From: Actinomycetospora sp. NBRC 106378 | Lineage (GTDB): Bacteria > Actinomycetota > Actinomycetes > Mycobacteriales > Pseudonocardiaceae | Assembly (NCBI RefSeq): GCF_030269685.1 | Contig: NZ_BSTT01000008.1 | Span: forward strand, 186,001 to 250,000 | Direction: 5' to 3' | DNA length: 64,000 nucleotides | Part shown: positions 1 through 64,000 of the stretch, piece by piece | How the letters are laid out: each line of letters opens with the position of its first letter | Numbering within the stretch: position 1 is the first letter of the stretch | Notes under the pieces: model-generated | What the model was told of the DNA's origin: nothing | What the model saw: the letters and a program-made list of their open reading frames with translations, nothing else | Databases searched by the model: none | Position numbers and translations under genes: made by a program

Positions 1-409
1 GGTCGCCCTCCGCGAACGCGCGCTCGTCGCCCGCGGCGAAGGCGGCCCGCTGGTCGTCGAGCACCTCGCGGAGCCGGGCGACGACCGCGCTCCGCTCGGG
101 CTCCGTCGTCGCGCAGAGCTTCGCGACGGCGTGCCCCTCGACGAGCTCGCGCGCCTCCAGCACCGCCTCGACCTCGGCGGGCGAGACCGGGACGACGAGC
201 GCGCCACGCTTGGGGAACAGGCGCAGGAGACCCTCGGCCTCGAGGCGCAGGAAGGCCTCGCGGACGGGGGTCCGGCTCATCGCCAGCACCTCGGCGACCT
301 GGCCCTCGCTGATGAGGTCACCGCCGGGGAGGCTGCCGTCGAGGATCGCCGCCTTCGTGTGCCGATAGGCCCGTTCCTTGGCCGAGACCACCGCACGCGT
401 CACGTCCAC
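1..409 (-). CDS. GntR/FCD-family transcriptional regulator, C-terminus beyond window edge
   Basis: Only the first 136 codons are in the window; the gene runs off the left edge. The visible part is a GntR-type winged helix (about residues 12-75) containing SRTPVREAFLRLEAEGLL, the recognition-helix signature of the family, followed by the first helices of an FCD effector domain (EARELVEGHAVAKL). Such proteins are usually repressors released by an organic acid. The GTG at 409 is preferred because GGGAG lies 9 nt upstream; a GTG at 415 is also in frame. The gene is divergent from the sensor-like gene at 537, and a perfect palindrome at 486-506 lies between them, so it probably regulates itself and perhaps that neighbour. 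The ligand cannot be told because the FCD domain is cut off. Confidence 0.85.
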   Translation of the reverse strand, partial: MDVTRAVVSAKERAYRHTKAAILDGSLPGGDLISEGQVAEVLAMSRTPVREAFLRLEAEGLLRLFPKRGALVVPVSPAEVEAVLEARELVEGHAVAKLCATTEPERSAVVARLREVLDDQRAAFAAGDERAFAEGD

Positions 410-485
410 CGCCACCGGCTCCCGTTCGCCCCGCTCGGCCGGACACCTTGCCCGGGAGCCCGTGTGACCCTACTCTCGCCCGCAT

Positions 486-506
486 TGATGCATCTTGTAT
501 GCATCA
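486..506. promoter_or_regulatory. Putative GntR/FCD operator palindrome
   Basis: Perfect inverted repeat TGATGCAT-cttgt-ATGCATCA (8-bp arms, 5-bp spacer) in the intergenic space between the divergent GntR gene (start 409) and the sensor-like gene (start 537). FCD-type GntR proteins typically bind short A/T-rich palindromes related to TTGTATGCAT or ATGTATACAT, and this one contains TTGTATGCAT. It stands out in a region that is otherwise almost all G and C. Assignment to the adjacent regulator is inference from position and form. Confidence 0.7.
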
Positions 507-536
507 CGATCTCGGGGTCGGGTCCGAGGAGGACGC

Positions 537-2015
537 ATGACGGTGACGTCGCCGGCACGGCAGCTCGATCCCCGCGGCCCGCTCGTCGGGTCGCGCGCGA
601 TCGGATCGCGGGCCGACGGCGGGCCCGGGTCACTGCTGCGCCGGGTGGTCACGCAGCTGCGCAGCCTGACCGCCGCCCGCTCGGCGTGGGTGGTGCGGGT
701 CGACGAGGCGGCCGGGACGTGGGCCGTCGACGTCGCGGAGGGGACGGACGCCCCACCCGAGCAGCTCGTCGCCGCCGTCGTCCGGGACCGGGCACCCGCC
801 GTCGCGACCGTGCCGGGCGCGACGGTGCTCGGGGTCCCGGTCCGGCGCGGACCACGCGTGATCGGGGTGTGCGCCGTGGCCGGCGACGCCGACGTGGCCC
901 TCTCCCCCGCCGACCGGACGCTCGCGGAGCTGTTCGCCGAGTACGCCGCCCTCGCCCTCGTCGACCACGGGCCGCTCGCCGGGCGCTCCCTGCTCGAGGC
1001 GGTCCGCCAGGAGCTGGCCTGGGTCGAGCGGGCGGGGGTCGCCCGGACCGACCTGGTCACAGTGGGGACCGGGACGCTCGACGACGCCCGCGCCGAGGAG
1101 ATCCTCCGGGTCGTGCAGGAGGCGCTGGTCAACGTGGTCGCGCACGCCCGGGCCGGGCAGGTGCAGGTCGGCGTGCTGCACGGTCCCGGCACGGTCACCG
1201 TGCTCGTCGAGGACGACGGCGTGGGGTTCGACGCGACCCGCCCGGGCGGACCGCAGGAGGCCGCGGTGGGCGCGCAGCGCGGGCTGGTGGCGATGAGCGC
1301 CCGGGCCCGGCGGCTCGACGGCGAGCTGGAGATCGGCGCCGGGACCGACGGGGGCACGCTGCTGCGGCTCACCGTGCCCTGCGGCCCGCCGTCCGGGTCC
1401 CCGGGCCGCGCACGGCCGTCGGTGCTCGTGGCGGCCGGCCGGCCGGTGGTCCGCGCCGGCGTGGTGCGCCAGCTGCAGCTCGGCGCCCCCGACCTCGGCA
1501 TGGTCTCGGAGGTCGACCTCGGCGCCGGCCCGCGGGACCTCGCGGCCGCCTGCCGCCTGCTCGGACCCGACGTCCTCGTCGTCGAGCCCGACCTGCTGCC
1601 CGCCGACCTCGCCGGCGCCCTGGACCGGCTCGCCGCCCTGCCCACCGCGCCGGCGGTGGTGCTGCTCGCGGACGCCTGCGCCGACCACGCGCTGCGCACC
1701 GCGGTGGCGGCGGGCGCGAAGGGCTGCGTGGGCCCGGACGACGGCGAGCGGCTGGTCGAGGTGGTCGCCGCGGCCGGCCGGGGCGAGTCGACCTTCCGCC
1801 CCGACCAGCTCGGCCGGCTCGCCGCCGCGCCCCGCACCCGGGGCATCACGACGCGGGAGCGGGAGGTCTGCGACCTCGTCGCCCGCGGGATGACCGACCG
1901 CCAGATCGCCACGGCGCTGCGCATCTCGGCGAAGACCGTCGAGAAGCACGTCGGCTCGCTGCTGCGCAAGACCGGCGCCCGCAACCGGACGATGCTGGTG
2001 GCCGTGGGGCCGTGA
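537..2015 (+). CDS. Fused kinase-like ATPase / degenerate receiver / LuxR-type DNA-binding protein
   Basis: 492 aa, starting at an ATG with GAGGAGGA just upstream. Order: GAF-like sensory segment (about 30-145), HATPase_c domain of the NarX type (about 185-285; N box EALVNVVAHA, G1 box VEDDGVGFD, later RGLVAMSAR), receiver-like domain (about 295-420), and a clear LuxR/NarL helix-turn-helix at the C-terminus (TEREVCDLVARGMTDRQIA-like block). Two things are odd. The HisKA_3 helix with its phosphorylatable His (usually RELHD) is absent between the GAF and ATPase parts. The receiver also lacks its acidic pair (VLVAAGRPVVR in place of VLVVDDHPxVR), has Glu where the phosphoacceptor Asp should be (DVLVVEPD), and lacks the conserved Lys. 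It therefore probably does not work by ordinary phosphotransfer, and may respond to ATP or a GAF ligand. Target genes are unknown. Confidence 0.8.
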   Translation: MTVTSPARQLDPRGPLVGSRAIGSRADGGPGSLLRRVVTQLRSLTAARSAWVVRVDEAAGTWAVDVAEGTDAPPEQLVAAVVRDRAPAVATVPGATVLGVPVRRGPRVIGVCAVAGDADVALSPADRTLAELFAEYAALALVDHGPLAGRSLLEAVRQELAWVERAGVARTDLVTVGTGTLDDARAEEILRVVQEALVNVVAHARAGQVQVGVLHGPGTVTVLVEDDGVGFDATRPGGPQEAAVGAQRGLVAMSARARRLDGELEIGAGTDGGTLLRLTVPCGPPSGSPGRARPSVLVAAGRPVVRAGVVRQLQLGAPDLGMVSEVDLGAGPRDLAAACRLLGPDVLVVEPDLLPADLAGALDRLAALPTAPAVVLLADACADHALRTAVAAGAKGCVGPDDGERLVEVVAAAGRGESTFRPDQLGRLAAAPRTRGITTREREVCDLVARGMTDRQIATALRISAKTVEKHVGSLLRKTGARNRTMLVAVGP

Positions 2016-2020
2016 CCCGG

Positions 2021-2140
2021 ACGTCAGCCGTGTGCCACCGCTGACACCGGGCGTCAGCCGTGTGCCACCGCTGACACCGGACGTCAGCCGTGTGCCACCG
2101 CTGACACCGGACGTCAGCCGTGTGCCACCGCTGACACCCC
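2021..2140. repeat. Four tandem copies of a 30-bp palindromic unit at a convergent junction
   Basis: The unit ACGTCAGCCGTGTGCCACCG plus CTGACACCGG repeats four times with an exact 30-bp period (starts 2021, 2051, 2081, 2111); the only differences are a G for A at the start of copy 2 and divergence at the end of copy 4. Each unit contains a hairpin, GTCAGC-c-GTG-tgc-CAC-c-GCTGAC. The array fills the gap between the convergent genes ending at 2015 and 2150, so it can act as a bidirectional terminator. A diverged inverted copy lies at 20683-20720, showing that the unit is dispersed. Confidence 0.9.
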
Positions 2141-2149
2141 GGGGCGAAC

Positions 2150-3136
2150 TCAGAGGCCCGTCAGCCCCCGCGCCACCCCCACGGCCGCCGACACCCCGCG
2201 CACCGGCGAGAACCGGTCGGAGGCCTCGTTCAGCGCCGTCCACTCGTCGGGCGCCAGGACGATCTCGGCGGCCGCGCAGTTGCTCTCCAGCTGCTCGACG
2301 CTCGACGCACCCGGGATGGCGACCACCTCGGGGCGGTGGATCGTCCAGGCCAGCGCGACCTGGGAGGGCGTCGCGTCGTGCGCGGCCGCCACCTCGCGCA
2401 ACGTGTCGATCAGCGGCTGGGCGCGGCGCAGCGACTCGGGCAGGAACAGGGTGTTCATCTGCCGGACCCGGTTCGACGGCCGGTGCTCGGCATCGAACTT
2501 CCCGGAGAGCAGGCCCTGCGCGAGCGGGCTGTAGGCGATGACCGCACGGCCGGCCTCGGCCGCGTAGGGCAGGAGCTCCCGCTCCGGGTCGCGCGAGACC
2601 AGGCTGTAGGAGACCTGGTTCGAGATCACCCGCGAGCCGAGCGCGCTCTCGGCGTCCTGCCAGCGGTCGAGGGAGTAGTTCGACACCCCGACCTCGTCGA
2701 CCACCCCGGCGGCCTGGAGCGTCCGCATCCCGGGCATGGTGCGGCGGTCGCCGATCAGCGGGTTGGGCTGGTGGACCTGGTAGAGGTCGAGCGGGCGGCG
2801 GACCCGGCCGGAGCTCGCGACCCCGCGCTGCTCGACGACCGGTGCCACCGGGAACACCGGGAACACCTTGGACGCGACGACGGTGGTCGCCGGGTCGGCG
2901 TCCGCCCGGTCGAGCGCGTCGCCGAGGATGCGCTCGCTGCGGCCGAAGCCGTAGACCTCGGCGGTGTCGAAGACGGTGATCCCCAGCTCGAGGGCCCGCC
3001 GGACGATCCGCGCGGCCTCCGAGTCGGGGCCCGAGGTGTAGTCGCCGCCGTAGCCCCACTCGTTCGACCCGAACTGCCACGTGCCGAGCCCGATGGCCGA
3101 CCAGCGCTTGGTGGTCGGCAGCTCCAGATAACGCAT
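2150..3136 (-). CDS. Aldo/keto reductase
   Basis: 328 aa, a full-length member of the NADPH-dependent aldo/keto reductase TIM-barrel family. The catalytic tetrad is visible: Asp57 and Tyr62 in FDTAEVYGFGRSERILG, Lys near residue 90 in VVASKVF, and His near 122 in YQVHQPNP. The nucleotide-binding end AIPGASSVEQLESNCAA is also present. It resembles the AKR subgroup with MRYLELPTTKR-like N-termini that reduce assorted aldehydes and ketones; the substrate cannot be assigned. The ATG at 3136 begins the conserved first strand. It lies 9 nt downstream of the glycosyltransferase stop at 3146 on the same strand, so co-transcription with the glycosyltransferase pair is likely. Confidence 0.9.
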   Translation of the reverse strand: MRYLELPTTKRWSAIGLGTWQFGSNEWGYGGDYTSGPDSEAARIVRRALELGITVFDTAEVYGFGRSERILGDALDRADADPATTVVASKVFPVFPVAPVVEQRGVASSGRVRRPLDLYQVHQPNPLIGDRRTMPGMRTLQAAGVVDEVGVSNYSLDRWQDAESALGSRVISNQVSYSLVSRDPERELLPYAAEAGRAVIAYSPLAQGLLSGKFDAEHRPSNRVRQMNTLFLPESLRRAQPLIDTLREVAAAHDATPSQVALAWTIHRPEVVAIPGASSVEQLESNCAAAEIVLAPDEWTALNEASDRFSPVRGVSAAVGVARGLTGL

Positions 3137-3145
3137 GCCTCCTGG

Positions 3146-4060
3146 TTACCCGATCACGGCGGTGACAGCCGCCGCCGGCAGCGCCTCCAGGCAGGCCGGA
3201 CCGGTCGTCGAGAACGGGCAGGCCGCCTCCCACCAGCACTCCTGCTCCGTGATCGCGGTCGGGCGCCGGACCGGGCACTCCGGGTGTCCCTGCAGGTTGC
3301 GGCCCTCCTCGAGCCCGTAGCGGCTGGCGAGCGTGGGGCCGAACAGGGCCACCGTCGGCGCCCCGACCGCCGCGGCCATCCGCACCGGGCCGGTGTCCCC
3401 GCCCACCACGACCCCGCCCACCCGACCCACCGCGGCGAACCGCGCGGCGAGTCCGCGCAGGTCGGTCGGCTCCCAGGTCGGGACGCCCGCGACGGGCGTG
3501 ACGGCCACGACCGGCCGGTCCCCGAGCGTGGCCACCAGCTCCCGCCACCACGGCCAGCGCTTCACGGCCATCCCCGCGTCCGGGACGAGCACGACCGTGC
3601 CGGGCGCGGGTCCGGCCACCTGCTCGTCGTCGGCGAGCACGATCCGCGGCGGGCGCGGTGGCCCGGTGATCACGCCCTCCGCGGCGAGGATCCGCTGGTA
3701 GCGCTCCCCGACCAGCTCGTCGGCGGGCGGCGACCGCCACAGGTTCGTCACCGCCCGCGTGCCCCGGGACGCGGCGTCGTCGTCGATCAGGTCGCCGATG
3801 CCGTCGAAGCGGGTGGTGGTCACGACGAGGTCGGGTGCGAGCTCCGCCAGGGCCTTCCCGACGGCGGGTCGCTCCGCGTGCTTCTCCGCGATCCGCACGC
3901 CGGTCACGGCGGGGTCGCGCTCGAGCAGGACCGCACCCGGGGCGTGGGTGAGCACGACGAGCTCGCCACCGGGATCGGCGTCGGCGAGGGCGTGGATCGA
4001 GGGCAGCACCATGATCAGGTCGCCGAGTCCGCCGAGGAGGTCGACGACGAGCGTCCTCAT
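3146..4060 (-). CDS. Glycosyltransferase family 9 (heptosyltransferase-like)
   Basis: 304 aa with a GT9 (GT-B fold) layout. The N-terminal strand and loop MRTLVVDLLGGLGDLIMVLP binds the acceptor. The C-terminal domain has the donor-site segment VGGDTGPVRMAAAVGAPTVALFGPT. The family transfers ADP-activated heptose in Gram-negatives; in actinobacteria GT9 proteins are thought to decorate cell-wall glycans or secondary glycosides, and the acceptor is unknown here. The C-terminus has four cysteines (CPVRR, ECWW, CPF, CLEA), a pattern seen in some GT9 proteins. The start ATG at 4060 overlaps the TGA of the GT4 gene by 4 nt, so the two are translationally coupled and likely act on one glycan. Confidence 0.88.
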   Translation of the reverse strand: MRTLVVDLLGGLGDLIMVLPSIHALADADPGGELVVLTHAPGAVLLERDPAVTGVRIAEKHAERPAVGKALAELAPDLVVTTTRFDGIGDLIDDDAASRGTRAVTNLWRSPPADELVGERYQRILAAEGVITGPPRPPRIVLADDEQVAGPAPGTVVLVPDAGMAVKRWPWWRELVATLGDRPVVAVTPVAGVPTWEPTDLRGLAARFAAVGRVGGVVVGGDTGPVRMAAAVGAPTVALFGPTLASRYGLEEGRNLQGHPECPVRRPTAITEQECWWEAACPFSTTGPACLEALPAAAVTAVIG

Positions 4061-5184
4061 CCGAGCTCCGCGTAGAGCGCGCGGTGGCGGGCGGCCAGCG
4101 TCGCCCAGTCCCGTCCCGTGAGCAGGTCCCGCCCGCCGGCCGCGACCCGGGCGGCGAGCGCGGGGTCGTCGAGCAGGCGGCGCAGGGCCGTGACGAGCAC
4201 GTCGACGTCGCGGACGGCGGGGGCGACGACCACGGTCCCGCCGTCGACGAGCTCGGTGTCCGGCTCGAGCTGGGTGACGATCGTCGGGAGCCCGTGGTCG
4301 AAGGCCGCGAGCAGGGCACCGCTCTTCGTCGTCGCGCCGGCGGTGAACGGGAAGGCGGCGACGTCGGCGGCCTTCAGCGCGGCCGAGACCTCCTCGGCGG
4401 GGACGTGGCCGGTGATCGTGACCCGGTCGGTCGCCCCCGCGTCCGCGACGTGCTTCGTGAGCTCCGCGCGGAAGGTGGCCGCCTCGTCGTCGGGCAGGGC
4501 CAACGAGGTGAACCCACCGACGATCAGCAGGTGCAGGGACGGGTGCTCCGGCGCGAGGCGCGCGACGGCGTCGACCAGGTAGCGCAGCCCCTTCACCGGG
4601 TGCACGAACCCGAAGAAGACGACGACCGTCGCGTCCTCGGCGATCCCGAGCCGTCGGCGGGTGGCCGCCCGATCGGTGGGCGGGGCCACGACGACGTTCG
4701 GCGGGATGGGCAGCCGCAGCGCGGGCTTCGTCGGGAAGCGCGTCCGCAGGACGGCCTCGTGCGCACCGTTCGTGGTGACGACGCGGGCGCTGCGCGGGAC
4801 GAGCCGGCCGCTCTCGGGGTCGGCGAACCCGAGGCGGGCGGGCAGCCTCCAGGGGCGGGGCGCCCACCAGCCGTACTCGTGCACGGTGGTGACCAGCGGG
4901 GCGCCGACGAGGTCGCCGAGCAGGCCCGGCCAGCTGGAGAATCGGTACGCCGACGGCGCGAACTGCAGGTGCACGACGTCGGCACCGCGGGCCGCGCGGA
5001 CCGCCGCGAGCAGGCCGCGGGGGCCGGGGTCGACGGGGACGTCGTGGACCTCGGTGCCGGCGGCGCGCAGCGCGGCGACGAGGCGGGCGGTGTAGTCGGC
5101 GACGCCGTCGTGGGCGGGGTCGGCGCGGCCGTGGAGCATCGCGACGGTGGGCGGGGGCACGGGCTCCGGTACCCCGATCGCCAC
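4057..5184 (-). CDS. Glycosyltransferase family 4 (group 1)
   Basis: 375 aa with a GT-B fold. The N-terminal half contains HDGVADYTARLVAAL and HLQFAPSAYRFS. The C-terminal half has the retaining GT4 nucleotide-sugar site: FFGFVHPVKGLRYLVDAV, then FPFTAGATTKSGALLAAFDHGLPTI, corresponding to the EX7E-type segment though the usual first Glu is replaced around FTAGATTKSG. It starts with GTG at 5184; an internal ATG (MLHGRADPAHDG) is an alternative. It is the first gene of a same-strand run with the GT9 and aldo/keto reductase genes, and a strong hairpin at 5195-5244 insulates it from the gene upstream. The sugar and acceptor are unknown. Confidence 0.88.
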   Translation of the reverse strand: MAIGVPEPVPPPTVAMLHGRADPAHDGVADYTARLVAALRAAGTEVHDVPVDPGPRGLLAAVRAARGADVVHLQFAPSAYRFSSWPGLLGDLVGAPLVTTVHEYGWWAPRPWRLPARLGFADPESGRLVPRSARVVTTNGAHEAVLRTRFPTKPALRLPIPPNVVVAPPTDRAATRRRLGIAEDATVVVFFGFVHPVKGLRYLVDAVARLAPEHPSLHLLIVGGFTSLALPDDEAATFRAELTKHVADAGATDRVTITGHVPAEEVSAALKAADVAAFPFTAGATTKSGALLAAFDHGLPTIVTQLEPDTELVDGGTVVVAPAVRDVDVLVTALRRLLDDPALAARVAAGGRDLLTGRDWATLAARHRALYAELG

Positions 5185-5194
5185 CCCGGAGCAC

Positions 5195-5244
5195 CACGAA
5201 CGGGCCGTCCGTCACCGTCGGGGGTGACGAACGGCCCGTCCGTG
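5195..5244 (-). terminator. Intrinsic-type terminator hairpin after the glycine-rich gene
   Basis: Inverted repeat with 22-nt arms (5195-5216 and 5223-5244; core ACGGGCCGTCCGTCACC against GGTGACGAACGGCCCGT), two mismatches that are G-U pairs in RNA, and a 6-nt loop. It lies between the stop of the glycine-rich gene (5290) and the start of the GT4 gene (5184), both on the minus strand. No U tract follows, as is usual in very GC-rich actinobacteria. Confidence 0.8.
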
Positions 5245-5289
5245 CGGTCGGAGGGGGTCGGAGGGGGGTCGGACGGCGTCAGATCACCG

Positions 5290-6510
5290 TCAGCGGACCA
5301 CGAGGTCCCCGCGGGTGACCGTGCCGCCGGTGGTCGCGCTCCCGAACGCGATGCTCAGCGAGTCGGTGCCCGTCCCACCGGGCTGGTTGCCGTCGACCAC
5401 GGTCGCGGTGAAGGGCACGACGGCGCCGCTCTGGAGCAGGGCGGTTCCGGTGATGGTCGCGGTGCCGCGGCCGTCGCTGGTCACCGAGGTGATCGAGCGG
5501 GAGACCGCACGCAGGTCGCCGTCGCGGACCGACAGCGAGCCCGACCCGGAGCCGGCCGCGCCGGACACGTCGATCGTGGCCCGGCCGTCGGCGCCGTAGC
5601 GGACGTCCCCGCGGACGGCGGCCGCGCGCACCACCGGGCCGTCGTAGGTGACCGTCACACGGCCGGCGCCGGTGCTCGTCGCGGCGGCCACCGTGCCGAG
5701 GTTCGTCCCGCCTCCGCCACCCCCGCCGCCGGTGTTGGCCGCGGACGACCCGGCGCCACCGCCGAGCACACCGCCGCCACCGCCGCCGGCCCCACCGGCG
5801 CGGGCCGACGCGGCCGCGCTGGTCGCCGTCACCCCGGTCGCGGAGGCGCTCGCGCCCGCCGCGCCGCCCGGGGCCGCGTTCACGCCGCTGCCGGGCGCTC
5901 CGGCCGCGGCGGCCGCACCCCCGGCGCCGCCCACGCGGGCGGGGAAGTCGCCACCGGCACCGCCGCCACCGCCGCCGCCACCCGCGGCGACCGTCAGCAG
6001 GGTGCCGTCCACGGCGACGGCGGACGCGCTGCCGCCCGCACCACCACCGCCGCCCCCGCCCAGCGCCCCGCTGCCGGAGCCGCCCGTGCCGCCACCGCCG
6101 CCGGAGCCGACGCCCGCGGCCCCGGAACCGCCCGCGGCCGTGCCGTTCGTCCCGGCGCCGCCCTGCCCGCCGGGCGCGATCGTGAGGGTCTTCCCGGCCA
6201 CGGTGGTCGGCGCCGCGGTGACGACCGCGCCGCTGCCGCCCGACGCCCCGGCGGCCCCGCCGCCCCCGTTGCCGCCCGCCCCGCCGGCCGCGCCCCGGGC
6301 GGTGATCCGCACGTTGGTGGCGGTGGTCGGGATCGTCAGCGTCTGCTGGCCGCCCGCGGCGAGGTAGGTGCAGGTCACGGTGCTGCCCGACTGCGCGCAC
6401 TGGCTCGGCAGGGTCTGCGAGGGCGCCGCGGAGGCTCCGCCGGGCAGGAAGAACAGGGCCGTCGCAGCGGTGGCCGTGGCGGCGGCGAGACGGGTCGTGG
6501 TCGAGGACAT
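5290..6510 (-). CDS. Secreted glycine-rich protein with a post-COAP-like C-terminal domain
   Basis: 406 aa from an ATG with CTGGAG 6 nt upstream. A Sec signal peptide is clear (MSSTTTRLAAATATAATALF, then cleavage near ASA-AP). Next comes a small Cys-pair segment with QQTLTIPTTATNVRITARGAAGG, the lead-in typical of glycine-rich surface domains. About 220 residues of GGAGG/GGGG low-complexity sequence follow. The last 110 residues (SLSVRDGDLRAVSRSITSV, later FTATVVDGNQPGGTGTDSL) match the beta-sandwich pattern often called post-COAP. It is probably an extracellular or wall-associated structural protein. It lies between glycosyltransferase genes, so glycosylation is conceivable but not shown. 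Confidence 0.75.
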   Translation of the reverse strand: MSSTTTRLAAATATAATALFFLPGGASAAPSQTLPSQCAQSGSTVTCTYLAAGGQQTLTIPTTATNVRITARGAAGGAGGNGGGGAAGASGGSGAVVTAAPTTVAGKTLTIAPGGQGGAGTNGTAAGGSGAAGVGSGGGGGTGGSGSGALGGGGGGGAGGSASAVAVDGTLLTVAAGGGGGGGGAGGDFPARVGGAGGAAAAAGAPGSGVNAAPGGAAGASASATGVTATSAAASARAGGAGGGGGGVLGGGAGSSAANTGGGGGGGGTNLGTVAAATSTGAGRVTVTYDGPVVRAAAVRGDVRYGADGRATIDVSGAAGSGSGSLSVRDGDLRAVSRSITSVTSDGRGTATITGTALLQSGAVVPFTATVVDGNQPGGTGTDSLSIAFGSATTGGTVTRGDLVVR

Positions 6511-6749
6511 GGCGGACTCCAGGGTGTTCGTGGCAGACGAGGGACCGGGCATGTCAGCGCGCACGACACGCCCCCCGAGTCCGGCTCGTCGATACGTTTC
6601 GTGACGAGCCGGTGACGCAGTGACATGAGATGTGTCGTCCGGACGGAGCAGTGCGCTACGCCACGGAGCGTCCCGATCGGGCGATGTCCGGAAACGTGCC
6701 GCCGACGGGGTTCTCGCGTGAGCGGGGCCGCGGCGGGTACCTGCACCCC

Positions 6750-7841
6750 GTGACGTCTCCGTCGTCCCCGCTGCCCGTCCACCCCGCGGCCCACCGTCCC
6801 GGGACCGACGACCCCGACTGGACGGCGATGGCGCGCGTCCTCGTGGTGCGGCCGGACAACGTGGGCGACGTGATCATGACGGTGCCCGCGCTGCGGGCCC
6901 TGCGGGCGGCGGCACCCCGGGCCCGCCTCGACCTGCTCGCCTCCCCGGCCGGCGCGGCCGCCGCCCCGCTGATCCCCGAGCTCGACGACGTGGTGGTCGC
7001 CTCGGTGTCCTGGCAGCGCCTGCCCGGGGTCGGCGTGGCCGAGGACCCCGACCCCGACGCCGAGCTCGTCGCCACCCTCGCCGCCCGCGACTACGACGCC
7101 GCCGTCGTCCTCACCTCGTTCTCGCAGTCGCCCTGGCCCGCCGCGGCGCTCTGCCGCCGGGCGGGCATCGGCGTCCGGGTCGGCACCAGCAAGGAGTTCG
7201 GGGGCGACGCGCTCACCCACTGGGTCCCGGCCCCGCCCGACGCCGGCCACCAGGTCGACCGGGCCCTCGAGGTCCTCGCGGCGGTCGGCGTCCCATCCCG
7301 GGGCACCGATCTCGCCGTCACCGTCCCCGCGCCGACCTCCGGCCCGCCGGCCGGGCGCTACGTCGTCGTCGCCCCCGGCGCGAGCTGCTCCTCCCGGCGC
7401 TGGTCACCCGAGCGGTTCGCGACGACGGGTCGCGGGCTCGCCGAGCGCGGCTGGACCGTGGTGGTCACCGGGACCGCGAAGGAGGCCGACCTCGTCGAGC
7501 GTGCGGCCGCCGGGGTGCCCGACGCCGTCACGATGATCGGCGAGCTGGACCTCGGCGGGCTCGCGGCCCTCGTGGCGGGTGCCGACGCCGTCGTCGTCAA
7601 CAACTCCGGGGGTGCGCACCTCGCCGACGCGGTCGGTACGCCCGTGGTGGAGCTGTTCGCGGGCACCGAGGAGGTGGGGCAGTACGCGCCGCGCACCGTG
7701 CCCGCCGAGGTGCTCACCCGGTCGGTGAGCTGCTCGCCCTGCCGCCAGCTCGTGTGCCCGTTCGACCAGGAGTGCCTCGACATCGCCCCGCAGCGGGTCG
7801 TCGACGCGGTGGTCCGGGTGGCCGCCGTCCCGTCCGCATGA
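6750..7841 (+). CDS. Glycosyltransferase family 9 (second copy)
   Basis: 363 aa from GTG 6750; the family core begins at ATG 6828 (MARVLVVRPDNVGDVIMTVP), and homologues commonly carry a comparable short N-terminal extension, so I prefer the longer form, though no strong ribosome site is visible. GT9 hallmarks are VVVAPGASCSSRRWSPERFA at the start of the donor domain and VVNNSGGAHLADAVGTPVVELF in the donor pocket. The end carries a Cys cluster (CSPCRQLVCPFDQEC), more elaborate than in the GT9 at 3146. It overlaps the next small gene by ATGA. Probably involved in a cell-surface or secreted glycan; substrates are unknown. Confidence 0.88.
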   Translation: MTSPSSPLPVHPAAHRPGTDDPDWTAMARVLVVRPDNVGDVIMTVPALRALRAAAPRARLDLLASPAGAAAAPLIPELDDVVVASVSWQRLPGVGVAEDPDPDAELVATLAARDYDAAVVLTSFSQSPWPAAALCRRAGIGVRVGTSKEFGGDALTHWVPAPPDAGHQVDRALEVLAAVGVPSRGTDLAVTVPAPTSGPPAGRYVVVAPGASCSSRRWSPERFATTGRGLAERGWTVVVTGTAKEADLVERAAAGVPDAVTMIGELDLGGLAALVAGADAVVVNNSGGAHLADAVGTPVVELFAGTEEVGQYAPRTVPAEVLTRSVSCSPCRQLVCPFDQECLDIAPQRVVDAVVRVAAVPSA

Positions 7842-8161
7842 GCGGGGAGAAGCCGCCCCCGGAGAGGACGGCCGACGGCCACCACGTCGTGATCGACGGC
7901 CGTCGCTGGCGGGCCACCGACCCGGACATCCCCGAGGCCGACGCCGCGCGGTTACGGCGCTGGCTCATGGCCGCCCGGCGCGACGTCGGCGCCGCACGCA
8001 GGGCCGACGACCCGAGCGCGGAGCGCGGCGCCCGCGACCGCGTCCACGCGGCGAAGACCGCCCTCGGCGAACGCGGGACCGCGTGGTGGGAACAGTCGGC
8101 CGAGGAGCGCCGGGCGCGCTGGTCATCGGGGGTTTCGCAGGCCGCCGACGAGGGATTCTGA
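7838..8161 (+). CDS. Conserved small actinobacterial protein (often labelled 'biopolymer transporter Tol')
   Basis: 107 aa, starting at an ATG that overlaps the TGA of the GT9 gene. The sequence is built around HHVVIDGRRWRATDPDIPE and a helical C-terminal part with ALGERGTAWWEQ. Proteins of this pattern are widespread in actinobacteria and are frequently mis-labelled as Tol transporters, although this one has no membrane segment. Function is unknown. The tight coupling suggests co-expression with the glycosyltransferase, but such genes occur next to many different partners. Confidence 0.75.
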   Translation: MSGEKPPPERTADGHHVVIDGRRWRATDPDIPEADAARLRRWLMAARRDVGAARRADDPSAERGARDRVHAAKTALGERGTAWWEQSAEERRARWSSGVSQAADEGF

Positions 8162-8190
8162 TCCGACCGCACCGAGCAGAGGAGCACGTC

Positions 8191-8637
8191 GTGACCACCC
8201 CGCCCGTCCAGGACGACCCGAACCCGAACGACCCGAACCCGAGCCGCTCGAGCGCTACCCTGCACGCCTTCGCGGGTCAGGTGCAGCGGCGGCTGGGACT
8301 GGAGACCGAGAGCGAGGCGGAGGTGCTCACCCGGGCGACGCTGAACGAGTTCGGCAAGGCCGTCAGCGCCGGGCTCGCCCAGGACCTCACCGTCAGCCTG
8401 CCCCCGGAGCTCTCGGCCGAGCTGCGGGCGCAGCGCCCGTCGGACGACCAGGCGCGCTCGATCGGGCGGGCCGAGTTCGTCGACGCCGTCAGCGGCGCGG
8501 TGCACTCGGTGGACGCCGAGGAGGTGGAGCGTCAGGTGGAGCAGGTCCTGCGGCTGCTGCGCGAGTGGCTACCCGAGTCCGACGTGGACCGCACCCTCGA
8601 GCAGCTCCCGGGCGACCTCGTGGAGCTCATGCGCTGA
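8191..8637 (+). CDS. DUF2267 family protein
   Basis: 148 aa from GTG 8191 with AGAGGAG 7 nt upstream. After a disordered Asn/Pro-rich start, the DUF2267 pattern follows: alternating helices with EVLTRATLNEFGKAVSAGLA, then LTVSLPPELSAELRAQ, then a second similar half ending LEQLPGDLVELM. The family is all-helical and of unknown role. The stop is only 9 nt from the convergent gene ending at 8647, with no terminator between them. Confidence 0.75.
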   Translation: MTTPPVQDDPNPNDPNPSRSSATLHAFAGQVQRRLGLETESEAEVLTRATLNEFGKAVSAGLAQDLTVSLPPELSAELRAQRPSDDQARSIGRAEFVDAVSGAVHSVDAEEVERQVEQVLRLLREWLPESDVDRTLEQLPGDLVELMR

Positions 8638-8646
8638 GTCCGCCGC

Positions 8647-9243
8647 TCACCGGCCGTCGGGCGCCGCCGGCCCGGTGGGCTGCGAGGGCGCGGGTTCCGA
8701 CGGCGGGTCGGACGGCTTCGTGGGCTTCGTGGGCTTCGTCGGCTTCGTCGTCGGCGCCGGATCCTTCGTCGGCTCCGGGTCCCGGGTCGGGTCCGGCGCC
8801 GGCGGCTGCGCCACCGGGACCTGCGGCACCGGGACGGCGACGGGTGGGCGCACGGGCAGGACCGGCCGCGCCGGCACCGTGGTGACCGGCGCCGCCGACG
8901 TCCGCAGGCTCGTGGTCGCCGGGTCGGGCGCCTCGGCCGCCGTGTCGCCGGTCGCCGGGGCCGGTCCCAGCACCGGCAGCACCGGCGCGTCGGGGACCGC
9001 GACGGCCGACGAGCCCGCCGGGAGCGTCGCCACCCCGGCCATCGCCGCGAGGCTGGTCACCGGCGTCACCCCGGTGGCCACGACCACGCCGAGCGCGGCC
9101 ACCGCGGAGACGACGAACGCCAGCAGGGAGTGCGCCGGCTGCACGCCCGGCCCGCGCGGCACCCGCCGCTTCGGGGTCGGCTCGATGAGCGCGGTCTCCG
9201 ACTCGGGGGCCGGGGCGGGACCGGCGGGCGGCTCGGGTATCAC
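8647..9243 (-). CDS. Membrane-anchored proline/threonine-rich protein
   Basis: 198 aa from GTG 9243. One transmembrane helix at about residues 38-60 (LLAFVVSAVAALGVVVATG) follows a basic PKRRVPRG stretch, giving a cytoplasmic N-terminus and an extracellular tail. The tail is Pro/Ala/Val-rich and then carries KPTKPTKPTKP-type repeats, as in wall-spanning stalks. No catalytic motif is visible. It resembles the secreted protein at 56714-57310 in overall design (hydrophobic start, low-complexity tail) but not in sequence detail. Possibly a cell-wall spacer protein. Confidence 0.6.
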   Translation of the reverse strand: MIPEPPAGPAPAPESETALIEPTPKRRVPRGPGVQPAHSLLAFVVSAVAALGVVVATGVTPVTSLAAMAGVATLPAGSSAVAVPDAPVLPVLGPAPATGDTAAEAPDPATTSLRTSAAPVTTVPARPVLPVRPPVAVPVPQVPVAQPPAPDPTRDPEPTKDPAPTTKPTKPTKPTKPSDPPSEPAPSQPTGPAAPDGR

Positions 9244-9314
9244 GTCGGCGTAACGACATCACCCGTTCGGGGGTGACGCATCCGGTGCCGACGACCACGG
9301 ATGGTCACCGTCGA

Positions 9315-10715
9315 CTACCGACCGTTTCGCGTCGGGCAGGGCTCGACGTGCACCACCTTCGTCGCCGTCATCTCGTCCAGCAGCTCCGGCCCGTACCCGA
9401 AGCCGCTGCCGGACAGGCCGCGGGGCTGGGCCGCGCCCCCGGGCGCACCGCCGAACGCGGCGTTGACCTTGACGGTGCCGACGGGCAGGGCCCGCCACGC
9501 CTCCTGGGCGTGGGCCATGTCCGGGGTGAGCACGGTCGCGGCGAGGCCGTGCGGGTCGTCGATCGCCTCGGCCAGGGCCTGCTCGAACGACTCCACCACG
9601 CACACCGCGGCGACCGGGCCGAACGTCTCCTCGCGCAGGACGCGCATGTCGGGGGTGCAGCCGGAGAGGACCGTCGCCGGGTAGAACGCGCCCGGCCCGT
9701 CGGGGACCGCGCCGCCGACGTGCGCGACGGCACCACCGCGCAGCGCCTCGGCGACGTGGGAGTGGACGTGCTCGCGCTGGCGGCGGTCCACCAGCGGCCC
9801 GAGCGCCTTCTCGCCCTCGGCGGACGGCCGGTAGACCCAGCGCGTGGCCTCCTCGGTCAGCGCGGCGAGGAACTCCTCGGCCACCGCCGCGTGGCAGTAC
9901 ACGCGCTCGACCGACACGCAGACCTGTCCGCCGTTGGCGTAGGAGCCGAGCGCCACCTGGCCGGCCGCCCACACCGGGTCGACCCCGTCGTCGACGATCA
10001 GCGGGTCGTTGCCGCCGTTCTCCAGCAGCACCTTCGCGCCGGTGCCCGCCGCCGCCTCGGCGATCGCGCGGCCGGCCGCGATGGACCCGACGTGCGCGAC
10101 GACGTCGATCCCGGCGTGCGCCGAGAGCAGCGCCCCCGTGGGGCCGGCGCCGTCGACCACGGTGAGGACCCCGTCGGGCAGGAACCCGGCGACGAGGTCG
10201 GCGAACCGCCGCCCGAGGTGGGGGCAGCGCTCGGAGGGCTTGTGGACGACGGTGTTGCCGGTGACCAGCGCGGCCCCGATGAGGCCGGCGGCCACCGCCA
10301 CGGGGTCGTTCCACGGCGTGATCACCGCGACCACGCCGCGGGGGCCGGGGATCATGAGGTCGGTGGCCGACCAGTTGCCCTGCAGCGACCGACCGCGGTG
10401 CAGCGGGCCGAGCTCGGCGTACTGCTCGAGCGTGCCCGCGGCCGCGAGCACGCCGCCCAGCCCGTCGTCGAAGGGTCGGCCGGTCTCGGTCTCGTTGAGG
10501 CGCGCGAGCTCCTCGGCGACCTCGCGGACCGCGGCCGCCGCCGCCTTCACGCGCCCCGCCCGGTCCCCCGGGGCGGTCCGCGCCCAGTCGCGGCCCGCCG
10601 CGATCGCGCGCCCGACGGCGTCGTCGACCTGCTCGGGGCCGGCCGGGCGGACCCGGCCCACCACCTCGTCGGTCGCCGGGTCGCGGATCTCGATGTCGGC
10701 CGCTGCCGTCGTCAT
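9315..10715 (-). CDS. NAD(P)-dependent aldehyde dehydrogenase
   Basis: 466 aa, an aldehyde dehydrogenase of usual family length. The general base Glu is in KVLLENGGNDPLIV and the nucleophile Cys in GGQVCVSVERVYCH. The NAD-binding stretch VVAVITPWNDPVAVAAGL and the C-terminal EETFGPVAAVCVVES are also intact. The nearest families are succinate-semialdehyde and benzaldehyde dehydrogenases; the natural substrate is not decided by motifs. An aromatic aldehyde would fit the benzoylformate-decarboxylase-like gene at 39751, but the two are 29 kb apart. ATG 10715 is chosen from MTTAAADIEIRDPATDEVVG, the normal N-terminus. It is divergent from the SDR gene at 10785 with a 69-nt shared promoter space. 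Confidence 0.92.
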   Translation of the reverse strand: MTTAAADIEIRDPATDEVVGRVRPAGPEQVDDAVGRAIAAGRDWARTAPGDRAGRVKAAAAAVREVAEELARLNETETGRPFDDGLGGVLAAAGTLEQYAELGPLHRGRSLQGNWSATDLMIPGPRGVVAVITPWNDPVAVAAGLIGAALVTGNTVVHKPSERCPHLGRRFADLVAGFLPDGVLTVVDGAGPTGALLSAHAGIDVVAHVGSIAAGRAIAEAAAGTGAKVLLENGGNDPLIVDDGVDPVWAAGQVALGSYANGGQVCVSVERVYCHAAVAEEFLAALTEEATRWVYRPSAEGEKALGPLVDRRQREHVHSHVAEALRGGAVAHVGGAVPDGPGAFYPATVLSGCTPDMRVLREETFGPVAAVCVVESFEQALAEAIDDPHGLAATVLTPDMAHAQEAWRALPVGTVKVNAAFGGAPGGAAQPRGLSGSGFGYGPELLDEMTATKVVHVEPCPTRNGR

Positions 10716-10784
10716 GGGGCTCCTCGTCGGTGTCGGGGCGGTCGGGCGGGGGTGCCCGTTCCGGCCTCCGGGTAGCCGGTGATC

Positions 10785-11522
10785 ATGAGTGGAGCACTGG
10801 ACGGCGTGGTCGCGGCGGTCACCGGCGCGTCGAGCGGGATCGGCGAGGCCACCGCGCGGGCGCTCGCGGCCGAGGGGGCGACGGTGGCCCTGCTGGCCCG
10901 TCGTCGGGAACGCCTCGAGGAACTCGCGCGCGAGCTCGGGACCGCGACCACGGTCCACGAGGTGGACGTGTCGGACGCGGAGGCGGTCGCCTCCGCGGTG
11001 GAGGACGTCGTCGCCCGGCACGGGCATCTCGACGTGCTCGTGAACAACGCGGGCTACGGGACGATGACGCCGGCGGCCGAGGCCGACCTCGCCGAGTGGC
11101 GGACGATGGTCGACGTCAACGTGAACGGCGTCCTCGCCACCACCCACGCGGCGCTCGGGCACCTGACGAGCGCCGCGTCCGGGGAGCGCGGGGTCGCCGA
11201 CGTCGTGACGATCTCCTCGGTGGCCGGGCGCAAGGTCTCGGGCCCGGCGGTGAACGTCTACGCGGCGACGAAGCACGCGGTCGGTGCCTTCTCCGAGGCG
11301 CTGCGCCAGGAGTTCGCGGCCGCGCACGTGCGGGTGGGGCTCGTGGAGCCGGGTCTGGTGCGCAGCGAGCTGACCGAGGGCAACGACGCCCTCGGCGAGG
11401 TCGGGGAGCTCGGCGTGATGGAGGCGGCCGACATCGCCGACGCCGTGGTCTACATGGTCACGCGGCCGCGGCGGGTGGCCGTGAACGAGATCCTCGTCCG
11501 CCCGATCGAGCAGACCCGCTGA
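10785..11522 (+). CDS. Short-chain dehydrogenase/reductase, YdfG-like
   Basis: 245 aa. The Rossmann motif TGASSGIGEA is near residue 14, NNAG follows near 85, and the catalytic Ser and YxxxK are in ISSVAGRKVSGPAVNVYAATK. The C-terminal VVYMVTRPRRVAVNEILVRP is typical of the YdfG / serine 3-dehydrogenase type that oxidises beta-hydroxy acids or reduces small ketones. A close paralogue is at 32902-33651, sharing for instance EADLAEWR-type, AGRKV and VYAATKH blocks. ATG 10785 is used; GTG 10779 is in frame just ahead. Substrate unknown. Confidence 0.88.
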   Translation: MSGALDGVVAAVTGASSGIGEATARALAAEGATVALLARRRERLEELARELGTATTVHEVDVSDAEAVASAVEDVVARHGHLDVLVNNAGYGTMTPAAEADLAEWRTMVDVNVNGVLATTHAALGHLTSAASGERGVADVVTISSVAGRKVSGPAVNVYAATKHAVGAFSEALRQEFAAAHVRVGLVEPGLVRSELTEGNDALGEVGELGVMEAADIADAVVYMVTRPRRVAVNEILVRPIEQTR

Positions 11523-11542
11523 GTCGTGCTAGACAACCCAGC

Positions 11543-12388
11543 ATGCAGCTGCCCGCCGGAGTCGGTTGGACCGCCCTGATGACCGCCTACGCCCGGGCGC
11601 AGGAACACGCGTTGTTCGACGACCCCTGGGCCCGGGCCGCGGTCGACCGGGCGGGCGACGCGGCGCGGCTGCCCGACGGGCGGGAGTCGGGGATGTGGGC
11701 CGCGCTGGGGACCTACTTCGTGACGCGGTCGCTCTTCTACGACCGGCAGGTGCGCGCCGCGGTCGACGACGGCGTCGACCAGGTCGTCCTGCTCGCGGCG
11801 GGCTTCGACGGACGCGCCCAGCGCCTCGGGCTGCCGGAGGCGGTCACCGTGTACGAGGTCGACACCGCGGAGGTCCTGGCGTTCAAGGACGCGGCGGTCG
11901 CCGACGCGCCCGCCCCCACGGCCCGCCGCGTGACCGTCCGGGTCGACCTGCGGGAGGACTGGACCCCGGCGCTCACCGCCGCTGGCCTGGACCCGCGCCG
12001 CCCGACGGTGTTCCTCGCCGAGGGCCTGCTCATGTACCTCGACGAGCAGCAGAGCGACCGGCTGCTCGACGCCGTGACCGGCCTCGCCGCCCCGGGGAGC
12101 CGGTTCGTCACCGAGTGGTTCGAGCGCAACCCGGCCGGCGAGCCGTCGCTCGTCAGCTGGCCCGACGAGCGGGACAACCGGACGGGCGCGGCCGTCGGCG
12201 CGCTGTTCCGCAGCGGACCTCCCCTGCCCCCGGCGGCCTGGCTCGCCGCTCACGGCTGGGACGTCGCCGCGATCGACGACGTCGGCACGCACGCCGCCAC
12301 GGTCGGGCGGGAGACCCCCTGGATGTTCGACCCGGCGCACCCCGACGGCCTGCGGGTGCACCTCGTCGCGGGGGTCAGAGCGCGATGA
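11543..12388 (+). CDS. SAM-dependent methyltransferase of the TIGR00027 / LCMT-like family
   Basis: 281 aa. It has the order of the actinobacterial TIGR00027 family (mycobacterial Rv0281-type, related to leucine carboxyl methyltransferase): ALFDDPWARAAVD near the N-terminus, TRSLFYDRQVRAAVDDGVDQVV, the SAM loop LLAAGFDGRAQRL, VYEVDTAEVLAFK, and TVFLAEGLLMYLDEQ. The family is thought to make carboxyl esters; substrates are unknown. The ATG at 11543 starts 20 nt after the SDR stop, so the two may be co-transcribed. Its 3' end overlaps the convergent CPBP protease gene by 14 nt. Confidence 0.87.
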   Translation: MQLPAGVGWTALMTAYARAQEHALFDDPWARAAVDRAGDAARLPDGRESGMWAALGTYFVTRSLFYDRQVRAAVDDGVDQVVLLAAGFDGRAQRLGLPEAVTVYEVDTAEVLAFKDAAVADAPAPTARRVTVRVDLREDWTPALTAAGLDPRRPTVFLAEGLLMYLDEQQSDRLLDAVTGLAAPGSRFVTEWFERNPAGEPSLVSWPDERDNRTGAAVGALFRSGPPLPPAAWLAAHGWDVAAIDDVGTHAATVGRETPWMFDPAHPDGLRVHLVAGVRAR

Positions 12389-13187
12389 GCAGGATGGCGA
12401 ACGACGTCAGGTTGAAGGTGGCGTGCGTGACGAAGCACGGCCAGATCGACCGGGTTCGCTCGTAGAGCACGGCGTTCAGCACGGCCAGCACGAGCACCGC
12501 GAGGAACACGACGTTGAGCCCGTGCGCGAGCGCGAACAGCAGCGACGACACGATCGTCGCGACGGCCACGCCGAACCGGCGCAGTGCGCCGTACCCGATC
12601 CCCCGGAAGAGCAGCTCCTCCCCCAGCGGCACCGCGAGGCCGCCGAGGAGCACGACCCAGACCGCGGCGCCGCCGCCGGAGAACTGGGTGAGCGCCGCCT
12701 GCGGGTCGGTCGTGTCCCCGGTGACCGTGACGTACGCGTAGATGAGCACCCGCGACGCGACCCAGACGGCGAGCCCGAGCAGCACCGCGAGCCCCACGGT
12801 CCGCCACTGCACCCGGCGCAGACCGATCGCCGCGAGGGAGCGCACCCGCATCGCCAGGGCGACCGCGACCGCCCCGTACGCCGAGCCTGCGGAGATCGCG
12901 AGCAGCACCGGCGCCGACGGCAACGCCCCGGTCGCGGTGATGAGCGCCAGCCCGGCCAGGGCCTGGATCGCGACGTAGACCACGGCGGCGACCAGCAGCT
13001 CGGGCAGCCCGAGCGGGCGCCCGCCGCGCCCGATGCCGATCCCGTCGGTCGGCGGCGGCGGGAGGGGCGCGTCGCCCAGCCCCGCGGGTCCGGTCCCGAC
13101 GGCGGGTGCGGCCGGGTCGGGAGGCGGCGACGCGGGTCCGGCAGGACCCGACGTCGGGACGGCGTCCTCGCGGGCCGGGTCGCTCAC
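12375..13187 (-). CDS. CPBP-family intramembrane glutamic endopeptidase (Abi/CAAX-like)
   Basis: 270 aa from GTG 13187. About 60 Pro/Ala-rich N-terminal residues precede roughly seven hydrophobic helices. All catalytic motifs are present: EELLFRG (EExxxR), FALAHGLN (FxxxH) and HATFN near the C-terminus (HxxxN/B). In bacteria these proteases process membrane proteins or peptides, or give immunity to bacteriocins. The start overlaps the stop of the ChaB-like gene by 4 nt (GTGA), so the two are translationally coupled. No substrate gene is evident nearby. Confidence 0.9.
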   Translation of the reverse strand: MSDPAREDAVPTSGPAGPASPPPDPAAPAVGTGPAGLGDAPLPPPPTDGIGIGRGGRPLGLPELLVAAVVYVAIQALAGLALITATGALPSAPVLLAISAGSAYGAVAVALAMRVRSLAAIGLRRVQWRTVGLAVLLGLAVWVASRVLIYAYVTVTGDTTDPQAALTQFSGGGAAVWVVLLGGLAVPLGEELLFRGIGYGALRRFGVAVATIVSSLLFALAHGLNVVFLAVLVLAVLNAVLYERTRSIWPCFVTHATFNLTSFAILLIAL

Positions 13188-13585
13188 TCGCGGGCCTTCC
13201 GGGTCTCCCGGTCGTTCGCCTTCTGCAGCGCGTCGACGAGCTCGTCCTTGTCCATCGTCGAGCGGCCCTCGACGTCGAGCTCCTTCGCCCGCTCGTACAG
13301 GTGCTCCTTGCTGGCGTTGGCGTCGACGCCACCTGCCGGCTTCCCGTCCGGGTCGGCGCCGCCGCTCTCCGCGCGGGAGTCGGAGGGGCCGTACTCCTCC
13401 TTGGGCTCCCAGTGGTCGCCGACCTTCTCGTGGGTGTGCTTGAGCGCGGCGTAGGCCGTGCGGCCCGCGCGCTCACCCTTCCCGTAGCTCTCCTCCGCGG
13501 ACTCCTTGGCCTGCGCGTACGTGTCACGGGCCTTCTTGTCCGAGCGCTGCAGCGTGGACGGGAGGTCCTCGAAGTCATCCGGCAT
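13184..13585 (-). CDS. ChaB-like / Rho N-terminal-like small acidic protein
   Basis: 133 aa. The N-terminal half matches ChaB (MPDDFEDLPSTLQRSDKKAR, later AYAALKHTHEKVGDHW). The C-terminal 35 residues (SKEHLYERAKELDVEGRSTM followed by DKDELVDALQK) form a SAP/Rho-N-like helix-extended-helix nucleic-acid-binding motif. A charged, disordered linker joins them. Two-domain ChaB proteins of this type are common in actinobacteria; the old label cation-transport regulator is weakly supported, and DNA or RNA binding under stress is as likely. It is coupled to the downstream CPBP protease gene. Confidence 0.82.
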   Translation of the reverse strand: MPDDFEDLPSTLQRSDKKARDTYAQAKESAEESYGKGERAGRTAYAALKHTHEKVGDHWEPKEEYGPSDSRAESGGADPDGKPAGGVDANASKEHLYERAKELDVEGRSTMDKDELVDALQKANDRETRKARE

Positions 13586-13603
13586 GCGGGCGGAGTACCC
13601 GGA

Positions 13604-14386
13604 TCAGCCCCGGGAGCCGACCTCCAACGAGGCGACGCTCTGCACGATCTGGTTGGGCCGGTACGGATAGCGGTCCAGCTCGGCCTCCGTGGTGACCCCG
13701 GTGAGCACGAGGATCGTGTGGAGCCCCGCCTCCATGCCCGCGACCATGTCGGTGTCCATCCGGTCGCCGATCATCGCCGTGGTCTCGGAGTGCGCCCCGA
13801 TCGTGTTCAGCCCGGCCCGGATCATCAGGGGGTTGGGCTTGCCGACGAAGTAGGGCTTCTTCCGCGTCGCGTGCGTGATGAGGGCGGCGACCGACCCGGT
13901 GGCGGGCAGCGTGCCCTCGGCGCTCGGCCCGGTGGCGTCGGGGTTGGTGCAGATGTAGCGCGCGCCCCTCTCGATGAGCCGGATCGCCCGCGTGATCGCC
14001 TCGAACGAGTAGGTGCGGGTCTCACCGATGACGACGTAGTCCGGGTCGCGCTCGGTGAGGACGTAGCCGATCTCGTGCAGCGCCGTCGTCAGGCCCGCCT
14101 CCCCGACGACGAACGCGGAGCCGTTCGGACGCTGGTCGTCGAGGAACTGGGCGGTGGCGAGCGCCGACGTCCAGAGGTTCTCGACGGGGATGTCGATGCC
14201 GCTGGCGTGCAGGCGGGCCCGCAGGTCGCGGGGCGTGTAGATCGAGTTGTTGGTGAGGACGAGGAACTGTTTGCCCGCCTGTCCCAGCCGGCGGATGAAC
14301 TCGTCCGCGCCGGGGAGGGCGTTCTCCTCGTGGACGAGCACACCGTCCATGTCGATGAGGTAGCTGTCGAGCTCCGGTTCGGTCAT
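13604..14386 (-). CDS. HAD-IIA family phosphatase (NagD / phosphoglycolate phosphatase-like)
   Basis: 260 aa. HAD motif I is DMDGVL (nucleophile Asp and second Asp), motif II the Thr in FLVLTNNS, motif III the Lys in YFVGKPNPLMIRAG, and motif IV GDRMDTD. A C2 cap lies between them, as in NagD, PGP and glycerol-1-phosphate phosphatases. It is a cytosolic sugar- or nucleotide-phosphatase; the substrate is not predictable. The ATG at 14386 overlaps the TGA of the dienelactone hydrolase gene by 4 nt, so the two are coupled. Confidence 0.9.
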   Translation of the reverse strand: MTEPELDSYLIDMDGVLVHEENALPGADEFIRRLGQAGKQFLVLTNNSIYTPRDLRARLHASGIDIPVENLWTSALATAQFLDDQRPNGSAFVVGEAGLTTALHEIGYVLTERDPDYVVIGETRTYSFEAITRAIRLIERGARYICTNPDATGPSAEGTLPATGSVAALITHATRKKPYFVGKPNPLMIRAGLNTIGAHSETTAMIGDRMDTDMVAGMEAGLHTILVLTGVTTEAELDRYPYRPNQIVQSVASLEVGSRG

Positions 14387-15081
14387 GCCAGGTGCTCCCC
14401 GAAGAAGGTCAGGATGCGCCGCCACGAGTCCTCGGAGGCCGCGGCGTCGTAACCCATCCCGAGCGGGCGGATCAGGCTCTCGGCGTAGAACCGCTCGTGG
14501 AAGGAGTGCCCCGCCGTCGGGTAGGTCGTCACGTCCTTCTCGACGCCGAGCGTGGTCAGCGCGGCCTCGAGCCGTTCCGGGTGCCCCTTCAGGGAGGCGT
14601 CCTTCGCCCCGAAGCTCGCGACGACGGGGCAGATGCCCTCGAGCTCGCGCTCGGCGTCGGTGGGGACGTGGCCGTAGTTCGGGGCGGAGGCGGCGAAGTC
14701 GTAGCGCGCGGCCGCGAGCAGCGCGAACCCGCCGCCCTGGCAGAAGCCGATCACGCCGATGCGTCCGGTGCAGTCGTCGCGGCCGGCGAGCCAGACGCGG
14801 GCGGCCTCGATGTCGTCGAACACCGGACCCTGGCCGCTGGTCATCGACCGGAACACCGCGGCGACGCAGCGAATCCCGCCACCGCGCGGGGTGTAGAGCC
14901 GCGGCGCCACGGCCACGTACCCGGCCGCGGCGAGCCGGTCGGCGTGCTCCCGCACGTTTTGGCCCACGCCGAAGGCGTCCTGCAGGACCACCACGCCGGG
15001 GTGCGGGCCGGGGCCCGCAGGGGTGGCCAGGTAGGCCTCCTGGTGGGAACCCTCGGCGGCGGGAATGTGCAGGTCGGGCAC
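14383..15081 (-). CDS. Dienelactone hydrolase family protein
   Basis: 232 aa from GTG 15081, which has GAGGAG 10 nt upstream. It is an alpha/beta hydrolase with the DLH triad: Cys in GFCQGGGFA, Asp in FGAKDASLKG and His in TAGHSFHERF. Carboxymethylenebutenolidases of this type open dienelactones in aromatic-ring catabolism, but many relatives act on other esters. The usual Glu in VVVxQEIFG is Asp here (VVLQDAFGVG), so the classical Cys-activation switch may differ. It is divergent from the crotonase gene at 15161 and coupled to the HAD gene. Confidence 0.88.
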   Translation of the reverse strand: MPDLHIPAAEGSHQEAYLATPAGPGPHPGVVVLQDAFGVGQNVREHADRLAAAGYVAVAPRLYTPRGGGIRCVAAVFRSMTSGQGPVFDDIEAARVWLAGRDDCTGRIGVIGFCQGGGFALLAAARYDFAASAPNYGHVPTDAERELEGICPVVASFGAKDASLKGHPERLEAALTTLGVEKDVTTYPTAGHSFHERFYAESLIRPLGMGYDAAASEDSWRRILTFFGEHLA

Positions 15082-15160
15082 GGTCTCGGTCTCCTCTCGC
15101 GTCACGGACGCGCCCAGCGTGGCAGGCTCCGGCCGACATCGCGTGATCGAGGAGGAGAAC

Positions 15161-15925
15161 GTGGCGGACGTGCGGGTACGGGTCGAGGCGGCGGACGGGA
15201 TCGTCCGCCTGGTGCTGGCGAACGGTGCCGGGCACAACGCCGTCGACTTCGAGTTCGGCGCCCAGTTCCGGGCGGCCCTCGAGGGCCCCGCGCAGGGCGC
15301 CCGGGTGGTGGAGATCGTCGCGGAGGGACCGAACTTCTGCGTCGGCGGCGACGTCCGCGGCTTCGCGGCGAACCCGGACTCCTCGCTGTCGGCCCTCGCC
15401 GACGACTTCCACGCCTGCCAGCGGCTCCTCCTGGACCTCGCCGTCCCCGTGGTGATCGGGGTGCAGGGCTGGGCCGCCGGTATCGGGCTCTCGCTGGTGC
15501 TCACCGGGGACGTGATCGTCCTCGCCGAGGGCGCGCGCCTGCGACCGGCCTACACCGCGATCGGTCTGACCCCCGACGGCGGGATGACCGCGACGCTGCC
15601 TGCCGCGGTCGGACGAGCCCGGGCGCTCGACATGTTCCTCACCAACCGTCCGATGGGTGCCGCGGAGGCCCTGACGGCGGGCCTGGCCTCGCGGGTGGTG
15701 CCCGACGAGGCGCTGCACGCCGAGGTGGGCTCGATCAGCGCGGGGATCGCCGCCGGTCCCCCGCAGGCCCTCGCGGCGACCAAGAAGCTCGTGCGCGCGG
15801 CCGGGGGCGTGCTGACCGACACCCACTTCGAGGCCGAGGCGAAGTCGATCGGCGACCGCGGCCTGTCGGCGGAGGGCCGGGAGGGCGTCGCGTCGTTCGT
15901 CGAGAAGCGTCGACCGTCCTGGTGA
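15161..15925 (+). CDS. Enoyl-CoA hydratase/isomerase (crotonase) family protein
   Basis: 254 aa from GTG 15161 with GAGGAGGAG just upstream. It has the crotonase fold. The first oxyanion-hole segment is GPNFCVGGDVRGF and the second VQGWAAGIGLSLVLTGD. At the catalytic helix it has IGLTPDGGMT, where hydratases carry Glu and PaaG-type isomerases carry Asp (GLxPDxG), so isomerase rather than hydratase activity is more likely. C-terminal ATKKLVRAAGG is standard. Probable role: acyl-CoA double-bond isomerisation in fatty or aryl acid breakdown. It stands 28 nt before ohr. Confidence 0.87.
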   Translation: MADVRVRVEAADGIVRLVLANGAGHNAVDFEFGAQFRAALEGPAQGARVVEIVAEGPNFCVGGDVRGFAANPDSSLSALADDFHACQRLLLDLAVPVVIGVQGWAAGIGLSLVLTGDVIVLAEGARLRPAYTAIGLTPDGGMTATLPAAVGRARALDMFLTNRPMGAAEALTAGLASRVVPDEALHAEVGSISAGIAAGPPQALAATKKLVRAAGGVLTDTHFEAEAKSIGDRGLSAEGREGVASFVEKRRPSW

Positions 15926-15953
15926 ATCGCGGGCGTCCGGGTATCCGGGCGCC

Positions 15954-16370
15954 ATGGACATCAAGTACGTCGCCTCGGCCACCTCGTCGGGGGACGCCCG
16001 CAACGGACACGTGAAGTCCGACGACGGGATCATCGACCAGGACATGGCCATGCCGAAGGAGTTGGGCGGCCCCGGCGGGGCCACCAACCCCGAGCAGCTC
16101 TTCGCGGCGGGCTTCGCGGCCTGCTTCCACCAGGCTCTCAAGCTCGCGGCCGGCAACGAGGACGTCGACGTGAACTCGTCGAGCGTGGAAGCCGAGGTCG
16201 GCCTCGGCCCGGACGCCGAGAGCTTCGGCCTCGAGGTCGCGATCGTCGCGCACCTGCCGGGTGCCGAGCAGGAGACCGCCGACCGGCTGGTCGCCCGCGC
16301 CCACGAGCTGTGCCCCTACTCGAAGGCCACCCGCGGGAACATCCGCGTGGACGTGAGCGCCACCGTGTGA
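15954..16370 (+). CDS. ohr: Organic hydroperoxide resistance protein (OsmC/Ohr family)
   Basis: 138 aa, the full Ohr length. The two redox cysteines are in AACFHQAL (peroxidatic) and LCPYSKATRGN (resolving), and the Arg-equivalent region near the N-terminus (ARNGHVKSDDG) is the Ohr rather than the OsmC variant. It is a cytosolic thiol peroxidase that reduces fatty-acid and other organic hydroperoxides using lipoamide. Usually a MarR-type OhrR lies next to it; none is seen here. A strong hairpin at 16377-16422 directly follows the stop. Confidence 0.93.
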   Translation: MDIKYVASATSSGDARNGHVKSDDGIIDQDMAMPKELGGPGGATNPEQLFAAGFAACFHQALKLAAGNEDVDVNSSSVEAEVGLGPDAESFGLEVAIVAHLPGAEQETADRLVARAHELCPYSKATRGNIRVDVSATV

Positions 16371-16376
16371 CTGCGT

Positions 16377-16422
16377 CAGGTGAGGAGTGATCCGTGCTCG
16401 GGCACGGATGACTGCTCACCTG
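16377..16422. terminator. Terminator-like hairpin after ohr
   Basis: Near-perfect inverted repeat with 21-nt arms (16377-16397 and 16402-16422; core AGTGATCCGTGC against GCACGGATGACT), two mismatches and a TCGG tetraloop. It begins 7 nt after the ohr stop and ends 14 nt before the esterase start, so it could end ohr transcription or fold in the leader of the next gene. No U tract is present. Confidence 0.8.
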
Positions 16423-16436
16423 CGAAGCTCACCGCC

Positions 16437-17438
16437 GTGCGTCTCCCCCTCCGGACCCGCGTCCTCGGTGCCCTCCGCACCACCCTCGGCGGCTCGGTCG
16501 CCGACCTGTCACCCGCGGAGGTGCCCGCCGCCCGGGAGCGGTCGGGGCGCATCCAGGCCGGCCCGGCCGGCCGGGCGATCGTCGGCCGGCACGACCGTCG
16601 GGTCGTCACCGAGGACGCCACGCTCGACGTGCCCGGCGCGGTCCTCCCCGTGCGCGTCTACCGGCCGCCGCACGTCGCGCAGGTGCCCGCACCCGTCGTC
16701 GTGAACATCCACGGCGGCGGGTTCGTGCAGGGCGACCTCGACCAGTCCGACTGGTTCTGCGGGCAGGTCGCGCTCACGGCGGGCGCGGTGGTCGTCTCGT
16801 TGGACTACCGCCTCGCACCCGAGCACCCGTTCCCGGTCCCCGCGCAGGACTGCTACGCCGCCGTCGAGGCCCTGGTCGCCGAGCCGGGGCGCTTCGGCGT
16901 CGACCCGCACCGGGTCGCCGTCATGGGCGACAGCGCCGGCGGCAACCTCTCCACCGTCGTCTGCCTCATGGCCCGCGACGCCCGCCGCCGCGGCGACCCG
17001 GCCCCGACCATCGGCGCCCAGTGCCTGATCTACCCGGGCACCGAGATGGTCGACGTGCTGCCGTCCGAACGCGCCCTGCCGACCGCCCCGATCCTGCACG
17101 CGAGCGACATCCGCGGCTTCCACCGCCTCTACCTCGCGGGCGCCGACGGCACCGATCCGTACGCCTCCCCGCTGCGCGCCGACCTCGCCGACCTGCCGCC
17201 CGCGTTGGTGCAGACCGCCGAGCACGACCCCCTGCGCGACCACGGGATCCGCTACGCCGACGCGCTGCGCGCCGCGGGCGTGACCGTCCGCTACACCGAC
17301 TACCAGGGCGCGTGTCACGGCTACGTCTCGATGCCCCGCCTGCTCCCGACGACGGCGCACCAGGCGGCGTGGGAGGTCGCGTCCTGGGTCAGCACCTGCC
17401 TGAGGCCGTCGGGGGGCTCGCCTACCGTGGTGCCGTGA
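16437..17438 (+). CDS. Alpha/beta hydrolase, hormone-sensitive-lipase (HSL) type esterase
   Basis: 333 aa from GTG 16437. HSL family motifs: HGGGF (oxyanion hole), nucleophile Ser in VMGDSAGGNLS, Asp in TAEHDPLRDHG and His in GACHGYVSM. The N-terminal cap (residues 1-75) is helical. It likely hydrolyses short- to medium-chain acyl esters in the cytosol. The stop overlaps the next gene (GTGA), so it may belong to the same transcript as the copper-type pair that follows, although the functions look unrelated. Confidence 0.88.
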   Translation: MRLPLRTRVLGALRTTLGGSVADLSPAEVPAARERSGRIQAGPAGRAIVGRHDRRVVTEDATLDVPGAVLPVRVYRPPHVAQVPAPVVVNIHGGGFVQGDLDQSDWFCGQVALTAGAVVVSLDYRLAPEHPFPVPAQDCYAAVEALVAEPGRFGVDPHRVAVMGDSAGGNLSTVVCLMARDARRRGDPAPTIGAQCLIYPGTEMVDVLPSERALPTAPILHASDIRGFHRLYLAGADGTDPYASPLRADLADLPPALVQTAEHDPLRDHGIRYADALRAAGVTVRYTDYQGACHGYVSMPRLLPTTAHQAAWEVASWVSTCLRPSGGSPTVVP

Positions 17439-17974
17439 CCTCGACCGGCGCGCGCAGGCTCGGCGTGGGCGCGCTCGCGCCCGCGCTCGGCGCGGCCGCC
17501 CACGTCGAGGCAGGCGGCGGGCTCCCCGAGCTGACGCCGCCGGTCCTGGTCGTCGGATTCCTGACGGCGGGTCTGGCCGCCCTGGTGGTGCGCCGCCGCA
17601 TCGGGGTCGTGCGGCTCACCCTCGTGCTCGCCGCCGGGCAGGTGGGCTGGCACCTGACGATGGGCGACGCCCACGTGGGCCACGCGATGGCTCACGGGAT
17701 GACCCCCGCCGCGCCGTCACCCGGGATGGTCGCCGCGCACGCCGTGGCGACGCTGCTCGTCGTCCTCGGGGCCGCGGGCGCCGACCGGGCCGTGGCGACG
17801 ATGCTCGCCGCGCGGGTCGGGGCGCTGCTGTCCCTGCTCGGCCCGGGTCCGCTGGTCCCGGCGGCGCCTCCCGTCCGGCACGGGCGTCCGCCGGTCGTCG
17901 CAGCCCCGATCACCTCCGCCTTGCTGCGTGTCCGTCCCCTGCGCGGTCCTCCGGTGCGTCCCGCCGTCGCGTGA
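17435..17974 (+). CDS. Small integral membrane protein with His/Met-rich loop, upstream of copC
   Basis: 179 aa from GTG 17435. It has about four hydrophobic helices, with a short loop WHLTMGDAHVGHAMAHGMTP carrying several His and Met residues that suit copper binding. The C-terminus is Pro/Arg-rich. It lies 27 nt before copC and has the look of the small membrane proteins that accompany copC/copD and DUF1775 genes in actinobacteria. A role in periplasmic copper handling is inferred from the neighbour and the His/Met loop only. Confidence 0.65.
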   Translation: MTSTGARRLGVGALAPALGAAAHVEAGGGLPELTPPVLVVGFLTAGLAALVVRRRIGVVRLTLVLAAGQVGWHLTMGDAHVGHAMAHGMTPAAPSPGMVAAHAVATLLVVLGAAGADRAVATMLAARVGALLSLLGPGPLVPAAPPVRHGRPPVVAAPITSALLRVRPLRGPPVRPAVA

Positions 17975-18001
17975 CCACCTCCGACCCCACCTGAAGGGAC
18001 C

Positions 18002-18592
18002 ATGACCTCCACCTCCGCGCCCCGCGGCGCGTTCCTCCGCCCTGCCCTCGTGGCCGTGCTCGTCGGCCTCCTGGCGTTCCTCGGCGCCGGGCCCGCCGCC
18101 GCCCACGACGTGCTCGAGGGCAGCGACCCCGCCGACGGCTCGTCGGTCGCCACCGCCCCGTCCAGGATCACGCTGACCTTCGACGAGGCCCCCACCCCGA
18201 ACACCGCCACGATCACCGTCGTCGGCCCCGACGGCACCACCCACTACGAGTCCGGCGCCCCTACCTCGGACGGCGCGAAGATCTCGGTCGCTGTCGCACC
18301 GCTCGGGGCCGCCGGGCGCTACGAGATCGGCTACCGGGTCGTCTCCGACGACGGGCACCCCGTCTCCGGCGCCCTGTCCTTCACGCTGACGACGCCGGGG
18401 CCGGCCGCGGCGGCGGCCACGACGTCGTCCGCCGGCGCCCCGGCGACCACCGCACCGCCGGTGACCCCGAGCAACGCGGCCGCCGCGTCACCCGCCGCGG
18501 ACGAGGGCGGTGTCCCCGCGTGGCCGTTCGTGGTGCTGGCGATCGTCGTCGTCCTCGGGGCGGTCGTCCTGGTGCTGCGGCGCCGGGCGTAA
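18002..18592 (+). CDS. CopC-domain copper-resistance protein, membrane anchored
   Basis: 196 aa with GAAGGGACC ahead of the ATG. An N-terminal signal peptide ends at GPAAA, so the mature protein would begin with AHDVLEGSDPADGS, placing the conserved Cu-binding His at the N-terminus as in CopC. The second Cu site is the Asp/His in VVSDDGHPVSGALSF. The CopC beta barrel (about 36-130) is followed by a Thr/Ala/Pro linker and a C-terminal transmembrane helix with an RRR stop signal. It binds copper outside the membrane; CopD is not fused or adjacent. A strong terminator follows. Confidence 0.92.
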   Translation: MTSTSAPRGAFLRPALVAVLVGLLAFLGAGPAAAHDVLEGSDPADGSSVATAPSRITLTFDEAPTPNTATITVVGPDGTTHYESGAPTSDGAKISVAVAPLGAAGRYEIGYRVVSDDGHPVSGALSFTLTTPGPAAAAATTSSAGAPATTAPPVTPSNAAAASPAADEGGVPAWPFVVLAIVVVLGAVVLVLRRRA

Positions 18593-18615
18593 ATCGCGGC
18601 CCCGTGCTGAGCGAC

Positions 18616-18653
18616 GGGCCCCGTCGGTCGAATCCGTTCGAGCGACGGGGCCC
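18616..18653 (+). terminator. Terminator after copC
   Basis: Stem of 17 bp with one mismatch (arms 18616-18632 and 18637-18653, GGGCCCCGTCG against CGACGGGGCCC) and a TCCG loop, followed by TTCG. It begins 23 nt after the copC stop. Typical GC-rich intrinsic terminator. Confidence 0.85.
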
Positions 18654-18681
18654 TTCGCGTCGGGTCCCGCGCCCCCTGTGT

Positions 18682-18840
18682 GAGGTGCACGCCAGGCACG
18701 TCGGAGCGCGCTCGCGGCTGCCTCACGTGACTCTCGCGCCGGCGGCGGCTGGGAGTCATCGGCCCGCCGTCTCCGCGAGGTGCACGCCAGGCACGCCGGA
18801 GGGCACTCGCGGCTGCCTCACGTGACTCTCGCGCCGGCGG
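18682..18840. repeat. Two direct copies of a 64-bp intergenic repeat
   Basis: Copies at 18682-18745 and 18777-18840 differ at only three of 64 positions. Each starts GAGGTGCACGCCAGGCA and ends CGTGACTCTCGCGCCGGCGG. Each is itself an imperfect palindrome (GAGGTGCAC..AGGCA at the left, TGCCTCACGTGACTC at the right). They occupy the convergent gap between copC and the L,D-transpeptidase gene, between that gap's two terminators. More diverged members lie at 20746-20804 and 20830-20889. Confidence 0.85.
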
Positions 18841-18858
18841 GGCGGGCGGCCCGGAACG

Positions 18859-18907
18859 AGCGAAGGGCCCCTCCGGTCGGCTTGTCCGACGGGAGGGGCC
18901 CTTCGCT
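18859..18907 (-). terminator. Terminator for the L,D-transpeptidase gene
   Basis: Stem of 22 bp with one mismatch (arms 18859-18880 and 18886-18907, AGCGAAGGGCCCCTCC against GGAGGGGCCCTTCGCT) and a 5-nt loop. It lies 18 nt beyond the stop of the minus-strand transpeptidase gene at 18925. Confidence 0.85.
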
Positions 18908-18924
18908 CGGGTGGGGCGGAACGC

Positions 18925-19428
18925 CTACTGGACGATCTGCACCCGGTCGTTCGGGTTCAGGTGCTCGAAGAAGCGCTTCGCGTCGGCCTCGTTCAGGCGC
19001 ACGCAGCCCGCCGACTGCCGGTCGAGAGTCCCCTGGTGGAACGCCCGGCCGTTGTTGTCGAAGAACACCGCGTACGGCATCTTCGCGCCCTCGTACTCCT
19101 GGCTGACGTGGTACTGGTCCTTGCGCTGGATGATGAAGTCGCCGGTCGGGGTCTCGTGCCCCTTGCCACCGTGCGAGTTGGCGACCGGCCCGTAGACGAC
19201 GTTGCCCTTGCCGTCCAGCAGCCAGGTCTTGTTCTCGGAGAGGTCCACACATGCCTTGATGGTCGGCGTGGTGCACGGCGTCCCGCCGACACCCGGCGCC
19301 GTCCCCGCCGGGGCGGCCGCCGCCGCGATACCCGAGGCCTGGACCAGTCCCATCCCGACCGCTGCGGCCGAGAGGAGGACGCGCCCCGTGCCCGGGCGCT
19401 CCTGCTTGCGATGCCTGCCCTTGCTCAA
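18925..19428 (-). CDS. L,D-transpeptidase (YkuD domain), secreted
   Basis: 167 aa from a TTG at 19428 with GAGG 5 nt upstream; an upstream in-frame ATG (MPARRVAGAW) is possible but lacks a site. The basic start and hydrophobic stretch (VLLSAAAVGMGLVQASGIAAA) make a signal peptide or anchor. The YkuD domain (about 60-165) has the catalytic pattern FHQGTLDRQSAGCVRLN, i.e. H-x-S-x-G-C-x-R with the nucleophile Cys. It probably makes 3-3 crosslinks in peptidoglycan or attaches ligands to it. It is short for an actinobacterial LDT: it lacks the Ig-like domains found in mycobacterial enzymes. Confidence 0.9.
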   Translation of the reverse strand: MSKGRHRKQERPGTGRVLLSAAAVGMGLVQASGIAAAAAPAGTAPGVGGTPCTTPTIKACVDLSENKTWLLDGKGNVVYGPVANSHGGKGHETPTGDFIIQRKDQYHVSQEYEGAKMPYAVFFDNNGRAFHQGTLDRQSAGCVRLNEADAKRFFEHLNPNDRVQIVQ

Positions 19429-19631
19429 TGAACCTCGCTCGCTCGTCCACGCGCCGGCCACGCGCCGTGCCGGCATGCACGCACGGCTCCCCCCGAGCGC
19501 GCACGAAAGGGACAACGACGCGGGAACGGGGCAGTCACGAACCGGATTGACGACACGAGATGGGTCGCACCGGGGCAACCCGGGCGGCCGCCACCCGTCG
19601 TCGGGAAAGGTCCTGGCGAAGGGGCGAGCGG

Positions 19632-20153
19632 TCAGCCCTGCGCCTGCGCCGCCCGGGTGAACGCCTCGTACGCGTCGTCGCCGAAGAGCACGAAGCGGAC
19701 CTCCTCGACGGCCGTCCGGGTGGTTGCGACGGTCTGCACGGCGATGCGGGCCGCATCGTCCATCGGCCAGCCGTAGACACCCGCGGAGATCGCGGGGAAC
19801 GCGACGGTGCGGGCGCCGAGTTCGTCGGCCACGCGCAGGGACTCGCGGTAGGCGCTGGCGAGCAACCCGGAGCGGTCCTTCGACTTCGCGTAGACCGGCC
19901 CGACCGTGTGGATCACGTGCTGCGCGGGCAGCTTCCCCGCGGTCGTGGCGACGGCCTGACCGGTGGGCAGTCCGTCGGGGAGGCTGGTCGACCGCAGCTC
20001 CTTGCACTCCGCGAGGATCTCCGGTCCGCCGCGACGGTGGATCGCGCCGTCGACCCCACCACCGCCGAGCAGCCCCGAGTTGGCGGCGTTGACGACGGCG
20101 TCGACCTCCTGAGTCGTGATGTCCCCCTGCACGAGGGTGATGCGCGCTCCCAC
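19632..20153 (-). CDS. Macrodomain protein (O-acetyl-ADP-ribose deacetylase type)
   Basis: 173 aa, a single MacroD/YmdB-type macrodomain. Ligand-site motifs are VVNAANSGLLGGGGVDGAIHRRGG (first part shown up to GGGGVDGAIH), with the catalytic Asn/Asp in that loop, and FPAISAGVYGWP in the diphosphate loop. This family removes ADP-ribose from Glu/Asp side chains and hydrolyses O-acetyl-ADP-ribose in the cytosol. No ADP-ribosyltransferase is seen nearby. It is divergent from the SRPBCC gene with a 32-nt gap. Confidence 0.92.
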   Translation of the reverse strand: MGARITLVQGDITTQEVDAVVNAANSGLLGGGGVDGAIHRRGGPEILAECKELRSTSLPDGLPTGQAVATTAGKLPAQHVIHTVGPVYAKSKDRSGLLASAYRESLRVADELGARTVAFPAISAGVYGWPMDDAARIAVQTVATTRTAVEEVRFVLFGDDAYEAFTRAAQAQG

Positions 20154-20185
20154 GGCACGGCAGTACCCGGGGCCGTGCCACGATC

Positions 20186-20641
20186 ATGCGTATGACGTCC
20201 GACCACAGCATCGAGGTGTCCCGCCTGGTCGACGCGCCGCCGGAGCGCGCCTTCGCCCTCGTCGCCGATCCGGACCGCCACCCCGACATCGACGCCTCGG
20301 GCATGGTGCGCGCGTCGCAGACGCACCTCGCCCTCACCGAGCTCGGCGACGTGTTCACGATGGACATGCACAACGAGCAGATGGGCGACTACACCGTGGA
20401 GAACCACGTGGTCGTCTACGAGTCCGATTCCGCGCTCGGCTGGGCTCCGGCCGGCCCGGGGCAGCGCCCGGCCGGCTACACGTGGATCTACACCTTCGAG
20501 CCCGAGGGGGACGGCACGCGCGTGACCCTCACCTACGACTGGTCGGCCGTCACCGATCCGCAGCTGGCGGTGTACTTCCCGGTCGTCGACGCCGACACGT
20601 TGGACGCGTCGCTCGGTCTCCTGGCGGAGGCGCTGGCGTAG
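20186..20641 (+). CDS. SRPBCC superfamily protein (polyketide cyclase/START-like)
   Basis: 151 aa. A helix-grip fold protein with the expected N-terminal strand IEVSRLVDAPPERAFALVAD, PDRHPDIDASGMV, and a C-terminal helix DASLGLLAEALA. A hydrophobic ligand pocket is implied; there is no enzymatic signature. ATG 20186 and ATG 20192 are both possible starts. Ligand unknown; relatives are often annotated as polyketide cyclase/dehydrase without evidence. Confidence 0.8.
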   Translation: MRMTSDHSIEVSRLVDAPPERAFALVADPDRHPDIDASGMVRASQTHLALTELGDVFTMDMHNEQMGDYTVENHVVVYESDSALGWAPAGPGQRPAGYTWIYTFEPEGDGTRVTLTYDWSAVTDPQLAVYFPVVDADTLDASLGLLAEALA

Positions 20642-20682
20642 GAGGTGAGGTGGCCTCCGGCCTCCCGAGCGCTGGGGCCCGA

Positions 20683-20720
20683 TGTCAGCGGTGGCACACG
20701 GTTGACACCGGACGTCAGCA
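20683..20720. repeat. Diverged inverted copy of the 2021-2140 repeat unit
   Basis: TGTCAGCGGTGGCACACG followed by GTTGACACCGGACGTCAGCA is the reverse complement of the 30-bp unit at 2021-2140 with few changes. It lies in the convergent gap between genes ending at 20641 and 20873, mirroring the location of the tandem array. Confidence 0.8.
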
Positions 20721-20745
20721 GCGCGCCACGCTCGGGCCCGCCACA

Positions 20746-20889
20746 GCGAGGTGCACACCAGGCATCCTCCGGGGCCGTCCGACCTGCGCTGAGTGCCACT
20801 CGCGAACGCGAGCGCCGCCGCTTCCGGCCGCGAGGTGTGCACCAGGCAGGATCGCGGGCCTCCGAACCTGCCCTATGTGCCACTCGCGG
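20746..20889. repeat. Two diverged palindromic repeats; the second overlaps a gene end
   Basis: Elements at 20746-20804 and 20830-20889 begin GCGAGGTG(T)GCACACCAGGCA-like and end with TGCCACTCGCG. They are related to the 64-bp repeats at 18682-18840 in their GAGGTGCAC..CAGGCA start. The arms are complementary (GCGAGGTGCAC against GTGCCACTCGC), so each is an imperfect palindrome. The second supplies the TAG stop and the last three codons of the pseudouridine synthase gene at 20873. Confidence 0.7.
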
Positions 20890-21592
20890 CATCGCGGAGC
20901 AGAGCGCGGAACTCGTCGTCCGGCTCGGCGGTGACGGTCCGGCGCTGTCCGTCCGGGGCATCGAAGACCAGGCGGTGGGCGTGCAGCCCGGTGCGGCTCG
21001 TGGGGTTCTTCTCGAAGAGCGGGTCGCCGACGAGTGCGTGCCCGATCCACGCCAGGTGGACCCGGATCTGGTGTCGCCGCCCCGTCACCGGGTGGACCTC
21101 GAGCAACGTCCGGCCGTCGCATTCCTCGACCTTCGTGAAGGTGGTCGTGCTCGGGTAGACGTCCTTGGACGTGTCGACCGCGTCCTCGGGCACGCTCCAG
21201 AGCCCGTCGACCGAGGTGATCGCCTCACGCGGCGCTGCGATCCGCACGCGGTTCTTGCGGCCGACCGACAGCGGGAGCTCGATCCGCCCCTCGGCCGGGA
21301 GCCCGACCGTCCCGGTCACCGCGAGGTAGGACTTCTCGACGGTGCGCTTGGTGAACTGCCGCGTCAGGTCGCCGTGGGCCTCGAGCTGCTTGGCGAACAG
21401 CACGACGCCGCTGGTGACCTTGTCGATCCGGTGCGCCGGCCAGAGCTTCTCGCCGTCGTCGGCCGCGATCCGGACGATGTCGGTGTCGTGCCGCTCGCCC
21501 ATCACCGACCAGCCGACGGGCTTGTCGAGCACGAGCGCGCCGTCGTCCTCGTAGAGGGTGCGCGCCGCGCGCATGTCGGCCCAGGTCGTCAC
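20873..21592 (-). CDS. RluA-family pseudouridine synthase
   Basis: 239 aa, with no S4 domain. The catalytic motif is HRIDKVTSGVVLFAK (the Asp is the nucleophile). Also present are VLDKPVGWSVM near the N-terminus, KSYLAVTGTV, and TGRRHQIRVHLAWIGHALVGDPLF, the usual C-terminal RNA-site block. It isomerises uridine in rRNA or tRNA; the exact site is not predictable. The 3' end runs into a palindromic repeat at 20830-20889, which contributes the terminal Ser-Gly-Thr and the stop. Confidence 0.9.
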   Translation of the reverse strand: MTTWADMRAARTLYEDDGALVLDKPVGWSVMGERHDTDIVRIAADDGEKLWPAHRIDKVTSGVVLFAKQLEAHGDLTRQFTKRTVEKSYLAVTGTVGLPAEGRIELPLSVGRKNRVRIAAPREAITSVDGLWSVPEDAVDTSKDVYPSTTTFTKVEECDGRTLLEVHPVTGRRHQIRVHLAWIGHALVGDPLFEKNPTSRTGLHAHRLVFDAPDGQRRTVTAEPDDEFRALLRDAASGT

Positions 21593-21643
21593 GCCGTCAT
21601 TGTGACGGCGGGTCGCCCCTGCCGAAGACCCGCGGGGGAGGCC

Positions 21644-21892
21644 TCAGGACTCCCTCGACGCACCCCGCTGCCTGGGCATGTCGACGAGGTGGTCAAACTC
21701 CCCGCGCTTCGCGCCGTCGAGGAAAGCCGCGAACTCGTCGTGGCTGTAGAGGATCGCGCCGTCCTCGGGAGTCAACGAATGACGAAGGGCGACCCCGTCC
21801 CCGTACGGAGCGACCTCGACACACATACCGGCAGCTGCACTGGCGCGCGCCTTCAGCCACTCCAGCGGTTGCTGGCCGTCAAGATCCAACAT
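21644..21892 (-). CDS. DUF397 domain protein
   Basis: 82 aa from ATG 21892 with GGGAGG 7 nt upstream. DUF397 pattern: LEWLKARASAAAGMCVEVAPYGDGVALRHS, shown in part as MCVEVAPY and VALRHS, then the FAAFLDGAKRGEFDHL terminus. Small DUF397 proteins accompany XRE-DUF5753 regulators in actinomycetes (the Streptomyces WhiJ/BldB-type systems), where they modulate DNA binding or behave as a toxin-like partner. A second DUF397 gene is at 22014 and the XRE gene at 22474, all on the minus strand. Confidence 0.88.
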   Translation of the reverse strand: MLDLDGQQPLEWLKARASAAAGMCVEVAPYGDGVALRHSLTPEDGAILYSHDEFAAFLDGAKRGEFDHLVDMPRQRGASRES

Positions 21893-22013
21893 CGGTCGAC
21901 CTCCCCTCACCGTCTCCCCACCGAGGGAGATCGAGAGGCATACGACAATGACACTCGCCGGTAACTTTGGCTAGGTCTCCGGGCGCGCAGCGCCTACGAC
22001 CGACGACCAGCGG

Positions 22014-22229
22014 TCACTGCTCCAAGTGATCGAACTCGCCGCGCCGACATCCGTCGAGGAAGGCTGCAAACTCAGCCCGCGTGTAGAGGAAAGCTCCCTG
22101 CTCAGGACACTTCGAGTCACGCAGGGCGATGTTTTCTTCGTACGGGGCGACCTCGACACACATCCCACCTGGAACACTCGCGCTTGCTTTCTGCCACGCA
22201 AGTGATTGGAGTAGGTGCCCGTCGAGCAT
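22014..22229 (-). CDS. DUF397 domain protein (second copy)
   Basis: 71 aa from ATG 22229 (GTG 22232 also in frame) with a G-rich site 10 nt upstream. It contains WQKASASVPGGMCVEVAPY, ALRDSKCPEQGAFLYTRAEF and FLDGCRRGEFDHLEQ, clearly paralogous to the gene at 21644. It lies 245 nt downstream of the XRE-DUF5753 gene on the same strand. The unexplained gap holds its own promoter or leader. Codon usage is visibly less GC-rich than in most of the window. Confidence 0.88.
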   Translation of the reverse strand: MLDGHLLQSLAWQKASASVPGGMCVEVAPYEENIALRDSKCPEQGAFLYTRAEFAAFLDGCRRGEFDHLEQ

Positions 22230-22232
22230 CAC

Positions 22233-22473
22233 AGTTCGATTCCCCCCTCGGTCACGGGGAGGTCACGATGACTACCCACGCAGTGATCGGCGAGCGTCCT
22301 CCTGCGCCCGGGATGGGTCATCCCACGAACGGGGCACGCGCGCCCGGCGGCTCCAAAGCATCGTTCTCCGGAGCGCAGAGCCCTTGCTGTCCCATGTAGC
22401 GTCGGGACTCGCAACCTTTCGCCGCTTCTCAACGACCGCTCAACCTCGGAGTCGTCGGCGAAGGGCCCCGAGA
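22233..22473. other. Gap between XRE gene and DUF397 gene with a doubtful small reading frame
   Basis: The 241-bp gap contains, on the plus strand, a 43-codon frame (22268-22399, MTTHAVIGERPPAPGM start) preceded by GGGGAGG at a good distance. Its third-position GC is not convincingly high and it has no recognisable domain, so I do not call it a gene. The rest probably holds the promoter of the DUF397 gene at 22229. Confidence 0.4.
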
Positions 22474-23346
22474 TCAGGTACGGGATCTCCGGTAAGAATC
22501 AGAGTACGTCGCGAGGAGCGCGTGCGACTCGGCACGGGACGCCGAGCAGCGTTCGAGGTCCTGCCAAACGTTCTCGAAGCGAGTGATCGTCTCGATGTTG
22601 TCGACGCGCTGAAAGCCGACCAACCCCTCGATGAACACGACATTGGGGCCGGACCTCCCCATGTCGAGAGCCACGAACACGCTGTTCAGACCTGGGTGGA
22701 AACCCGCCGAGAACGGAATGACACGGACCTCAGCAGCTCCGACCCTGCATCGACCGATGATCGACTGCAGCTGCTCGTGCATGACTGCCGAACTTCCGAC
22801 CACACGAGCAAGAACCGCCTCGTCGATGATCACGGAATAGCGACCGCGCGCCGACAGTCGCGCCTGCCTCCCGAGCCGCAGGGAGATTGCCGTCTCGAGC
22901 ACATCCCGATCCTCGGGCGCATCCTGCAGCATCATGGCCCTCATGTACTCGGACGTCTGAAGCAGACCGGGAACCACACCCGAGTTGAACTCGCGGACGT
23001 ACGCGGCATCTCGCTCCAGGTCGATGAATCCGGACGACACGAACCTCTGAAACTCGGTACTCGGTGGAACGACGTCCACCCATGCCTCTCGACGTCTGCG
23101 CGCCCCGCGCGCAGTCTCCTCGAGCTCCGCTGCCTCCCCGGTCTGGACGCCGAAGTAGCGGATCAACGAGACAAGGTCCGGTTCGCTCACTGCACGTGCG
23201 CCGGACTCCATACGGGAGACTTTGCTGATCGAGAAATCAAGGTCGTCGGCTACCTGCTGCGCGGTCTTGCCGGCCTCCTGACGCAACTGGCGCAGCCGGG
23301 CGCCCAGCTGCCGCCGCAGGGTCGTCGGGGTCGGGTCATCGGTCAC
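22474..23346 (-). CDS. XRE-family regulator with DUF5753 domain
   Basis: 290 aa from GTG 23346 with GGGAGGGG about 8 nt upstream. The N-terminal helix-turn-helix (about 10-65) includes AGKTAQQVADDLDFSISKVS and RMESGARAVS. The rest is a DUF5753 domain (GVVPGLLQTSEYMRAMM, VIIDEAVLARVVGS, VRVIPFSAGFHPGLNS). This architecture with DUF397 neighbours is the WhiJ-like developmental or stress regulator module of actinomycetes. It is probably autoregulated through the 120-bp region upstream (direct repeats at 23404 and 23431) and probably controls the downstream DUF397 genes. Confidence 0.9.
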   Translation of the reverse strand: MTDDPTPTTLRRQLGARLRQLRQEAGKTAQQVADDLDFSISKVSRMESGARAVSEPDLVSLIRYFGVQTGEAAELEETARGARRRREAWVDVVPPSTEFQRFVSSGFIDLERDAAYVREFNSGVVPGLLQTSEYMRAMMLQDAPEDRDVLETAISLRLGRQARLSARGRYSVIIDEAVLARVVGSSAVMHEQLQSIIGRCRVGAAEVRVIPFSAGFHPGLNSVFVALDMGRSGPNVVFIEGLVGFQRVDNIETITRFENVWQDLERCSASRAESHALLATYSDSYRRSRT

Positions 23347-23403
23347 CGGACGAGCCCCTCCCGACAACACCGCCGATCGTGTGCATCCGAAACCGGTGCA
23401 GAG

Positions 23404-23437
23404 TTGTCACTTGCCAGTTCGAGTATGCACTTGTCAC
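23404..23437. promoter_or_regulatory. Direct repeats in the divergent promoter region of the XRE gene
   Basis: TTGTCAC occurs at 23404-23410 and again at 23431-23437, 27 bp apart (centre to centre), in an A/T-richer part of the 120-bp space between the XRE gene (start 23346, minus) and the plus-strand genes. Either copy could serve as a -35 element (TTGTCA), and spaced direct repeats are also typical binding sites for XRE-type regulators. No protein can be assigned with certainty. Confidence 0.4.
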
Positions 23438-23465
23438 AGTAGAGAAACACGGCGGGGGGACGTCG

Positions 23466-23546
23466 ATGACGCGCCGGGAGTCTCCAGAGGAGACCCCGGA
23501 CGCGGACCTCCCCACAGCCGATCAGTTCCCTGCTGGGGAGAGGTGA
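23466..23546 (+). CDS. Possible 26-aa leader peptide gene
   Basis: A 27-codon frame (MTRRESPEETPDADLPTADQ..., 26 aa) beginning with ATG after GGGGGGA. Its TGA overlaps a GTG (23543) that opens the same reading frame as the zinc-ribbon gene at 23750, so it could be a translationally coupled small gene or leader. No family is recognised. The remainder of 23547-23749 is open in the zinc-ribbon frame but does not look conserved. Confidence 0.3.
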   Translation: MTRRESPEETPDADLPTADQFPAGER

Positions 23547-23749
23547 TCGACTGGGACGAGGAAACGACGACGCGGGGCGATCTCCCGCGCACCCACGGGA
23601 CAGAGAAAAGGCGCTGCACCGACGTGCGGCAACACGTCCTGGCACAGCGCCCTCTCTGCGATCACATCGCCGGATCACGAGTCCGGCCATGCGCGCCCGG
23701 GTCGAACTCGACCCGGATCGACTTCCCCTCCCGGTCAGGAGCAGAACCG

Positions 23750-24073
23750 ATGCAGCATTTGTACCGCGCCTGTCAACGCATCTTCAGACGACTGGCGGAC
23801 GATCTCTTCGCCCACGACGACCTCCGCGCCCACGCGCGCGGGTGGACCGTCGAACCCATCCCCCACGGCACGGGCCGGCGCTACCGCGATCCCCGCTGGG
23901 ACCGGCTCAGCGCCTGCCACCACTGCGACGGGATCGGCTACCGCGGCATCGACGCGTGCCCGGCGTGCGCAGGCCGCGGGGTCCTCGACACCGCCGCCGC
24001 ACCCGCCGTCGGGAACCCCCAGATCGAGCGGAAGCCCCTGAAGGTCGTGGCCGAGCGTCTGGACCAGCCGTGA
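23750..24073 (+). CDS. Small zinc-ribbon (DnaJ-type CxxCxGxG) protein
   Basis: 107 aa from ATG 23750, which has AGGAG 8 nt upstream; a longer form from GTG 23543 (176 aa) is possible. The core is CHHCDGIGYRGIDACPACAG, two CxxCxG(x)G half-sites that form one DnaJ-type zinc ribbon, preceded by RGWTVEPIPHGTGRRYRDPR. Proteins of this kind occur in actinomycete mobile-element and regulatory loci, with function unknown. It overlaps the next gene by GTGA, so the two are co-translated. Confidence 0.65.
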   Translation: MQHLYRACQRIFRRLADDLFAHDDLRAHARGWTVEPIPHGTGRRYRDPRWDRLSACHHCDGIGYRGIDACPACAGRGVLDTAAAPAVGNPQIERKPLKVVAERLDQP

Positions 24074-24576
24074 GGGAGGACGCCGAGGACCTCCTCGGTG
24101 CCCTCGACCACGCGATCCGCCCGACGCGGCCGCCGAACCTCCTCGTCGCGATCTTCCGCTGGCGCTACGAGCTCGCGCTCCTCGTCGGAGCGGTCGCCGC
24201 AGCACCGGCCATCGCCGCCCTCACCCCGACGCTGGTCGTCGGGGTGACGGCCCTCGCGGTGCTCCCGCTCGGAGTCCCGCAGGTCCGCCACCTGGTCTGG
24301 CTGCGGGTCCGCGGGGTGATCCTCCAGCACCGGTTGCGTACCGCCTTCCGGGCGGCACGGGTCCACTCCAACACCGGGCGGCTCCCGGCCATCCTGTGGA
24401 CCTCGCCGCGAACGCGGGCCGACCGGGTCCACCTGCTCCTCCCGGCCGGGCTCACCGGGGAACTGCTGGAGGGTCAGGCGGACCGGATCGCGGTCGCGAC
24501 CGGCGGCGCCTACGCGGAGGTGCTCCCGACCCGGCACCGCTTCGTGGTGAAGCTGGTCATCGTCCGCTCACCCTGA
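24070..24576 (+). CDS. Membrane protein resembling the N-terminal part of an FtsK/SpoIIIE-like conjugal transfer protein
   Basis: 168 aa from GTG 24070. Two hydrophobic helices lie at about 38-75 (LLVGAVAAAPAIAALTPTLV onward). They are followed by VHSNTGRLPAILWTSPRTRA and RVHLLLPAGLTGELLEGQAD, then TRHRFVVKLVIV. This order (membrane hairpin, then xGRLPxILxxxPTxxGERVxL and PAGLxxxxLE) is what I know from the region ahead of the ATPase in Tra proteins of actinomycete integrative elements. The ATPase domain itself is absent: the gene stops at 24576 and a different gene follows. It is therefore either a stand-alone accessory protein or a truncated relic. Similarity judged by eye. Confidence 0.55.
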   Translation: MREDAEDLLGALDHAIRPTRPPNLLVAIFRWRYELALLVGAVAAAPAIAALTPTLVVGVTALAVLPLGVPQVRHLVWLRVRGVILQHRLRTAFRAARVHSNTGRLPAILWTSPRTRADRVHLLLPAGLTGELLEGQADRIAVATGGAYAEVLPTRHRFVVKLVIVRSP

Positions 24577-24612
24577 CCGACCGGGCCTGTCGCGGGTTCC
24601 GTCCTCGGCCGC

Positions 24613-24649
24613 GGCGTCCTGTCGCTGTGAATCACAACGACAAGGCGCC
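24613..24649. repeat. Dispersed TTGTCG-type palindrome, copy 1
   Basis: Imperfect palindrome with 18-nt arms (24613-24630 and 24632-24649; GTCGCTGTGA against TCACAACGAC), three wobble-type mismatches. It lies in the convergent gap between genes ending at 24576 and 24691. A sister copy with the same core, GTGA-TTCACAACGACAAG, is at 50185-50211. Confidence 0.75.
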
Positions 24650-24690
24650 CGAGCCCCGGACGGAGGCCACGACAACACCCCGGCGGACGC

Positions 24691-25851
24691 TCACAGCGAC
24701 GCGAGCATCGTCTCCAGCTTCGTGGTGGTCTCGGCGAGCTCCGAGGCCGGCACGGACGCGGGGACGATCCCGGCCCCGGCATAGAGCCGCGCGGCGGGGC
24801 CACTGACCTCGCCGCAGCGCAGCGCGACGACCCACTCGCCGTCGCCGTCGGCGTCCATCCACCCGACCATGCCGGTGTAGAAGCCGCGGGAGAACGGCTC
24901 CAGCTCGTCGATCGCGCGGCACGCCGCCTCGCGGGGCACACCGCCGACGGCGGGCGTCGGGTGCAGGGCCCGCGCGATGTCCAGCGACGCCACCCGCGAG
25001 CGCCCGCGGATCGTCGTCGAGAGGTGCCAGAGCGCGTCGGTGCGGATGAGCGTGGGCTCGGCGGGGACGTCCAGCGAGTCGCAGCAGCCCGCGAGCGACG
25101 CGGACACCGCGTCGACCACGAGCGCGTGCTCGTGCCGATCCTTCGCGGAGGCGAGCAGGGCGGCGCCGGTGGCCTCGTCGTCGGCGGGATCCGAACGGCG
25201 GGGCGCGGAGCCCGCCAGCGGGTTCGCGACGATCTCGCCGTCACGCCGCGACACCAGCAGCTCCGGGCTCGCGCCGATCAACGACCGGGCGCCCGACGTC
25301 GACGGCAGGTCCACGGCGAAGACGTATCCCGCGAGGTTGCGGGCCGCGAGCTCACCGAGCATGGCGGGCTGGTCGATCGGGGCGTCGCGCACGAGGTCGA
25401 GCACCCGCGAGAGCACGACCTTGTCCAGCTGCCCCGCCCGCATCCGCCGCAGCGCCTCGGCCACCATCGCCTCGTAGCCCGCGGGCTCGGGGACGGGCCG
25501 GAAGTGCCAGTGCGTCGGGTCGGCGCCCTCGCCACGTCGCCCGACCGAGCGCGGCAGCGGCGGCGCCCACGTCACGATCTCGGGCACGACGAGCGCCGCC
25601 GGGGCCGCGGGGTCGAAGGGCAGGGCGCCGATCACGACGTCGGCCGCACCGGACCGGCGCAGCACGCGCCGGGCCTCGTCGGGATCATCGAGGCGCCGCG
25701 CCACGCCCTGCGCGAGCAGCCCGCCCCGCGGACCGGAGAACCACGTGCCCTCGCCGGGTCGCCAGCGGGCGAGGAGGTCCGCCGAGTCCCCGGACCCCGT
25801 GGATGCAGTCCCGGGCACCGGCAGCAGGCCCGCCGTGGCCTCGCTCGTCAC
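24691..25851 (-). CDS. Isochorismate synthase (DhbC/EntC/MenF family)
   Basis: 386 aa from GTG 25851. A chorismate-binding enzyme with LDKVVLSRVLDL, IGASPELLVSRRDGEIVANPLAG, the catalytic RHEHALVVD helix, PTPAVGGVPREAA, and the C-terminal FYTGMVGWMDADGDGEW and LYAGAGIVPASVPASE blocks. It converts chorismate to isochorismate for menaquinone or for salicylate/2,3-dihydroxybenzoate siderophores. No men or siderophore genes are adjacent, so the branch it serves is open. It is divergent from the P450 gene at 25993 with a 141-nt promoter space. Confidence 0.9.
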   Translation of the reverse strand: MTSEATAGLLPVPGTASTGSGDSADLLARWRPGEGTWFSGPRGGLLAQGVARRLDDPDEARRVLRRSGAADVVIGALPFDPAAPAALVVPEIVTWAPPLPRSVGRRGEGADPTHWHFRPVPEPAGYEAMVAEALRRMRAGQLDKVVLSRVLDLVRDAPIDQPAMLGELAARNLAGYVFAVDLPSTSGARSLIGASPELLVSRRDGEIVANPLAGSAPRRSDPADDEATGAALLASAKDRHEHALVVDAVSASLAGCCDSLDVPAEPTLIRTDALWHLSTTIRGRSRVASLDIARALHPTPAVGGVPREAACRAIDELEPFSRGFYTGMVGWMDADGDGEWVVALRCGEVSGPAARLYAGAGIVPASVPASELAETTTKLETMLASL

Positions 25852-25992
25852 GTGGTGGCTCCTCCCGCTCGGGTCGGTCGATCATCGCCGCACTCGTGCC
25901 GTTCCGCTGGCAGAGTGGATATCCGTTCCTCCCACTCTCACCCGGACCGTCCGGCCCGGCCACGTGACACGCGACGCATCGCGAGGAGAGCA

Positions 25993-27255
25993 GTGACCCT
26001 CCGTGACGATCTTGCCCTCGGCAGCCGCATCGCGGCGATGCGCGCGGGTGGTCTGGCCCTGGCTCTGCGGGGCGATCCGGTCGCTCGGCTGATGCACCGG
26101 CCGTGGCGGCACGACCCGTACCCCACGTACGCGACCGTACGGACCCCGCGTCGGGTGATCCGCAGCCGCACCGGGATCAGCGCCGTCGCCACCCACGCGC
26201 TGTGTGAACAGGTCCTGCGCGACCGGCGCTTCGGCGTCCGCCTCGCCGACGGCCGCGCCCCGTTCGCCCCCGAGGAGGGCCCGTCGCTGCTCGAGCCGAT
26301 CGACCTCTCGCTGCTCGGCCTCGACGCCCCCGACCACACCCGGCTCCGTCGCCTCGCCCAGCCCACCTTCGCCCCGCGCCGCCTCGAGCAGTACCGCGAG
26401 ATCGCGGAGACGGTCACCGCCGACCTGCTCGACCGCGCCGCTGCGCGCGGCCGCTTCGACCTGGTCCGTGACCTCGCCGCCCCGCTGCCCATCACGGTGA
26501 TCGCCCGGCTGCTCGCGATTCCCGACGTCGACGCGGGTCGCTTCGCGGCCTGGGGCCGCGCGCTCGGCGGGGCCCTCGACGGCGTCCGCTCCGTCGCGCA
26601 CGCCCACGAGCTCGCCCGGACGACGGCGGAGGCCCGCGCGCTCTTCGAGTCGCTGGTGTCCCGACGGCGGGTCGACCCCGGCGAGGACGTCGTCTCCCAG
26701 CTCGTCGGTGCCCTCGACGACGGCCGGATGACGATCGACGAGCTGGTCTCGCTGGCCCAGCTGCTCCTCGTGGCCGGGTTCGAGACGACGACCAACCTCG
26801 TCGGGAACGCCGTCCGGGCAATGCAGTCGACGCCGGGGCAGTGGGAGGCGCTGGTCGCGGACCCCGGTCTCGCGCCGGGCGCCGTCGAGGAGACGCTGCG
26901 CTTCGACCCGCCCGTGCAGCTGACCGCCCGGATCGCGCACGAGGACCTCGAGCTCGACGGGGTGCCGCTGCGCCGCGACTCCGGCCTCCTCGTGCTGCTC
27001 GCGGCGGCCGGCCGCGATCCGGAGGCCCACCCCGACCCGGACCGCTTCGACATCGCCCGCGAACAGACCACCCCGCACCTGGCCTTCTCCGGCGGGGCGC
27101 ACTACTGCCTCGGCGCGGCGCTGGCCCGCCTCGAGGGCGAGGTGGCGCTGCGGATGCTCGCGGAGCGGCTCCCGGGTCTGCGGGCCGCCGGGCGGGCGGT
27201 GCCCAAGACGGCGACGGTGCTGCGCGGGCCCCGCCGGTTCCCGGTCGCGGCCTGA
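25993..27255 (+). CDS. Cytochrome P450
   Basis: 420 aa from GTG 25993 with GCGAGGAG 5-8 nt upstream. All P450 signatures are present: I-helix LLLVAGFETTTNL, K-helix ExxR in VEETLRFDPPVQL, and the heme loop FSGGAHYCLGAALARLE with the axial Cys. It is soluble, with no membrane anchor, like bacterial CYPs that take electrons from ferredoxin. Substrate unknown. The pairing with isochorismate synthase is by divergence only. The ferredoxin reductase gene fprA at 48756 could supply electrons, though no ferredoxin is in the window. Confidence 0.93.
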   Translation: MTLRDDLALGSRIAAMRAGGLALALRGDPVARLMHRPWRHDPYPTYATVRTPRRVIRSRTGISAVATHALCEQVLRDRRFGVRLADGRAPFAPEEGPSLLEPIDLSLLGLDAPDHTRLRRLAQPTFAPRRLEQYREIAETVTADLLDRAAARGRFDLVRDLAAPLPITVIARLLAIPDVDAGRFAAWGRALGGALDGVRSVAHAHELARTTAEARALFESLVSRRRVDPGEDVVSQLVGALDDGRMTIDELVSLAQLLLVAGFETTTNLVGNAVRAMQSTPGQWEALVADPGLAPGAVEETLRFDPPVQLTARIAHEDLELDGVPLRRDSGLLVLLAAAGRDPEAHPDPDRFDIAREQTTPHLAFSGGAHYCLGAALARLEGEVALRMLAERLPGLRAAGRAVPKTATVLRGPRRFPVAA

Positions 27256-27325
27256 CCCGGCGTCCGGATCGGCCCGGCATCGTCTCCGACGCATGGGATT
27301 GCACGCAACCGGGCAGCTCGGGGGC

Positions 27326-27721
27326 ATGCCTGCCATCCCCGCCGTGCACCACGTCGCCATGTCCGTCCGCGACCTGTCGGTCAGCGAGCCCTTCTACACG
27401 AAGCTGTTCGGCACCGAGCCCGCGATGACGCTGTCGGACGGCCCCTTCAACCGCCGGGTGTTCGCCCTCGCCGACGGCCAGCTCTTCGGGCTCACCCAGC
27501 ACGACACGGTCTCGGCCGACGACCGCTTCGACCCGGCCCGGGTCGGGCTCGACCACGTCGGCTTCGGCTGCGCGGACGCCGACGCGGTCTCCGCCTGGCG
27601 GGACCACCTCGACTCGGTCGGCATCGAGCACTCCGGCATCGTCGAGGCCGACTACGGGCTCGCCCTGTCGGTGAAGGACCCCGACGGCAACGCCCTCGAG
27701 TTCTTCATGCTCGCGGGCTGA
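27326..27721 (+). CDS. VOC superfamily protein (glyoxalase/bleomycin-resistance/dioxygenase fold)
   Basis: 131 aa from ATG 27326. Two babab repeats: VHHVAMSVRDLSVSEPFYTK at the start and LDHVGFGCADADAVSAW in the middle, ending with SVKDPDGNALEFFML. The metal ligands expected for the fold are His in VHHVAM, His in LDHVGF and Glu in ALEFFM. It may act as a glyoxalase-like enzyme, dioxygenase or binding protein; the substrate cannot be told. The stop is followed by a 57-bp palindromic repeat. Confidence 0.88.
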   Translation: MPAIPAVHHVAMSVRDLSVSEPFYTKLFGTEPAMTLSDGPFNRRVFALADGQLFGLTQHDTVSADDRFDPARVGLDHVGFGCADADAVSAWRDHLDSVGIEHSGIVEADYGLALSVKDPDGNALEFFMLAG

Positions 27722-27732
27722 CCGCGCCCTCC

Positions 27733-27789
27733 GTGACAGGAAAGCGTCGTTGCTGCCACCGGACGACAGCAACGACGCTTTCCTGCCAC
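27733..27789. repeat. 57-bp palindromic repeat A, copy 1 (convergent junction)
   Basis: Left arm 27733-27755 (GTGACAGGAAAGCGTCGTTGCTG with one change from consensus; first 20 nt GTGACAGGAAAGCGTCGTTG), 11-nt loop, right arm 27767-27789. It lies between the VOC gene ending at 27721 and the FAD monooxygenase gene ending at 27797, so it can act as a two-way terminator. Confidence 0.92.
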
Positions 27790-27796
27790 ACGGGGG

Positions 27797-29035
27797 TCAG
27801 GAGGCGACCACCGGCAACGGCGGACGCCGCGCGAAGTCGGGCGCGTGCTCGGGCAGCACCCCGATCCCGATCGCCCGTGCCGGGACCCACTGCAGCGCCG
27901 GGAACCGCTGCGCGACGCGGACCGGCCAGGGCAGCGTCTCGTCCGTCTCCTCCGTGCCCTGCGCGAGCATCGGCGCCACCACCCGGCGGTGGGCGAGGTC
28001 CTGGGCGGTCTGCGTGACGACGGTCGGCACCGTCCGCCGCCGCTGCACGGCACGGCCGGCGCGGTCGACCGCCTCCGCGTCGCCCGCGAGCAGAGGCGCG
28101 GCCAGCCGGGTCGCGGCCGCCACGGCGTCCTGCACGGCGAGGTTGATCCCGACCCCGCCGACCGGCGACATCGCGTGGGCCGCGTCGCCGATGCAGAGCA
28201 GACCGGGCGCGGACCACCGCCGCAGCCGGTCGAGGGTGACCTCCAGCAGCTTCACGTCGTCCCACGTGAGCGCCCCGAGCCGGCCCTCCCACCACGGGTT
28301 CAGCCCGAGCAGGACGTCGCGCAGGCCCTGGACCGGCCCCGCGCGCAGCTCCGCGTCGGTGCCCTTCCCGACGATCAGCGCGCACTGGAAGTAGTCGCCC
28401 CGGTCCAGCATCACGAGGAACCGGCCGCGCCCGACCCGCCCCAACCCGCCGTCGGGATCGTCGGCCTGCCGCGGGACGCGGAACCACTCGACGTCGATCG
28501 GTACGTCGTAGCGGTGCAGCGGGAGCCCCGAGTCCGCCCGGACCCGCGAGTCGCGGCCGTCACAGGCGACGACGAGGTCGGCCGCGAGCTCGGAGCCGTC
28601 GTCGAGACGCACCCCGGTCACCCGCTCGTCACGGCGCACGAGGCCGGTGACCTCGGTGTGCATGCGCAGGGTGAAGGTCGGCTCCTCGCGCGCGGCGCCG
28701 GCGAGCAGGTCGAGCAGGTGCCACTGCGGGGTCATGGCGACCATCGGATGTGGCGCGTCGAGCCGCGACAGGTCGCCGATCGTCGCCTCGCCCGCGTCCA
28801 TCCGGACCCGGGCACGGGTCAGCGCCCGGTAGGGCAGCCGCTCGAAGCGGGGCCACAGACCGAGCTCGTCGATCAGCGTGAGGGTGGAGGTGTGGACCGT
28901 GTCGCCGCGGAAGTCGCGCAGGAAGTCGCCGTGCTTCTCGAGGACGGTCACCTCCACGCCGGCGCGGGCCAGGATCAGACCGAGCACCATCCCGGCCGGG
29001 CCGCCACCCACCACGGCGCAGGTCGTGCGCTCCAT
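27797..29035 (-). CDS. FAD-dependent monooxygenase (UbiH/PHBH type)
   Basis: 412 aa. Class A flavin hydroxylase with the GxGxxG dinucleotide site (VVGGGPAGMVLGLILARAG), the DG motif (VACDGRDSRVR) and the GD motif (CIGDAAHAMSPVGGVGINLA). The GD-loop form MSPVGGVGINLAVQD is common in actinobacterial aromatic and polyketide hydroxylases. It probably hydroxylates an aromatic ring using NAD(P)H and O2. ATG 29035. It is divergent from the cbi operon at 29198; the palindrome at 29121-29143 between them may control either side. Confidence 0.9.
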   Translation of the reverse strand: MERTTCAVVGGGPAGMVLGLILARAGVEVTVLEKHGDFLRDFRGDTVHTSTLTLIDELGLWPRFERLPYRALTRARVRMDAGEATIGDLSRLDAPHPMVAMTPQWHLLDLLAGAAREEPTFTLRMHTEVTGLVRRDERVTGVRLDDGSELAADLVVACDGRDSRVRADSGLPLHRYDVPIDVEWFRVPRQADDPDGGLGRVGRGRFLVMLDRGDYFQCALIVGKGTDAELRAGPVQGLRDVLLGLNPWWEGRLGALTWDDVKLLEVTLDRLRRWSAPGLLCIGDAAHAMSPVGGVGINLAVQDAVAAATRLAAPLLAGDAEAVDRAGRAVQRRRTVPTVVTQTAQDLAHRRVVAPMLAQGTEETDETLPWPVRVAQRFPALQWVPARAIGIGVLPEHAPDFARRPPLPVVAS

Positions 29036-29120
29036 GACCGCCTCCTTCGCGAACGAGCTCGCTCCATGGTGGACCCGGGACCGGGTGCCCGACACCACCC
29101 TCCGATCGGCCAGGAGGAGG

Positions 29121-29143
29121 TTGTCGCAGGACTAGTGCGACAA
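29121..29143. promoter_or_regulatory. Putative operator palindrome upstream of the cbiM operon
   Basis: Perfect inverted repeat TTGTCGCA-ggactag-TGCGACAA (8-bp arms, 7-bp spacer) between the divergent FAD monooxygenase (start 29035) and cbiM (start 29198). It looks like a binding site for a homodimeric regulator. A metal sensor would suit a nickel/cobalt importer, but no regulator gene is adjacent and the motif does not match the TTGCAA-N5-TTGCAA box known for Nur. A smaller hairpin (CACCCG...CGGGTG, 29165-29188) follows close to the ribosome site of cbiM. Confidence 0.6.
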
Positions 29144-29197
29144 GCACATCGTTGCGAGACTCTTCACCCGAACACCACGAACGGGTGAGGAGCGCGC

Positions 29198-29899
29198 ATG
29201 ACGACCGAAGTGGTCGCGATGCACATGAGCGACGGCATCGTGAACGCGCCGACGTCGCTGGCCTTCGGCGTCGTCGCGATCGTGGGCCTCGCGATCTGCG
29301 TCGCCCGGGCGCGACGCGACCTCGACGACCGCACCGCGCCCCTCGCGGGCCTGGTCGCCGCCTTCGTGTTCGCGGTGCAGATGCTGAACTTCCCGGTACT
29401 CCCGGGCGTCAGCGGCCACCTGCTGGGCGGCGCCCTCACCGCGATCCTGGTCGGGCCGTACGTCGGGGCGCTGTGCGTCGCGATCGTGCTCGTGCTCCAG
29501 GCGCTGCTCTTCGCCGACGGCGGGCTCTCCGCGCTCGGCACGAACATCACCAACATGGCCCTCATCGGGACCTTCGTCGGCTTCGCCGTCGCCGTCGCGC
29601 TGCGACCGCTGGCCCGCCGGTCGCGGGCCGGGCTGCTGGTGACCGCCTTCGTCGCGGCGTGGGTCAACACGGTCGTCGCGTCGATGGGCTTCGTCCTCGA
29701 GTACGCCCTCGGCGGGCAGGGGCTCGCGCTCGGCACCGTGTTCGGGCTGATGGCGGGCTTCCACGCGCTCATCGGCATCGGCGAGGGGATCATCACCGCG
29801 CTCACGGTGGGTGCGGTGGCGGCGGTGCGGCCCGACCTCGTGTACCTGCTCCGCGGGCAGCGCTCCGAGCTGACGATCACGGAGGCCACGGTCCGATGA
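29198..29899 (+). CDS. cbiM: Energy-coupling factor ABC transporter substrate-capture protein CbiM
   Basis: 233 aa. The processed N-terminus should begin at MHMSDGIVNAPTSL, where the conserved His of the MHI/MSDG motif forms the Ni/Co site; here MTTEVVA precedes it, so either an internal ATG (29219) is used or the leader is removed. About six to seven membrane helices follow, with VQMLNFPVLPGVSGHLLGG and GLSALGTNITNMALIG, both hallmark CbiM blocks. It captures Co2+ or Ni2+ in the S-component role. First gene of a four-gene operon with successive overlaps. Confidence 0.93.
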   Translation: MTTEVVAMHMSDGIVNAPTSLAFGVVAIVGLAICVARARRDLDDRTAPLAGLVAAFVFAVQMLNFPVLPGVSGHLLGGALTAILVGPYVGALCVAIVLVLQALLFADGGLSALGTNITNMALIGTFVGFAVAVALRPLARRSRAGLLVTAFVAAWVNTVVASMGFVLEYALGGQGLALGTVFGLMAGFHALIGIGEGIITALTVGAVAAVRPDLVYLLRGQRSELTITEATVR

Positions 29900-30237
29900 A
29901 CGCCCCGGTGAAGAACCGTCGCCTCGCCGGGTTCCTCGGCGCCTTCCTCCTGGTCGCGCTGCTGCTCGCGGGCGGCGCCTCCTATCTCGCGTCGGGCTCC
30001 CCCGACGGGCTGGACGCGGTGACCCAGACCGGCTGCAGCGAGTCCGAGGACACCCTCCAGGGGCAGTGCATCGCGCAGAACGCTGGCGAGCACGCGACGG
30101 CGGGCAGCCCCTTCGCCGACTACGCGGTGGGCGGGAACGAGGCGCTGACCGGGGTGGCCGGGGTGGTCGGGGTGATCGCCACGCTCGCCGTCGCCGGCGG
30201 TCTGTTCTGGGTGCTGCGCCGCCGCTCGGACACCTGA
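29896..30237 (+). CDS. PDGLE-domain protein (CbiN-like partner of CbiM)
   Basis: 113 aa. The ATG overlaps the cbiM TGA by 4 nt. It has an N-terminal membrane helix (FLGAFLLVALLLAGGASYLA), the diagnostic SPDGLDAV motif (PDGLE family), a periplasmic loop with two Cys, and a second helix ending in RRR. PDGLE proteins take the place of CbiN in Co/Ni ECF importers and are needed together with CbiM for metal loading. Position and motif make this assignment firm. Confidence 0.9.
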   Translation: MNAPVKNRRLAGFLGAFLLVALLLAGGASYLASGSPDGLDAVTQTGCSESEDTLQGQCIAQNAGEHATAGSPFADYAVGGNEALTGVAGVVGVIATLAVAGGLFWVLRRRSDT

Positions 30238-30995
30238 TGGGCGCCGGCCACGCGCACACCCTCCACCACGTCGGCGACAGCCCCGTCCACCGGCTCCCGG
30301 CCCACGTCAAGATCGTCGCGGCCTTCCTCATGGTGATCGCGGTCGTCGCGACGCCACGCGAGGCGTTCTGGGTGTTCGGGGCGCACCTCGCGCTGCTCGT
30401 GGGGATCTGGGTGACCGCCCGGATCCCGGTCGCCGCGATCGCGGCGCGATCGCTGATCGAGGCCCCGTTCGTGGCGCTCGCGGTGCTGCTGCCGTTCTTC
30501 GCGACCGGCCCCCGCACCGAGTTCCTCGGCCTCTCGCTCTCGGTCGACGGCCTGCTCGCCGGTTGGAACATCCTCGTCAAGGGCACGCTCGGCGTGCTGA
30601 TCTCGGTCACGCTGGGCATGACGACGCCGGTGCGCGACCTGCTCGCGGGCCTCGCCCGGCTGCGCGTGCCCGGCATGGTGACCACGATCGCGACGCTCAT
30701 GGTCCGCTACCTCGAGGTCATCGCCGCCGAGGCCCGGCGGATGCGCCTCGCCCGAGTCGCCCGGGGCCACGATCCCCGCTTCCTGTGGCAGATCGGCCCG
30801 ACCGTGCGCGGCGTCGGCACCCTCTTCCTGCGCTCCTACGAGCGCGGCGAGCGCGTGCACCTCGCGATGCTCGCCCGCGGGTACACCGGCTCGATGCCCC
30901 TGCTCGGGGTCCCGACGACGGGTCGGCGGACCTGGGCGGTCGCGCTCGCTCCCGCCGCCGCGGCGGTCCTGTTCGCGACGGCGGGGTACGCGTGA
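30237..30995 (+). CDS. cbiQ: ECF transporter transmembrane component CbiQ (EcfT)
   Basis: 252 aa; its ATG overlaps the previous TGA (TGATG). About five to six membrane helices. The N-terminal HVKIVAAFLMVIAVVAT matches the CbiQ start, and the two coupling motifs with the A-R-G signature appear as ARRMRLARVARG and LARGYTGSM; these contact the ATPase dimer. It couples CbiO ATP hydrolysis to CbiM. The N-terminus MGAGHAHTLHH is His-rich and could bind metal. Confidence 0.93.
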   Translation: MGAGHAHTLHHVGDSPVHRLPAHVKIVAAFLMVIAVVATPREAFWVFGAHLALLVGIWVTARIPVAAIAARSLIEAPFVALAVLLPFFATGPRTEFLGLSLSVDGLLAGWNILVKGTLGVLISVTLGMTTPVRDLLAGLARLRVPGMVTTIATLMVRYLEVIAAEARRMRLARVARGHDPRFLWQIGPTVRGVGTLFLRSYERGERVHLAMLARGYTGSMPLLGVPTTGRRTWAVALAPAAAAVLFATAGYA

Positions 30996-31720
30996 CCCCG
31001 TCGTTGGAGGTCGAGGGGCTGGCGTTCGCCTACCCCGACGGCCACCAGGCGCTGTTCGGCGTCGACCTGCGGATCGAGCAGGGCGAGCGCGTCGCGCTGC
31101 TCGGCCCGAACGGCGCGGGGAAGACCACCCTCGTCCTGCACCTCAACGGCGTGCACCGCGCCGGGGCGGGGACGGTCCGCGTGGGCGGTCTCGAGGTGGC
31201 GAAGCCGCACCTGCAGGAGATCCGCCGTCGGGTCGGCGTGGTCTTCCAGGACCCGGACGACCAGCTGTTCATGCCCACCGTCGGCGACGACGTCGCCTTC
31301 GGCCCCGCGAACTTCGGGGTGACCGAGCCGGAGCTGTCCCTGCGGGTGAAGCAGGCCCTCGGCGCCGTCGGGATGGGCGAGCACGCCGACCGCTCCCCCA
31401 TGCACCTCTCCGGCGGTCAACGACGCCGGGTCGCCCTCGCGACCGTCCTCGCCTGCGACCCCGAGATCCTCGTGCTCGACGAACCGTCGTCGAACCTCGA
31501 CCCGGTCGCCCGCCGCGAGCTCGCCGAGGTGCTGCTCGGCCTCGACCGCACGATGCTCATGGTCACCCACGACCTGCCCTACGCCCTGCAGCTCTGCCCG
31601 CGCTCGGTGGTGATCGACGAGGGCGTCGTGGTCGCCGACGGCCCGACCCGCGACCTGCTCGCCGACCCGGCCTTCCTCGCCGCGCACCGTCTGGAGCTCC
31701 CGTTCGGCTTCTCGGTCTGA
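30992..31720 (+). CDS. cbiO: ECF transporter ATP-binding component CbiO
   Basis: 242 aa from GTG 30992 overlapping the cbiQ stop. Walker A LLGPNGAGKTTLVL, Q-loop VVFQDPDDQLFMPTVGDDVAFG (typical of ECF ATPases), signature LSGGQRRRVALA, Walker B EILVLDEPSSNLD, H-loop MVTHD. It is the only ATPase in the operon, so it should act as a homodimer. Nickel versus cobalt cannot be told from sequence; no cobalamin, urease or hydrogenase genes are in the window. Confidence 0.95.
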   Translation: MTPSLEVEGLAFAYPDGHQALFGVDLRIEQGERVALLGPNGAGKTTLVLHLNGVHRAGAGTVRVGGLEVAKPHLQEIRRRVGVVFQDPDDQLFMPTVGDDVAFGPANFGVTEPELSLRVKQALGAVGMGEHADRSPMHLSGGQRRRVALATVLACDPEILVLDEPSSNLDPVARRELAEVLLGLDRTMLMVTHDLPYALQLCPRSVVIDEGVVVADGPTRDLLADPAFLAAHRLELPFGFSV

Positions 31721-31808
31721 TTCCCGACGACGGGACCCACGGCACCCGGTCCGCCGTTCGTCCGGCCGGGGGTCACCGCAAGATCGCCGGGCCTGTGAGG
31801 ATGCGGGC

Positions 31809-32588
31809 GTGAGGAACCCCCTCAACCGCATCCGCCGCCTCCGTCGGGAAGCCGCCAACCGGCGCGACGTCCTCGCGCACGTGCCGCCCGGGCCACCGAC
31901 CCACAACATCCGCGACGTGGGCGGGCTGCCGACCGTCGACGGCCGCCGCACCCGGCCCGGGATCCTGCTGCGCGGGGACGCGCCGTTCGCCGACGACGGG
32001 CCCGGCTCCCCGGGCTGGCCGGAGGGGCTCGCCTGGCCGCCCGGGGTCGCGGTGGACCTGCGCAGCGAGCGCGAGCTCGACCACCCCTACCCGCTCGCGG
32101 ACACCCGCTGGGTGCACCTGTCGATGATCGACGCGCTCGACCCGACGGTCCTCGCCCGGGACGAGAACGACCGGCTGCCCACCGACCAGCTCTACCTCGC
32201 GCTCCTCGACGCCGCGCCGTCCTGGCTGCCGACGCTGTTCGACGCCGTCCTCGACGGCCCCCACCCGGTCCTCGTGCACTGCGCGGCGGGCAAGGACCGG
32301 ACCGGGGTGTCGGTCGCGGTCCTGCTCCGACTCGCCGGGGTCACCCGGGCCGCCGTCGACGCCGACTTCACCCGCACCAACGCCCGCCGGATCGGGCTGC
32401 AGCGGCGCCTGGAACGGCGGCCGCTGCTGCGGCCCGGCGTCGTGCCGGCCGGGGACATCGGAGTGACCCGCGAGCACCTCCTCGGGGTGCTCGACCGGCT
32501 CGACGGCGACGGCGCGCGGGAGGTCGCCCGCGCCGCGGGTCTGTCCGACGACCGGGTGGAGCAGTGGCGTGCACTGCTGGTGGAGTAG
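31809..32588 (+). CDS. Protein-tyrosine phosphatase-like protein (PtpB / Y_phosphatase3 type)
   Basis: 259 aa from GTG 31809. It matches the mycobacterial PtpB-like family: NIRDVGGLPTVDGRRTRPGILLRGDAP near the start (shown in part NIRDVGGLPT), VDLRSERELD, and the active-site loop VLVHCAAGKDRTGVS with Cys and Arg of CX5R; the Lys-Asp inside the loop is typical of this family and gives phosphoinositide as well as tyrosine activity. The C-terminal helical part GVTREHLLGVLDRLD is the usual Tyr-phosphatase-3 tail. Likely cytosolic or secreted without a Sec signal. Confidence 0.9.
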   Translation: MRNPLNRIRRLRREAANRRDVLAHVPPGPPTHNIRDVGGLPTVDGRRTRPGILLRGDAPFADDGPGSPGWPEGLAWPPGVAVDLRSERELDHPYPLADTRWVHLSMIDALDPTVLARDENDRLPTDQLYLALLDAAPSWLPTLFDAVLDGPHPVLVHCAAGKDRTGVSVAVLLRLAGVTRAAVDADFTRTNARRIGLQRRLERRPLLRPGVVPAGDIGVTREHLLGVLDRLDGDGAREVARAAGLSDDRVEQWRALLVE

Positions 32589-32718
32589 CCGCCCGGCACG
32601 CTGTGGTCGGCCACAAAGTCCGCCCCGACAACGCTGGGGCGCACGACAGTGCCCGCGCCGCCGACGGTCAGGAAACTGGACCGTGAACCGGCTCGACGCA
32701 CCCCCAGGAGTGGACCTC

Positions 32719-32898
32719 ATGACGACCCCCGCGACCTGTCCCTGCTGCGGGGTCGTGGTCATGCCGGACGAGATGGCCTACGACTTCGCCGGCGAGACCG
32801 TCGAGTCGTTGACCCGCGAGGTCACCTACCTGCGCGAGACCGTTGCCCGGCTGCGCGCGGCGGTGCACAGCACCACGCCGCGCCCGGTTGCCGTCTGA
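32719..32898 (+). CDS. Small CxCC zinc-site / coiled-coil protein
   Basis: 59 aa from ATG 32719 with CAGGAG 9 nt upstream. The N-terminus TTPATCPCCGVVVMPDEMAY has a CPCC knuckle that could bind zinc with another ligand or by dimerisation, and the rest is a predicted helix/coiled coil (TVESLTREVTYLRETVARLR). No family recognised. The convergent SDR gene ends 3 nt away. Codon usage and ribosome site support it as a real gene. Confidence 0.6.
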   Translation: MTTPATCPCCGVVVMPDEMAYDFAGETVESLTREVTYLRETVARLRAAVHSTTPRPVAV

Positions 32899-32901
32899 GC
32901 C

Positions 32902-33651
32902 CTACCGTTCCTGCTCGGTGGGGCGCACGAGCATCTCGTGGACGGCCACCCCGCGGGGGCGGGACACCATGTAGACGACGGCGTCGGCGATGGCCGCGGG
33001 ATCGAGCGCCCGGTACTCGGAGGCGCCCCGGGCGTCCGGGGCGAACTCCGCCCCGCTCGTGGTCATCTCCGAGGTGACGATGCCGGGTTCGACGAGTCCG
33101 ACGCGGACGTGCCGCTCCGCCAGCTCCACCCGCAGCGCCTCGGAGAAGGCACCGACGCCGTGTTTGGTGGCCGCGTAGACGTTGCTCGCCGGCCCCGGGA
33201 CCTTGCGGCCCGCGATGGAGCTGATCGACACGAGATCGGCCACCCCGCGCGGCCCGGTGGCCGCCTCGACCAGATGCGGCAGCGCCGCGTGGCTGGTGGC
33301 GAGCACGGCGGTGAGGTTGACCTCGACCATGCGCCGCCACTCGGCGAGGTCCGCGTCCAGGGCGGGCGACCAGGCGCCGTAGCCGGCGTTGTTCACGAGG
33401 ACCCCGATGCCGCCGTGGTCCGCGGCGACCCGGTCGATCGCGCCGCGGACCGCATCGTCGTCGGTGACGTCGGCCTCGATCGCGACCACGGCGTCGCCCA
33501 GTTCGGCGGCGAGTGTCTCCAGCCGGTCCCGACGGCGGGCGAGCGCGGCCACGGTTGCGCCATGCGCCACCAGCGCGCGCGTGACGGCCTCGCCGATCCC
33601 GCTCGACGCCCCCGTCACCACCGCGGTCGTCCCCTGCAACCGATCACCCAT
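32902..33651 (-). CDS. Short-chain dehydrogenase/reductase, paralogue of the gene at 10785
   Basis: 249 aa. VTGASSGIGEAVTRALVAHG, VLVNNAGYGAWSP, catalytic ISSIAGRKVPGPASNVYAAT then K, and VVYMVSRPRGVAVHEMLVRP. Very similar along its whole length to the SDR at 10785-11522, so the two arose by duplication. YdfG-like NADP oxidoreductase; substrate unknown. ATG 33651. It is separated by 62 nt from the methyltransferase-MTHFR fusion gene upstream, which is on the same strand and may be co-transcribed. Confidence 0.88.
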   Translation of the reverse strand: MGDRLQGTTAVVTGASSGIGEAVTRALVAHGATVAALARRRDRLETLAAELGDAVVAIEADVTDDDAVRGAIDRVAADHGGIGVLVNNAGYGAWSPALDADLAEWRRMVEVNLTAVLATSHAALPHLVEAATGPRGVADLVSISSIAGRKVPGPASNVYAATKHGVGAFSEALRVELAERHVRVGLVEPGIVTSEMTTSGAEFAPDARGASEYRALDPAAIADAVVYMVSRPRGVAVHEMLVRPTEQER

Positions 33652-33713
33652 GGACCCACCTCAGCAGCTCTCCGACCGCCGTGCGCGCCGGACCGACCCG
33701 CCGCCCCCGTACG

Positions 33714-35642
33714 TCACGACCGACCGCCGACACCCGCCGCCGTGAGCACCCGGCCGAGACGGGTGACCGCCTCGCCGAGCAGGGCGGGCGGACCGGGGCG
33801 CCGCACGACGATGCCCTCGACCAGGCCCTCGGCCAGGGCCTCGGCCGCGAGGTCCGCGGCGAGGTCCAGGCCCGGGGCCGGGTCCTCACCGGCCGCGCGG
33901 ACGCGGGCCAGGACGTGGTCGGGCAGCACGACGTCGGGCACCTCGTGGGCCAGGTGCTCGGCCTCCGCGTACCCCGAGAGCGGGGCGAGCGAGAGCAGGA
34001 CGGGGACCTTCGTCCCGATCCCGCCGAGCACCCGGCGGAGCCGGTCGAGCTCGTAGACCGGGCGGGTCACGAGGAACTCGGCGCCCGCCTCCACCTTGAG
34101 CCGGACCCGGTGCATCTCGCGCTCGAGGTCGTCGGTGCCCGGGGTCACCCGCACCCCCACGCGGAAGGGCGCGGGCGCGAGCCGCAGGCCGTCCGTGTCC
34201 ACCCCGGCCGCCAGCGACGCGGCCAGCCCGACCAGGCCCACCGCGTCGACCTCCCACACCCCGTCGCGCACCGCGCGATCGGCGTGCACCGGCGGGTTCC
34301 CGGTCTCGGTGACGATCGTGTGCAGCCCGAGGGCGTCGAGCCCGAGCAGGTCGGCCTGCAGGGCCATCCGGCTGCTGTTCCAGCTGGTCACGGTGCACGC
34401 GACGTCTGCGTCGAGGACCTCGTGCAGCCCCGCCGCCACCCCGGCCGTCGTGGTCCGGCGGCGGCGTGTGCGCTCCCGGCCGGCCCACAGTGCCGCCGCT
34501 CCCGCGGCGAGCGCGGCGCGCCCGCGGGCGACGTGCACGTCGAGGTCGTCCGCGCCCGGGGCGGTCACCTCCGCGACGAGCAGCGGGGTGCGCCGTGGTG
34601 CGTCCAGCCAGCGGGCGACGGCGCCGCGGCCGGGGCCCTCTGCTCGTGCCGTCGGTGGCAGGAAAGCGTCGTTGCTGTCATCCCGTGACAGCAACGACGC
34701 TTTCCTGCCGGCGGGGAGGGGGAGGGGCGCTGCCACGGGCTCGTCCACGACGGGGCCCCGCGACAGCTCCGCCGCGGCGGCCGCCACGTGCGCGGGCGTG
34801 GTGCCGCAACAACCCCCGACGAGCCGGGCGCCCGCCGCCACGTACCGCGCCGCGTAGCGCCCGAAGTGCGCGGCGTCGGAGGCGAAGCGGACGCTCCGGT
34901 CGGACACGACGTGGGGGAGCCCGGCGTTGGGCAGGGCGGTCACCGCGATCCCGTCCGGCACGGCTGCCACGAGCCGGCGGACGACCGTCAGCAGGCCCTG
35001 CGGCCCGAGCGTGCAGTTCGTGCCGAGGGCGACCGGACCGAGCGCCCCGACGACGCGCGCGACCTCCTCGGGGGTCTCCCCGAGCGTCGTCACCGGCCCG
35101 CCGTCCTCCTCGACGAACGTCGCCTGCGCGATCACCGGCAGGTCGGTCGCCTCGCGGACGGCCAGGACCGCCTCGGCGAGCTCCTCGGCGTGGGCGAACG
35201 TCTCGCACACCAGCAGGTCCACCCCGCCCTCGGCGAGCGCGGCGGCCTGCTCGCGGATCGCGGCACGGACGGCGGACGGTTCGACCGGCCCCGCGAGTCG
35301 CGGCGACGTGGCGGGCGAGATCGAGCCCGCGACGAAGGCCGGACGGGCGGTGTCGTCGCGCGCCTCCCGGGCCAGCCGCGCGGCGTCGACGTTGATCTCG
35401 TGGACGCGGCGCGCCAGGCCGTGGCGGGCCAGACGCAGGCGGCTCGCGCCGTAGGTGTGGGTCTGGATCAGCTCGGCCCCGGCGTCGAGGTAGCGCCGGT
35501 GCAGGGCTCCGACCAGCTCGGGCGCGAGCAGCACGAGCTCGCTCACCGCGCCCTCGGCGCGGGCCCCGGTCGCCTGCGCCAACGTGCCCATCGCGCCGTC
35601 GCCGAGCAGGGTGCCCGCGGCGAGGGCCTCCGCGACGTTCAC
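33714..35642 (-). CDS. Bifunctional homocysteine S-methyltransferase / methylenetetrahydrofolate reductase fusion
   Basis: 642 aa from GTG 35642. The N-terminal domain (1-300) is a zinc-dependent homocysteine methyltransferase: LLGDGAMGTLAQATGA, ELIQTHTYGASRLRL, the zinc Cys in ALGTNCTLGPQGL and the Cys pair in LVGGCCGTTPAH. The C-terminal domain (about 345-640) is a MetF-like TIM barrel: VAEVTAPGADDLDVHVARG, WNSSRMALQADLLGLDALGL, GAEFLVTRPVYELDRL. This is the YitJ-type fusion that makes methyl-THF and passes the methyl group to homocysteine. The linker (residues 312-329, GRKASLLSRDDSNDAFLP) is encoded by an intact copy of the 57-bp palindromic repeat. The start overlaps the PucR stop (GTGA). 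Confidence 0.9.
   Translation of the reverse strand: MNVAEALAAGTLLGDGAMGTLAQATGARAEGAVSELVLLAPELVGALHRRYLDAGAELIQTHTYGASRLRLARHGLARRVHEINVDAARLAREARDDTARPAFVAGSISPATSPRLAGPVEPSAVRAAIREQAAALAEGGVDLLVCETFAHAEELAEAVLAVREATDLPVIAQATFVEEDGGPVTTLGETPEEVARVVGALGPVALGTNCTLGPQGLLTVVRRLVAAVPDGIAVTALPNAGLPHVVSDRSVRFASDAAHFGRYAARYVAAGARLVGGCCGTTPAHVAAAAAELSRGPVVDEPVAAPLPLPAGRKASLLSRDDSNDAFLPPTARAEGPGRGAVARWLDAPRRTPLLVAEVTAPGADDLDVHVARGRAALAAGAAALWAGRERTRRRRTTTAGVAAGLHEVLDADVACTVTSWNSSRMALQADLLGLDALGLHTIVTETGNPPVHADRAVRDGVWEVDAVGLVGLAASLAAGVDTDGLRLAPAPFRVGVRVTPGTDDLEREMHRVRLKVEAGAEFLVTRPVYELDRLRRVLGGIGTKVPVLLSLAPLSGYAEAEHLAHEVPDVVLPDHVLARVRAAGEDPAPGLDLAADLAAEALAEGLVEGIVVRRPGPPALLGEAVTRLGRVLTAAGVGGRS
34655..34709. 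repeat. Palindromic repeat A, copy 2, in frame inside a coding gene
   Basis: Left arm 34655-34677 matches the consensus GTGGCAGGAAAGCGTCGTTG-CTG exactly; loop 34678-34688 (11 nt); right arm 34689-34709 complementary over 21 nt. It is read on the minus strand without a frame break as Gly312-Pro329 of the methyltransferase-MTHFR fusion, between the two catalytic domains. Confidence 0.93.
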
Positions 35643-36955
35643 GGGGTGTCGGCGCCGTCGGTGGCGTCGTCCATGTAGCCGAGGATCTCCAGCGCGACCT
35701 GGGCGGCGAGCCGGTCGGAGTAGTGGTCGAGGACGAGCCCGGACAGCTCCTCCGCGCGCCGCAACCGGTAGCCCACGGTGTTGGGGTGCACCCGGAGCGC
35801 CCGGGCGGTGCGCTGCGGGCTGCCGTCCTCGCGGAAGTAGCGGGCCAGGGTCCGGACGAGCTCACCGGCCCGCTCCGAGGACCCGTCCACCAGCCGCCCG
35901 AGGACCTCGCGGGCGAAGACGCGGGCGTCCTCGGGGTCGGGGACCTGCAGCAGGAGCCGGTGCACCCCGAGGTCCTCGAAGCGCACGAGGCGGCCCTCGC
36001 GGCCGAGGCGGCGGGCCGCCTCCACCGTGCGGCGGGCCTGGTCGTAGGAGCGCGCGAGGCCCGCGAGGTCGTCGACCGCCCGCCCCAGCCCGACCGTCAG
36101 CGGCCACGGACCGCCCCCGCGCACGAGCCCCGACGCGACCCGCTCCGCCAGCTCGCCCGGGTCGACGCCCTCGGGCACGACCGCCACCAGCTCGCTGTCG
36201 CGCAGGACCGCCGGCACGTCCGGGACGAGGCGGGCGAGCCGGTCGCGGGCGGTGGCGAGCAGACCGGCACCCGACGCACCGTCGGGAACGAGCACCAGCA
36301 CGCGCGCGCCCGGGACGTCGAGCCCGAGGTGCTCCGCCCACTGCGCCGCCTCGCTCGTGGAGCGGGCGCGGCCGAGCAGCAACCCGGAGAGCAGGTCGTC
36401 GCGGACCTGACCGGCGGCCGCCGCGAGCACCCGCTCGCGGCCGAGGAGCACGCCGACGATCGTGGCCGCGTGCTCTGCGGCGAGCAGCAGGACGTCGTCG
36501 GCCGCGCTGCCGTCGAGCGCCGCGGGCCGCGACCGGTGCGCGGGGTCCTCCTCGGCCACGAGGACCGCGGCGTTCTCCCCCGCGACCTCGACCGGCACGA
36601 CGACCCGCACCCACGTGCCGCGGCCCGGGACGCGCACCGCCCGCCCGCCGCGGTGCACCGCGTCGAGCACCCGGCACCACCGCGGCTCCGCGAGCTCGGC
36701 GCGCAGCACCGCCGCGGCGCGCGTCTCGTCCACCCCGGGTGCGGACGCCGCGAGCACGGTCCGCGACTCGTCCGCGCTGACCACCGCGGCGACCGCCCCG
36801 AGCTGGGCCGCCAGCAACCGCGTCACGGCCACCGGCCCGTCGTCGGCCGCCGCGAGCCCCGAGATCCGGCGGTGGAGCAGCACCAGCCCGCGCAGCGTCT
36901 CGGCGGGCGGATCGGTCACCGCGCGCCGTGTACCCGTCGGGACCTGGTCCGCCAC
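35639..36955 (-). CDS. PucR-family transcriptional regulator (CdaR/GGDEF-like and C-terminal helix-turn-helix)
   Basis: About 438 aa. The start is uncertain: GTG 36955 is used, with GTG 36919 (VTDPPAETLRGLVLLHRRIS) and 36961 also possible; none has a good ribosome site. The N-terminal part is GAF-like, then a GGDEF-like middle domain (LTVGLGRAVDDLAGLARSYD, RLGREGRLVRFEDLGVHRLL), and a HTH_30 domain: LVRTLARYFREDGSPQRTARA and LRVHPNTVGYRLRRAEELSG. Such proteins activate purine, GABA or other amine/nitrogen catabolic genes. Here it is translationally coupled to the methionine-cycle fusion gene, so one-carbon metabolism is a plausible target. It is divergent from wrbA. Confidence 0.87.
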   Translation of the reverse strand: MADQVPTGTRRAVTDPPAETLRGLVLLHRRISGLAAADDGPVAVTRLLAAQLGAVAAVVSADESRTVLAASAPGVDETRAAAVLRAELAEPRWCRVLDAVHRGGRAVRVPGRGTWVRVVVPVEVAGENAAVLVAEEDPAHRSRPAALDGSAADDVLLLAAEHAATIVGVLLGRERVLAAAAGQVRDDLLSGLLLGRARSTSEAAQWAEHLGLDVPGARVLVLVPDGASGAGLLATARDRLARLVPDVPAVLRDSELVAVVPEGVDPGELAERVASGLVRGGGPWPLTVGLGRAVDDLAGLARSYDQARRTVEAARRLGREGRLVRFEDLGVHRLLLQVPDPEDARVFAREVLGRLVDGSSERAGELVRTLARYFREDGSPQRTARALRVHPNTVGYRLRRAEELSGLVLDHYSDRLAAQVALEILGYMDDATDGADTP

Positions 36956-37030
36956 CGCCACCGGTCCAGTGTGCCGCGAGCGGGCGTGCGCGAGAGAGTG
37001 ATCACCACACTCCGTCGAGAAGGGGGCCCC

Positions 37031-37630
37031 GTGGCCAACATCGCCGTCGTCTTCTACTCCGCCACCGGCAACGTCGCCGCTCTCGCCGAGGCGCTCGCCG
37101 AGGGCGCGCGGGGGGCGGGCGCGGAGGTCCGCGTGCGCCCGGTCGCCGAGCGCGCGCCACGCGAGGCGATCGAGGCCAACCGCCGGTGGAAGGCGTGGGT
37201 GGACGACAACCCCTACGACACCGTGGCCTCCCTCGACGACCTCGACTGGGCCGACGGGATCGCCCTCGGCAGCCCGACGCGGTTCGGCGGCGCCGCCGAG
37301 CAGCTCAAGTCGTTCCTCGACACCACCGGCGGGCTGTGGGCGCAGGGCAAGCTCGCGGACAAGGTCGGGACCTCGTTCACCTCGGCCTCGACCGGGCACG
37401 GCGGGCTGGAGACCACCACCGTCGCGATGAACATGACCTTCTACCACTGGGGCACGCTGATCATGCCCCTCGGCTACGCGGCCGACCCGTCGCTGATGTC
37501 GTCCGGGAACCCCTACGGCGCGTCCTGGGTGTCGCGGTCCTCCGCGGCTCCCGACGACGAGGCACTCGGCGCCGCCCGCGTGCAGGGGACGCGGCTGGCC
37601 CAGGTGGCGGCGAAGCTCTCGGGGTCCTGA
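37031..37630 (+). CDS. wrbA: NAD(P)H:quinone oxidoreductase, WrbA type
   Basis: 199 aa from GTG 37031 with GAAGGGGG 6-8 nt upstream. A flavodoxin-fold enzyme: FMN phosphate loop VVFYSATGNVAALAEA, GSPTRFGGAAEQLKSFLDTT, and SFTSASTGHGGLETT, then MPLGYAADP with the WrbA insert. It reduces quinones by two electrons and protects against oxidative stress. Its stop is followed by a palindromic repeat and then the convergent ABC permease gene. Confidence 0.93.
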   Translation: MANIAVVFYSATGNVAALAEALAEGARGAGAEVRVRPVAERAPREAIEANRRWKAWVDDNPYDTVASLDDLDWADGIALGSPTRFGGAAEQLKSFLDTTGGLWAQGKLADKVGTSFTSASTGHGGLETTTVAMNMTFYHWGTLIMPLGYAADPSLMSSGNPYGASWVSRSSAAPDDEALGAARVQGTRLAQVAAKLSGS

Positions 37631-37636
37631 TCCCTG

Positions 37637-37689
37637 ATGGCAGGAAAGCGTCGTTGCTGTCAGCCAGTGGCAGCAACGACGCTTTCCTG
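37637..37689. repeat. Palindromic repeat A, copy 3 (convergent junction)
   Basis: Left arm 37637-37659 (ATGGCAGGAAAGCGTCGTTG-CTG), 11-nt loop, right arm 37671-37689 (CAGCAACGACGCTTTCCTG); the outer four positions of the right arm have decayed. Between wrbA (ends 37630) and the ABC permease gene (ends 37704). Confidence 0.92.
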
Positions 37690-37703
37690 ACGGCGGGTGG
37701 GGC

Positions 37704-38510
37704 TCAGTCCAGCGCGCGCCGCACGAACCCCCGGATCCCGATGGCCCCGAACAGCACGCACGCGAACACCAGCGCCGCGAGACACAGCCACGCCGGCAGG
37801 TGCGGGATCTGCGGGGTCAGCGCGCCGCGCAGACCCTCCGCCACGTACGTGATCGGGTTCAGCGCGCAGATCACCTGGAACCAGCGCAGCGACCCGATCT
37901 GCAGGAACGGGAACTGCGTGGACCCGGTGAACAGCAGCGGCGTGATCACCACGGCGAACACGATGTTGATCCGCCGTGGGCTGACCAGCGTGCCGATGAC
38001 CAGTCCGGACGCGCCGCCCGCGAGCGCCCCGAGCACCAGCAGCAGCGCCGACAGCGGCAGGCCGGCGAGATTCCACGAGACCTCGTCGAGCACGAGGTAG
38101 CCCACCGGGATCATCACCAGCGAGCCGATCAGGCCGCGGATCGCGCCGAACACGATCTTCTCGACCGCGACCATCCGCGTGGACAGCGGCGCGAGCAGCC
38201 GGTCCTCGATCTCCTTGGTGTAGCTGAAGTCGATCACCAGCGGCAGCGCGACGGCCTGCACGGCGACGAGGAAAGCGTTGAGCGCGAGCAGGCCCGGCAG
38301 CAGCAGCTGGGCGTAGCCGGGCGCGATGTAGCCGAGCTCGGAGAGGACCTTCCCGAACACGAAGAGCAGGAAGAACGGCTGGACGAGCACCTGCGAGATG
38401 AAGCTGCCGAGCTCCTTGCCGGTGACCGCGACGTCGCGGCCCAGCACTCCGAGGAACGCCCGGCCCGGGGACACGCGGCGGAACGGTTCGGTCGTGGTCA
38501 CGGCGGTCAC
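37704..38510 (-). CDS. ABC-2 type transporter permease
   Basis: 268 aa from GTG 38510, which overlaps the ATPase gene stop (GTGA). Six hydrophobic helices and the ABC-2 family block LVIDFSYTKEIEDRLLAPLS, VVITPLLFTGSTQFPFLQI and ICALNPITYVAEGLRGAL. Together with the ATPase it forms a DrrAB-like exporter, of the class used for drug, polyketide or lipid export. Substrate unknown. Confidence 0.9.
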   Translation of the reverse strand: MTAVTTTEPFRRVSPGRAFLGVLGRDVAVTGKELGSFISQVLVQPFFLLFVFGKVLSELGYIAPGYAQLLLPGLLALNAFLVAVQAVALPLVIDFSYTKEIEDRLLAPLSTRMVAVEKIVFGAIRGLIGSLVMIPVGYLVLDEVSWNLAGLPLSALLLVLGALAGGASGLVIGTLVSPRRINIVFAVVITPLLFTGSTQFPFLQIGSLRWFQVICALNPITYVAEGLRGALTPQIPHLPAWLCLAALVFACVLFGAIGIRGFVRRALD

Positions 38511-39517
38511 CGCAGCCCCCTCCCGGTCAGGTCGATGAAGACGTCCTCCAGCGTGGGCTCGCCGAGCCCGACGTCGGAGACGTGGCCACCCGCCGTCGTG
38601 ACCTCCTCCAGCAGCCCTGGCAGGGCCGCGCCGGCCTCGCCGTCGACGCGGATCCGGAGCCGGGCGGGCCCGTCGTCGGGAATGGCGAGCACCTCGGCCC
38701 CGGCCGTCCCGCGGACCGCGGAGAGCCGGCCGCGCAGGTGCTCGGGGTCGAGGCCGGTGACGTCGAGGTCGACGGTGGCGGAGCCGGAGAGTCCGGCGAC
38801 GAGGTTCGCGGGCGTGTCGAGCTTGAGCAGCTCGCCGTGGTCGACGATGCCGACGCGGTCGGAGAGCTTGGCCGCCTCGTCCATGTCGTGGGTGGTGAGC
38901 ACGATCGTCACGCCGTTCGCGGCGAGCTCGGCGACCCGGTCGTGGACGAACAGGCGCGCCTGCGGGTCCAGCCCGGTGGAGGGTTCGTCGAGGAAGAGCA
39001 CGCGCGGGCCGTGCATCAGGCCGCGGGCGATGATCAGCCGCTGGGCCTGGCCGCCGGAGAGCTCGTCGGGGTTGGTGTGGGCCTTGTCGGTCAGGCCCAT
39101 GCGCTCGAGCAGCTCGTCGGCGAGCGGACCGCGCCGGGCCCGCGGCACCCCGTGGTACGCCGCGTGCCAGACGAGGTTGCCCTTGGCGTCCAGGCTGCGG
39201 TCCAGGTTGGGACGCTGCGGGACGACGCCGATGACCGACCGGGCGCCGACCGGATCCCCCGCGACGTCGATGCCCGTGACGGCGGCGTACCCCGAGGTCT
39301 TGCGGACCCGGGTGGTGAGCACCCCGATCGTCGTCGTCTTGCCCGCGCCGTTCGGGCCGAGGAGGCCGAACACCTCGCCGGGCGCCACGGCGAAGGAGAT
39401 GCCGTCGACCGCGTTGACCTTCGCCTTGGGGTAGCGCTTCACCAGGTCGGTGACCTCGACGGCGGCCGCGGCGGGCCGTCCGGTCCCGGTGGGGGTGAGC
39501 TGCGTCTGGGTCGACAC
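38507..39517 (-). CDS. ABC transporter ATP-binding protein (DrrA/NatA-like)
   Basis: 336 aa from GTG 39517 (VSTQTQLTPTG). Walker A LLGPNGAGKTTTIGVL, signature ELSGGQAQRLIIARGL, Walker B VLFLDEPSTGLDP, H-loop LTTHDMDEA. The C-terminal 90 residues form the DrrA-type extension ending in EPTLEDVFIDLTGRGLR. It is the ATPase partner of the coupled permease gene downstream. A 115-bp palindrome lies upstream of it and isolates it from the decarboxylase-like gene. Confidence 0.92.
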   Translation of the reverse strand: MSTQTQLTPTGTGRPAAAAVEVTDLVKRYPKAKVNAVDGISFAVAPGEVFGLLGPNGAGKTTTIGVLTTRVRKTSGYAAVTGIDVAGDPVGARSVIGVVPQRPNLDRSLDAKGNLVWHAAYHGVPRARRGPLADELLERMGLTDKAHTNPDELSGGQAQRLIIARGLMHGPRVLFLDEPSTGLDPQARLFVHDRVAELAANGVTIVLTTHDMDEAAKLSDRVGIVDHGELLKLDTPANLVAGLSGSATVDLDVTGLDPEHLRGRLSAVRGTAGAEVLAIPDDGPARLRIRVDGEAGAALPGLLEEVTTAGGHVSDVGLGEPTLEDVFIDLTGRGLR

Positions 39518-39626
39518 GTGCCGCGACGCTACGCGGAGATCGTGGGGCGGGGCATCTCGATACCGGGTGAGCACGCTCGTGAGGGTGCGAGCTCACCCAC
39601 GGTTGAGGTCAAGCCGCGACCCGTGA

Positions 39627-39741
39627 GCGCGAGGGGAACCTTCACGCCACAAGAGCGCTCGGTTCTTCCCCTCACGCGCGACTGGCCCATTCGCGAGGGG
39701 AGGATTCGAGCGCTCTTATGGCGCGAGGGTTCCCCTCACGC
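39627..39741. repeat. 115-bp near-perfect palindrome
   Basis: Arms 39627-39681 and 39691-39741 are complementary over about 51 positions with roughly eight mismatches and a 4-nt indel; conserved blocks are GAGGGGAACC, AAGAGCGCTC and CCCCTC. The half-sites themselves contain GAGGGGAA and TTCCCCTC, so smaller hairpins can also form. A further short inverted repeat, GGTGAGC...GCTCACC, is at 39566-39597. The element lies between two minus-strand genes, just past the stop at 39751. It is longer than a normal terminator and looks like a small MITE-like or REP-pair element. Confidence 0.85.
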
Positions 39742-39750
39742 CGGAAGGGC

Positions 39751-41358
39751 TCAGCCCGCCGCCCGCCCGACCGGCACCGCGACCAGGCGCGGGCCGTCCC
39801 CGTCACGCCCGCGCTCCAGGGCCGCGCGCAGCTCCTCGGCGCTCGACACCGACTCGGCCGGGACGCCGTAGCCCGCGGCGAGCGCGCAGAAGTCGACCGG
39901 TGGCAGGTCCAGGCCGGGCGCCTTCGGGGTGTTCTCGCGGGCGGCGAACCACTTGAGGATCGCGTACTCGCGGTTCTCCAGGACGAGCACCGTGACCGGG
40001 ACGCCCAGCATCGCCGCCGACGCCAGCGCCTGGATCGCGTACTGCATCGACCCGTCCCCGATCGCGGCGAGCACCGGGCGGGACCGGTCGGCCAGCGCGA
40101 CGCCGACCGCCGCGGGCAGCCCGAAGCCGAGCCCACCCGACGTCGTGAAGAAGGACGTGGACGGACGCGAGACCGGGCGGCGGGCGTGCAGGGCGCCACG
40201 GTTGGAGGGCGACTCGTCCACGACGACGCCCTCGGCCGGCCACACCGACCCGACGACGTCGAACACCTCCTCCGCGGTCAGCGTGCCCGGGACCGAGGAC
40301 GCCCGGGCCGCCTCAGCGGCGGGCGCCGAGCCGGCGGGCGTCCGCGACGAGGGAGCGACGCGATCCAGCAGTGCCCGCACCACGGAGACCGGCGAGGCGA
40401 CGAGCGCGTCGCCCATCGGGGCGCGGGCGGCCTCGTCGGGGTCGGACGTGACGTGGAGCAGCCGCGTGCCCTCGGGCAGGAACCCGCCGGGCACGTAGGG
40501 GTAGTACCGAAACACGGCCGTCCCGAGCACGAGCACGACGTCGTGCGCCGCGAGGGTCTGCGCGACCGGGGCGATCGCCATCGGCAGGGCGCCGCGGTAC
40601 TGCGGGTGGTCCTCCGGGAACCCGACGCGGCCGTCGGCGGGCGGCCCGTACACCGCGGCGCCGAGCCGTTCGGCCAGCGCCACGGCGTCGTCGAAGCCGC
40701 CGCCGGCGTCGATCTCCCCGCCGACGACGAGGGCCGGGGACGACGCGCCGTCGAGCGCGGTCGCCAGCCCGTCGAGCGCGGAGGCGGACGGCTCGAGGGG
40801 CACCGTGACCCGTCGTCGGGACGCCCGCTGCGCCACCTCGAGGTCGTCGCCGGTGAGCTCGACGTCCCAGTCGTCCATCGGGATCGACACGAACACCGGC
40901 CCCGTGGGCGGGGTGGTGGCGACGTGGATCGCCCGGGCCAGGGTCGCGACGACGTCCTGGGCCCGGGGCGGCTCCGCGGAGTACTTCACGGTGGGACGCG
41001 GGAGCTCGGTGGCCCGGGGGTTCGTGAGCATCGCCTCCAGCGTCATCATCGGCCGCACCTGCTGGCCGGCGGTGACCACGAGCGGGGTCTTGTTGGCCGC
41101 CGCGTTCACCAGCGCGCCCACCGCGTTCCCGACGCCGGGCGCGGTGTGCAGGTTGACCAGGGTCGGGCGGCCGGTCGCCTGGGCGAATCCGTCGGCCATC
41201 CCGACGACGACGGCCTCCTGGAGCCCGAGGACGTAGGTGAAGTCGTCGGGGAAGTCCTGGAGCATCGGGAGCTCGGTGGAGCCCGGGTTCCCGAAGACCG
41301 TCGTCATGCCGTGCGCTCGAAACAGCTCGAGCGCGGCGTCGCGCACAGTGAGGCTCAC
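39751..41358 (-). CDS. Benzoylformate decarboxylase-like ThDP enzyme
   Basis: 535 aa from GTG 41358. ThDP-dependent enzyme closest in pattern to benzoylformate decarboxylase: FGNPGSTELPML (Ser26-type), LGLQEAVVVGMADGFAQ with the essential Glu, LVNLHTAPGVGNAVGAL with the His70-type residue, ARAPMGDALVASP, and the ThDP/Mg motif IGDGSMQYAIQALASAAML...LENREYAILKWFA. One catalytic residue differs: the second active-site His (RYHQYDPG in the Pseudomonas enzyme) is Tyr here (FRYYPYVPG). It should decarboxylate or carboligate a 2-keto acid, with altered specificity or rate. It could feed an aldehyde to the dehydrogenase at 9315, but that gene is far away. Confidence 0.85.
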   Translation of the reverse strand: MSLTVRDAALELFRAHGMTTVFGNPGSTELPMLQDFPDDFTYVLGLQEAVVVGMADGFAQATGRPTLVNLHTAPGVGNAVGALVNAAANKTPLVVTAGQQVRPMMTLEAMLTNPRATELPRPTVKYSAEPPRAQDVVATLARAIHVATTPPTGPVFVSIPMDDWDVELTGDDLEVAQRASRRRVTVPLEPSASALDGLATALDGASSPALVVGGEIDAGGGFDDAVALAERLGAAVYGPPADGRVGFPEDHPQYRGALPMAIAPVAQTLAAHDVVLVLGTAVFRYYPYVPGGFLPEGTRLLHVTSDPDEAARAPMGDALVASPVSVVRALLDRVAPSSRTPAGSAPAAEAARASSVPGTLTAEEVFDVVGSVWPAEGVVVDESPSNRGALHARRPVSRPSTSFFTTSGGLGFGLPAAVGVALADRSRPVLAAIGDGSMQYAIQALASAAMLGVPVTVLVLENREYAILKWFAARENTPKAPGLDLPPVDFCALAAGYGVPAESVSSAEELRAALERGRDGDGPRLVAVPVGRAAG

Positions 41359-41388
41359 GCCGGAGGGTCTACCCCGCCGGCGTCGACC

Positions 41389-41637
41389 TCACCAGGCTTG
41401 CTGTGGCACCGGCGCGGGCAGGTGCAGCCTGCTCACCCGGACGACCACGTCACGCAGGTCGTCGGAGTCGAAGTTCTGCCGTAGCTCCTCGGCGCGGAGC
41501 GTCGCGGCGACCCCCTCGTAGGGGCCGTGCGCGTCCATCTCACCGGTCTCCGGGTCGAACACCAGGACCACGTAGCCGTCGCACTCGTCCAGATCCGCCG
41601 CTGCCGCCAGCAGTGCCGCGGGCCGTTCGTTCAGCAC
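41389..41637 (-). CDS. Small conserved protein of unknown function
   Basis: 82 aa from GTG 41637, chosen because GGAGG lies exactly 8 nt upstream; longer forms from GTG 41646 and ATG 41661 are also open. An acidic protein with VLVFDPETGEMDAHGPYEGV and AEELRQNFDSDDLRDVVV. No membrane segment or known domain. It lies 30 nt upstream of the benzoylformate-decarboxylase-like gene on the same strand and may be co-transcribed with it. Confidence 0.55.
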   Translation of the reverse strand: MLNERPAALLAAAADLDECDGYVVLVFDPETGEMDAHGPYEGVAATLRAEELRQNFDSDDLRDVVVRVSRLHLPAPVPQQAW

Positions 41638-41804
41638 GATGATCACCTCCGCTGCGTACATCGCCACGATGACGGCCCGTGTGACAGCGTGGGCGGAAGA
41701 TGCCACCTTCGGGGGACCGGCTCCATCCGACGGCGTGTCGGGGTGACACCCGGACGGATGCCTCCCCACGGCGCATCCGGACCTGTGCCGTTAACGTCGC
41801 GCGC

Positions 41805-42989
41805 ATGGCCCCCGTGGACGTCGAGCCGACCGCTCCCGACCCGTCGTCGACCCGCCCGTCGGACCCGACCGCCGTCACGGGGTTCGTGCTCGACATCCCC
41901 GCCGACCAGGTCGCTGACCTGCACGAACGTCTTCGACGGGCCCGTCTGGCCGAGCCGGAGCCGGTGTCCGACTGGTCGCAGGGCATCCCCGCCACGGTCG
42001 TGTCCGACCTGGCCCGGGCGTGGCTCGAGGAGCACGACGTCGCGGCGCTGTCCGACGAGCTCAACGGGCTCGGCCAGTTCCGGACGGAGATCGACGGGCT
42101 CGGCATCCACTTCCTGCACGTAGAGTCACCTCGACGTGACGCACAGCCACTTCTACTCACGCACGGGTGGCCCGGGTCGGTGGTCGAGTTCCTCGACGTC
42201 GTGGGCCCGTTGACGGCACCGGACGACCCCTCCGACCCGGCATTCCACCTCGTCATGCCGTCGTTGCCGGGCTTCGGGTTCTCCGACAAGCCGACCGTCA
42301 CGGGCTGGGGCATCGACCACATCGCGGATGCGTGGGCCGTCCTCATGGCGCGTCTGGGCTACCCCCGGTTCCTCGCCCAGGGCGGGGACTGGGGCGCCAT
42401 GATCACGGCGGCGCTCGGGGTCCGGCACCCCGACCGCGTCGCCATGCTCCACACGACGATGCCGTTGGCCGACCGGCCCGAGGGCGCGCGGACCGCGGAC
42501 CTCCCCGAGCTCGAGCAGCGGTGGCTCGCGCAGGCCCGGGAGTTCCGGGAGGTCGGCAGCGGCTACTCCGGCCAGCAGCGCACCCGCCCGCAGACCCTCG
42601 GCTACGCGCTCGTCGACTCCCCCGTCGGCCAGCTCGCGTGGATCGCGGAGAAGTTCGGGGTGTGGACCGACGGCGGGCTCGCCTCGGTGTCGCGTCGCCG
42701 GCTGCTCGACAACGTCGCGGTGTACTGGTTCGGCGCCTCCGGGGCGTCCTCGGCACGGATGTACTGGGAGAACGCGGACGTCGACCGTCGCTCCGAGGTC
42801 ACCGTGCCCGCCGCGATCTCGATCTTCCCGGCCGAGATGGCGAAGATGCCGCGGTCCTGGGTGGAGGCCCGCTACACCGACGTCCGCCGCTGGAGCGTGC
42901 TCGACCGCGGTGGCCACTTCGCCTCGCTCGAGGTGCCGGATCTGTTCGTCGACGAACTGCGCGCATCGTTCCGCGGGGTGGTGTGCTGA
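41805..42989 (+). CDS. Epoxide hydrolase (EPHX/EHN family)
   Basis: 394 aa from ATG 41805. The N-terminal EHN lid domain (FVLDIPADQVADLHERLRRA, about 25-120) is followed by an alpha/beta hydrolase: oxyanion HGWPGS, nucleophile Asp in AQGGDWGAMIT, and His in DRGGHFASLEVPD. The acid is likely a Glu or Asp near residue 340. It resembles microsomal-type epoxide hydrolases of actinobacteria. The 3' end overlaps the ABC transporter gene by 7 nt. Confidence 0.9.
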   Translation: MAPVDVEPTAPDPSSTRPSDPTAVTGFVLDIPADQVADLHERLRRARLAEPEPVSDWSQGIPATVVSDLARAWLEEHDVAALSDELNGLGQFRTEIDGLGIHFLHVESPRRDAQPLLLTHGWPGSVVEFLDVVGPLTAPDDPSDPAFHLVMPSLPGFGFSDKPTVTGWGIDHIADAWAVLMARLGYPRFLAQGGDWGAMITAALGVRHPDRVAMLHTTMPLADRPEGARTADLPELEQRWLAQAREFREVGSGYSGQQRTRPQTLGYALVDSPVGQLAWIAEKFGVWTDGGLASVSRRRLLDNVAVYWFGASGASSARMYWENADVDRRSEVTVPAAISIFPAEMAKMPRSWVEARYTDVRRWSVLDRGGHFASLEVPDLFVDELRASFRGVVC

Positions 42990-44716
42990 CCGGGTCCGAC
43001 ACGGGCGTGCGCCGCCTGTGGCCGTACCTGCGCCCGCACCGCGCCACGCTGCTCGTCGTCGCCGCCCTGTCCCTGGCCACGGCGGGGACGGCCCTCGCCC
43101 AGCCGTTGCTGGTCGGGCGGGTGATCGCCGTGGTCCAGGGCGGCGGCGCCGTCCTCGGTCCGGCCGGCCTCCTCGTGGCGGTCCTGCTCGGCGGCGCCCT
43201 GGTCGGCGCGGTGCAGTCGTTCCTGCTCCAGCGGACCGCCGAGGGGCTGGTGCTCTCGACGCGCCGGACCCTCGTCGACCGGGTGCTGCGGCTGTCGGTG
43301 CCGGAGTACGACGCGCGGCGCACGGGCGACCTGATCTCCCGGATCGGGTCCGACACGACGCTGCTGCGCGCGGTGGTGACCAGCGGGCTGTTCGAGCTCG
43401 CCAGCTCGGTGGTGGTCGTGATCGGCGCGGCGGTGGCGATGGCCCTGGTCGACCTGACGCTGCTCGCGGTCACGCTCGTGGCCGTCGCCGCGGGGGTGGC
43501 GGTGGTCGGCGCGGCGTCCCGTCGGCTGCGGGCGCTGTCCACGCTCTCGCAGGCGCGGGTCGGGGAGATGACGGCGGCGGTGGAGCGCGCCCTCGGTGCG
43601 GTGCGCACGATCCGGGCCAGCGGGGCCACCGACCGCGAGGCCGACGGCGTCGCCGGCGCGGCCACGGAGGCGTACGCGGTGGGCGTCCGGGCCGCACGGC
43701 TGCAGGCCCTGGTCTCCCCCGCCGTCACGATCGCCACCCAGGGGTCGTTCATCGCCGTGCTCGGGATCGGGGGCGCGCGGGTCGCGGCCGGGGAGCTCAC
43801 GGTGGGAGAGCTGGTCTCCTTCGTGCTCTACCTGTTCCTGCTCGTGCTGCCGTTCGCCCGGCTCACCCAGGCCTGGACGCAGCTGCAGACCGGCCTCGGC
43901 GCGCTCGCCCGGATCGAGGAGGTCGCCGCCCTGCCCGCCGAGTCCGCGGCCGACGCGGTCGACTCCCCGCCGGCGGTCCGGGCTGCCCCTGCCCTGGAGC
44001 TGCGGGAGGTCGACTTCGGTTACGCCGACGGCACCACCGTCCTGCACGGGGTCTCCTTCACCGTGCCGCGCGGCACCCGCACCGCGCTGGTCGGACCGTC
44101 CGGCGCCGGCAAGTCGACGGTGTTCGCGCTGGTCGAGCGGTTCTACGACGTGACCGGCGGGGCGGTGCTGGTGGACGGGGTCGACGTGCGCGACCGGCCG
44201 CGCGACGCCCTGCGCGCCCGGCTCGGGTACGTCGAGCAGGAGTCCCCCGCGCTCGCCGGCACGCTGCGCGAGAACCTCGTGCTCGCCGCGCCGGACGCCC
44301 CCGAGGCCGACCAGCTCGCCGTCCTCGCCGCCGTCAACCTGTCCGGGCTCGTGGAGCGGTCACCGCTGGGTCTGGACGCCCCGGTCGGCGAGGGCGGGGT
44401 CCTGCTCTCCGGCGGCGAACGCCAGCGCCTCGCGATCGCGCGCACCCTGCTCGCCGAGCCGTCGCTGATGCTGCTCGACGAGCCGACCGCGAGCCTCGAC
44501 GCCCGCAACGAGCAGGCGCTGAAGGAGGCGATCGACGTCGCGGCCGCGGCCGACCGGACGCTCCTCATCGTCGCGCACCGGCTCTCGACGGTGGTCGACT
44601 GCGACCAGATCGTGGTCCTCGACGGGGGCCGGGTCGTCGCCCGCGGCACCCACACCGAGCTCCTCGCCGACAGCCCGCTCTACGCCGAACTGGCACGGTC
44701 ACAGCTGCTGCTCTAG
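42983..44716 (+). CDS. ABC exporter, fused permease and ATPase half-transporter
   Basis: 577 aa from GTG 42983. Six membrane helices (about 10-320) with the intracellular-loop block EYDARRTGDLISRIGSDTTL. The ATPase has Walker A LVGPSGAGKSTVFALVERFY, signature LLSGGERQRLAIARTL, Walker B LMLLDEPTASLD, and H-loop IVAHRLSTVVDCD. An MsbA/LmrA-like homodimer is expected, exporting lipids, peptides or drugs. Translational overlap with the epoxide hydrolase gene suggests a shared transcript. Confidence 0.93.
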   Translation: MLTGSDTGVRRLWPYLRPHRATLLVVAALSLATAGTALAQPLLVGRVIAVVQGGGAVLGPAGLLVAVLLGGALVGAVQSFLLQRTAEGLVLSTRRTLVDRVLRLSVPEYDARRTGDLISRIGSDTTLLRAVVTSGLFELASSVVVVIGAAVAMALVDLTLLAVTLVAVAAGVAVVGAASRRLRALSTLSQARVGEMTAAVERALGAVRTIRASGATDREADGVAGAATEAYAVGVRAARLQALVSPAVTIATQGSFIAVLGIGGARVAAGELTVGELVSFVLYLFLLVLPFARLTQAWTQLQTGLGALARIEEVAALPAESAADAVDSPPAVRAAPALELREVDFGYADGTTVLHGVSFTVPRGTRTALVGPSGAGKSTVFALVERFYDVTGGAVLVDGVDVRDRPRDALRARLGYVEQESPALAGTLRENLVLAAPDAPEADQLAVLAAVNLSGLVERSPLGLDAPVGEGGVLLSGGERQRLAIARTLLAEPSLMLLDEPTASLDARNEQALKEAIDVAAAADRTLLIVAHRLSTVVDCDQIVVLDGGRVVARGTHTELLADSPLYAELARSQLLL

Positions 44717-44737
44717 CCGACGTCCTGCCACGAGGTG

Positions 44738-46057
44738 TCAGGTCAACGACACCAGCGGGTCCGCCCGCGTCAGCTCCGGGTCGTCCACGGCGAAGGTGTG
44801 CGCCCGCCCCGGACCGGTCGAGCGGGTCTCGAAGCGCACCGTGACCCGCCCGTGCCCGGCGCCCTGCACCCAGCCGTGCCCGTGCACCGGGTGCGCGGCG
44901 TCGTCCCCGGTCCGCCACGGTCGCTCGGGGGTCGGCGTCGGGTCCTCCTCCGCGATCCCGACATCGGGCGCCGACGGCTCCTCGACGGCGGGCTCGGTCG
45001 AGTCGAACAACGTCCCCTGCACCGCCGTCGTCAGCCCGGCGTAGGAGACCCCGACCAGCCGCACCCCGGCGTCGGGCAGTGCCTCGACGGCGAGCCGCTG
45101 CGCCACCGCCGTCAGCGCGGGGAGGTCGGTCGACGCGACCGTCGAGGTCTCCGAGCGCGTGTGGGTCACGAAGTCCCCGCCGCGGACCTTCACCGTCACC
45201 GTCCGCGCCGCCCGCTGCGAGGCCACCAGCCGCCGGTGCGCGGACGTCGCGAGGTCGGCCACCGCGCGGCGCACACCGGCCACGTCGGAGAGGTCGGTGT
45301 CGAACGTCGTCTCCGCGCTCACCTGCTTCGCCTCGCCGCGCTCGGTCACCGCACGGTCGTCGAGCCCCTGCGCGAGCCGGTGCAGGGCACCCCCGACCGC
45401 CGACCCGAGCAGGGCGGTCACCTCCGGCGCGGGCATCGCGGCGAAGGACGCGATCGTCGTCACCCCCGCCCGCGCGAGCGCCGTCTCGGCGACCGGACCG
45501 ATCCCCCACAACGAGCGCACCGGCAGCGGGTCGAGCAGCGCCCGCTCCCCGCCGTGGGCGACGACGTGGACCCCGTCGGGCTTGGCCAGCCCCGAGGCGA
45601 TCTTGGCGACCTGCTTGCCCGAGCCCGCCCCCACCGACACCGCGAGCCCCGTCGCCTCCCGGACCTGCGCGCGGACCCCCTCCGCCCACGCCCGCACGGC
45701 GTCCGCGTCCGCACCGGCCAGGACGGCGGGTTCGGCGAACGTCTCGTCGTAGGCGACCTGCTCGAGCACCGGGGCGGCCGCCCGGACGACGGCGAAGAAC
45801 GACTCGGAGAGCGTCCGGTAGACCGCGGTGCGCGGCGGCAGGGCGACCGCGGTGGGGCACGCCCGCCGCGCCTGCGCCATCGGCATCGCCGATCGCGCGC
45901 CGAACGCCTTCGCCTCGCCCGACGCGCCCGCGACGATCCCGCGCGGGCCCAGCCCGCCGACGAGCACCGGACGCCCACGCAGGGTCGGGCGGGTCAGCTG
46001 CTCGGCGGAGGCGAAGAAGGAGTCGAGGTCCAGGTGGACCACCCACCGGCCGGTCAC
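44738..46057 (-). CDS. dinB: DNA polymerase IV (Y family) with extended C-terminus
   Basis: 439 aa from GTG 46057. Palm catalytic residues: first Asp in VVHLDLDSFFASAEQ and the Asp-Glu in VAYDETFAEP (usually SIDEAF). Also SVGAGSGKQVAKIASGLAKP and the helix-hairpin-helix RSLWGIGPVAETALARAGV. The little finger ends near residue 345, followed by QGTLFD, a good sliding-clamp-binding motif (QxxLF). About 80 further residues form an additional module (HPVHGHGWVQGAGHGRVTV onward) seen in actinobacterial DinB2-type polymerases. Translesion synthesis; no recA/lexA neighbours. Confidence 0.92.
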   Translation of the reverse strand: MTGRWVVHLDLDSFFASAEQLTRPTLRGRPVLVGGLGPRGIVAGASGEAKAFGARSAMPMAQARRACPTAVALPPRTAVYRTLSESFFAVVRAAAPVLEQVAYDETFAEPAVLAGADADAVRAWAEGVRAQVREATGLAVSVGAGSGKQVAKIASGLAKPDGVHVVAHGGERALLDPLPVRSLWGIGPVAETALARAGVTTIASFAAMPAPEVTALLGSAVGGALHRLAQGLDDRAVTERGEAKQVSAETTFDTDLSDVAGVRRAVADLATSAHRRLVASQRAARTVTVKVRGGDFVTHTRSETSTVASTDLPALTAVAQRLAVEALPDAGVRLVGVSYAGLTTAVQGTLFDSTEPAVEEPSAPDVGIAEEDPTPTPERPWRTGDDAAHPVHGHGWVQGAGHGRVTVRFETRSTGPGRAHTFAVDDPELTRADPLVSLT

Positions 46058-46067
46058 TGCGGGGCCT

Positions 46068-46535
46068 TCACGACGGCGGACGGCTCCAGATCAGGTCCGC
46101 CCCGCCCAGCACGTCGGCGGGCGTCCCGCTCCAGGTCACCCCGACCGCGGTCAGCCCGTGCCGCCGGGCGGCCGCGACGTCGGTGGGGGCGTCCCCGATC
46201 ATCGCGGCCCCGACGGCGCCCTCCGGCAGCACCCGGCCCAGCCCGAGCAGGGCCTCGACGAGCACCTCGTCCTTGCCGATCACGCCGGGGGCCGTCCCTG
46301 CGACGTGCCCGAACCATCCCGACCAGCCCAGGTCGTTCACGACGCGGCGCGCGAGGGCCGTCGTCGCCGACGTCGCGACGGCCATCTCGACGCCGGCCCC
46401 CGACCAGGCCGCGAGCACGGCCTCGACCCCGTCGACCGGGGTGAGCCGGCCGCGTTCGAGCAACGTGCCGTCGAGGTCCCACACGACGCACGAGAAGGGG
46501 CATTCGACCACGGGACGAGGATTCCACGGTTGCAT
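46068..46535 (-). CDS. HAD-family hydrolase
   Basis: 155 aa from ATG 46535. Motif I VVWDLDGTLLERG, motif II Thr/Ser in VATSATTALARR, motif III Lys in VIGKDEVLVEALL, motif IV MIGDAPTDVAAAR. Small cap (type I, about 25-75), close to the phosphoglycolate phosphatase / Gph group but short. Substrate unknown. It lies 10 nt upstream of dinB on the same strand, so they are likely one operon. Confidence 0.87.
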   Translation of the reverse strand: MQPWNPRPVVECPFSCVVWDLDGTLLERGRLTPVDGVEAVLAAWSGAGVEMAVATSATTALARRVVNDLGWSGWFGHVAGTAPGVIGKDEVLVEALLGLGRVLPEGAVGAAMIGDAPTDVAAARRHGLTAVGVTWSGTPADVLGGADLIWSRPPS

Positions 46536-46561
46536 CGCCGGGGAGCGGTCATCCCCCGCCC

Positions 46562-46768
46562 ATGGGTTACGACGTCACGCAGGTCCAGAAGTCCCTCGGC
46601 GGTTTCGACTACCCGGGTGACCCCGAGCAGCTCGCCGAGCACGCCAAGTCGAAGGGCGCGGACGACCAGCTGGTCGAGACGTTGCGCGGCCTCGACAAGG
46701 AGCAGTTCGACGGCCCCAACGCCGTCATGAAGAAGCTCAGCGAGGCGGGCGTCCTCGGCGGTTCGTAG
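46562..46768 (+). CDS. DUF2795 family protein
   Basis: 68 aa. DUF2795 core: VQKSLGGFDYPGDPEQLAEH, then GADDQLVETLRGLDKEQFDG, and a C-terminal LSEAGVLGG helix. Small all-helical proteins of unknown function, common in actinobacteria. ATG 46562. Followed directly by a perfect 39-bp palindrome. Confidence 0.85.
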   Translation: MGYDVTQVQKSLGGFDYPGDPEQLAEHAKSKGADDQLVETLRGLDKEQFDGPNAVMKKLSEAGVLGGS

Positions 46769-46776
46769 GGCACCCG

Positions 46777-46815
46777 TTCCCGACGGCGGGTCCGGACCGG
46801 ACCCGCCGTCGGGAA
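46777..46815. terminator. Perfect 39-bp palindrome, bidirectional terminator
   Basis: Arms of 19 nt (46777-46795 and 46797-46815: TTCCCGACGGCGGGTCCGG and its exact complement) around a single central A. It lies between the convergent genes ending at 46768 and 46823, leaving no room for another element. Flanking AA/TT ends suit termination in both directions. Confidence 0.88.
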
Positions 46816-46822
46816 GGCTCGT

Positions 46823-47089
46823 TCAGCGGGGCATCGTCGGGAGGCGACGCTCCACGACCTCGCGGGCGCCCTCGAGCGTGCCGTCGTTGCTCCACAGCGA
46901 CTCGTCGAGCCGGGAGACGTTCCAGCCGCCGGGCCGCACGCGCGTGCCGTACAGGAAGACGTCCTTCTCCTGCACCCACTCGATCTCGTAGTCGATGGGC
47001 TGCTCGCTCTGCGACTGCCACGTCCAGACGGCCCCGGACCGGCGGCTCGACTCCCGGACCTGCACGCCGTCCATGTCCATGGTGCTCAC
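46823..47089 (-). CDS. Conserved hypothetical protein
   Basis: 88 aa from GTG 47089, chosen because GGAGG lies 6 nt upstream (ATG 47077 is also in frame). Contains MDMDGVQVRESSRRSGAVW, VFLYGTRVRPGGWNVSRLDE and SLWSNDGTLEGAREVV. No known domain, no membrane segment; beta-rich look. Upstream lies the small gene at 47213 on the same strand. Confidence 0.6.
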   Translation of the reverse strand: MSTMDMDGVQVRESSRRSGAVWTWQSQSEQPIDYEIEWVQEKDVFLYGTRVRPGGWNVSRLDESLWSNDGTLEGAREVVERRLPTMPR

Positions 47090-47212
47090 GACGTTCCTCC
47101 CCAGGGCCCTGGTGGACACCACCGGCCGACCGACCGGCCTGCGCCGATCGGAGCATCAGCTTAACGGCTTCTGTCTCGGGGCGAGGCACGGAGGGCTCTT
47201 CGGCGGACCCTC

Positions 47213-47437
47213 TCAGGAGGCGGGCGCCCACCCCTCGCGGCACAGGGCCCCGACGATGCGGCGCGCGTCGGCGCGATGGGCCTCCGAGCGGTGCGAGGTC
47301 CAGCTCCACTCCGCGCACTCGCGGTGCAGGAGGTCGGCGACGACGGTCGCGGCGTGCTCGCGGTCCTCGACCGGGACGTCCGAAACCCGGGACTGCGTGA
47401 GTCGCAGCAGGGCGTGGGCGGGGGACGACGTGCTCAT
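47213..47437 (-). CDS. Small hypothetical protein
   Basis: 74 aa with a strong AGGAGG site 6 nt ahead of ATG 47437. The sequence is helical: SPAHALLRLTQSRVSDVPVE, HAATVVADLLHRECAEWSW, ARRIVGALCREGWAPAS. No family recognised. The good ribosome site and codon usage support it as a real gene. It is divergent from the methyltransferase gene at 47638. Confidence 0.6.
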   Translation of the reverse strand: MSTSSPAHALLRLTQSRVSDVPVEDREHAATVVADLLHRECAEWSWTSHRSEAHRADARRIVGALCREGWAPAS

Positions 47438-47637
47438 GGGGAGCCTCCTGTCGTCGGGCTCCCGGCGGCGGCCGTGGTGCGCCGCGGGAGCTCAGACGGG
47501 GTGACGTGCGGAGGCGGCGACGGCGGCGCGCGGTGCACTGCGACCAGGGTGGCCGCCCGCCCGCCGGGGGGAAACGGCTGGGGGAGCAACGACACATCAC
47601 CCGTGCCGCCCGGGGCGGCGGCGGTCACGATGAGGCC

Positions 47638-48351
47638 ATGACTGCTCCGTTCACCGTCGAACTCGACCCCACCCCCGGCCGCCGGCAGGGAGAGGAGCAG
47701 TTCCTGCTCCACCGTGACGGCGGGACGCAGCGGGTGACGCTGCACGACTACGCGACCGTCTACGACGTGCCGGGGCTCTACGAGGAGGTCGTGCAGCGGA
47801 AGCTGGAGTGCGCCTCGCCGGCCACCGTCGCCGACGCCGCGGTCGAGGCCGGGGCGTCGCTCGGTCTCGGGCCGGAGCAGCTGCGGGCCTTCGACCTGGG
47901 TGCGGGCAACGGCGTGGTCGGCGAGGAGCTCACGGCGAGGGGGGTCACCGTCGTGGTCGGCGCCGACGGCATCCCCGAGGCCCGCGACGCCGCCCACCGC
48001 GACCGTCCGGGGCTCTACGCGCACTACCTCGTCGGCGAGCGCCTCGAGAGCGCCGAGGTCGCCCGGTTGGTCGGCGAGGAGCGGCTGAACGCCCTGGTCG
48101 CCGCGGGCGCCGTGGGTGAGGGCCACGTGCCGGTGGACGCGCTGGACGAGCTGTGGTCGGCGTTCCCGGCGCACTCGGTGCTGGCCCTGACCCTCAAGGA
48201 CGCGCCCGACGACCACGACGTGTCCGACGTGGAGGCCATGATCGGCGCGCGGGAGGACACCCGGATCGTGGTGCGCCGGACCTTCCGCCACCGGCTCTCG
48301 ATGGCGGGCAACGAGCTGTACTACCTGGTGCTCGCCGCGGTGAAGGACTAG
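47638..48351 (+). CDS. Class I SAM-dependent methyltransferase-like protein
   Basis: 237 aa from ATG 47638. The SAM motif I is FDLGAGNGVVGEELTARGV, with VGADGIPEARDAAHRDRPGL at motif II. The N-terminal part (VTLHDYATVYDVPGLYEEVV) and later FPAHSVLALTLKDAPDDHDV match a group of actinobacterial class I enzymes annotated only generally. Substrate unknown. The stop overlaps the convergent small gene (CTAG). Confidence 0.8.
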   Translation: MTAPFTVELDPTPGRRQGEEQFLLHRDGGTQRVTLHDYATVYDVPGLYEEVVQRKLECASPATVADAAVEAGASLGLGPEQLRAFDLGAGNGVVGEELTARGVTVVVGADGIPEARDAAHRDRPGLYAHYLVGERLESAEVARLVGEERLNALVAAGAVGEGHVPVDALDELWSAFPAHSVLALTLKDAPDDHDVSDVEAMIGAREDTRIVVRRTFRHRLSMAGNELYYLVLAAVKD

Positions 48352-48587
48352 TCGGCGAGCCCGCCCCGGATGACCTGAAGGTGCGGGCGCCGCGCCGGGA
48401 CCGGCACGGGCAGCGTCGCGCCGACGGCGCGCGCGGGGCGGCGCCGGGGACGCAGGCAGGCGAGCTCGTTGACGAGGTCGTCGGCCAGCTCCTCGGTGAG
48501 CACGCGGTCCAGGTCGTAGTCGTCGAGGACCTCCCGACCCCGACGCCACGACGCATGCTGCTGCCCGTTCCTGATCATCACTGTCAT
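48348..48587 (-). CDS. Small basic hypothetical protein
   Basis: 79 aa from ATG 48587 (or ATG 48578). Contains GREVLDDYDLDRVLTEELAD and DLVNELACLRPRRRPARAVG, ending in a Pro/Arg-rich tail. No family. Supported only by codon usage and by its stop, which shares CTAG with the convergent methyltransferase gene; the ribosome site is weak. Confidence 0.45.
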   Translation of the reverse strand: MTVMIRNGQQHASWRRGREVLDDYDLDRVLTEELADDLVNELACLRPRRRPARAVGATLPVPVPARRPHLQVIRGGLAD

Positions 48588-48755
48588 CGTCGGCGCAGGT
48601 CGGGCCCCTCCACAGGCCCGATGCCGTATGGAGTGATGACTCGATCGAGGGCCGTTTTCCGACGCGCCGTCCGGAGTGGCGCACCCGATCGTCGGCGTGG
48701 CGGGCCGTGCATCGGTACAGGTGCGGATCACGCCAGCCTCCGACAGGATCGGTCC

Positions 48756-50111
48756 ATGAGGACCCATGCCGTGGCGATCGTCGGCTCGGGCCCGTCGGGG
48801 TTCTACGCGGCGGGCGCCCTCCTCGACTCGGAGGACCCGCCGGTGCGGGTCGACATGTACGACCGGCTGGCCACGCCCTGGGGTCTGGTGCGCGCGGGCG
48901 TGGCGCCGGACCACCCGAAGATCAAGTCGGTCAGCAACCAGTACGAGAAGATCGCGGCCCGCCCCGGGTTCCGGTTCTTCGGGCACGTGCACATCGGCGA
49001 GGACGTCACCGTCGACGAGCTGCTGGAGCGCTACGACGCCGTCGTCTACGCGGTGGGCTCCCAGACCGAGCGCCGCCTCGGGATCGACGGCGAGGACCGG
49101 CCCGGCAGCCTGGCCTCCGTCGACTTCGTCGGCTGGTACAACGGCCACCCCGACTTCGTCGGCCTCGACCCGGACCTCTCCGCCGACCGCGCCGTCGTCA
49201 TCGGCGCCGGCAACGTCGCCCTCGACGTGGCCCGGATGCTGCTGCTCGGCGAGGCCGACCTGCGCGCCACCGACACCGCCGACCACGCCATCACCTCGTT
49301 CGTGGGGTCGTCGGTGCGCGAGGTCGTGGTGTGCGGCCGGCGCGGTCCGGTCGAGGCCGCGTTCACCACCACCGAACTCCGGGAGCTCGACGAGATCGAC
49401 GGCCTCACCACGCTGGTCGACCCCGACCAGATCCCGTCCGCCGACGGCGACGCCGAGCTGGCCAAGGGCACCCGCCGCAACGTCGAGATCCTCCGGGGCT
49501 GGGCCGAGCGTGGACCCGACCCGGACGCGGAACGCCGGATGGAGTTCCGCTTCCTGCGCTCGCCGCTGCGCATCCTCGGGGACGGCGACGACGGGCCGGT
49601 GACGGGCGTCGAGCTCGCCGTCAACCGCCTCGAGGCCTCCGACGACGGGCGGGTCCGGCCGGTCGACACCGGCGAGCGGGAGACCGTCGAGTGCGGACTG
49701 GTGTTCCGCGCGGTGGGCTACAAGGGCGTGGCCCTGCCCGGGGTCCCGTTCGACGAGGCCTCCGGCACGATCCCGCACGCCGAGGGCCGCATCGAGGGCC
49801 GGGAGCGCGAGTACGTGGTCGGCTGGATCAAGCGCGGGCCCACCGGGATCATCGGCACCAACCGCAAGGACGCCAACGAGACCGTCCGCAACGTCCTGGC
49901 CGACCTCGCCGCCGGTGCTCGCGACGGCGCGTCCGTGGCGAGCGCCGAGGAGGTCGAGGAGTGGCTCTCCGGCCGCTGCCCCGACCTCGTCGACCTCGAC
50001 GGGTGGGAGGCCATCGACGCCCACGAGCGCGCCGCGGGCGAGCCCGGCGGCCGCCCGCGGGTGAAGCTCACCGACCGGTCCTCGTTCATGGACCTGATCC
50101 GCTCGCGGTAG
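48756..50111 (+). CDS. fprA: Ferredoxin/adrenodoxin-type NADP+ reductase, FprA
   Basis: 451 aa, the length of mycobacterial FprA. FAD loop IVGSGPSGFYAAGALLDSED, YDRLATPWGLVRAGVAPDHPK, NADP site VVIGAGNVALDVARMLL, and the C-terminal WIKRGPTGIIGTNRKDANET. It moves electrons between NADPH and a ferredoxin, and could serve the P450 (25993) or the AurF-like enzyme (52177), though no ferredoxin gene is seen. ATG 48756; single gene flanked by regulatory space. Confidence 0.95.
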   Translation: MRTHAVAIVGSGPSGFYAAGALLDSEDPPVRVDMYDRLATPWGLVRAGVAPDHPKIKSVSNQYEKIAARPGFRFFGHVHIGEDVTVDELLERYDAVVYAVGSQTERRLGIDGEDRPGSLASVDFVGWYNGHPDFVGLDPDLSADRAVVIGAGNVALDVARMLLLGEADLRATDTADHAITSFVGSSVREVVVCGRRGPVEAAFTTTELRELDEIDGLTTLVDPDQIPSADGDAELAKGTRRNVEILRGWAERGPDPDAERRMEFRFLRSPLRILGDGDDGPVTGVELAVNRLEASDDGRVRPVDTGERETVECGLVFRAVGYKGVALPGVPFDEASGTIPHAEGRIEGREREYVVGWIKRGPTGIIGTNRKDANETVRNVLADLAAGARDGASVASAEEVEEWLSGRCPDLVDLDGWEAIDAHERAAGEPGGRPRVKLTDRSSFMDLIRSR

Positions 50112-50184
50112 CCCATCCCGACGGCGGCTCGGCGCGTCCGCCGTCCGGCCGCCCTGTCGTGGTCCGTCTCGACCCGCCGGCCGC

Positions 50185-50211
50185 CTTGTCGCAGTGATTC
50201 ACAACGACAAG
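50185..50211. repeat. Dispersed TTGTCG-type palindrome, copy 2
   Basis: CTTGTCGCAGTGA and TCACAACGACAAG (50185-50197 and 50199-50211) pair at 11 of 13 positions. The right arm with its core GTGATTCACAACGACAA is almost the same as in the copy at 24613-24649. Both copies lie in convergent gaps. The motif CGACAAGACG at its right edge is repeated at the left edge of the next terminator. Confidence 0.75.
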
Positions 50212-50236
50212 ACGCGCACCCGGCAGGGACCCGCGA

Positions 50237-50287
50237 CAAGACGGGGCCCGTTCCCGCGGACGTCCGCACGCGGGCGGGCCCGTCTTG
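50237..50287 (+). terminator. Terminator hairpin downstream of fprA
   Basis: CAAGACGGGGCCCG (50237-50250) pairs with CGGGCCCGTCTTG (50275-50287), with a 24-nt inner region that can pair further (CCCGCG with CGCGGG). It lies 125 nt after the fprA stop on the coding-strand side. Confidence 0.75.
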
Positions 50288-50399
50288 AGCCCTGACGACG
50301 ACGGCTCGGCCCGTCGGCCCGCACGGTCGACGTCCGGCACCTCGACGCGCCGTCGGGCCCGCCGGACCGCACCCGCCGTCGGGAAGATCCCGACGAGCC

Positions 50400-50432
50400 G
50401 CGCGGAGTGGTCGCTCAGCGAACACTCCGCGC
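50400..50432 (-). terminator. Terminator hairpin for the minus-strand DUF4873 cluster
   Basis: GCGCGGAGTG-g-TCGCT-c-AGCGA-a-CACTCCGCGC: two perfect nested arms with one mismatch between, 50400-50432. It lies 37 nt beyond the stop (50469) of the last gene in the minus-strand run. Confidence 0.8.
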
Positions 50433-50468
50433 CGCCCGATGAGATCGTGCCCGCCGGAGCGGTCGCGG

Positions 50469-50990
50469 CTACGCCGTGTCGGACGCCTCGTCGAGGTCGA
50501 TGCGGCGCAGGTCGCGGGCCTCCGGGGAGGCCAGCAGATCGGTGACGTAGCCGATCACGTGGTGGCGGATCTCGGCGTCGAGGTTGCCGAGCCGACGCAC
50601 GAGCACGCCCCCGATGCCCGACGTCTTCGTCTCGAGCGCGATGTCGCCGGGCCCGAGCTCGTCGACCTCGACGACGATGTGGTCGGCGTCCGGCGCGAGG
50701 CAGGCCTCGAGCCCGATCCGCACCGTCATCCGCGCGTCGACCGGGACGGCGCGGCCCCCGATGTCGACGGTGACGTCGAGGTGGACCGGCACGTGCACCT
50801 CGGTGCGGGCGTCGGTGACCTGTCGCCCACGCAGCTTGCCCACCACACCGACCGCGCTCGCCGTGGCCATGCCGCCGGGGCCGGCGGGGACGGGGCCGAA
50901 GGCGATGCGGTCGCCGATGAGGTCGGAGATGTCCCGGACCGCCCGCTGAGGCGTGGCGATCGCGGCGATGACGGCGTCGCGGTCGGTCAC
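50469..50990 (-). CDS. Conserved hypothetical protein in the flavin monooxygenase cluster
   Basis: 173 aa from GTG 50990, overlapping the DUF4873 gene stop (GTGA). The N-terminus is helical (VIAAIATPQRAVRDISDLIG). A strand-rich middle follows (VHVPVHLDVTVDIGGRAVPV, VDARMTVRIGLEACLAPDAD), then SGIGGVLVRRLGNLDAEIRH. The alternating pattern of the middle suggests a lipid- or ligand-binding beta fold, but no family is recognised. Coupling to DUF4873 and TetR implies that it belongs to the same pathway. Confidence 0.7.
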   Translation of the reverse strand: MTDRDAVIAAIATPQRAVRDISDLIGDRIAFGPVPAGPGGMATASAVGVVGKLRGRQVTDARTEVHVPVHLDVTVDIGGRAVPVDARMTVRIGLEACLAPDADHIVVEVDELGPGDIALETKTSGIGGVLVRRLGNLDAEIRHHVIGYVTDLLASPEARDLRRIDLDEASDTA

Positions 50991-51307
50991 GCGGACACCT
51001 CCGTCAGGACGGCGAACGGCGGCGTGGAGGTCCCGGCGATCCGGTAGCGGCCCCACGGGTCGACGTCGGAGAGCTCCCCGACCGCCCCGGCCTGCGGGGT
51101 CACGACGACGGCCTGCGCCCGCTTCCCACCCAGCGCGGCCTCGAGCTCCGCGTGGACCGCGACGCGGCCGTACCAGTGGTAGCGACCGTCGAGCGGCTCG
51201 ACGTACCCGCGCAGCGTCACCTCCACCTCGAAGGTGCGGCCGTCCCCGAGATCCAACGTGGCGGGCCCGCGGTACCCGTCGTCATCGTCGTGATCGGTGG
51301 TCGTCAT
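50987..51307 (-). CDS. DUF4873 domain protein
   Basis: 106 aa. DUF4873 signature: DGYRGPATLDLGDGRTFEVE, VTLRGYVEPLDGRYHWYGRV, DVDPWGRYRIAGTSTPPF. This domain is found beside or fused to actinobacterial flavin-containing monooxygenases and is presumed to be a non-catalytic partner. Here the flavin monooxygenase is at 54091 on the opposite strand. The ATG overlaps the TetR stop (ATGA), and the acidic His/Asp start (TTTDHDDDDGY) is usual. Confidence 0.88.
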   Translation of the reverse strand: MTTTDHDDDDGYRGPATLDLGDGRTFEVEVTLRGYVEPLDGRYHWYGRVAVHAELEAALGGKRAQAVVVTPQAGAVGELSDVDPWGRYRIAGTSTPPFAVLTEVSA

Positions 51308-52062
51308 CGATCCCCGTTCCCAGCCTCGGCGACATCGGACTCGCTCCTCCCGGACGATCCTCCGGGAGACATCTGGATCACCTTGTTGATCTCGAGCGGC
51401 ACGTTCGGGTCGATGACGACGTCACGCTGCCGGGCGAACCCGTCGATCGCCGCCCAGACGAGCACCGTCAGGTACTCGACGACGGAGTCGCGGCTCATCG
51501 ACCGGCGCTCCAGCCACCACTCCGCGGTGTTCTGGACGAACCCGACGATGCCGTAGGCCCACGGCTCGGCCGCGCCGGAGTCGAGGCCGAAGGACCGGAG
51601 GTAGTCACCGATGAGCGCGGACAGCGCCGTCGCGATCAGCTCCTTGTCGGCCTGCACCACCTGCTGGCCGTGGCCGTGGCGGGCCAGCACCCAGTAGAGG
51701 TTCGGGTAGTCCTCCAGCGTCCCGAGCACCGCGGCGATCGACTTGCGGATGCGCGGGAGCGGGGCCTCCTCGGAGTTCAGGGCCGGGATCAGGCGGTCGA
51801 GCAGGATGTGCGTCCCGCGCTCGCCCATGGCCTCGACGAGGTCGGCCTTGTCGGAGAAGTGGCGGTAGAGCACGGGCTTCGTGACGCCGGCCTCGATGGC
51901 CACCTGCTCGATCCCGAACTCGGGCCCGACCTCGGCCAGGACGCGCATCGCCGCCTCGACGAACTCCGCGCGGCGCTCCTCGCGGTGCTTCGTCCAGCGC
52001 GTGCGACGACCGTCACGAGATGGGGGCGTACCGCCCTGTCTCGGCTTGACACCGTCGGCCAT
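51304..52062 (-). CDS. TetR-family transcriptional regulator
   Basis: 252 aa from ATG 52062. N-terminal DNA-binding domain (about 22-75): REERRAEFVEAAMRVLAEVG, EQVAIEAGVTKPVLYRHFSD with KADLVEAM. The ligand domain includes LEDYPNLYWVLARHGHGQQV. It probably represses its own operon and the divergent oxygenase operon through the TTACC-agc-GGTAA palindrome at 52090. The effector may be a fatty or acyl compound, judging from the neighbours, but this is inference. Confidence 0.92.
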   Translation of the reverse strand: MADGVKPRQGGTPPSRDGRRTRWTKHREERRAEFVEAAMRVLAEVGPEFGIEQVAIEAGVTKPVLYRHFSDKADLVEAMGERGTHILLDRLIPALNSEEAPLPRIRKSIAAVLGTLEDYPNLYWVLARHGHGQQVVQADKELIATALSALIGDYLRSFGLDSGAAEPWAYGIVGFVQNTAEWWLERRSMSRDSVVEYLTVLVWAAIDGFARQRDVVIDPNVPLEINKVIQMSPGGSSGRSESDVAEAGNGDR

Positions 52063-52089
52063 GGGCGATGACGCTACCACCAGTTACGG

Positions 52090-52102
52090 TTACCAGCGGT
52101 AA
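52090..52102. promoter_or_regulatory. Putative TetR operator
   Basis: TTACC-agc-GGTAA (5-bp arms, 3-bp spacer) inside an A/T-richer patch, 27 nt ahead of the TetR start and 74 nt ahead of the AurF-like gene. TACG/GTA flanks extend the symmetry (TACGgTTACC, GGTAAgacGTA). The form and place suit autoregulation by the adjacent TetR protein. Confidence 0.6.
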
Positions 52103-52176
52103 GACGTACAACAAGTTGGGGATACAGTCCGTACCCCCTGCGCTCCCCCGCTCGACGCCTTCGAGAGGACGACGCC

Positions 52177-53100
52177 ATGTCGGCGCCCGCGACCACACGC
52201 TCCGCCCGCCCCGGCGAGGGCGACGGCAACGCCACGGCCGCGCGCCTGCTGCGCTCCGCGGCCAAGAAGTCCTACGACCCGGACGTCGACATCGACTGGG
52301 ACGCGCCGCTGGTCGAGGGTGCGATCTGGGTGCCGGAGCACCGCGTGTCGCTCTACGGCACCGAGCTGTGGGAGCGCCTCACGCCCGAGCAGCGCATCGA
52401 GCTCGGCAAGCACGAGGCGTGCAGCGTCGCGAGCGTCGGCCTGTGGTTCGAGACCCTGCTGATGCAGCGCCTGCTCAAGGACTTCTACGCCGACGACCCG
52501 ACCAGCGACCGCGCCCAGTGGGCCCTCACCGAGGTCGCCGACGAGTGCCGGCACTCCCAGATGTTCGCCCGCCTCGTGCACCGCGCCGGCGTCGAGCCCT
52601 ACGGCCCGATCCCGTTCGTGCACCAGCTCGGCAAGCTCTTCTCCGTCGTCAACTGGGGCCCGGCCGCCTACGCGTCGATCCTGGTGGCCGAGGAGGTGCT
52701 CGACCGGCTGCAGCGCGAGCAGGCGAACGACGACCGCATCCAGCCGCTCATGCGCCAGGTCAACCGCATCCACATCATGGAGGAGGCGCGCCACGTCGCC
52801 TTCGCCCGCGACGAGGTGACCCGCGGCCTCGCCGGGCTCTCCCGCGCCGAGCTCGCCTACCAGCGCTTCATGTGCGCGTTCACCTCGTTCTTCGTGGTGC
52901 GCAGCCTGATCAACCCGAAGGTCTACGCCGCCGTCGGGATCGACCCGGCCGAGGGTCGCCGCGCCGCGTTGGCGAACCCGCACCACCGCGAGATGATCCG
53001 GTTCGGTGGCGAAAAGATCCTGGCCTTCCTGGACGAGGCGGGCATGATCGCGGGACCGGGTCAGGCCCTGTGGAAGAAGTCGTTCCTGCTGGAGAAGTGA
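52177..53100 (+). CDS. AurF-like diiron N-oxygenase / diiron oxygenase
   Basis: 307 aa. Diiron carboxylate ligands of the AurF (p-aminobenzoate N-oxygenase) family are visible: Glu in GKHEACSVASVGLWFE, the ExxH in TEVADECRHSQMFARL, Glu in LVAEEVLDRLQ, and ExxxH in IMEEARHVAFARDEV. The bundle is complete. Most such actinobacterial proteins are uncharacterised and may hydroxylate lipids or amines. First gene of the plus-strand operon: its TGA overlaps the ATG of the hydrolase gene by one base. Confidence 0.85.
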   Translation: MSAPATTRSARPGEGDGNATAARLLRSAAKKSYDPDVDIDWDAPLVEGAIWVPEHRVSLYGTELWERLTPEQRIELGKHEACSVASVGLWFETLLMQRLLKDFYADDPTSDRAQWALTEVADECRHSQMFARLVHRAGVEPYGPIPFVHQLGKLFSVVNWGPAAYASILVAEEVLDRLQREQANDDRIQPLMRQVNRIHIMEEARHVAFARDEVTRGLAGLSRAELAYQRFMCAFTSFFVVRSLINPKVYAAVGIDPAEGRRAALANPHHREMIRFGGEKILAFLDEAGMIAGPGQALWKKSFLLEK

Positions 53101-54101
53101 TGAGCCTCGAACGCGCAGCGCAGCGGAGCCGGAGTGACGACACCGCGGTCGGCCCGCTGTTCCTCTCCACCGGTATCACCCTGCGGGTGGCGAGGAGCGG
53201 GGTCCTGACGCCGGGTGTCCCCACCCTGGTCCTCGTCCACGGTTGGTCCCAGGACCTGCGCACGTGGGACCGGGTGGTCCGCGACCTGCGCCGCGCCGGC
53301 GTGGAGAGCGAGATCGTGCGCTACGACCACCGCGGCCACGGCGGCTCGGAGTCGGGCGGGCAGCACGCGTCGACGATCGGCAAGGCCGCCGACGACCTCG
53401 CCGCCCTGCTCCGCGACCACGTCGAGGGCCCGGTGGTCCTCGCCGGGCACTCCATGGGCGGCATGACGCTCATGGCCCTGGCCGAGCGGCACCCCGACCT
53501 GGTGCGCGAGCGGGTCGTGGGGGCGGGGTTCGTCGCCACCGCCAGCGACGACATGGCCGACCTCACCCTCGGGCTGCCCGGCCGGCGCGGGGCGTTCGTC
53601 GCCCACGGGGAGCGGGCCGTGATGCCGTTCCTCGCGTCGCTCGGCAACCGGGCGCCGGTCACCCGGGCCGACCCGGAGGGCAGCGGCACGCACGCCCGCT
53701 CGGTGGCGCTCGCGCCGCTGGTCCGGGCACTGGTGTTCGGCCGGCACGCCCGGCGGGCCGACGTGTTGAGCGTCGCCGAGCAGACGTTCGCCGCCGACCC
53801 GGTGGCCGTGCTGGCCTTCCGGGAGTCGATCGGCGAGCATCAGCGGACGTCGTCGCTGGAGTCGCTGCACGGTGTCCCGACCGTCGTGCTCGTGGGCACG
53901 AAGGACCGCCTCTGCCCCGTCGACCACGCCCACACCATCGCTGCTGCCCTGCCCGCCGCCGAACTGGTCGTGCTCCCGGGCGCGGGCCACATGATCACCT
54001 TCGAGCGGTCGGCCGAGGTCGCCGCGCACCTGCAGGGCCTCGTCGAGGCCGCGACCGTGACCACTTCTGCCGTCGGGAAGGAAGCCACCCTTGTTCAGTG
54101 A
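53100..54101 (+). CDS. Alpha/beta hydrolase
   Basis: 333 aa from ATG 53100 (TGATG overlap with the diiron gene). VLVHGWSQDLRTWDRVVRDL, nucleophile Ser in LAGHSMGGMTLMALAE, Asp in LVGTKDRLCPVDH, His in PGAGHMITFER. It is probably an esterase or lipase acting on the product made by the neighbouring oxygenases, for instance the ester made by a Baeyer-Villiger reaction; this is an inference from order. It overlaps the next gene by 11 nt. Confidence 0.9.
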   Translation: MSLERAAQRSRSDDTAVGPLFLSTGITLRVARSGVLTPGVPTLVLVHGWSQDLRTWDRVVRDLRRAGVESEIVRYDHRGHGGSESGGQHASTIGKAADDLAALLRDHVEGPVVLAGHSMGGMTLMALAERHPDLVRERVVGAGFVATASDDMADLTLGLPGRRGAFVAHGERAVMPFLASLGNRAPVTRADPEGSGTHARSVALAPLVRALVFGRHARRADVLSVAEQTFAADPVAVLAFRESIGEHQRTSSLESLHGVPTVVLVGTKDRLCPVDHAHTIAAALPAAELVVLPGAGHMITFERSAEVAAHLQGLVEAATVTTSAVGKEATLVQ

Positions 54102-55623
54102 GGTCGTGATCGTCGGGTCGGGCTTCTCCGGGCTGGGGCAGGCGCTCGCGCTGCGGAAGGCCGGGATCACCGACGTCGTCATCCTGGAGAAGGCCGACCG
54201 CGGCGTCGGCGGCACGTGGCGCGACAACACCTATCCCGGCTGCGCGTGCGACATCCCGTCGCACATGTACTCGCTCTCGTCCGACCTCAACCCGGACTGG
54301 TCGCGGTCGTACTCCCCGCAGCCGGAGATCCACGACTACCTCGAGCGGCTCGCCGACCGCCACGACCTGCGCCGGCTCGTCCGCTTCTCCACCGAGATGA
54401 CCGGGGCGACCTGGGACGAGGACACGCGCACCTGGACCGTGCACACGACGACGGGCGAGTACCACTGCCGCTTCCTGGTCTCCGGGGTCGGCGCCCTGCA
54501 CCTGCCGTCGACGCCGACCCTGCCCGGCGCGGACCGGTTCCGCGGCGAGACCTTCCACTCCGCGCAGTGGCGTCACGACGTCGACCTGCGCGGGAAGCGC
54601 GTCGCGGTGGTCGGCACCGGCGCGAGCGCGATCCAGTTCGTGCCGCAGATCGCCCCCCTGGTCTCGCAGCTCACCCTGTTCCAGCGCACGCCCGCCTGGG
54701 TGCTGCCGAAGGGCGACCACCCCATCGGCGAGTGGCGCAAGCGCCTGTTCGAGAAGGCGCCGCTGATCCAGCGCGCGTACCGGGGCGCGCTCTACGCCGG
54801 GCTCGAGTCCCGCGCCATCGGCTTCATGAGCCGCCCCGAGCTGCTGCGCCCGGCCGAGTGGGTCGCCCGCAAGCACATCGAGCGGTCCATCTCCGACCCC
54901 GAACTCGTCGACCGGCTCACCCCGCGCTACTCGCTCGGGTGCAAGCGGGTGCTGGTGTCGAACGACTACTACCCGGCCCTCGCGCGCCCGAACGTCGACG
55001 TGGTGTCGAGCGGGATCGCCGAGGTCACCGAGCACGGCGTGATCGACCACGACGGCGTCGAGCACCCCGCCGACGTGATCATCTACGGCACGGGCTTCCA
55101 CGTGACCGACGCCTTCGACGACCTGAGCTTCACCGGCCGCGCGGGGCGCACCCTGCGTGAGACCTGGCGCGAGCTCGGGATGAACACGCACTACGGGATC
55201 ACCGTCACCGACTTCCCGAATCTGTTCCTCCTGCTCGGCCCCAACACCGGCCTCGGGCACAACTCCGTGGTGTTCATGATCGAGTGCCAGGCCCGCTACG
55301 TCGCCCAGGCGATCTCCGCCGTGCACGGCTACGGCTGCTCGGGGCTCGACGTGCGCTCGGAGGTGCTGCAGCGGTCCAACGCGGCCGTCATGGAGCGCCT
55401 GGAGAAGGGCATCTGGACCCGCGGCGGCTGCACGTCGTGGTACCTGGACTCCGCGGGGGTCAACCGGACCATCTGGCCGGGCTTCACGCTGCGGTACTGG
55501 GCCGAGACCCGCCGCTTCCGGCCCGACGACTTCGAGTTCTTCGGTCGCTCGGAGGACTTCGCCGTCCCGACGACGCGGGCGGTTGCCTCGAACGGTCACG
55601 TGCCGGTGTCCGCGCGGGCCTGA
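54091..55623 (+). CDS. Flavin-containing monooxygenase (Baeyer-Villiger type)
   Basis: 510 aa from TTG 54091, with AAGGAAG 8 nt upstream and an overlap with the hydrolase stop. FAD loop VVIVGSGFSGLGQALALRKA, GGTWRDNTYPGCACDIPSHM, the BVMO fingerprint FRGETFHSAQWRHD (FxGxxxHxxxW with R in place of P), NADPH loop VAVVGTGASAIQFVPQIAPL, and FLLLGPNTGLGHNSVVFMIE. It oxidises ketones to esters or hydroxylates. The set of diiron oxygenase, hydrolase and BVMO under TetR control looks like a short catabolic or lipid-modifying pathway. Confidence 0.92.
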   Translation: MFSEVVIVGSGFSGLGQALALRKAGITDVVILEKADRGVGGTWRDNTYPGCACDIPSHMYSLSSDLNPDWSRSYSPQPEIHDYLERLADRHDLRRLVRFSTEMTGATWDEDTRTWTVHTTTGEYHCRFLVSGVGALHLPSTPTLPGADRFRGETFHSAQWRHDVDLRGKRVAVVGTGASAIQFVPQIAPLVSQLTLFQRTPAWVLPKGDHPIGEWRKRLFEKAPLIQRAYRGALYAGLESRAIGFMSRPELLRPAEWVARKHIERSISDPELVDRLTPRYSLGCKRVLVSNDYYPALARPNVDVVSSGIAEVTEHGVIDHDGVEHPADVIIYGTGFHVTDAFDDLSFTGRAGRTLRETWRELGMNTHYGITVTDFPNLFLLLGPNTGLGHNSVVFMIECQARYVAQAISAVHGYGCSGLDVRSEVLQRSNAAVMERLEKGIWTRGGCTSWYLDSAGVNRTIWPGFTLRYWAETRRFRPDDFEFFGRSEDFAVPTTRAVASNGHVPVSARA

Positions 55624-55630
55624 CCCCTCC

Positions 55631-55687
55631 GTGGCAGGAAAGCGTCGTTGCTGTCACCGGGTGGCAGCAACGACGCTTTCCTGCCAC
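55631..55687. repeat. Palindromic repeat A, copy 4 (convergent junction)
   Basis: Perfect 23-nt arms: 55631-55653 (GTGGCAGGAAAGCGTCGTTG-CTG) and 55665-55687. The 11-nt loop TCACCGGGTGG can itself extend the stem. It follows the monooxygenase gene by 7 nt. Confidence 0.95.
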
Positions 55688-55748
55688 CGGGCACGGGCTC
55701 AGGCCGTCACGTGCTCGTCGTCGTGGGACCCCCGACGACGGGGCAAAC

Positions 55749-55785
55749 CTGCCACTGGATGACAGCAACGACGCTTTCCTGCCAC
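55749..55785. repeat. Palindromic repeat A, copy 5, left arm decayed
   Basis: Only the right arm is intact (CAGCAACGACGCTTTCCTGC-CAC, 55763-55785). The loop-like CCACTGGATGA precedes it, but most of the left arm (AGCGTCGTTG) is gone. It lies 60 bp beyond copy 4 and 12 nt from the tesB stop, so one junction has a duplicated element. Confidence 0.85.
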
Positions 55786-55797
55786 GAGGGGCGGGGG

Positions 55798-56676
55798 TCA
55801 GGGCCGCCGACGCCGGATCAGGCCCTCCTGCACGACGCTCGCGACCAGGGTGCCGTCGGCGCTGTAGAGCCGGCCGGTCGCGAGGCCGCGCCCGCCGCCG
55901 GCGTTCGGGGACTCCTGGACGTAGAGCAACCAGTCGTCCGCGCGGAACGGCCGGTGGAACCAGACGGCGTGGTCGAGGCTCGCGAGGCTGACGTCCCGGG
56001 CGGCGGCGCCGCCCTGGACGTGCGGGAACACGGCCGACTCGAGCAACGTCAGGTCGCTGGCGTAGGTGAGCACGCAGACGTGCAGCAGGCGGCCGCCGGG
56101 GGCCGCAGGATCGGGGAGCTCGCCGTCGGCCCGGATCCACACCCGGTTGCGGGGCGGGCGGTCGACGGTGTCGTCCCACGGCGCGTGGTCGACGTAGCGC
56201 ACGTCGAGGGGCCAGGTGAGCGCCTTGCCCGTCGTGGTGAAGGCGGGGCGGTCGGCCGGGACCGGCGGCATGTCCCGGCGGGCCAGGCCGTCGGGTCCCG
56301 GCGTCCCGGGCATCGGCGCCTGGTGCTCCACGCCCTCCTCGGGGCGCTGGAACGACGCCGACATCGTGAAGATGGTCTCGCCGTGCTGCACGGCCGTGAC
56401 CCGGCGCGTCGTGAAGGACCGGCCGTCGCGGGCCCGGTCGACCTCGTAGACGATCGGCGCGAACGGGTCGCCGGGCCGGAGGAAGTAGCCGTGCAGGGAG
56501 TGCACGGGGCGGTCGTCGTCGACCGTGCGGCCGGCGGCCACCATCGCCTGGGCGGCGACCTGCCCGCCGAAGACGCGCAGCAGCGACTCCTGCGGGCTGC
56601 GGCCGCGGAAGATGTCGCGCTCGATGTCCTCGAGGTCCAGGACGTCACCGACGAGCTCGTCGAGGGCCTTGCTCAT
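55798..56676 (-). CDS. tesB: Acyl-CoA thioesterase II (TesB-like)
   Basis: 292 aa from ATG 56676. Double hotdog fold: FGGQVAAQAMVAAGRTVDDD and HSLHGYFLRPGDPFAPIVYE in the first half; ASLDHAVWFHRPFRADDWLL (catalytic Asp) and the end VASVVQEGLIRRR (catalytic Gln) in the second. It hydrolyses medium- and long-chain acyl-CoAs. It is a single gene; the next upstream gene (56714) is on the same strand, 37 nt away. Confidence 0.93.
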   Translation of the reverse strand: MSKALDELVGDVLDLEDIERDIFRGRSPQESLLRVFGGQVAAQAMVAAGRTVDDDRPVHSLHGYFLRPGDPFAPIVYEVDRARDGRSFTTRRVTAVQHGETIFTMSASFQRPEEGVEHQAPMPGTPGPDGLARRDMPPVPADRPAFTTTGKALTWPLDVRYVDHAPWDDTVDRPPRNRVWIRADGELPDPAAPGGRLLHVCVLTYASDLTLLESAVFPHVQGGAAARDVSLASLDHAVWFHRPFRADDWLLYVQESPNAGGGRGLATGRLYSADGTLVASVVQEGLIRRRRP

Positions 56677-56713
56677 GGAGCGGCATCCTTCCGGACGCCG
56701 CTCCGGCGGTCGA

Positions 56714-57310
56714 TCACTGCCCGAACGAGAGCACCGAGACCTTCGCGACGCCGAGGTCGAGGCCGAGCAGCGACCCGCCACCGGAGGACTGCGAGCCGCC
56801 GTCGGACTCCGCCGCCTGCTGCTGCGGCGCGGCCTCGTGCTGCGGCTCGGCCTGCTCGTCGGCGGCCGGCTGCGCGTGCTGCTGCGCGCCGCCGCCGGCG
56901 CCGCCCGAGAAGGACATCATCGAGGGGGCGGGCGCGGGCGCGGCGGCGATCGGGACGACCTGCGTCGGGGCGGCACCCCGGTCGGCGACGATCGGCGTCG
57001 TGGTGCTGCGGCCGACCGAGGACGTCGAGCCCTTCGCGGTGCCCGCGGCCGTCCCGGAGGTGTGCTCGGCGGGCGCGGAGAGGAGGTCGAGGGTGGCGGG
57101 CGGGGGCGTGGCCGCGAGGCCGTAGCTCTGGACCGGCGCCGCCGAGGAGGCGGCGCTCGCCGTGACCGGCGCGTCCTGCTGCTCGGAGAGCGGGGTGACA
57201 CCGAGGACCGAGTGCGCACCGAACGCGACCGCAGCGGCCACCGGCACACCGACGACCACGCCCTTGGAGCGCAGGGGGTGTACACGCATGGCGTGGCGAG
57301 GGCGTGCCAT
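56714..57310 (-). CDS. Secreted low-complexity protein
   Basis: 198 aa from ATG 57310 with GAGAGGAA 3-6 nt upstream. Arg-rich start MARPRHAMRVHPLRSKGVVV, a hydrophobic helix (VVVGVPVAAAVAFGAHSVLG) that acts as signal or anchor, then Ala/Ser/Thr/Pro-rich sequence, a Gln/Glu-rich patch (QQHAQPAADEQAEPQHEAAP) and a Gly/Ser end LLGLDLGVAKVSVLSFGQ. No catalytic motif. Possibly a cell-surface or secreted structural protein. Confidence 0.6.
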   Translation of the reverse strand: MARPRHAMRVHPLRSKGVVVGVPVAAAVAFGAHSVLGVTPLSEQQDAPVTASAASSAAPVQSYGLAATPPPATLDLLSAPAEHTSGTAAGTAKGSTSSVGRSTTTPIVADRGAAPTQVVPIAAAPAPAPSMMSFSGGAGGGAQQHAQPAADEQAEPQHEAAPQQQAAESDGGSQSSGGGSLLGLDLGVAKVSVLSFGQ

Positions 57311-57572
57311 GGGATTCCTCTCCGGGGTGCCGGACGTCCGCCGGGTCCGCCGCCGTCCCCCGACACACCGCGGCCTGACCACTCGCAGCTCCTAACGCGC
57401 CCGGCGGGCCACCGTTACGGGTGACGCGGCGAATTCTTGACCCGCCGTCCCGGTGATACCGCGCGTGAGCATCTCTCGCTCTGCGTGACCACGGCTCGAC
57501 CGACTGGCCGCCGCACCCGCCACCGGTCAGACTCCTGCCCACAAGGGCGTCGGGGCCGGTGGGAGGAGACGC

Positions 57573-59057
57573 GTGCAGCAGCTGTCGGGTCTGGACGCGG
57601 TGTTCCTCGCCGCGGAGGACGACCACCAGTTCACCCACGTCAGCCAACTCGTCGTGTTCGACGTGCCGGACCCGGACTACGAGCCCTTCACGGCCTGGCG
57701 CCGACAGCTCGCTGACCGCCTGCACCTGCTCGAGCCGCTGCGCCGCCGCCTGGTCGAGGTGCCGCTCGGGCTCGACCACCCGTACTGGATCTCCGACCCC
57801 GACTTCGACCTGGACTTCCACGTCCGGCACTCGGCGGTCCCGCCGCCCGGCACCGACGAGCAGCTCGACGCGCTCGTGGGGCGGCTCATCGCCGGCCCGA
57901 TGGACCGCGACCACCCGCTGTGGGTCTCGCACGTGATCGAGGGGCTCGCGCCGACCGAGGAGTCCCCGCACGGCCGGTTCGCGCTGCTGACGATGGTCCA
58001 CCACGCCGCCGTCGACGGGGCGTCCGGCGCCGAGCTGCTCACCCTCATGCTCGACGACGTCCCCGACGCCGAGCGCCCCGCCGACGCGGGCCGATGGAGC
58101 CCGGAGGACCCGCCGTCGTACCCGGGTCTGCTCGGCCGCGCTGCGTGGCACGGTCTCCAGCGGCCCGGCCGGGCGCTGCTGCTCGCGGCCCAGGCCGGGC
58201 AGCAGGTGGCCGCGGCGACCCGGCACCCCGCCGTCATCGACCTCGCCGACCGCGTCCGACGCAGCCTGCGCGGGCCGCTCGGGGCGGTCCTGAACCTCGG
58301 CCGGGAGCGCGACGCCGACGCCGAGTCCCCGCGGCTGCCCGCCACGCCCGCCCCGACGACGCCGTTCAACGCGCCGATCAGCCGGTACCGCCGCTTCGCG
58401 CACCGCTCCGTGCCGCTCGACGAGGTCAAGGCCGCCGGCAAGGAGCACGACGCGACGGTCAACGACGTCGTCGTCGCGGCCTGCGCGGGCGCGTTGCGGA
58501 CCTACCTGCTCGAGCACGGCACCCTCCCCGACGCCCCGCTCTCGGCGATGATCCCGGTGTCCCTGCGCACCGGCGAGGAGCCGGACATGTGGACGAACCG
58601 GGTCTCGGCGACCGTGGCCTCGCTGCCGACCGACCTCGACGACCGCACGGCGCGCCTCGCCGCCGCGCACCAGGCCCTGAAGACCGCGAAGGCGGTGTTC
58701 CGGGCCACCCCGGGCGCCCTCGCGCCGGAGGGCGCGAGCCTCGGGGTGCCGGCTCTGACGACCCTGATCAGCCGCGTGACCACCCGGACCGCCGCCCGGG
58801 GTCTCGTGCCGTTCAACGTGATCATCTCGAACGTGCCCGGCCCGCAGGAGCCGCTCTACATGGCGGGCGCCCGGGCCCGGCACTACTACCCGGTCAGCGC
58901 CGTCGCGGACGGGCAGGGCCTCAACATCACGGTGCAGAGCTACGACGGGTCGGTCGACATCGGCCTCGTGTCCTGCGCCCGGCTCGTGCCCGACCTCGAG
59001 CGCCTCGTCGACCTGATCGCCGAGGAGTTCCACGCCCTGCACGCGGCGCCGTCGTGA
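57573..59057 (+). CDS. Wax ester synthase / diacylglycerol acyltransferase (WS/DGAT)
   Basis: 494 aa from GTG 57573, the usual WS/DGAT length. Active-site HHxxxDG in LTMVHHAAVDGASGAEL; also LSGLDAVFLAAED at the start, ATVNDVVVAACAGALRTYL, IPVSLRTGEEPDMWTNRVS and the conserved FNVIISNVPGPQEPLYM. It esterifies acyl-CoA with diacylglycerol or fatty alcohol to make storage lipids at the membrane. Coupled (GTGA) to a methyltransferase gene that follows; TesB nearby adds acyl-CoA handling. Confidence 0.95.
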   Translation: MQQLSGLDAVFLAAEDDHQFTHVSQLVVFDVPDPDYEPFTAWRRQLADRLHLLEPLRRRLVEVPLGLDHPYWISDPDFDLDFHVRHSAVPPPGTDEQLDALVGRLIAGPMDRDHPLWVSHVIEGLAPTEESPHGRFALLTMVHHAAVDGASGAELLTLMLDDVPDAERPADAGRWSPEDPPSYPGLLGRAAWHGLQRPGRALLLAAQAGQQVAAATRHPAVIDLADRVRRSLRGPLGAVLNLGRERDADAESPRLPATPAPTTPFNAPISRYRRFAHRSVPLDEVKAAGKEHDATVNDVVVAACAGALRTYLLEHGTLPDAPLSAMIPVSLRTGEEPDMWTNRVSATVASLPTDLDDRTARLAAAHQALKTAKAVFRATPGALAPEGASLGVPALTTLISRVTTRTAARGLVPFNVIISNVPGPQEPLYMAGARARHYYPVSAVADGQGLNITVQSYDGSVDIGLVSCARLVPDLERLVDLIAEEFHALHAAPS

Positions 59058-59797
59058 CCGCGCGGGACCGGCTGCTGGCCCTGCTCACCGAGGTCCCCGC
59101 GGACACGACGGGGCCGTGGCTCGATCTCGTGCACGGCCGGCCCGGGTCCCGGGGACGGCTCCAGGACGCCTGGGAGAGCACCTCGGGAGCGGGCGGCTAC
59201 GACGGGCTGCTCGCGGTGGGCGACCGCGTCGAGCCCTACGTCCCCACCCTCGTCGGCGGCGGCAACCTGCGGGCGTTCTACCGCGTCGACGACCGCCTCG
59301 GCCTGGTCGGCGGCGAGACGGTCCTCGACCTGGCGTGCGGTCCGGGCACCCTGACCCGCCGTCTCGCCCGGACCGTCGGACGCGAGGGTCTGGTGGTCGG
59401 CGCGGACCTGTCGGAGCCGATGCTGACGCGCGCCGCCCGGTCGACCGCGTTCGCCCAGGTCGACTTCGTCCGGGTCGACGCCATGCACCTGCCGTTCCGC
59501 GACGCGGCGGTCGACGCCGTGTCCTGCTCGCTGTGCCTGCACCTCGTGCCCGACCTCGGCACGACGCTGCGCGAGATCACCCGCGTGCTGCGGCCCGCCG
59601 GTGCCGCGGCGTTCGCGGTGCCGGCCCACGCGCCCGGCCCGCTGCGCCCCTTCTCCGAGATGTTCGCCCGCTGGGGGCAGGCGCGGCTCTTCGGGCCGGG
59701 CGAGCTCTCCGGCGCCCTGCGCGACCGGGGGTGGGCCGACGTCTCCGAGCGCTCGTTGGGCGGTATCCGGGTCGTGGACGCGAGCGCGCCGGTCTGA
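59054..59797 (+). CDS. Class I SAM-dependent methyltransferase
   Basis: 247 aa from GTG 59054. SAM motifs: VLDLACGPGTLTRRLARTV, GADLSEPMLTRAARS, VDFVRVDAMHLPFRDAAVDA, and REITRVLRPAGAAAFAVP. This is the UbiE/methyltransf_11 type, often acting on lipids or quinones. It is coupled to the WS/DGAT gene, so a lipid substrate is likely but unproven. Stop at 59797, followed by repeat A. Confidence 0.9.
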   Translation: MTARDRLLALLTEVPADTTGPWLDLVHGRPGSRGRLQDAWESTSGAGGYDGLLAVGDRVEPYVPTLVGGGNLRAFYRVDDRLGLVGGETVLDLACGPGTLTRRLARTVGREGLVVGADLSEPMLTRAARSTAFAQVDFVRVDAMHLPFRDAAVDAVSCSLCLHLVPDLGTTLREITRVLRPAGAAAFAVPAHAPGPLRPFSEMFARWGQARLFGPGELSGALRDRGWADVSERSLGGIRVVDASAPV

Positions 59798-59808
59798 GTC
59801 CGCTCCGG

Positions 59809-59865
59809 GTGGCAGGAAAGCGTCGTTGCTGCCACCCAGTGACAGCAACGACGCTTTCCTGCCAC
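59809..59865. repeat. Palindromic repeat A, copy 6 (convergent junction)
   Basis: Perfect 23-nt arms (59809-59831 and 59843-59865) and an 11-nt loop CCACCCAGTGA. It lies between the methyltransferase gene (ends 59797) and the PAP2 gene (ends 59877). Confidence 0.95.
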
Positions 59866-59876
59866 GGGGTCGAGGC

Positions 59877-60533
59877 TCAGCGCCGCGACGCCGCCCGACG
59901 GAGCCCGTCCACCACGAGCAGCCCGCCGCCGACGGCCGCGATGACGCCGTAGGCCGCGAGCACGTCCCCGGGCCGGTGCCAGCCGGCGGCGATGACGGCG
60001 ACGGAGGCACCCGCGACGACGACCAGGCCGACCGCGGCAGCCACGTACCGGAGCGCGGCGGGCAGCACCAGCACCGTCGCGATCACCAGTGCGCTAATCA
60101 CGGTCACGTGGCCGCTGGGCAGGGAGTTCTCCCCGGCGCCCTCGCGGGGCAGCACGGCCTTGAGGCCCTGGGTGATCGCCTGGCTCACGAGCACCAGGAC
60201 CACCCCGGCCCCGACCGCACCGACCCGTCGTCGGGACAGACCGATCACCGCGATCGCGACCAGGGCCAGCCCGACCGAGGCCACGCTGACCAGCCGCAGC
60301 AGGTCGAGCACCTCGCCGCGCACCCCGGAGAAGACGTTCTCGACCGCGACCATCACCGTGTGGTCGAGCCGGCGTCCGGACGACGAGTCGACCAGCAGCA
60401 GCCAGCTCGCCGCGGTGAGCACCGTGCCGAGCACCCCGAGGACGAGCCCGCCGACCACGCGGGCCGCCCACGCTCCGGCGGGCCGGACGACCGGGTGCAG
60501 CGGGACGGTGGGCCGCGTCTCGACGGTGGTCAT
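59877..60533 (-). CDS. PAP2-family membrane phosphatase
   Basis: 218 aa. Six hydrophobic helices. Active-site motifs: LKAVLPREGAG (Lys/Arg), SLPSGHVTV (catalytic His) and AGWHRPGDVLAAYG (final His/Asp). It removes phosphate from lipids such as undecaprenyl or phosphatidate at the outer face of the membrane. ATG 60533. The 42-nt gap to the sortase gene upstream and shared strand suggest co-transcription with the sortase-Excalibur pair. Confidence 0.9.
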   Translation of the reverse strand: MTTVETRPTVPLHPVVRPAGAWAARVVGGLVLGVLGTVLTAASWLLLVDSSSGRRLDHTVMVAVENVFSGVRGEVLDLLRLVSVASVGLALVAIAVIGLSRRRVGAVGAGVVLVLVSQAITQGLKAVLPREGAGENSLPSGHVTVISALVIATVLVLPAALRYVAAAVGLVVVAGASVAVIAAGWHRPGDVLAAYGVIAAVGGGLLVVDGLRRAASRR

Positions 60534-60575
60534 ACGTCCAGGGTCCCCGCCGGACCTGAGGATGGCGTGAGAGAG

Positions 60576-61190
60576 CTACCGCCAGGCGCGCTCGGCGTGC
60601 CCGAAGACGATCACGTTGTCCTCGTAGTTCCGGGTCGCCGCGTCGAACTCGCCCCCGCACGTGATGAGGCGGATCTGCGCGTCGCCGGTCGGGCCGTAGA
60701 CCTGCGCGGTCGGGAAGGCCTGCTTCGACGCCTGGTCCACGCGGTCGACCACGAACATCACCGACGAGCCGTCCGCCCGGTGCACGAGGATCTGGTCGCC
60801 CGCCCGCAGGTCGGACAGGTGCGCGAAGCCGCCCTCGGCGCCGTGGTAGTCCACGTGCGAGGCGAACACGGCCGGGCCGTTCGTGCCCGGCGCGGCCCCG
60901 CGGGCGAACCAGCCGACCGTCGCGGCGTCCGGCGGGACCTGCAACGACAGGTCCTCGTTGTAGCCGAGCTTCATGACGGCGTCGCGGGTCAGGCCGATCG
61001 CGGGGATCTCGATGCCGGTCGGCGCCGACGCCGCCAGCGGCAGCGGCTCGCCCGCCGCCCCGGCGGGCACCGACACCGTCGAGGTCCCGGTGCGCGCCGA
61101 CCCCGGGCCCGACGTCAGGGCCGCCAGCACGACGACCGCCGCGACGATCGCCAGGACCCACACCAGCAGGGTCGAGCGGGTGCGCGTCAC
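60576..61190 (-). CDS. Sortase (class F-like)
   Basis: 204 aa from GTG 61190, overlapping the stop of the Excalibur gene. N-terminal anchor helix (LLVWVLAIVAAVVVLAALTS). Sortase domain: IEIPAIGLTRDAVMKLGYNE, VGWFARGAAPGTNGPAVFAS with His in ASHVDYHG, the Cys in IRLITCGGEFDAATRNYEDN, and the Arg in that last segment. The layout (PTGIEIPAIG... APG..GPAV.ASHVD) is that of class F sortases common in actinobacteria. Its likely substrate is the coupled protein at 61187-62362. Confidence 0.93.
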   Translation of the reverse strand: MTRTRSTLLVWVLAIVAAVVVLAALTSGPGSARTGTSTVSVPAGAAGEPLPLAASAPTGIEIPAIGLTRDAVMKLGYNEDLSLQVPPDAATVGWFARGAAPGTNGPAVFASHVDYHGAEGGFAHLSDLRAGDQILVHRADGSSVMFVVDRVDQASKQAFPTAQVYGPTGDAQIRLITCGGEFDAATRNYEDNVIVFGHAERAWR

Positions 61191-62362
61191 ACCCGCACCT
61201 CGTCCGCGTCCTCGTCCACATCCACGTCCTCGTCCCGACGCCGGGTCGCGCCGGCCAGGCTCGCGAGGCCCAGCCCCGCCAGTGCGGCCGCGCTGCCGGG
61301 AGCGAGACCGGGCGTGGAGTCACCCGTCGCGACGCCGCCCCGCGGGTAGCCGTCGTAGTCCGCGGTCACCGTCTCGTAGTCGCGTGGGTTGTCCTCGCAC
61401 GCGATGCCGTCGCCGTCGCCGTCGAGGTTGTTCGGGTCGGACCGGTCGCTCTCGTAGATCGCCTGGGCTTCGTCGCCGGTCACCTCGTCGCAGTTGATGT
61501 CGTCCCGGACGTACCCGTCGTGGTGGTGGTACCCGTCGTGGTGCGTGTCCTTCAGCCCGTGGCACAGCCGGTCCAGCACGGCGACCAGGTCGGGCAGCGA
61601 GCCGTAGCCGGTCGACGGGTCGAAGGAGCCGGGCAGGGCCCCGCAGAACGAGACGAACTGTTGCCCGATGGCGGCCGCCTGATCGGCGTCCACGCTGACC
61701 TTGCTCGCGAGGTACAGGCACGCGTCGCGCGGGCTGGAGAAGGAACCGGTCGAGGGGAACTCGGGGATCGTCACGTCGCCGAGGTCGAGGTTGCCGGACG
61801 GCAGGTCCGCCAGCGCGTCGGCGACCGGCAGGGCGGAGCGGCCGCGGCCGGTGAGGTTCTGCAGCGCCGTCGCGGCGTCCTCGGCGGAGACCGTGGACCG
61901 CGCGGCGGGGGTGGCGGCGGTGGTGGCGGTGGAGGCCGGCTGCTCCTCGGTGACCACGTCGTCCGGCGTCCCCACCGTGGACGGCGACACGGTCGAGGTG
62001 GAGGTGGTCGGCGCGGGCGTGCTCGGCGCGGTGGGAGTGGTGGGAGTGGCGGCACCCGTGGCGGCCTGCTCCTGCGCCCGCTCCCGGGCCTGCTGGGCGG
62101 CGGCCTCGGCCTGCGCCCGCACGGCCTCGGCCCGGGCCTTCTCCTGCGCGGCCTCGGCGGCGGCCTGCGCCCGGGCGGTCAGCTCCGCCGCCGTCAGGCA
62201 GGCCCCGGTCCTCGCGTCGTAGATCGTCCCCTGCGCGGCGCACTCCGCGGCCGGCGACGACGGCGTCTCGTCGGCGAACGCCATGCCCGGGGCGATCACC
62301 GCCGCCCCCACCAGCCCCGCCATCAGCACCGCGGCGGAGCGGGTCCCCCTCACAACCCTCAC
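61187..62362 (-). CDS. Excalibur-domain surface protein, candidate sortase substrate
   Basis: 391 aa from GTG 62362 with GAGGAG 5 nt upstream. Signal peptide (SAAVLMAGLVGAAVIAPGMA, cleavage near AFA-DE), a small Cys-pair segment, an Ala/Gln/Glu-rich coiled coil (residues 58-100), a Thr/Pro/Ser stalk, a folded middle with Cys (CLYLASKVSVDADQ), a His-rich patch HHDGYHHHDGY, and an Excalibur calcium motif DPNNLDGDGDGIACEDNPRD. The C-terminus has LAPGS, a hydrophobic helix (AAALAGLGLASLAGA) and RRR, the order of a sorting signal, though LPxTG is absent and a long acidic tail (RDEDVDVDEDADEVRV) follows. It overlaps the sortase gene by 4 nt. Confidence 0.85.
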   Translation of the reverse strand: MRVVRGTRSAAVLMAGLVGAAVIAPGMAFADETPSSPAAECAAQGTIYDARTGACLTAAELTARAQAAAEAAQEKARAEAVRAQAEAAAQQARERAQEQAATGAATPTTPTAPSTPAPTTSTSTVSPSTVGTPDDVVTEEQPASTATTAATPAARSTVSAEDAATALQNLTGRGRSALPVADALADLPSGNLDLGDVTIPEFPSTGSFSSPRDACLYLASKVSVDADQAAAIGQQFVSFCGALPGSFDPSTGYGSLPDLVAVLDRLCHGLKDTHHDGYHHHDGYVRDDINCDEVTGDEAQAIYESDRSDPNNLDGDGDGIACEDNPRDYETVTADYDGYPRGGVATGDSTPGLAPGSAAALAGLGLASLAGATRRRDEDVDVDEDADEVRV

Positions 62363-62524
62363 GTGCTCTCCTCGTCTCGCCGTCCCGCGTCGGTGCGGGA
62401 GCGTTCGAGGAGCGCATCGCGGTGATATTCCCCCTCCGTTACACCTACCGGAGGAACCGGACACCGGGCCGTGACCCGGCCGTGTCCGGTCGCTGACCCG
62501 GGCCGTCCCCGGACGGGGCTGAGG

Positions 62525-62998
62525 TCACTCCCGGACGGGGGCGCGACCCCGCCGCCGGCGCGCCACCATGTGACCGGCGACGAGGCGGGCCGGGCTCTCG
62601 CGCAGGCAGATCGAGACGCCCGCGTCGAGCATCGCCACGAGCCGCTCGGTGGGGGCGTGGCGACCCAGGAGGACCACGACCTCGGCCCCGGGCTGGCGGG
62701 CGATGACGTCGACGACGACCGCCGGGTCCGGGTCGACGAGGACGACGAAGTCGACGCACGGGTGGTGCGAGGGCCGGTCGGTGGCGACGACGCGCCAGCT
62801 CGCCGGGGCCACGTCGCCGAGCAGGCGGGCCAACGACCGCGCGGCGACGACCTCGACGGTCGCGGGGGCGTCGTCGACCAGTCGGGGCTCTCGGGGCGGT
62901 AGCGGCAGCGGGGCGCTGGGGTGCGGCTCCCGCACGACCGGCTCGGGCGTCCGCGGGTGGGGAACGGCGTGCCGGCCGGACCGCAGCGAGAACCTCAT
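62525..62998 (-). CDS. Hypothetical protein with a receiver-like fold
   Basis: 157 aa. After a Pro/Arg-rich N-terminus, the strand-helix pattern is VDFVVLVDPDPAVVVDVIAR, GAEVVVLLGRHAPTERLVAM, LDAGVSICLRESPARLVAGH, the order of the second half of response-regulator receivers (DVVLLD, VVVLT, ALEAGAxGYL), but the phosphoacceptor environment is not conserved and there is no output domain. It may be a degenerate receiver. Function unknown. ATG 62998. Confidence 0.6.
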   Translation of the reverse strand: MRFSLRSGRHAVPHPRTPEPVVREPHPSAPLPLPPREPRLVDDAPATVEVVAARSLARLLGDVAPASWRVVATDRPSHHPCVDFVVLVDPDPAVVVDVIARQPGAEVVVLLGRHAPTERLVAMLDAGVSICLRESPARLVAGHMVARRRRGRAPVRE

Positions 62999-63132
62999 GC
63001 CCGTCAGCCTGCGCCGCGGACCTGGATGTCGGCTGAGTACCGACTGTGGGAATCCGACCCGTTCCCGGACACGCCGACGCGGCGGCGTCCCGGGGGGCAG
63101 GACACCGCCGCGTCAGCTCGCGCCGCGCGCCC

Positions 63133-64000
63133 TCAGGCGAGCGGACGGCTCAGGTCGTAGACGGTCCTCCCGCCCACGTCGGTCTTCGTGAAGTGGGTCG
63201 TGACCCACGTGGCGATCTCGCCGCTGGTACCTCGGCCGGCGCCGCGGTCACCGGCCCGCCCGGCGGTGGCACCCGAGCCGGCCCCACCCGGCGTCGGGAA
63301 GGCGCCCGGGCCTCCGCCCGCGAGGTAGTAGCGGACCTGACCGGTGGCGACGTACTCCTGGAACTGGGCGAGCGTGGGGGCCGGGTCGCTGCCGGTGAAC
63401 CCGCCCAGAGCCATGACCGGCACCCCGGCGGAGAGCTGGATCGTGGCCTGGCTCATCGCGCCGGTGGTCGCGGCCGCCCAGCGGGTGCCCGCGCCCTGCA
63501 GCAGCGCCACGAGCTGGGGTGAGGCCTGCTCGCCCTCGGGACCGCCGCGCATGCCGCCGGCCGGCCGGGCTCCGTCGCGGCGCATCCCGCCACCCGGGAA
63601 GCCCGAACCGCTGTTCGGTCCGGCCGAGACGATCGGGCCCTGGTGCGGGGTGACGGCGGTGACCGCGGCGTAGGCCGTGGAGGCGCCGACCGTGCCGACC
63701 AGGGCGAGGACGGTGACGACGACCGCGCCGGCACGGCGGGAGGTCGCTCGCGGTAGCAGCAGACCGACCGCACCGAGCACCCCGGCCGCGACGACCACCC
63801 AGCGCAGCCACGGCATCGACGTCGCCTGGGTCAGGACGACCGCGCTCCAGCCGGCGGTGCCGACCACGACCACGGCCAGCACGATCCGGGCCGCGACCTG
63901 CGCCCGCGCGCGCCAGAGGATCGAGGCACCCGCGGCGGCCGTGATCGCGACGCCGGGCGCGAGGGCGACCGTGTAGTAGTCGTGGATGGTCCCACTCATC
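63133..64000 (-). CDS. C-terminal part of a GT39/PMT-like membrane glycosyltransferase, N-terminus beyond window
   Basis: About 289 codons are visible; the start lies beyond the right edge. The first visible block SGTIHDYYTVALAPGVAITA is a conserved internal segment of actinobacterial ArnT/PMT-like glycosyltransferases (HDYYTVALAPA). Several membrane helices follow, then a Gly/Pro/Met-rich extracellular loop (GFPGGGMRRDGARPAGGMRG), and a compact soluble domain: LVALLQGAGTRWAAATTGAM, PVMALGGFTGSDPAPTLAQF, VRYYLAGGGPG. Predicted to transfer a sugar from a polyprenyl phosphate outside the membrane. Confidence 0.82.
   Translation of the reverse strand, partial: MSGTIHDYYTVALAPGVAITAAAGASILWRARAQVAARIVLAVVVVGTAGWSAVVLTQATSMPWLRWVVVAAGVLGAVGLLLPRATSRRAGAVVVTVLALVGTVGASTAYAAVTAVTPHQGPIVSAGPNSGSGFPGGGMRRDGARPAGGMRGGPEGEQASPQLVALLQGAGTRWAAATTGAMSQATIQLSAGVPVMALGGFTGSDPAPTLAQFQEYVATGQVRYYLAGGGPGAFPTPGGAGSGATAGRAGDRGAGRGTSGEIATWVTTHFTKTDVGGRTVYDLSRPLA

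What the first reader, a model, noticed from the sequence alone, without database searches (positions are those of the whole stretch)
34655..34709. The same palindrome captured in frame as a protein linker
Copy 2 lies inside the homocysteine methyltransferase-MTHFR gene, between the two catalytic domains, and reads through as GRKASLLSRDDSNDAFLP (residues 312-329). Neither arm is damaged. It parallels the palindromic elements that insert into genes in Rickettsia. Here the element tolerated in coding sequence has the same sequence as putative terminators elsewhere, raising the question of how transcription and translation pass it.
Basis: partly seen in the sequence, partly recalled or inferred. 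Interest (0 to 1): 0.85.

Follow-up and report, generated by a model that had tools for sequence, protein, structure and literature searches.

The report
Palindromic repeat translated as protein linker
A short hairpin-forming DNA repeat that normally sits just after the ends of genes is also carried, readable as protein, inside several genes of an Actinomycetospora genome, and related species often keep such a repeat at the same place but in their own version of the sequence.

Summary
Window 34655-34709 is a perfect palindrome (19-bp arms) in frame in a homocysteine methyltransferase-MTHFR fusion gene, residues 312-329, in the linker between the domains. It belongs to a dispersed family: 249 arm matches (up to 2 mismatches) and 48 pattern-matched palindromes in this Actinomycetospora genome; the palindrome pattern is absent from 293 of 297 genomes of the taxonomic family.

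The copy is not unique: in 1.245 Mb, 7 of 55 elements lie inside genes and 3 more near called N-termini. Of the other 45, 40 have an arm starting 0-49 nt after a same-strand stop codon.

The main result: sites are old, sequences young. At this linker four related species carry four versions (two different perfect palindromes, an asymmetric unit, a half unit); 12 congeners show none. In an acyl-CoA synthetase gene eight species carry elements at the same codons, in lineage-specific versions. Repeat heads are alike within a genome; between species, heads at the same site are only slightly more alike than heads at different sites.

It works like the in-gene palindromes of Rickettsia and REPs, but no RAYT-type transposase was found in 18 genomes of the genus. 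It is not a clean 18-residue gap, and canonical U-tract termination is not supported.

The parts
34655..34709 (.). palindromic element: two 19-bp arms (34659-34677 +, 34689-34707 -), 11-nt spacer; encodes GRKASLLSRDDSNDAFLP on the minus strand
33714..35642 (-). homocysteine S-methyltransferase-MTHFR fusion gene (642 aa) that carries the element in frame
   Evidence: orthologues
34767..35609 (-). S-methyl_trans domain, residues 12-292 (PF02574)
33810..34460 (-). MTHFR domain, residues 395-611 (PF02219)
27733..27789 (.). palindromic copy between convergent genes, 15 and 11 nt from the two stop codons
37637..37693 (.). palindromic copy 14 nt after the stop of gene 37704-38510 (-)
55631..55687 (.). 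palindromic copy 11 nt after the stop of gene 54106-55623 (+)
55749..55785 (-). single-arm (asymmetric) copy 16 nt after the stop of gene 55798-56676 (-)
59809..59865 (.). palindromic copy between convergent genes, 15 and 15 nt from the two stops

Best explanation
It is one copy of a REP/RPE-like family of short repeats. The unit is a 27-nt hairpin-forming 'head' (9-nt stem, 9-nt loop, 9-nt stem). Two heads in inverted orientation make the palindrome; one head plus a conserved imperfect complement makes the asymmetric 'solo' form. Copies sit mainly just after stop codons and, less often, in frame inside genes at places that tolerate extra residues. The MTHFR copy entered the linker in a common ancestor of four related species (this genome, A. 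chiangmaiensis, A. soli and unnamed G005) and is translated as a flexible stretch. Sites are inherited for long times, while the sequence at each site is rewritten towards the version current in that genome, by a copying or drive process that does not depend on the site being a gene end. Shown: the family, its positions, open reading through it, shared sites, lineage-specific sequences, matched arms. Inferred: insertion as the origin, the ancestor (from protein identities, no tree built), and rewriting in place as against repeated insertion at a fixed spot. The enzyme is unknown. Ribosomes translating the gene would keep the mRNA hairpin open, and without a U-tract it should not terminate by the canonical route (inference).
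For: Family size and restriction. Position: 36 of 84 arms start 10-19 nt after a same-strand stop, against 0.47% of random positions and 2.8% of random intergenic ones; of 45 elements outside genes 31 have an arm at 10-19 nt and 40 at 0-49 nt. In-gene copies: 7 of 55 elements (six genes) with coding sequence on both sides, 3 more near called N-termini; 8 of these 10 in one reading phase. MTHFR linker: four versions in four species, no element seen and longest perfect inverted repeat 7-11 in the other 12 of 16. Acyl-CoA synthetase: elements at the same codons in eight species; in the seven of equal length 18-22 of 25 mirrored columns pair, 79% overall, none of 1854 re-dealings of right halves as high (maximum 73%). 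GGACT-domain gene: elements in five species, empty in two. Heads: mean best identity 0.859 within a genome across loci, 0.795 when species labels are shuffled within loci, 0 of 1000 as high. A small locus signal, 0.785 against 0.769 with loci shuffled within species, 7 of 1000 as high, fits descent in place. Family C: 81 matches in A. termitidis, at most 4 in any other of 18 genomes. In-gene arms as intact as the rest: mean 0.29 (17 arms) against 0.33 mismatches (67 arms), among arms with at most 2.
Against: No mobilising enzyme found: no Y1 transposase (PF01797) in 18 of 18 genomes, no shared neighbour sequence among 55 neighbourhoods. No target-site duplication could be defined. The count of pairs changed on both sides at the acyl-CoA synthetase site (11 of 25) does not by itself discriminate: re-dealt halves reached 10, and the axis was chosen to maximise pairing. 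Rewriting is uneven: G000/G005 heads are almost as alike at the same site (0.886, n=11) as within those genomes (0.897), and for G009/G002 orthologous heads (0.820) exceed within-genome ones (0.784). Phase bias is modest (8 of 10; 5 of 7 if only the safest cases count). Repeated insertion at hot spots is not excluded. A. soli has no element at 1 of 9 comparable sites (59813).
Confidence: 0.68

Rival explanations
1. Repeated independent insertion: fixed spots (linkers, gene ends, or an older palindrome serving as target) attract whatever palindrome family is active in each lineage.
For: Different families at the same site; composite B elements look like two units head to head. Precedent: different REPs at about the same site in recB of two Xanthomonas species (PMC3733652, section 15).
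Against: At the acyl-CoA synthetase site seven species have the element with the same axis relative to the codons and no indel from it to the LEVGG motif; similar spacers at 172191 in G000 and G005; a small but detectable locus signal in head identity (7 of 1000 shuffles as high).
Confidence: 0.3
2. DNA-uptake-sequence-like drive: heads are recognised during natural transformation, so uptake bias keeps copies close to the receptor's preferred sequence anywhere in the genome.
For: Lineage 'dialects', inverted pairs associated with terminators and intragenic copies are reported for Neisseriaceae DUS (PMC3630211, passages). ComEC domain in 16 of 18 genomes, this one included. In-gene copies as intact as the rest.
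Against: About 250 arms in 6.3 Mb, against thousands of a 10-mer in Neisseria; the head is 27 nt; empty sites lack the whole element, so insertion is needed; ComEC is also present in congeners without this family, so it does not discriminate.
Confidence: 0.12
3. U-less (I-shaped) transcription terminators under selection; the in-gene copies are stray.
For: Position just after stop codons, convergent pairs; strong hairpin. Mycobacterial I-shaped terminators within 50 bp of stops are described (PMC12288462, passages).
Against: In-gene copies are equally intact though mid-gene termination would harm; selection for a hairpin does not explain one shared sequence per genome. The same review's reference list also holds a paper whose title says mycobacterial polymerase requires a U-tract, so the U-less mechanism is disputed.
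Confidence: 0.3
4. Quasi-palindrome correction: template switching within one hairpin keeps the arms matched and turns solo units into perfect palindromes. (Named from general knowledge, no paper read.)
For: Solo unit in G005 and perfect palindromes in this genome and A. chiangmaiensis at the same linker; matched arms at the acyl-CoA synthetase site.
Against: Explains arm matching only, not that unlinked sites share a sequence; solo second halves have their own consensus.
Confidence: 0.25

Closest known systems
Rickettsia palindromic elements (RPE)
   Same: Palindromic repeats translated in frame inside many protein genes, also intergenic; one such protein shown to be made and active (Delihas review PMC2229807, passages).
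   Different: RPE 105-146 bp in that review; here a 55-bp palindrome of 27-nt heads, in an actinobacterium, with lineage-specific versions at shared sites.
CGTC-tagged and GTAG-tagged REPs (PMC3733652)
   Same: Head-to-head dimers, convergent and unidirectional copies within about 20 bp of gene 3' ends, in-gene copies encoding 20-30 residues; CGTC elements also lack a dedicated transposase.
   Different: CGTC families have 8-9 bp stems with 4-5 nt loops and an unpaired CGTC end; here 9/9/9 heads with GCGTC in the loop. The word Actinobacteria does not occur in that paper's main text.
REPINs with RAYT transposases
   Same: Inverted pairs of short repeats, and single copies.
   Different: No Y1 transposase in 18 of 18 genomes of the genus (three of these genomes are 59-84% complete).
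DNA uptake sequences (DUS/USS)
   Same: Lineage dialects, inverted pairs at gene ends, intragenic copies.
   Different: Much longer, far fewer, arrive as whole insertions; no uptake evidence.

Membership tests
RPE (Rickettsia palindromic elements) | palindromic repeat present both between genes and in frame within unrelated genes | tested here: met
RPE (Rickettsia palindromic elements) | sequence homology to RPE families | not tested
   no RPE sequence was compared; the window has no Rfam match at gathering score
RPE (Rickettsia palindromic elements) | absent from orthologues of related species (insertion) | tested here: met
   no element in the MTHFR linker of 12 of 16 genomes; GGACT-domain site empty in G006 and G010, by eye
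CGTC-tagged REP | unpaired CGTC end, 8-9 bp stem, 4-5 nt loop, CCA-like tail | tested here: inconclusive
   27-nt heads pair 9/9/9 with GCGTC in the loop; by eye the palindrome centre alone can be read as CGTC, 10-bp stem, 5-nt loop; the published consensus letters were not seen
CGTC-tagged REP | close to 3' ends of genes, convergent or unidirectional | tested here: met
REPIN/RAYT | associated IS200/IS605-type tyrosine transposase | tested here: not met
   PF01797 in 0 of 18 genomes; 5 of 14 control genomes ring
DUS/USS | sequence-specific DNA uptake | not testable with these tools
   only ComEC presence seen
canonical intrinsic terminator | U-tract after the hairpin | tested here: not met
   longest T run 2 in the 16 nt after 58 palindrome sides
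I-shaped terminator | hairpin within 50 bp after a stop that terminates transcription | tested here: inconclusive
   40 of 45 elements outside genes have an arm 0-49 nt after a same-strand stop; termination itself is not testable here

The most novel reading that the evidence does not exclude
In Actinomycetospora a palindromic repeat family evolves in concert across the chromosome: positions, including positions inside conserved enzymes, persist through speciation, while an unknown copying process (not a RAYT) rewrites the sequence at each position to the current lineage-specific version, so that the encoded peptides of several unrelated proteins change together.
Probability: 0.4. Interest if true: 0.85.

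Novelty: new variant of a known kind. Interest (0 to 1): 0.62.

Why it matters
In-gene palindromes are usually discussed as insertions. Here the same codon positions can be followed through up to eight species with the repeat present in different versions, in frame. That gives a direct way to ask how REP-like repeats without a known transposase spread and stay uniform within a genome, and it shows unrelated proteins whose linkers are shaped by a DNA-level process. It also warns that such hairpins should not be annotated as terminators from sequence alone.

Tried and rejected
Rejected: an insertion unique to this species (three related species have versions). A clean 18-19 residue gap (linker hypervariable). 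Far-spaced + and - arms as terminal repeats of a transposon: the pairs that I looked at lie after the stops of separate genes, and no neighbour sequence over 150 bp is shared among 55 neighbourhoods. RAYT-mobilised REPIN. A known RNA family: no Rfam match in the window at gathering score. The G005 linker as a merely decayed palindrome: it fits the solo unit consensus.

Led nowhere: literature on Actinomycetospora or Pseudonocardiaceae palindromes (nothing relevant in the listings); REP plus concerted evolution (one irrelevant paper); irrelevant. The structure model of the fusion protein is poor (4-sequence alignment, mean pLDDT 55.9); it shows no helix or strand between residues 295 and 340 and very low confidence there, which fits a flexible linker but proves little. 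One search failed and one search found nothing (orientation error in my script), corrected.

I had also written that same-site heads are no more alike than others; shuffling shows a small real excess.

Limits: genes were called by my own codon-usage script, not a published gene finder; start sites are unreliable, so the three N-terminal cases are uncertain. Only 1.245 Mb of 6.31 Mb was surveyed for context; the C8, C9, C13 and C4 stretches were chosen partly because they hold palindromes, C1 (800 kb) is contiguous. Head extraction accepts only heads with GCG[TG]C; 5 of 49 segments gave no head and were left out, and segments over 400 bases were not used. G006 was left out for its different length. 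Orthologous linkers were judged by eye and by inverted-repeat length. The binomial for phase (8 of 10 in any one phase, about 0.01) is a hand calculation.

Full report
OBSERVATION. The 55 bases at 34655-34709 hold two arms CAGGAAAGCGTCGTTGCTG in inverted orientation around an 11-base spacer, both perfect. They lie in an uninterrupted minus-strand gene of 642 codons and are read as GRKASLLSRDDSNDAFLP, residues 312-329. Pfam places homocysteine S-methyltransferase at 12-292 and MTHFR at 395-611. The RNA strand folds into a 24-bp hairpin; the 91-nt stretch has -53.1 kcal/mol, z -8.0.

THE FAMILY. In this genome the arm occurs 124 times on + and 125 times on - with up to 2 mismatches, control 0/0. 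A degenerate palindrome pattern matches 48 times here and 27, 28 and 27 times in G002, G005 and G009, and in none of the other 14 of 18 genomes of the genus; among 297 genomes of the taxonomic family only these 4 match. In the listed matches, a capped list, the spacer was 11 bases although 6-14 were allowed.

ANATOMY. Consensus over 58 palindrome sides and 26 solo arms shows a C-rich tract, then GTGG, the arm, and either its reverse complement or, in solo units, a conserved second half close to TCATCCAGTGGCAGGAACGCCGCATCGTCG; a G-rich tract follows the palindrome. Each side of the palindrome can be cut as a 27-nt head with a 9-nt stem, 9-nt loop and 9-nt stem. Other lineages have other heads of the same size: B GTGCAAGCA-ATGCGTCAC-TGCTTGCAC and C GTGTCAGCA-GTGCGGCCA-TGCTGACGT. 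Family C has 44+37 matches in A. termitidis and at most 4 in any other of the 18 genomes.

WHERE IT SITS. In 1.245 Mb (84 arms with up to 2 mismatches; 29 palindromes and 26 solos) 36 of 84 arms begin 10-19 nt after a same-strand stop codon; random positions do so in 0.47% and random intergenic positions in 2.8%. Of the 45 elements outside genes 31 have an arm at 10-19 nt and 40 at 0-49 nt. By element: 19 convergent, 21 tandem, 4 divergent, 7 inside genes with coding sequence on both sides, 3 near called N-termini, 1 at an edge. The seven lie in six genes: the MTHFR fusion, a GGACT-domain protein, an acyl-CoA synthetase (AMP-binding), an FMN oxidoreductase, a family 2 glycosyltransferase, and two solo units in one large gene that I take for an arabinosyltransferase (recalled from sequence, no call). 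Eight of ten in-gene or N-terminal copies share one reading phase. In-gene arms are as intact as the others (mean mismatches 0.29 of 17 arms, 0.33 of 67).

THE MTHFR SITE. A match exists in 18 of 18 genomes and is full length in 16. In 12 of the 16 the linker holds no element that I can recognise and its longest perfect inverted repeat is 7-11 bases. The other four differ from each other: this genome has the A palindrome (24-base perfect inverted repeat); A. chiangmaiensis a perfect palindrome with four changes on each arm, mirrored (19 bases); G005 the solo unit in the antisense direction; A. soli half a unit. All keep the frame open. The element is thus older than the split of these four and younger than, or lost since, their split from A. 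termitidis. The grouping rests on protein identity (90, 89, 87% against 82% for A. termitidis), not on a tree.

OTHER SITES. The window is collinear with G005, G009, G002, G017 and G010. Of the sites on this contig with readable flanks, G005 has an element at 11 of 11, A. chiangmaiensis at 9 of 9, A. soli at 8 of 9 (a half unit and a remnant counted), by my reading. At 37640 A. chiangmaiensis and A. soli carry family B, at 55640 A. chiangmaiensis does; at 59813 A. termitidis carries family C, and A. soli nothing. At C8:131884 G005, A. soli and A. termitidis have a solo unit beyond an extra gene. Inside the acyl-CoA synthetase gene eight species have an element at the same codons (G006 longer and judged by eye). 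In the seven of equal length 18-22 of 25 mirrored columns pair, 79% overall; no one of 1854 re-dealings of right halves among species reaches that (mean 65%, maximum 73%), and sliding the partner gives at most 36%. Eleven of 25 pairs show changes on both sides, but re-dealt halves reach 10, so that count alone proves little; the axis was chosen to maximise pairing. In the GGACT-domain gene this genome and G005 carry A, A. chiangmaiensis and A. soli composite B, A. termitidis a C half; G006 and G010 are empty. In the FMN oxidoreductase gene this genome, G005 and A. chiangmaiensis carry A-type, A. soli B, A. termitidis a C half.

CONCERTED CHANGE. Over 44 of 49 locus-species segments with a recognisable head, mean best head identity is 0.859 within a genome across loci (193 pairs), 0.785 for the same locus across species (66 pairs) and 0.772 when both differ (687 pairs). 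With species labels shuffled within loci the first falls to 0.795, 0 of 1000 as high; with locus labels shuffled within species the second falls to 0.769, 7 of 1000 as high. So a shared genome predicts sequence strongly and a shared position weakly. The effect is strong for A. termitidis (orthologous 0.62-0.67) and weak or reversed for some pairs (G000/G005 0.886 against 0.897 within; G009/G002 0.820 against 0.784).

MECHANISM. The data fit long-lived sites whose sequence is rewritten towards a genome-specific version. Copying between sites, hot-spot reinsertion, and an uptake or binding drive are the candidates. A RAYT is unlikely: no Y1 transposase domain in 18 of 18 genomes, and no repeated neighbour sequence. 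ComEC is present in 16 of 18 and so does not separate carriers from non-carriers. For transcription: no U-tract follows the hairpins, so a canonical terminator is not supported; U-less terminators are described in mycobacteria (PMC12288462, passages). In the MTHFR gene translation probably keeps the hairpin open (inference).

KNOWN WORK. RPEs in Rickettsia genes (PMC2229807, passages) and REPs in coding regions, with the same 3'-end placement and one case of different REPs at about the same site of recB (PMC3733652, passages and section 15), make the basic phenomenon known. DUS dialects (PMC3630211, passages) are the nearest precedent for lineage-specific versions. My searches showed in their listings no report for Actinomycetospora and none of in-place replacement followed across species; listings were capped and the library is open-access only.

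Noticed in passing
window 2017-2166: Tandem array of a 30-bp unit (CCGGACGTCAGCCGTGTGCCACCGCTGACA), with a related stretch near 20678; the 15-mer GTCAGCGGTGGCACA occurs 14 times in 1.245 Mb.
   Followed up: no
G000 sample, 1.245 Mb: Another abundant repeat, GACCCGTCGTCGGGA (43 copies) and variants, is shared with G005, G009, G002 and G017; possibly another hairpin family.
   Followed up: no
window 18670-18840 and 20746-20888: Paired 59-76 bp repeats GCGAGGTGCACGCCAGGCA..., 66-89% alike.
   Followed up: no
L196 (G006), acyl-CoA synthetase gene: The in-gene element of G006 contains AGCACGCCGATAGGG, a 15-mer counted 10 times in the G000 sample; a further repeat family may share the same in-gene site.
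   Followed up: partly
window 10811-11513 and 32911-33625: Long inverted pair, 72-77% complementary; the second lies in a gene that looks like a short-chain dehydrogenase (name recalled).
   Followed up: no
G000 C8:131884: A small gene that stands before the solo unit in G005, A. soli and A. termitidis is missing here, and the unit now follows the next stop codon.
   Followed up: partly
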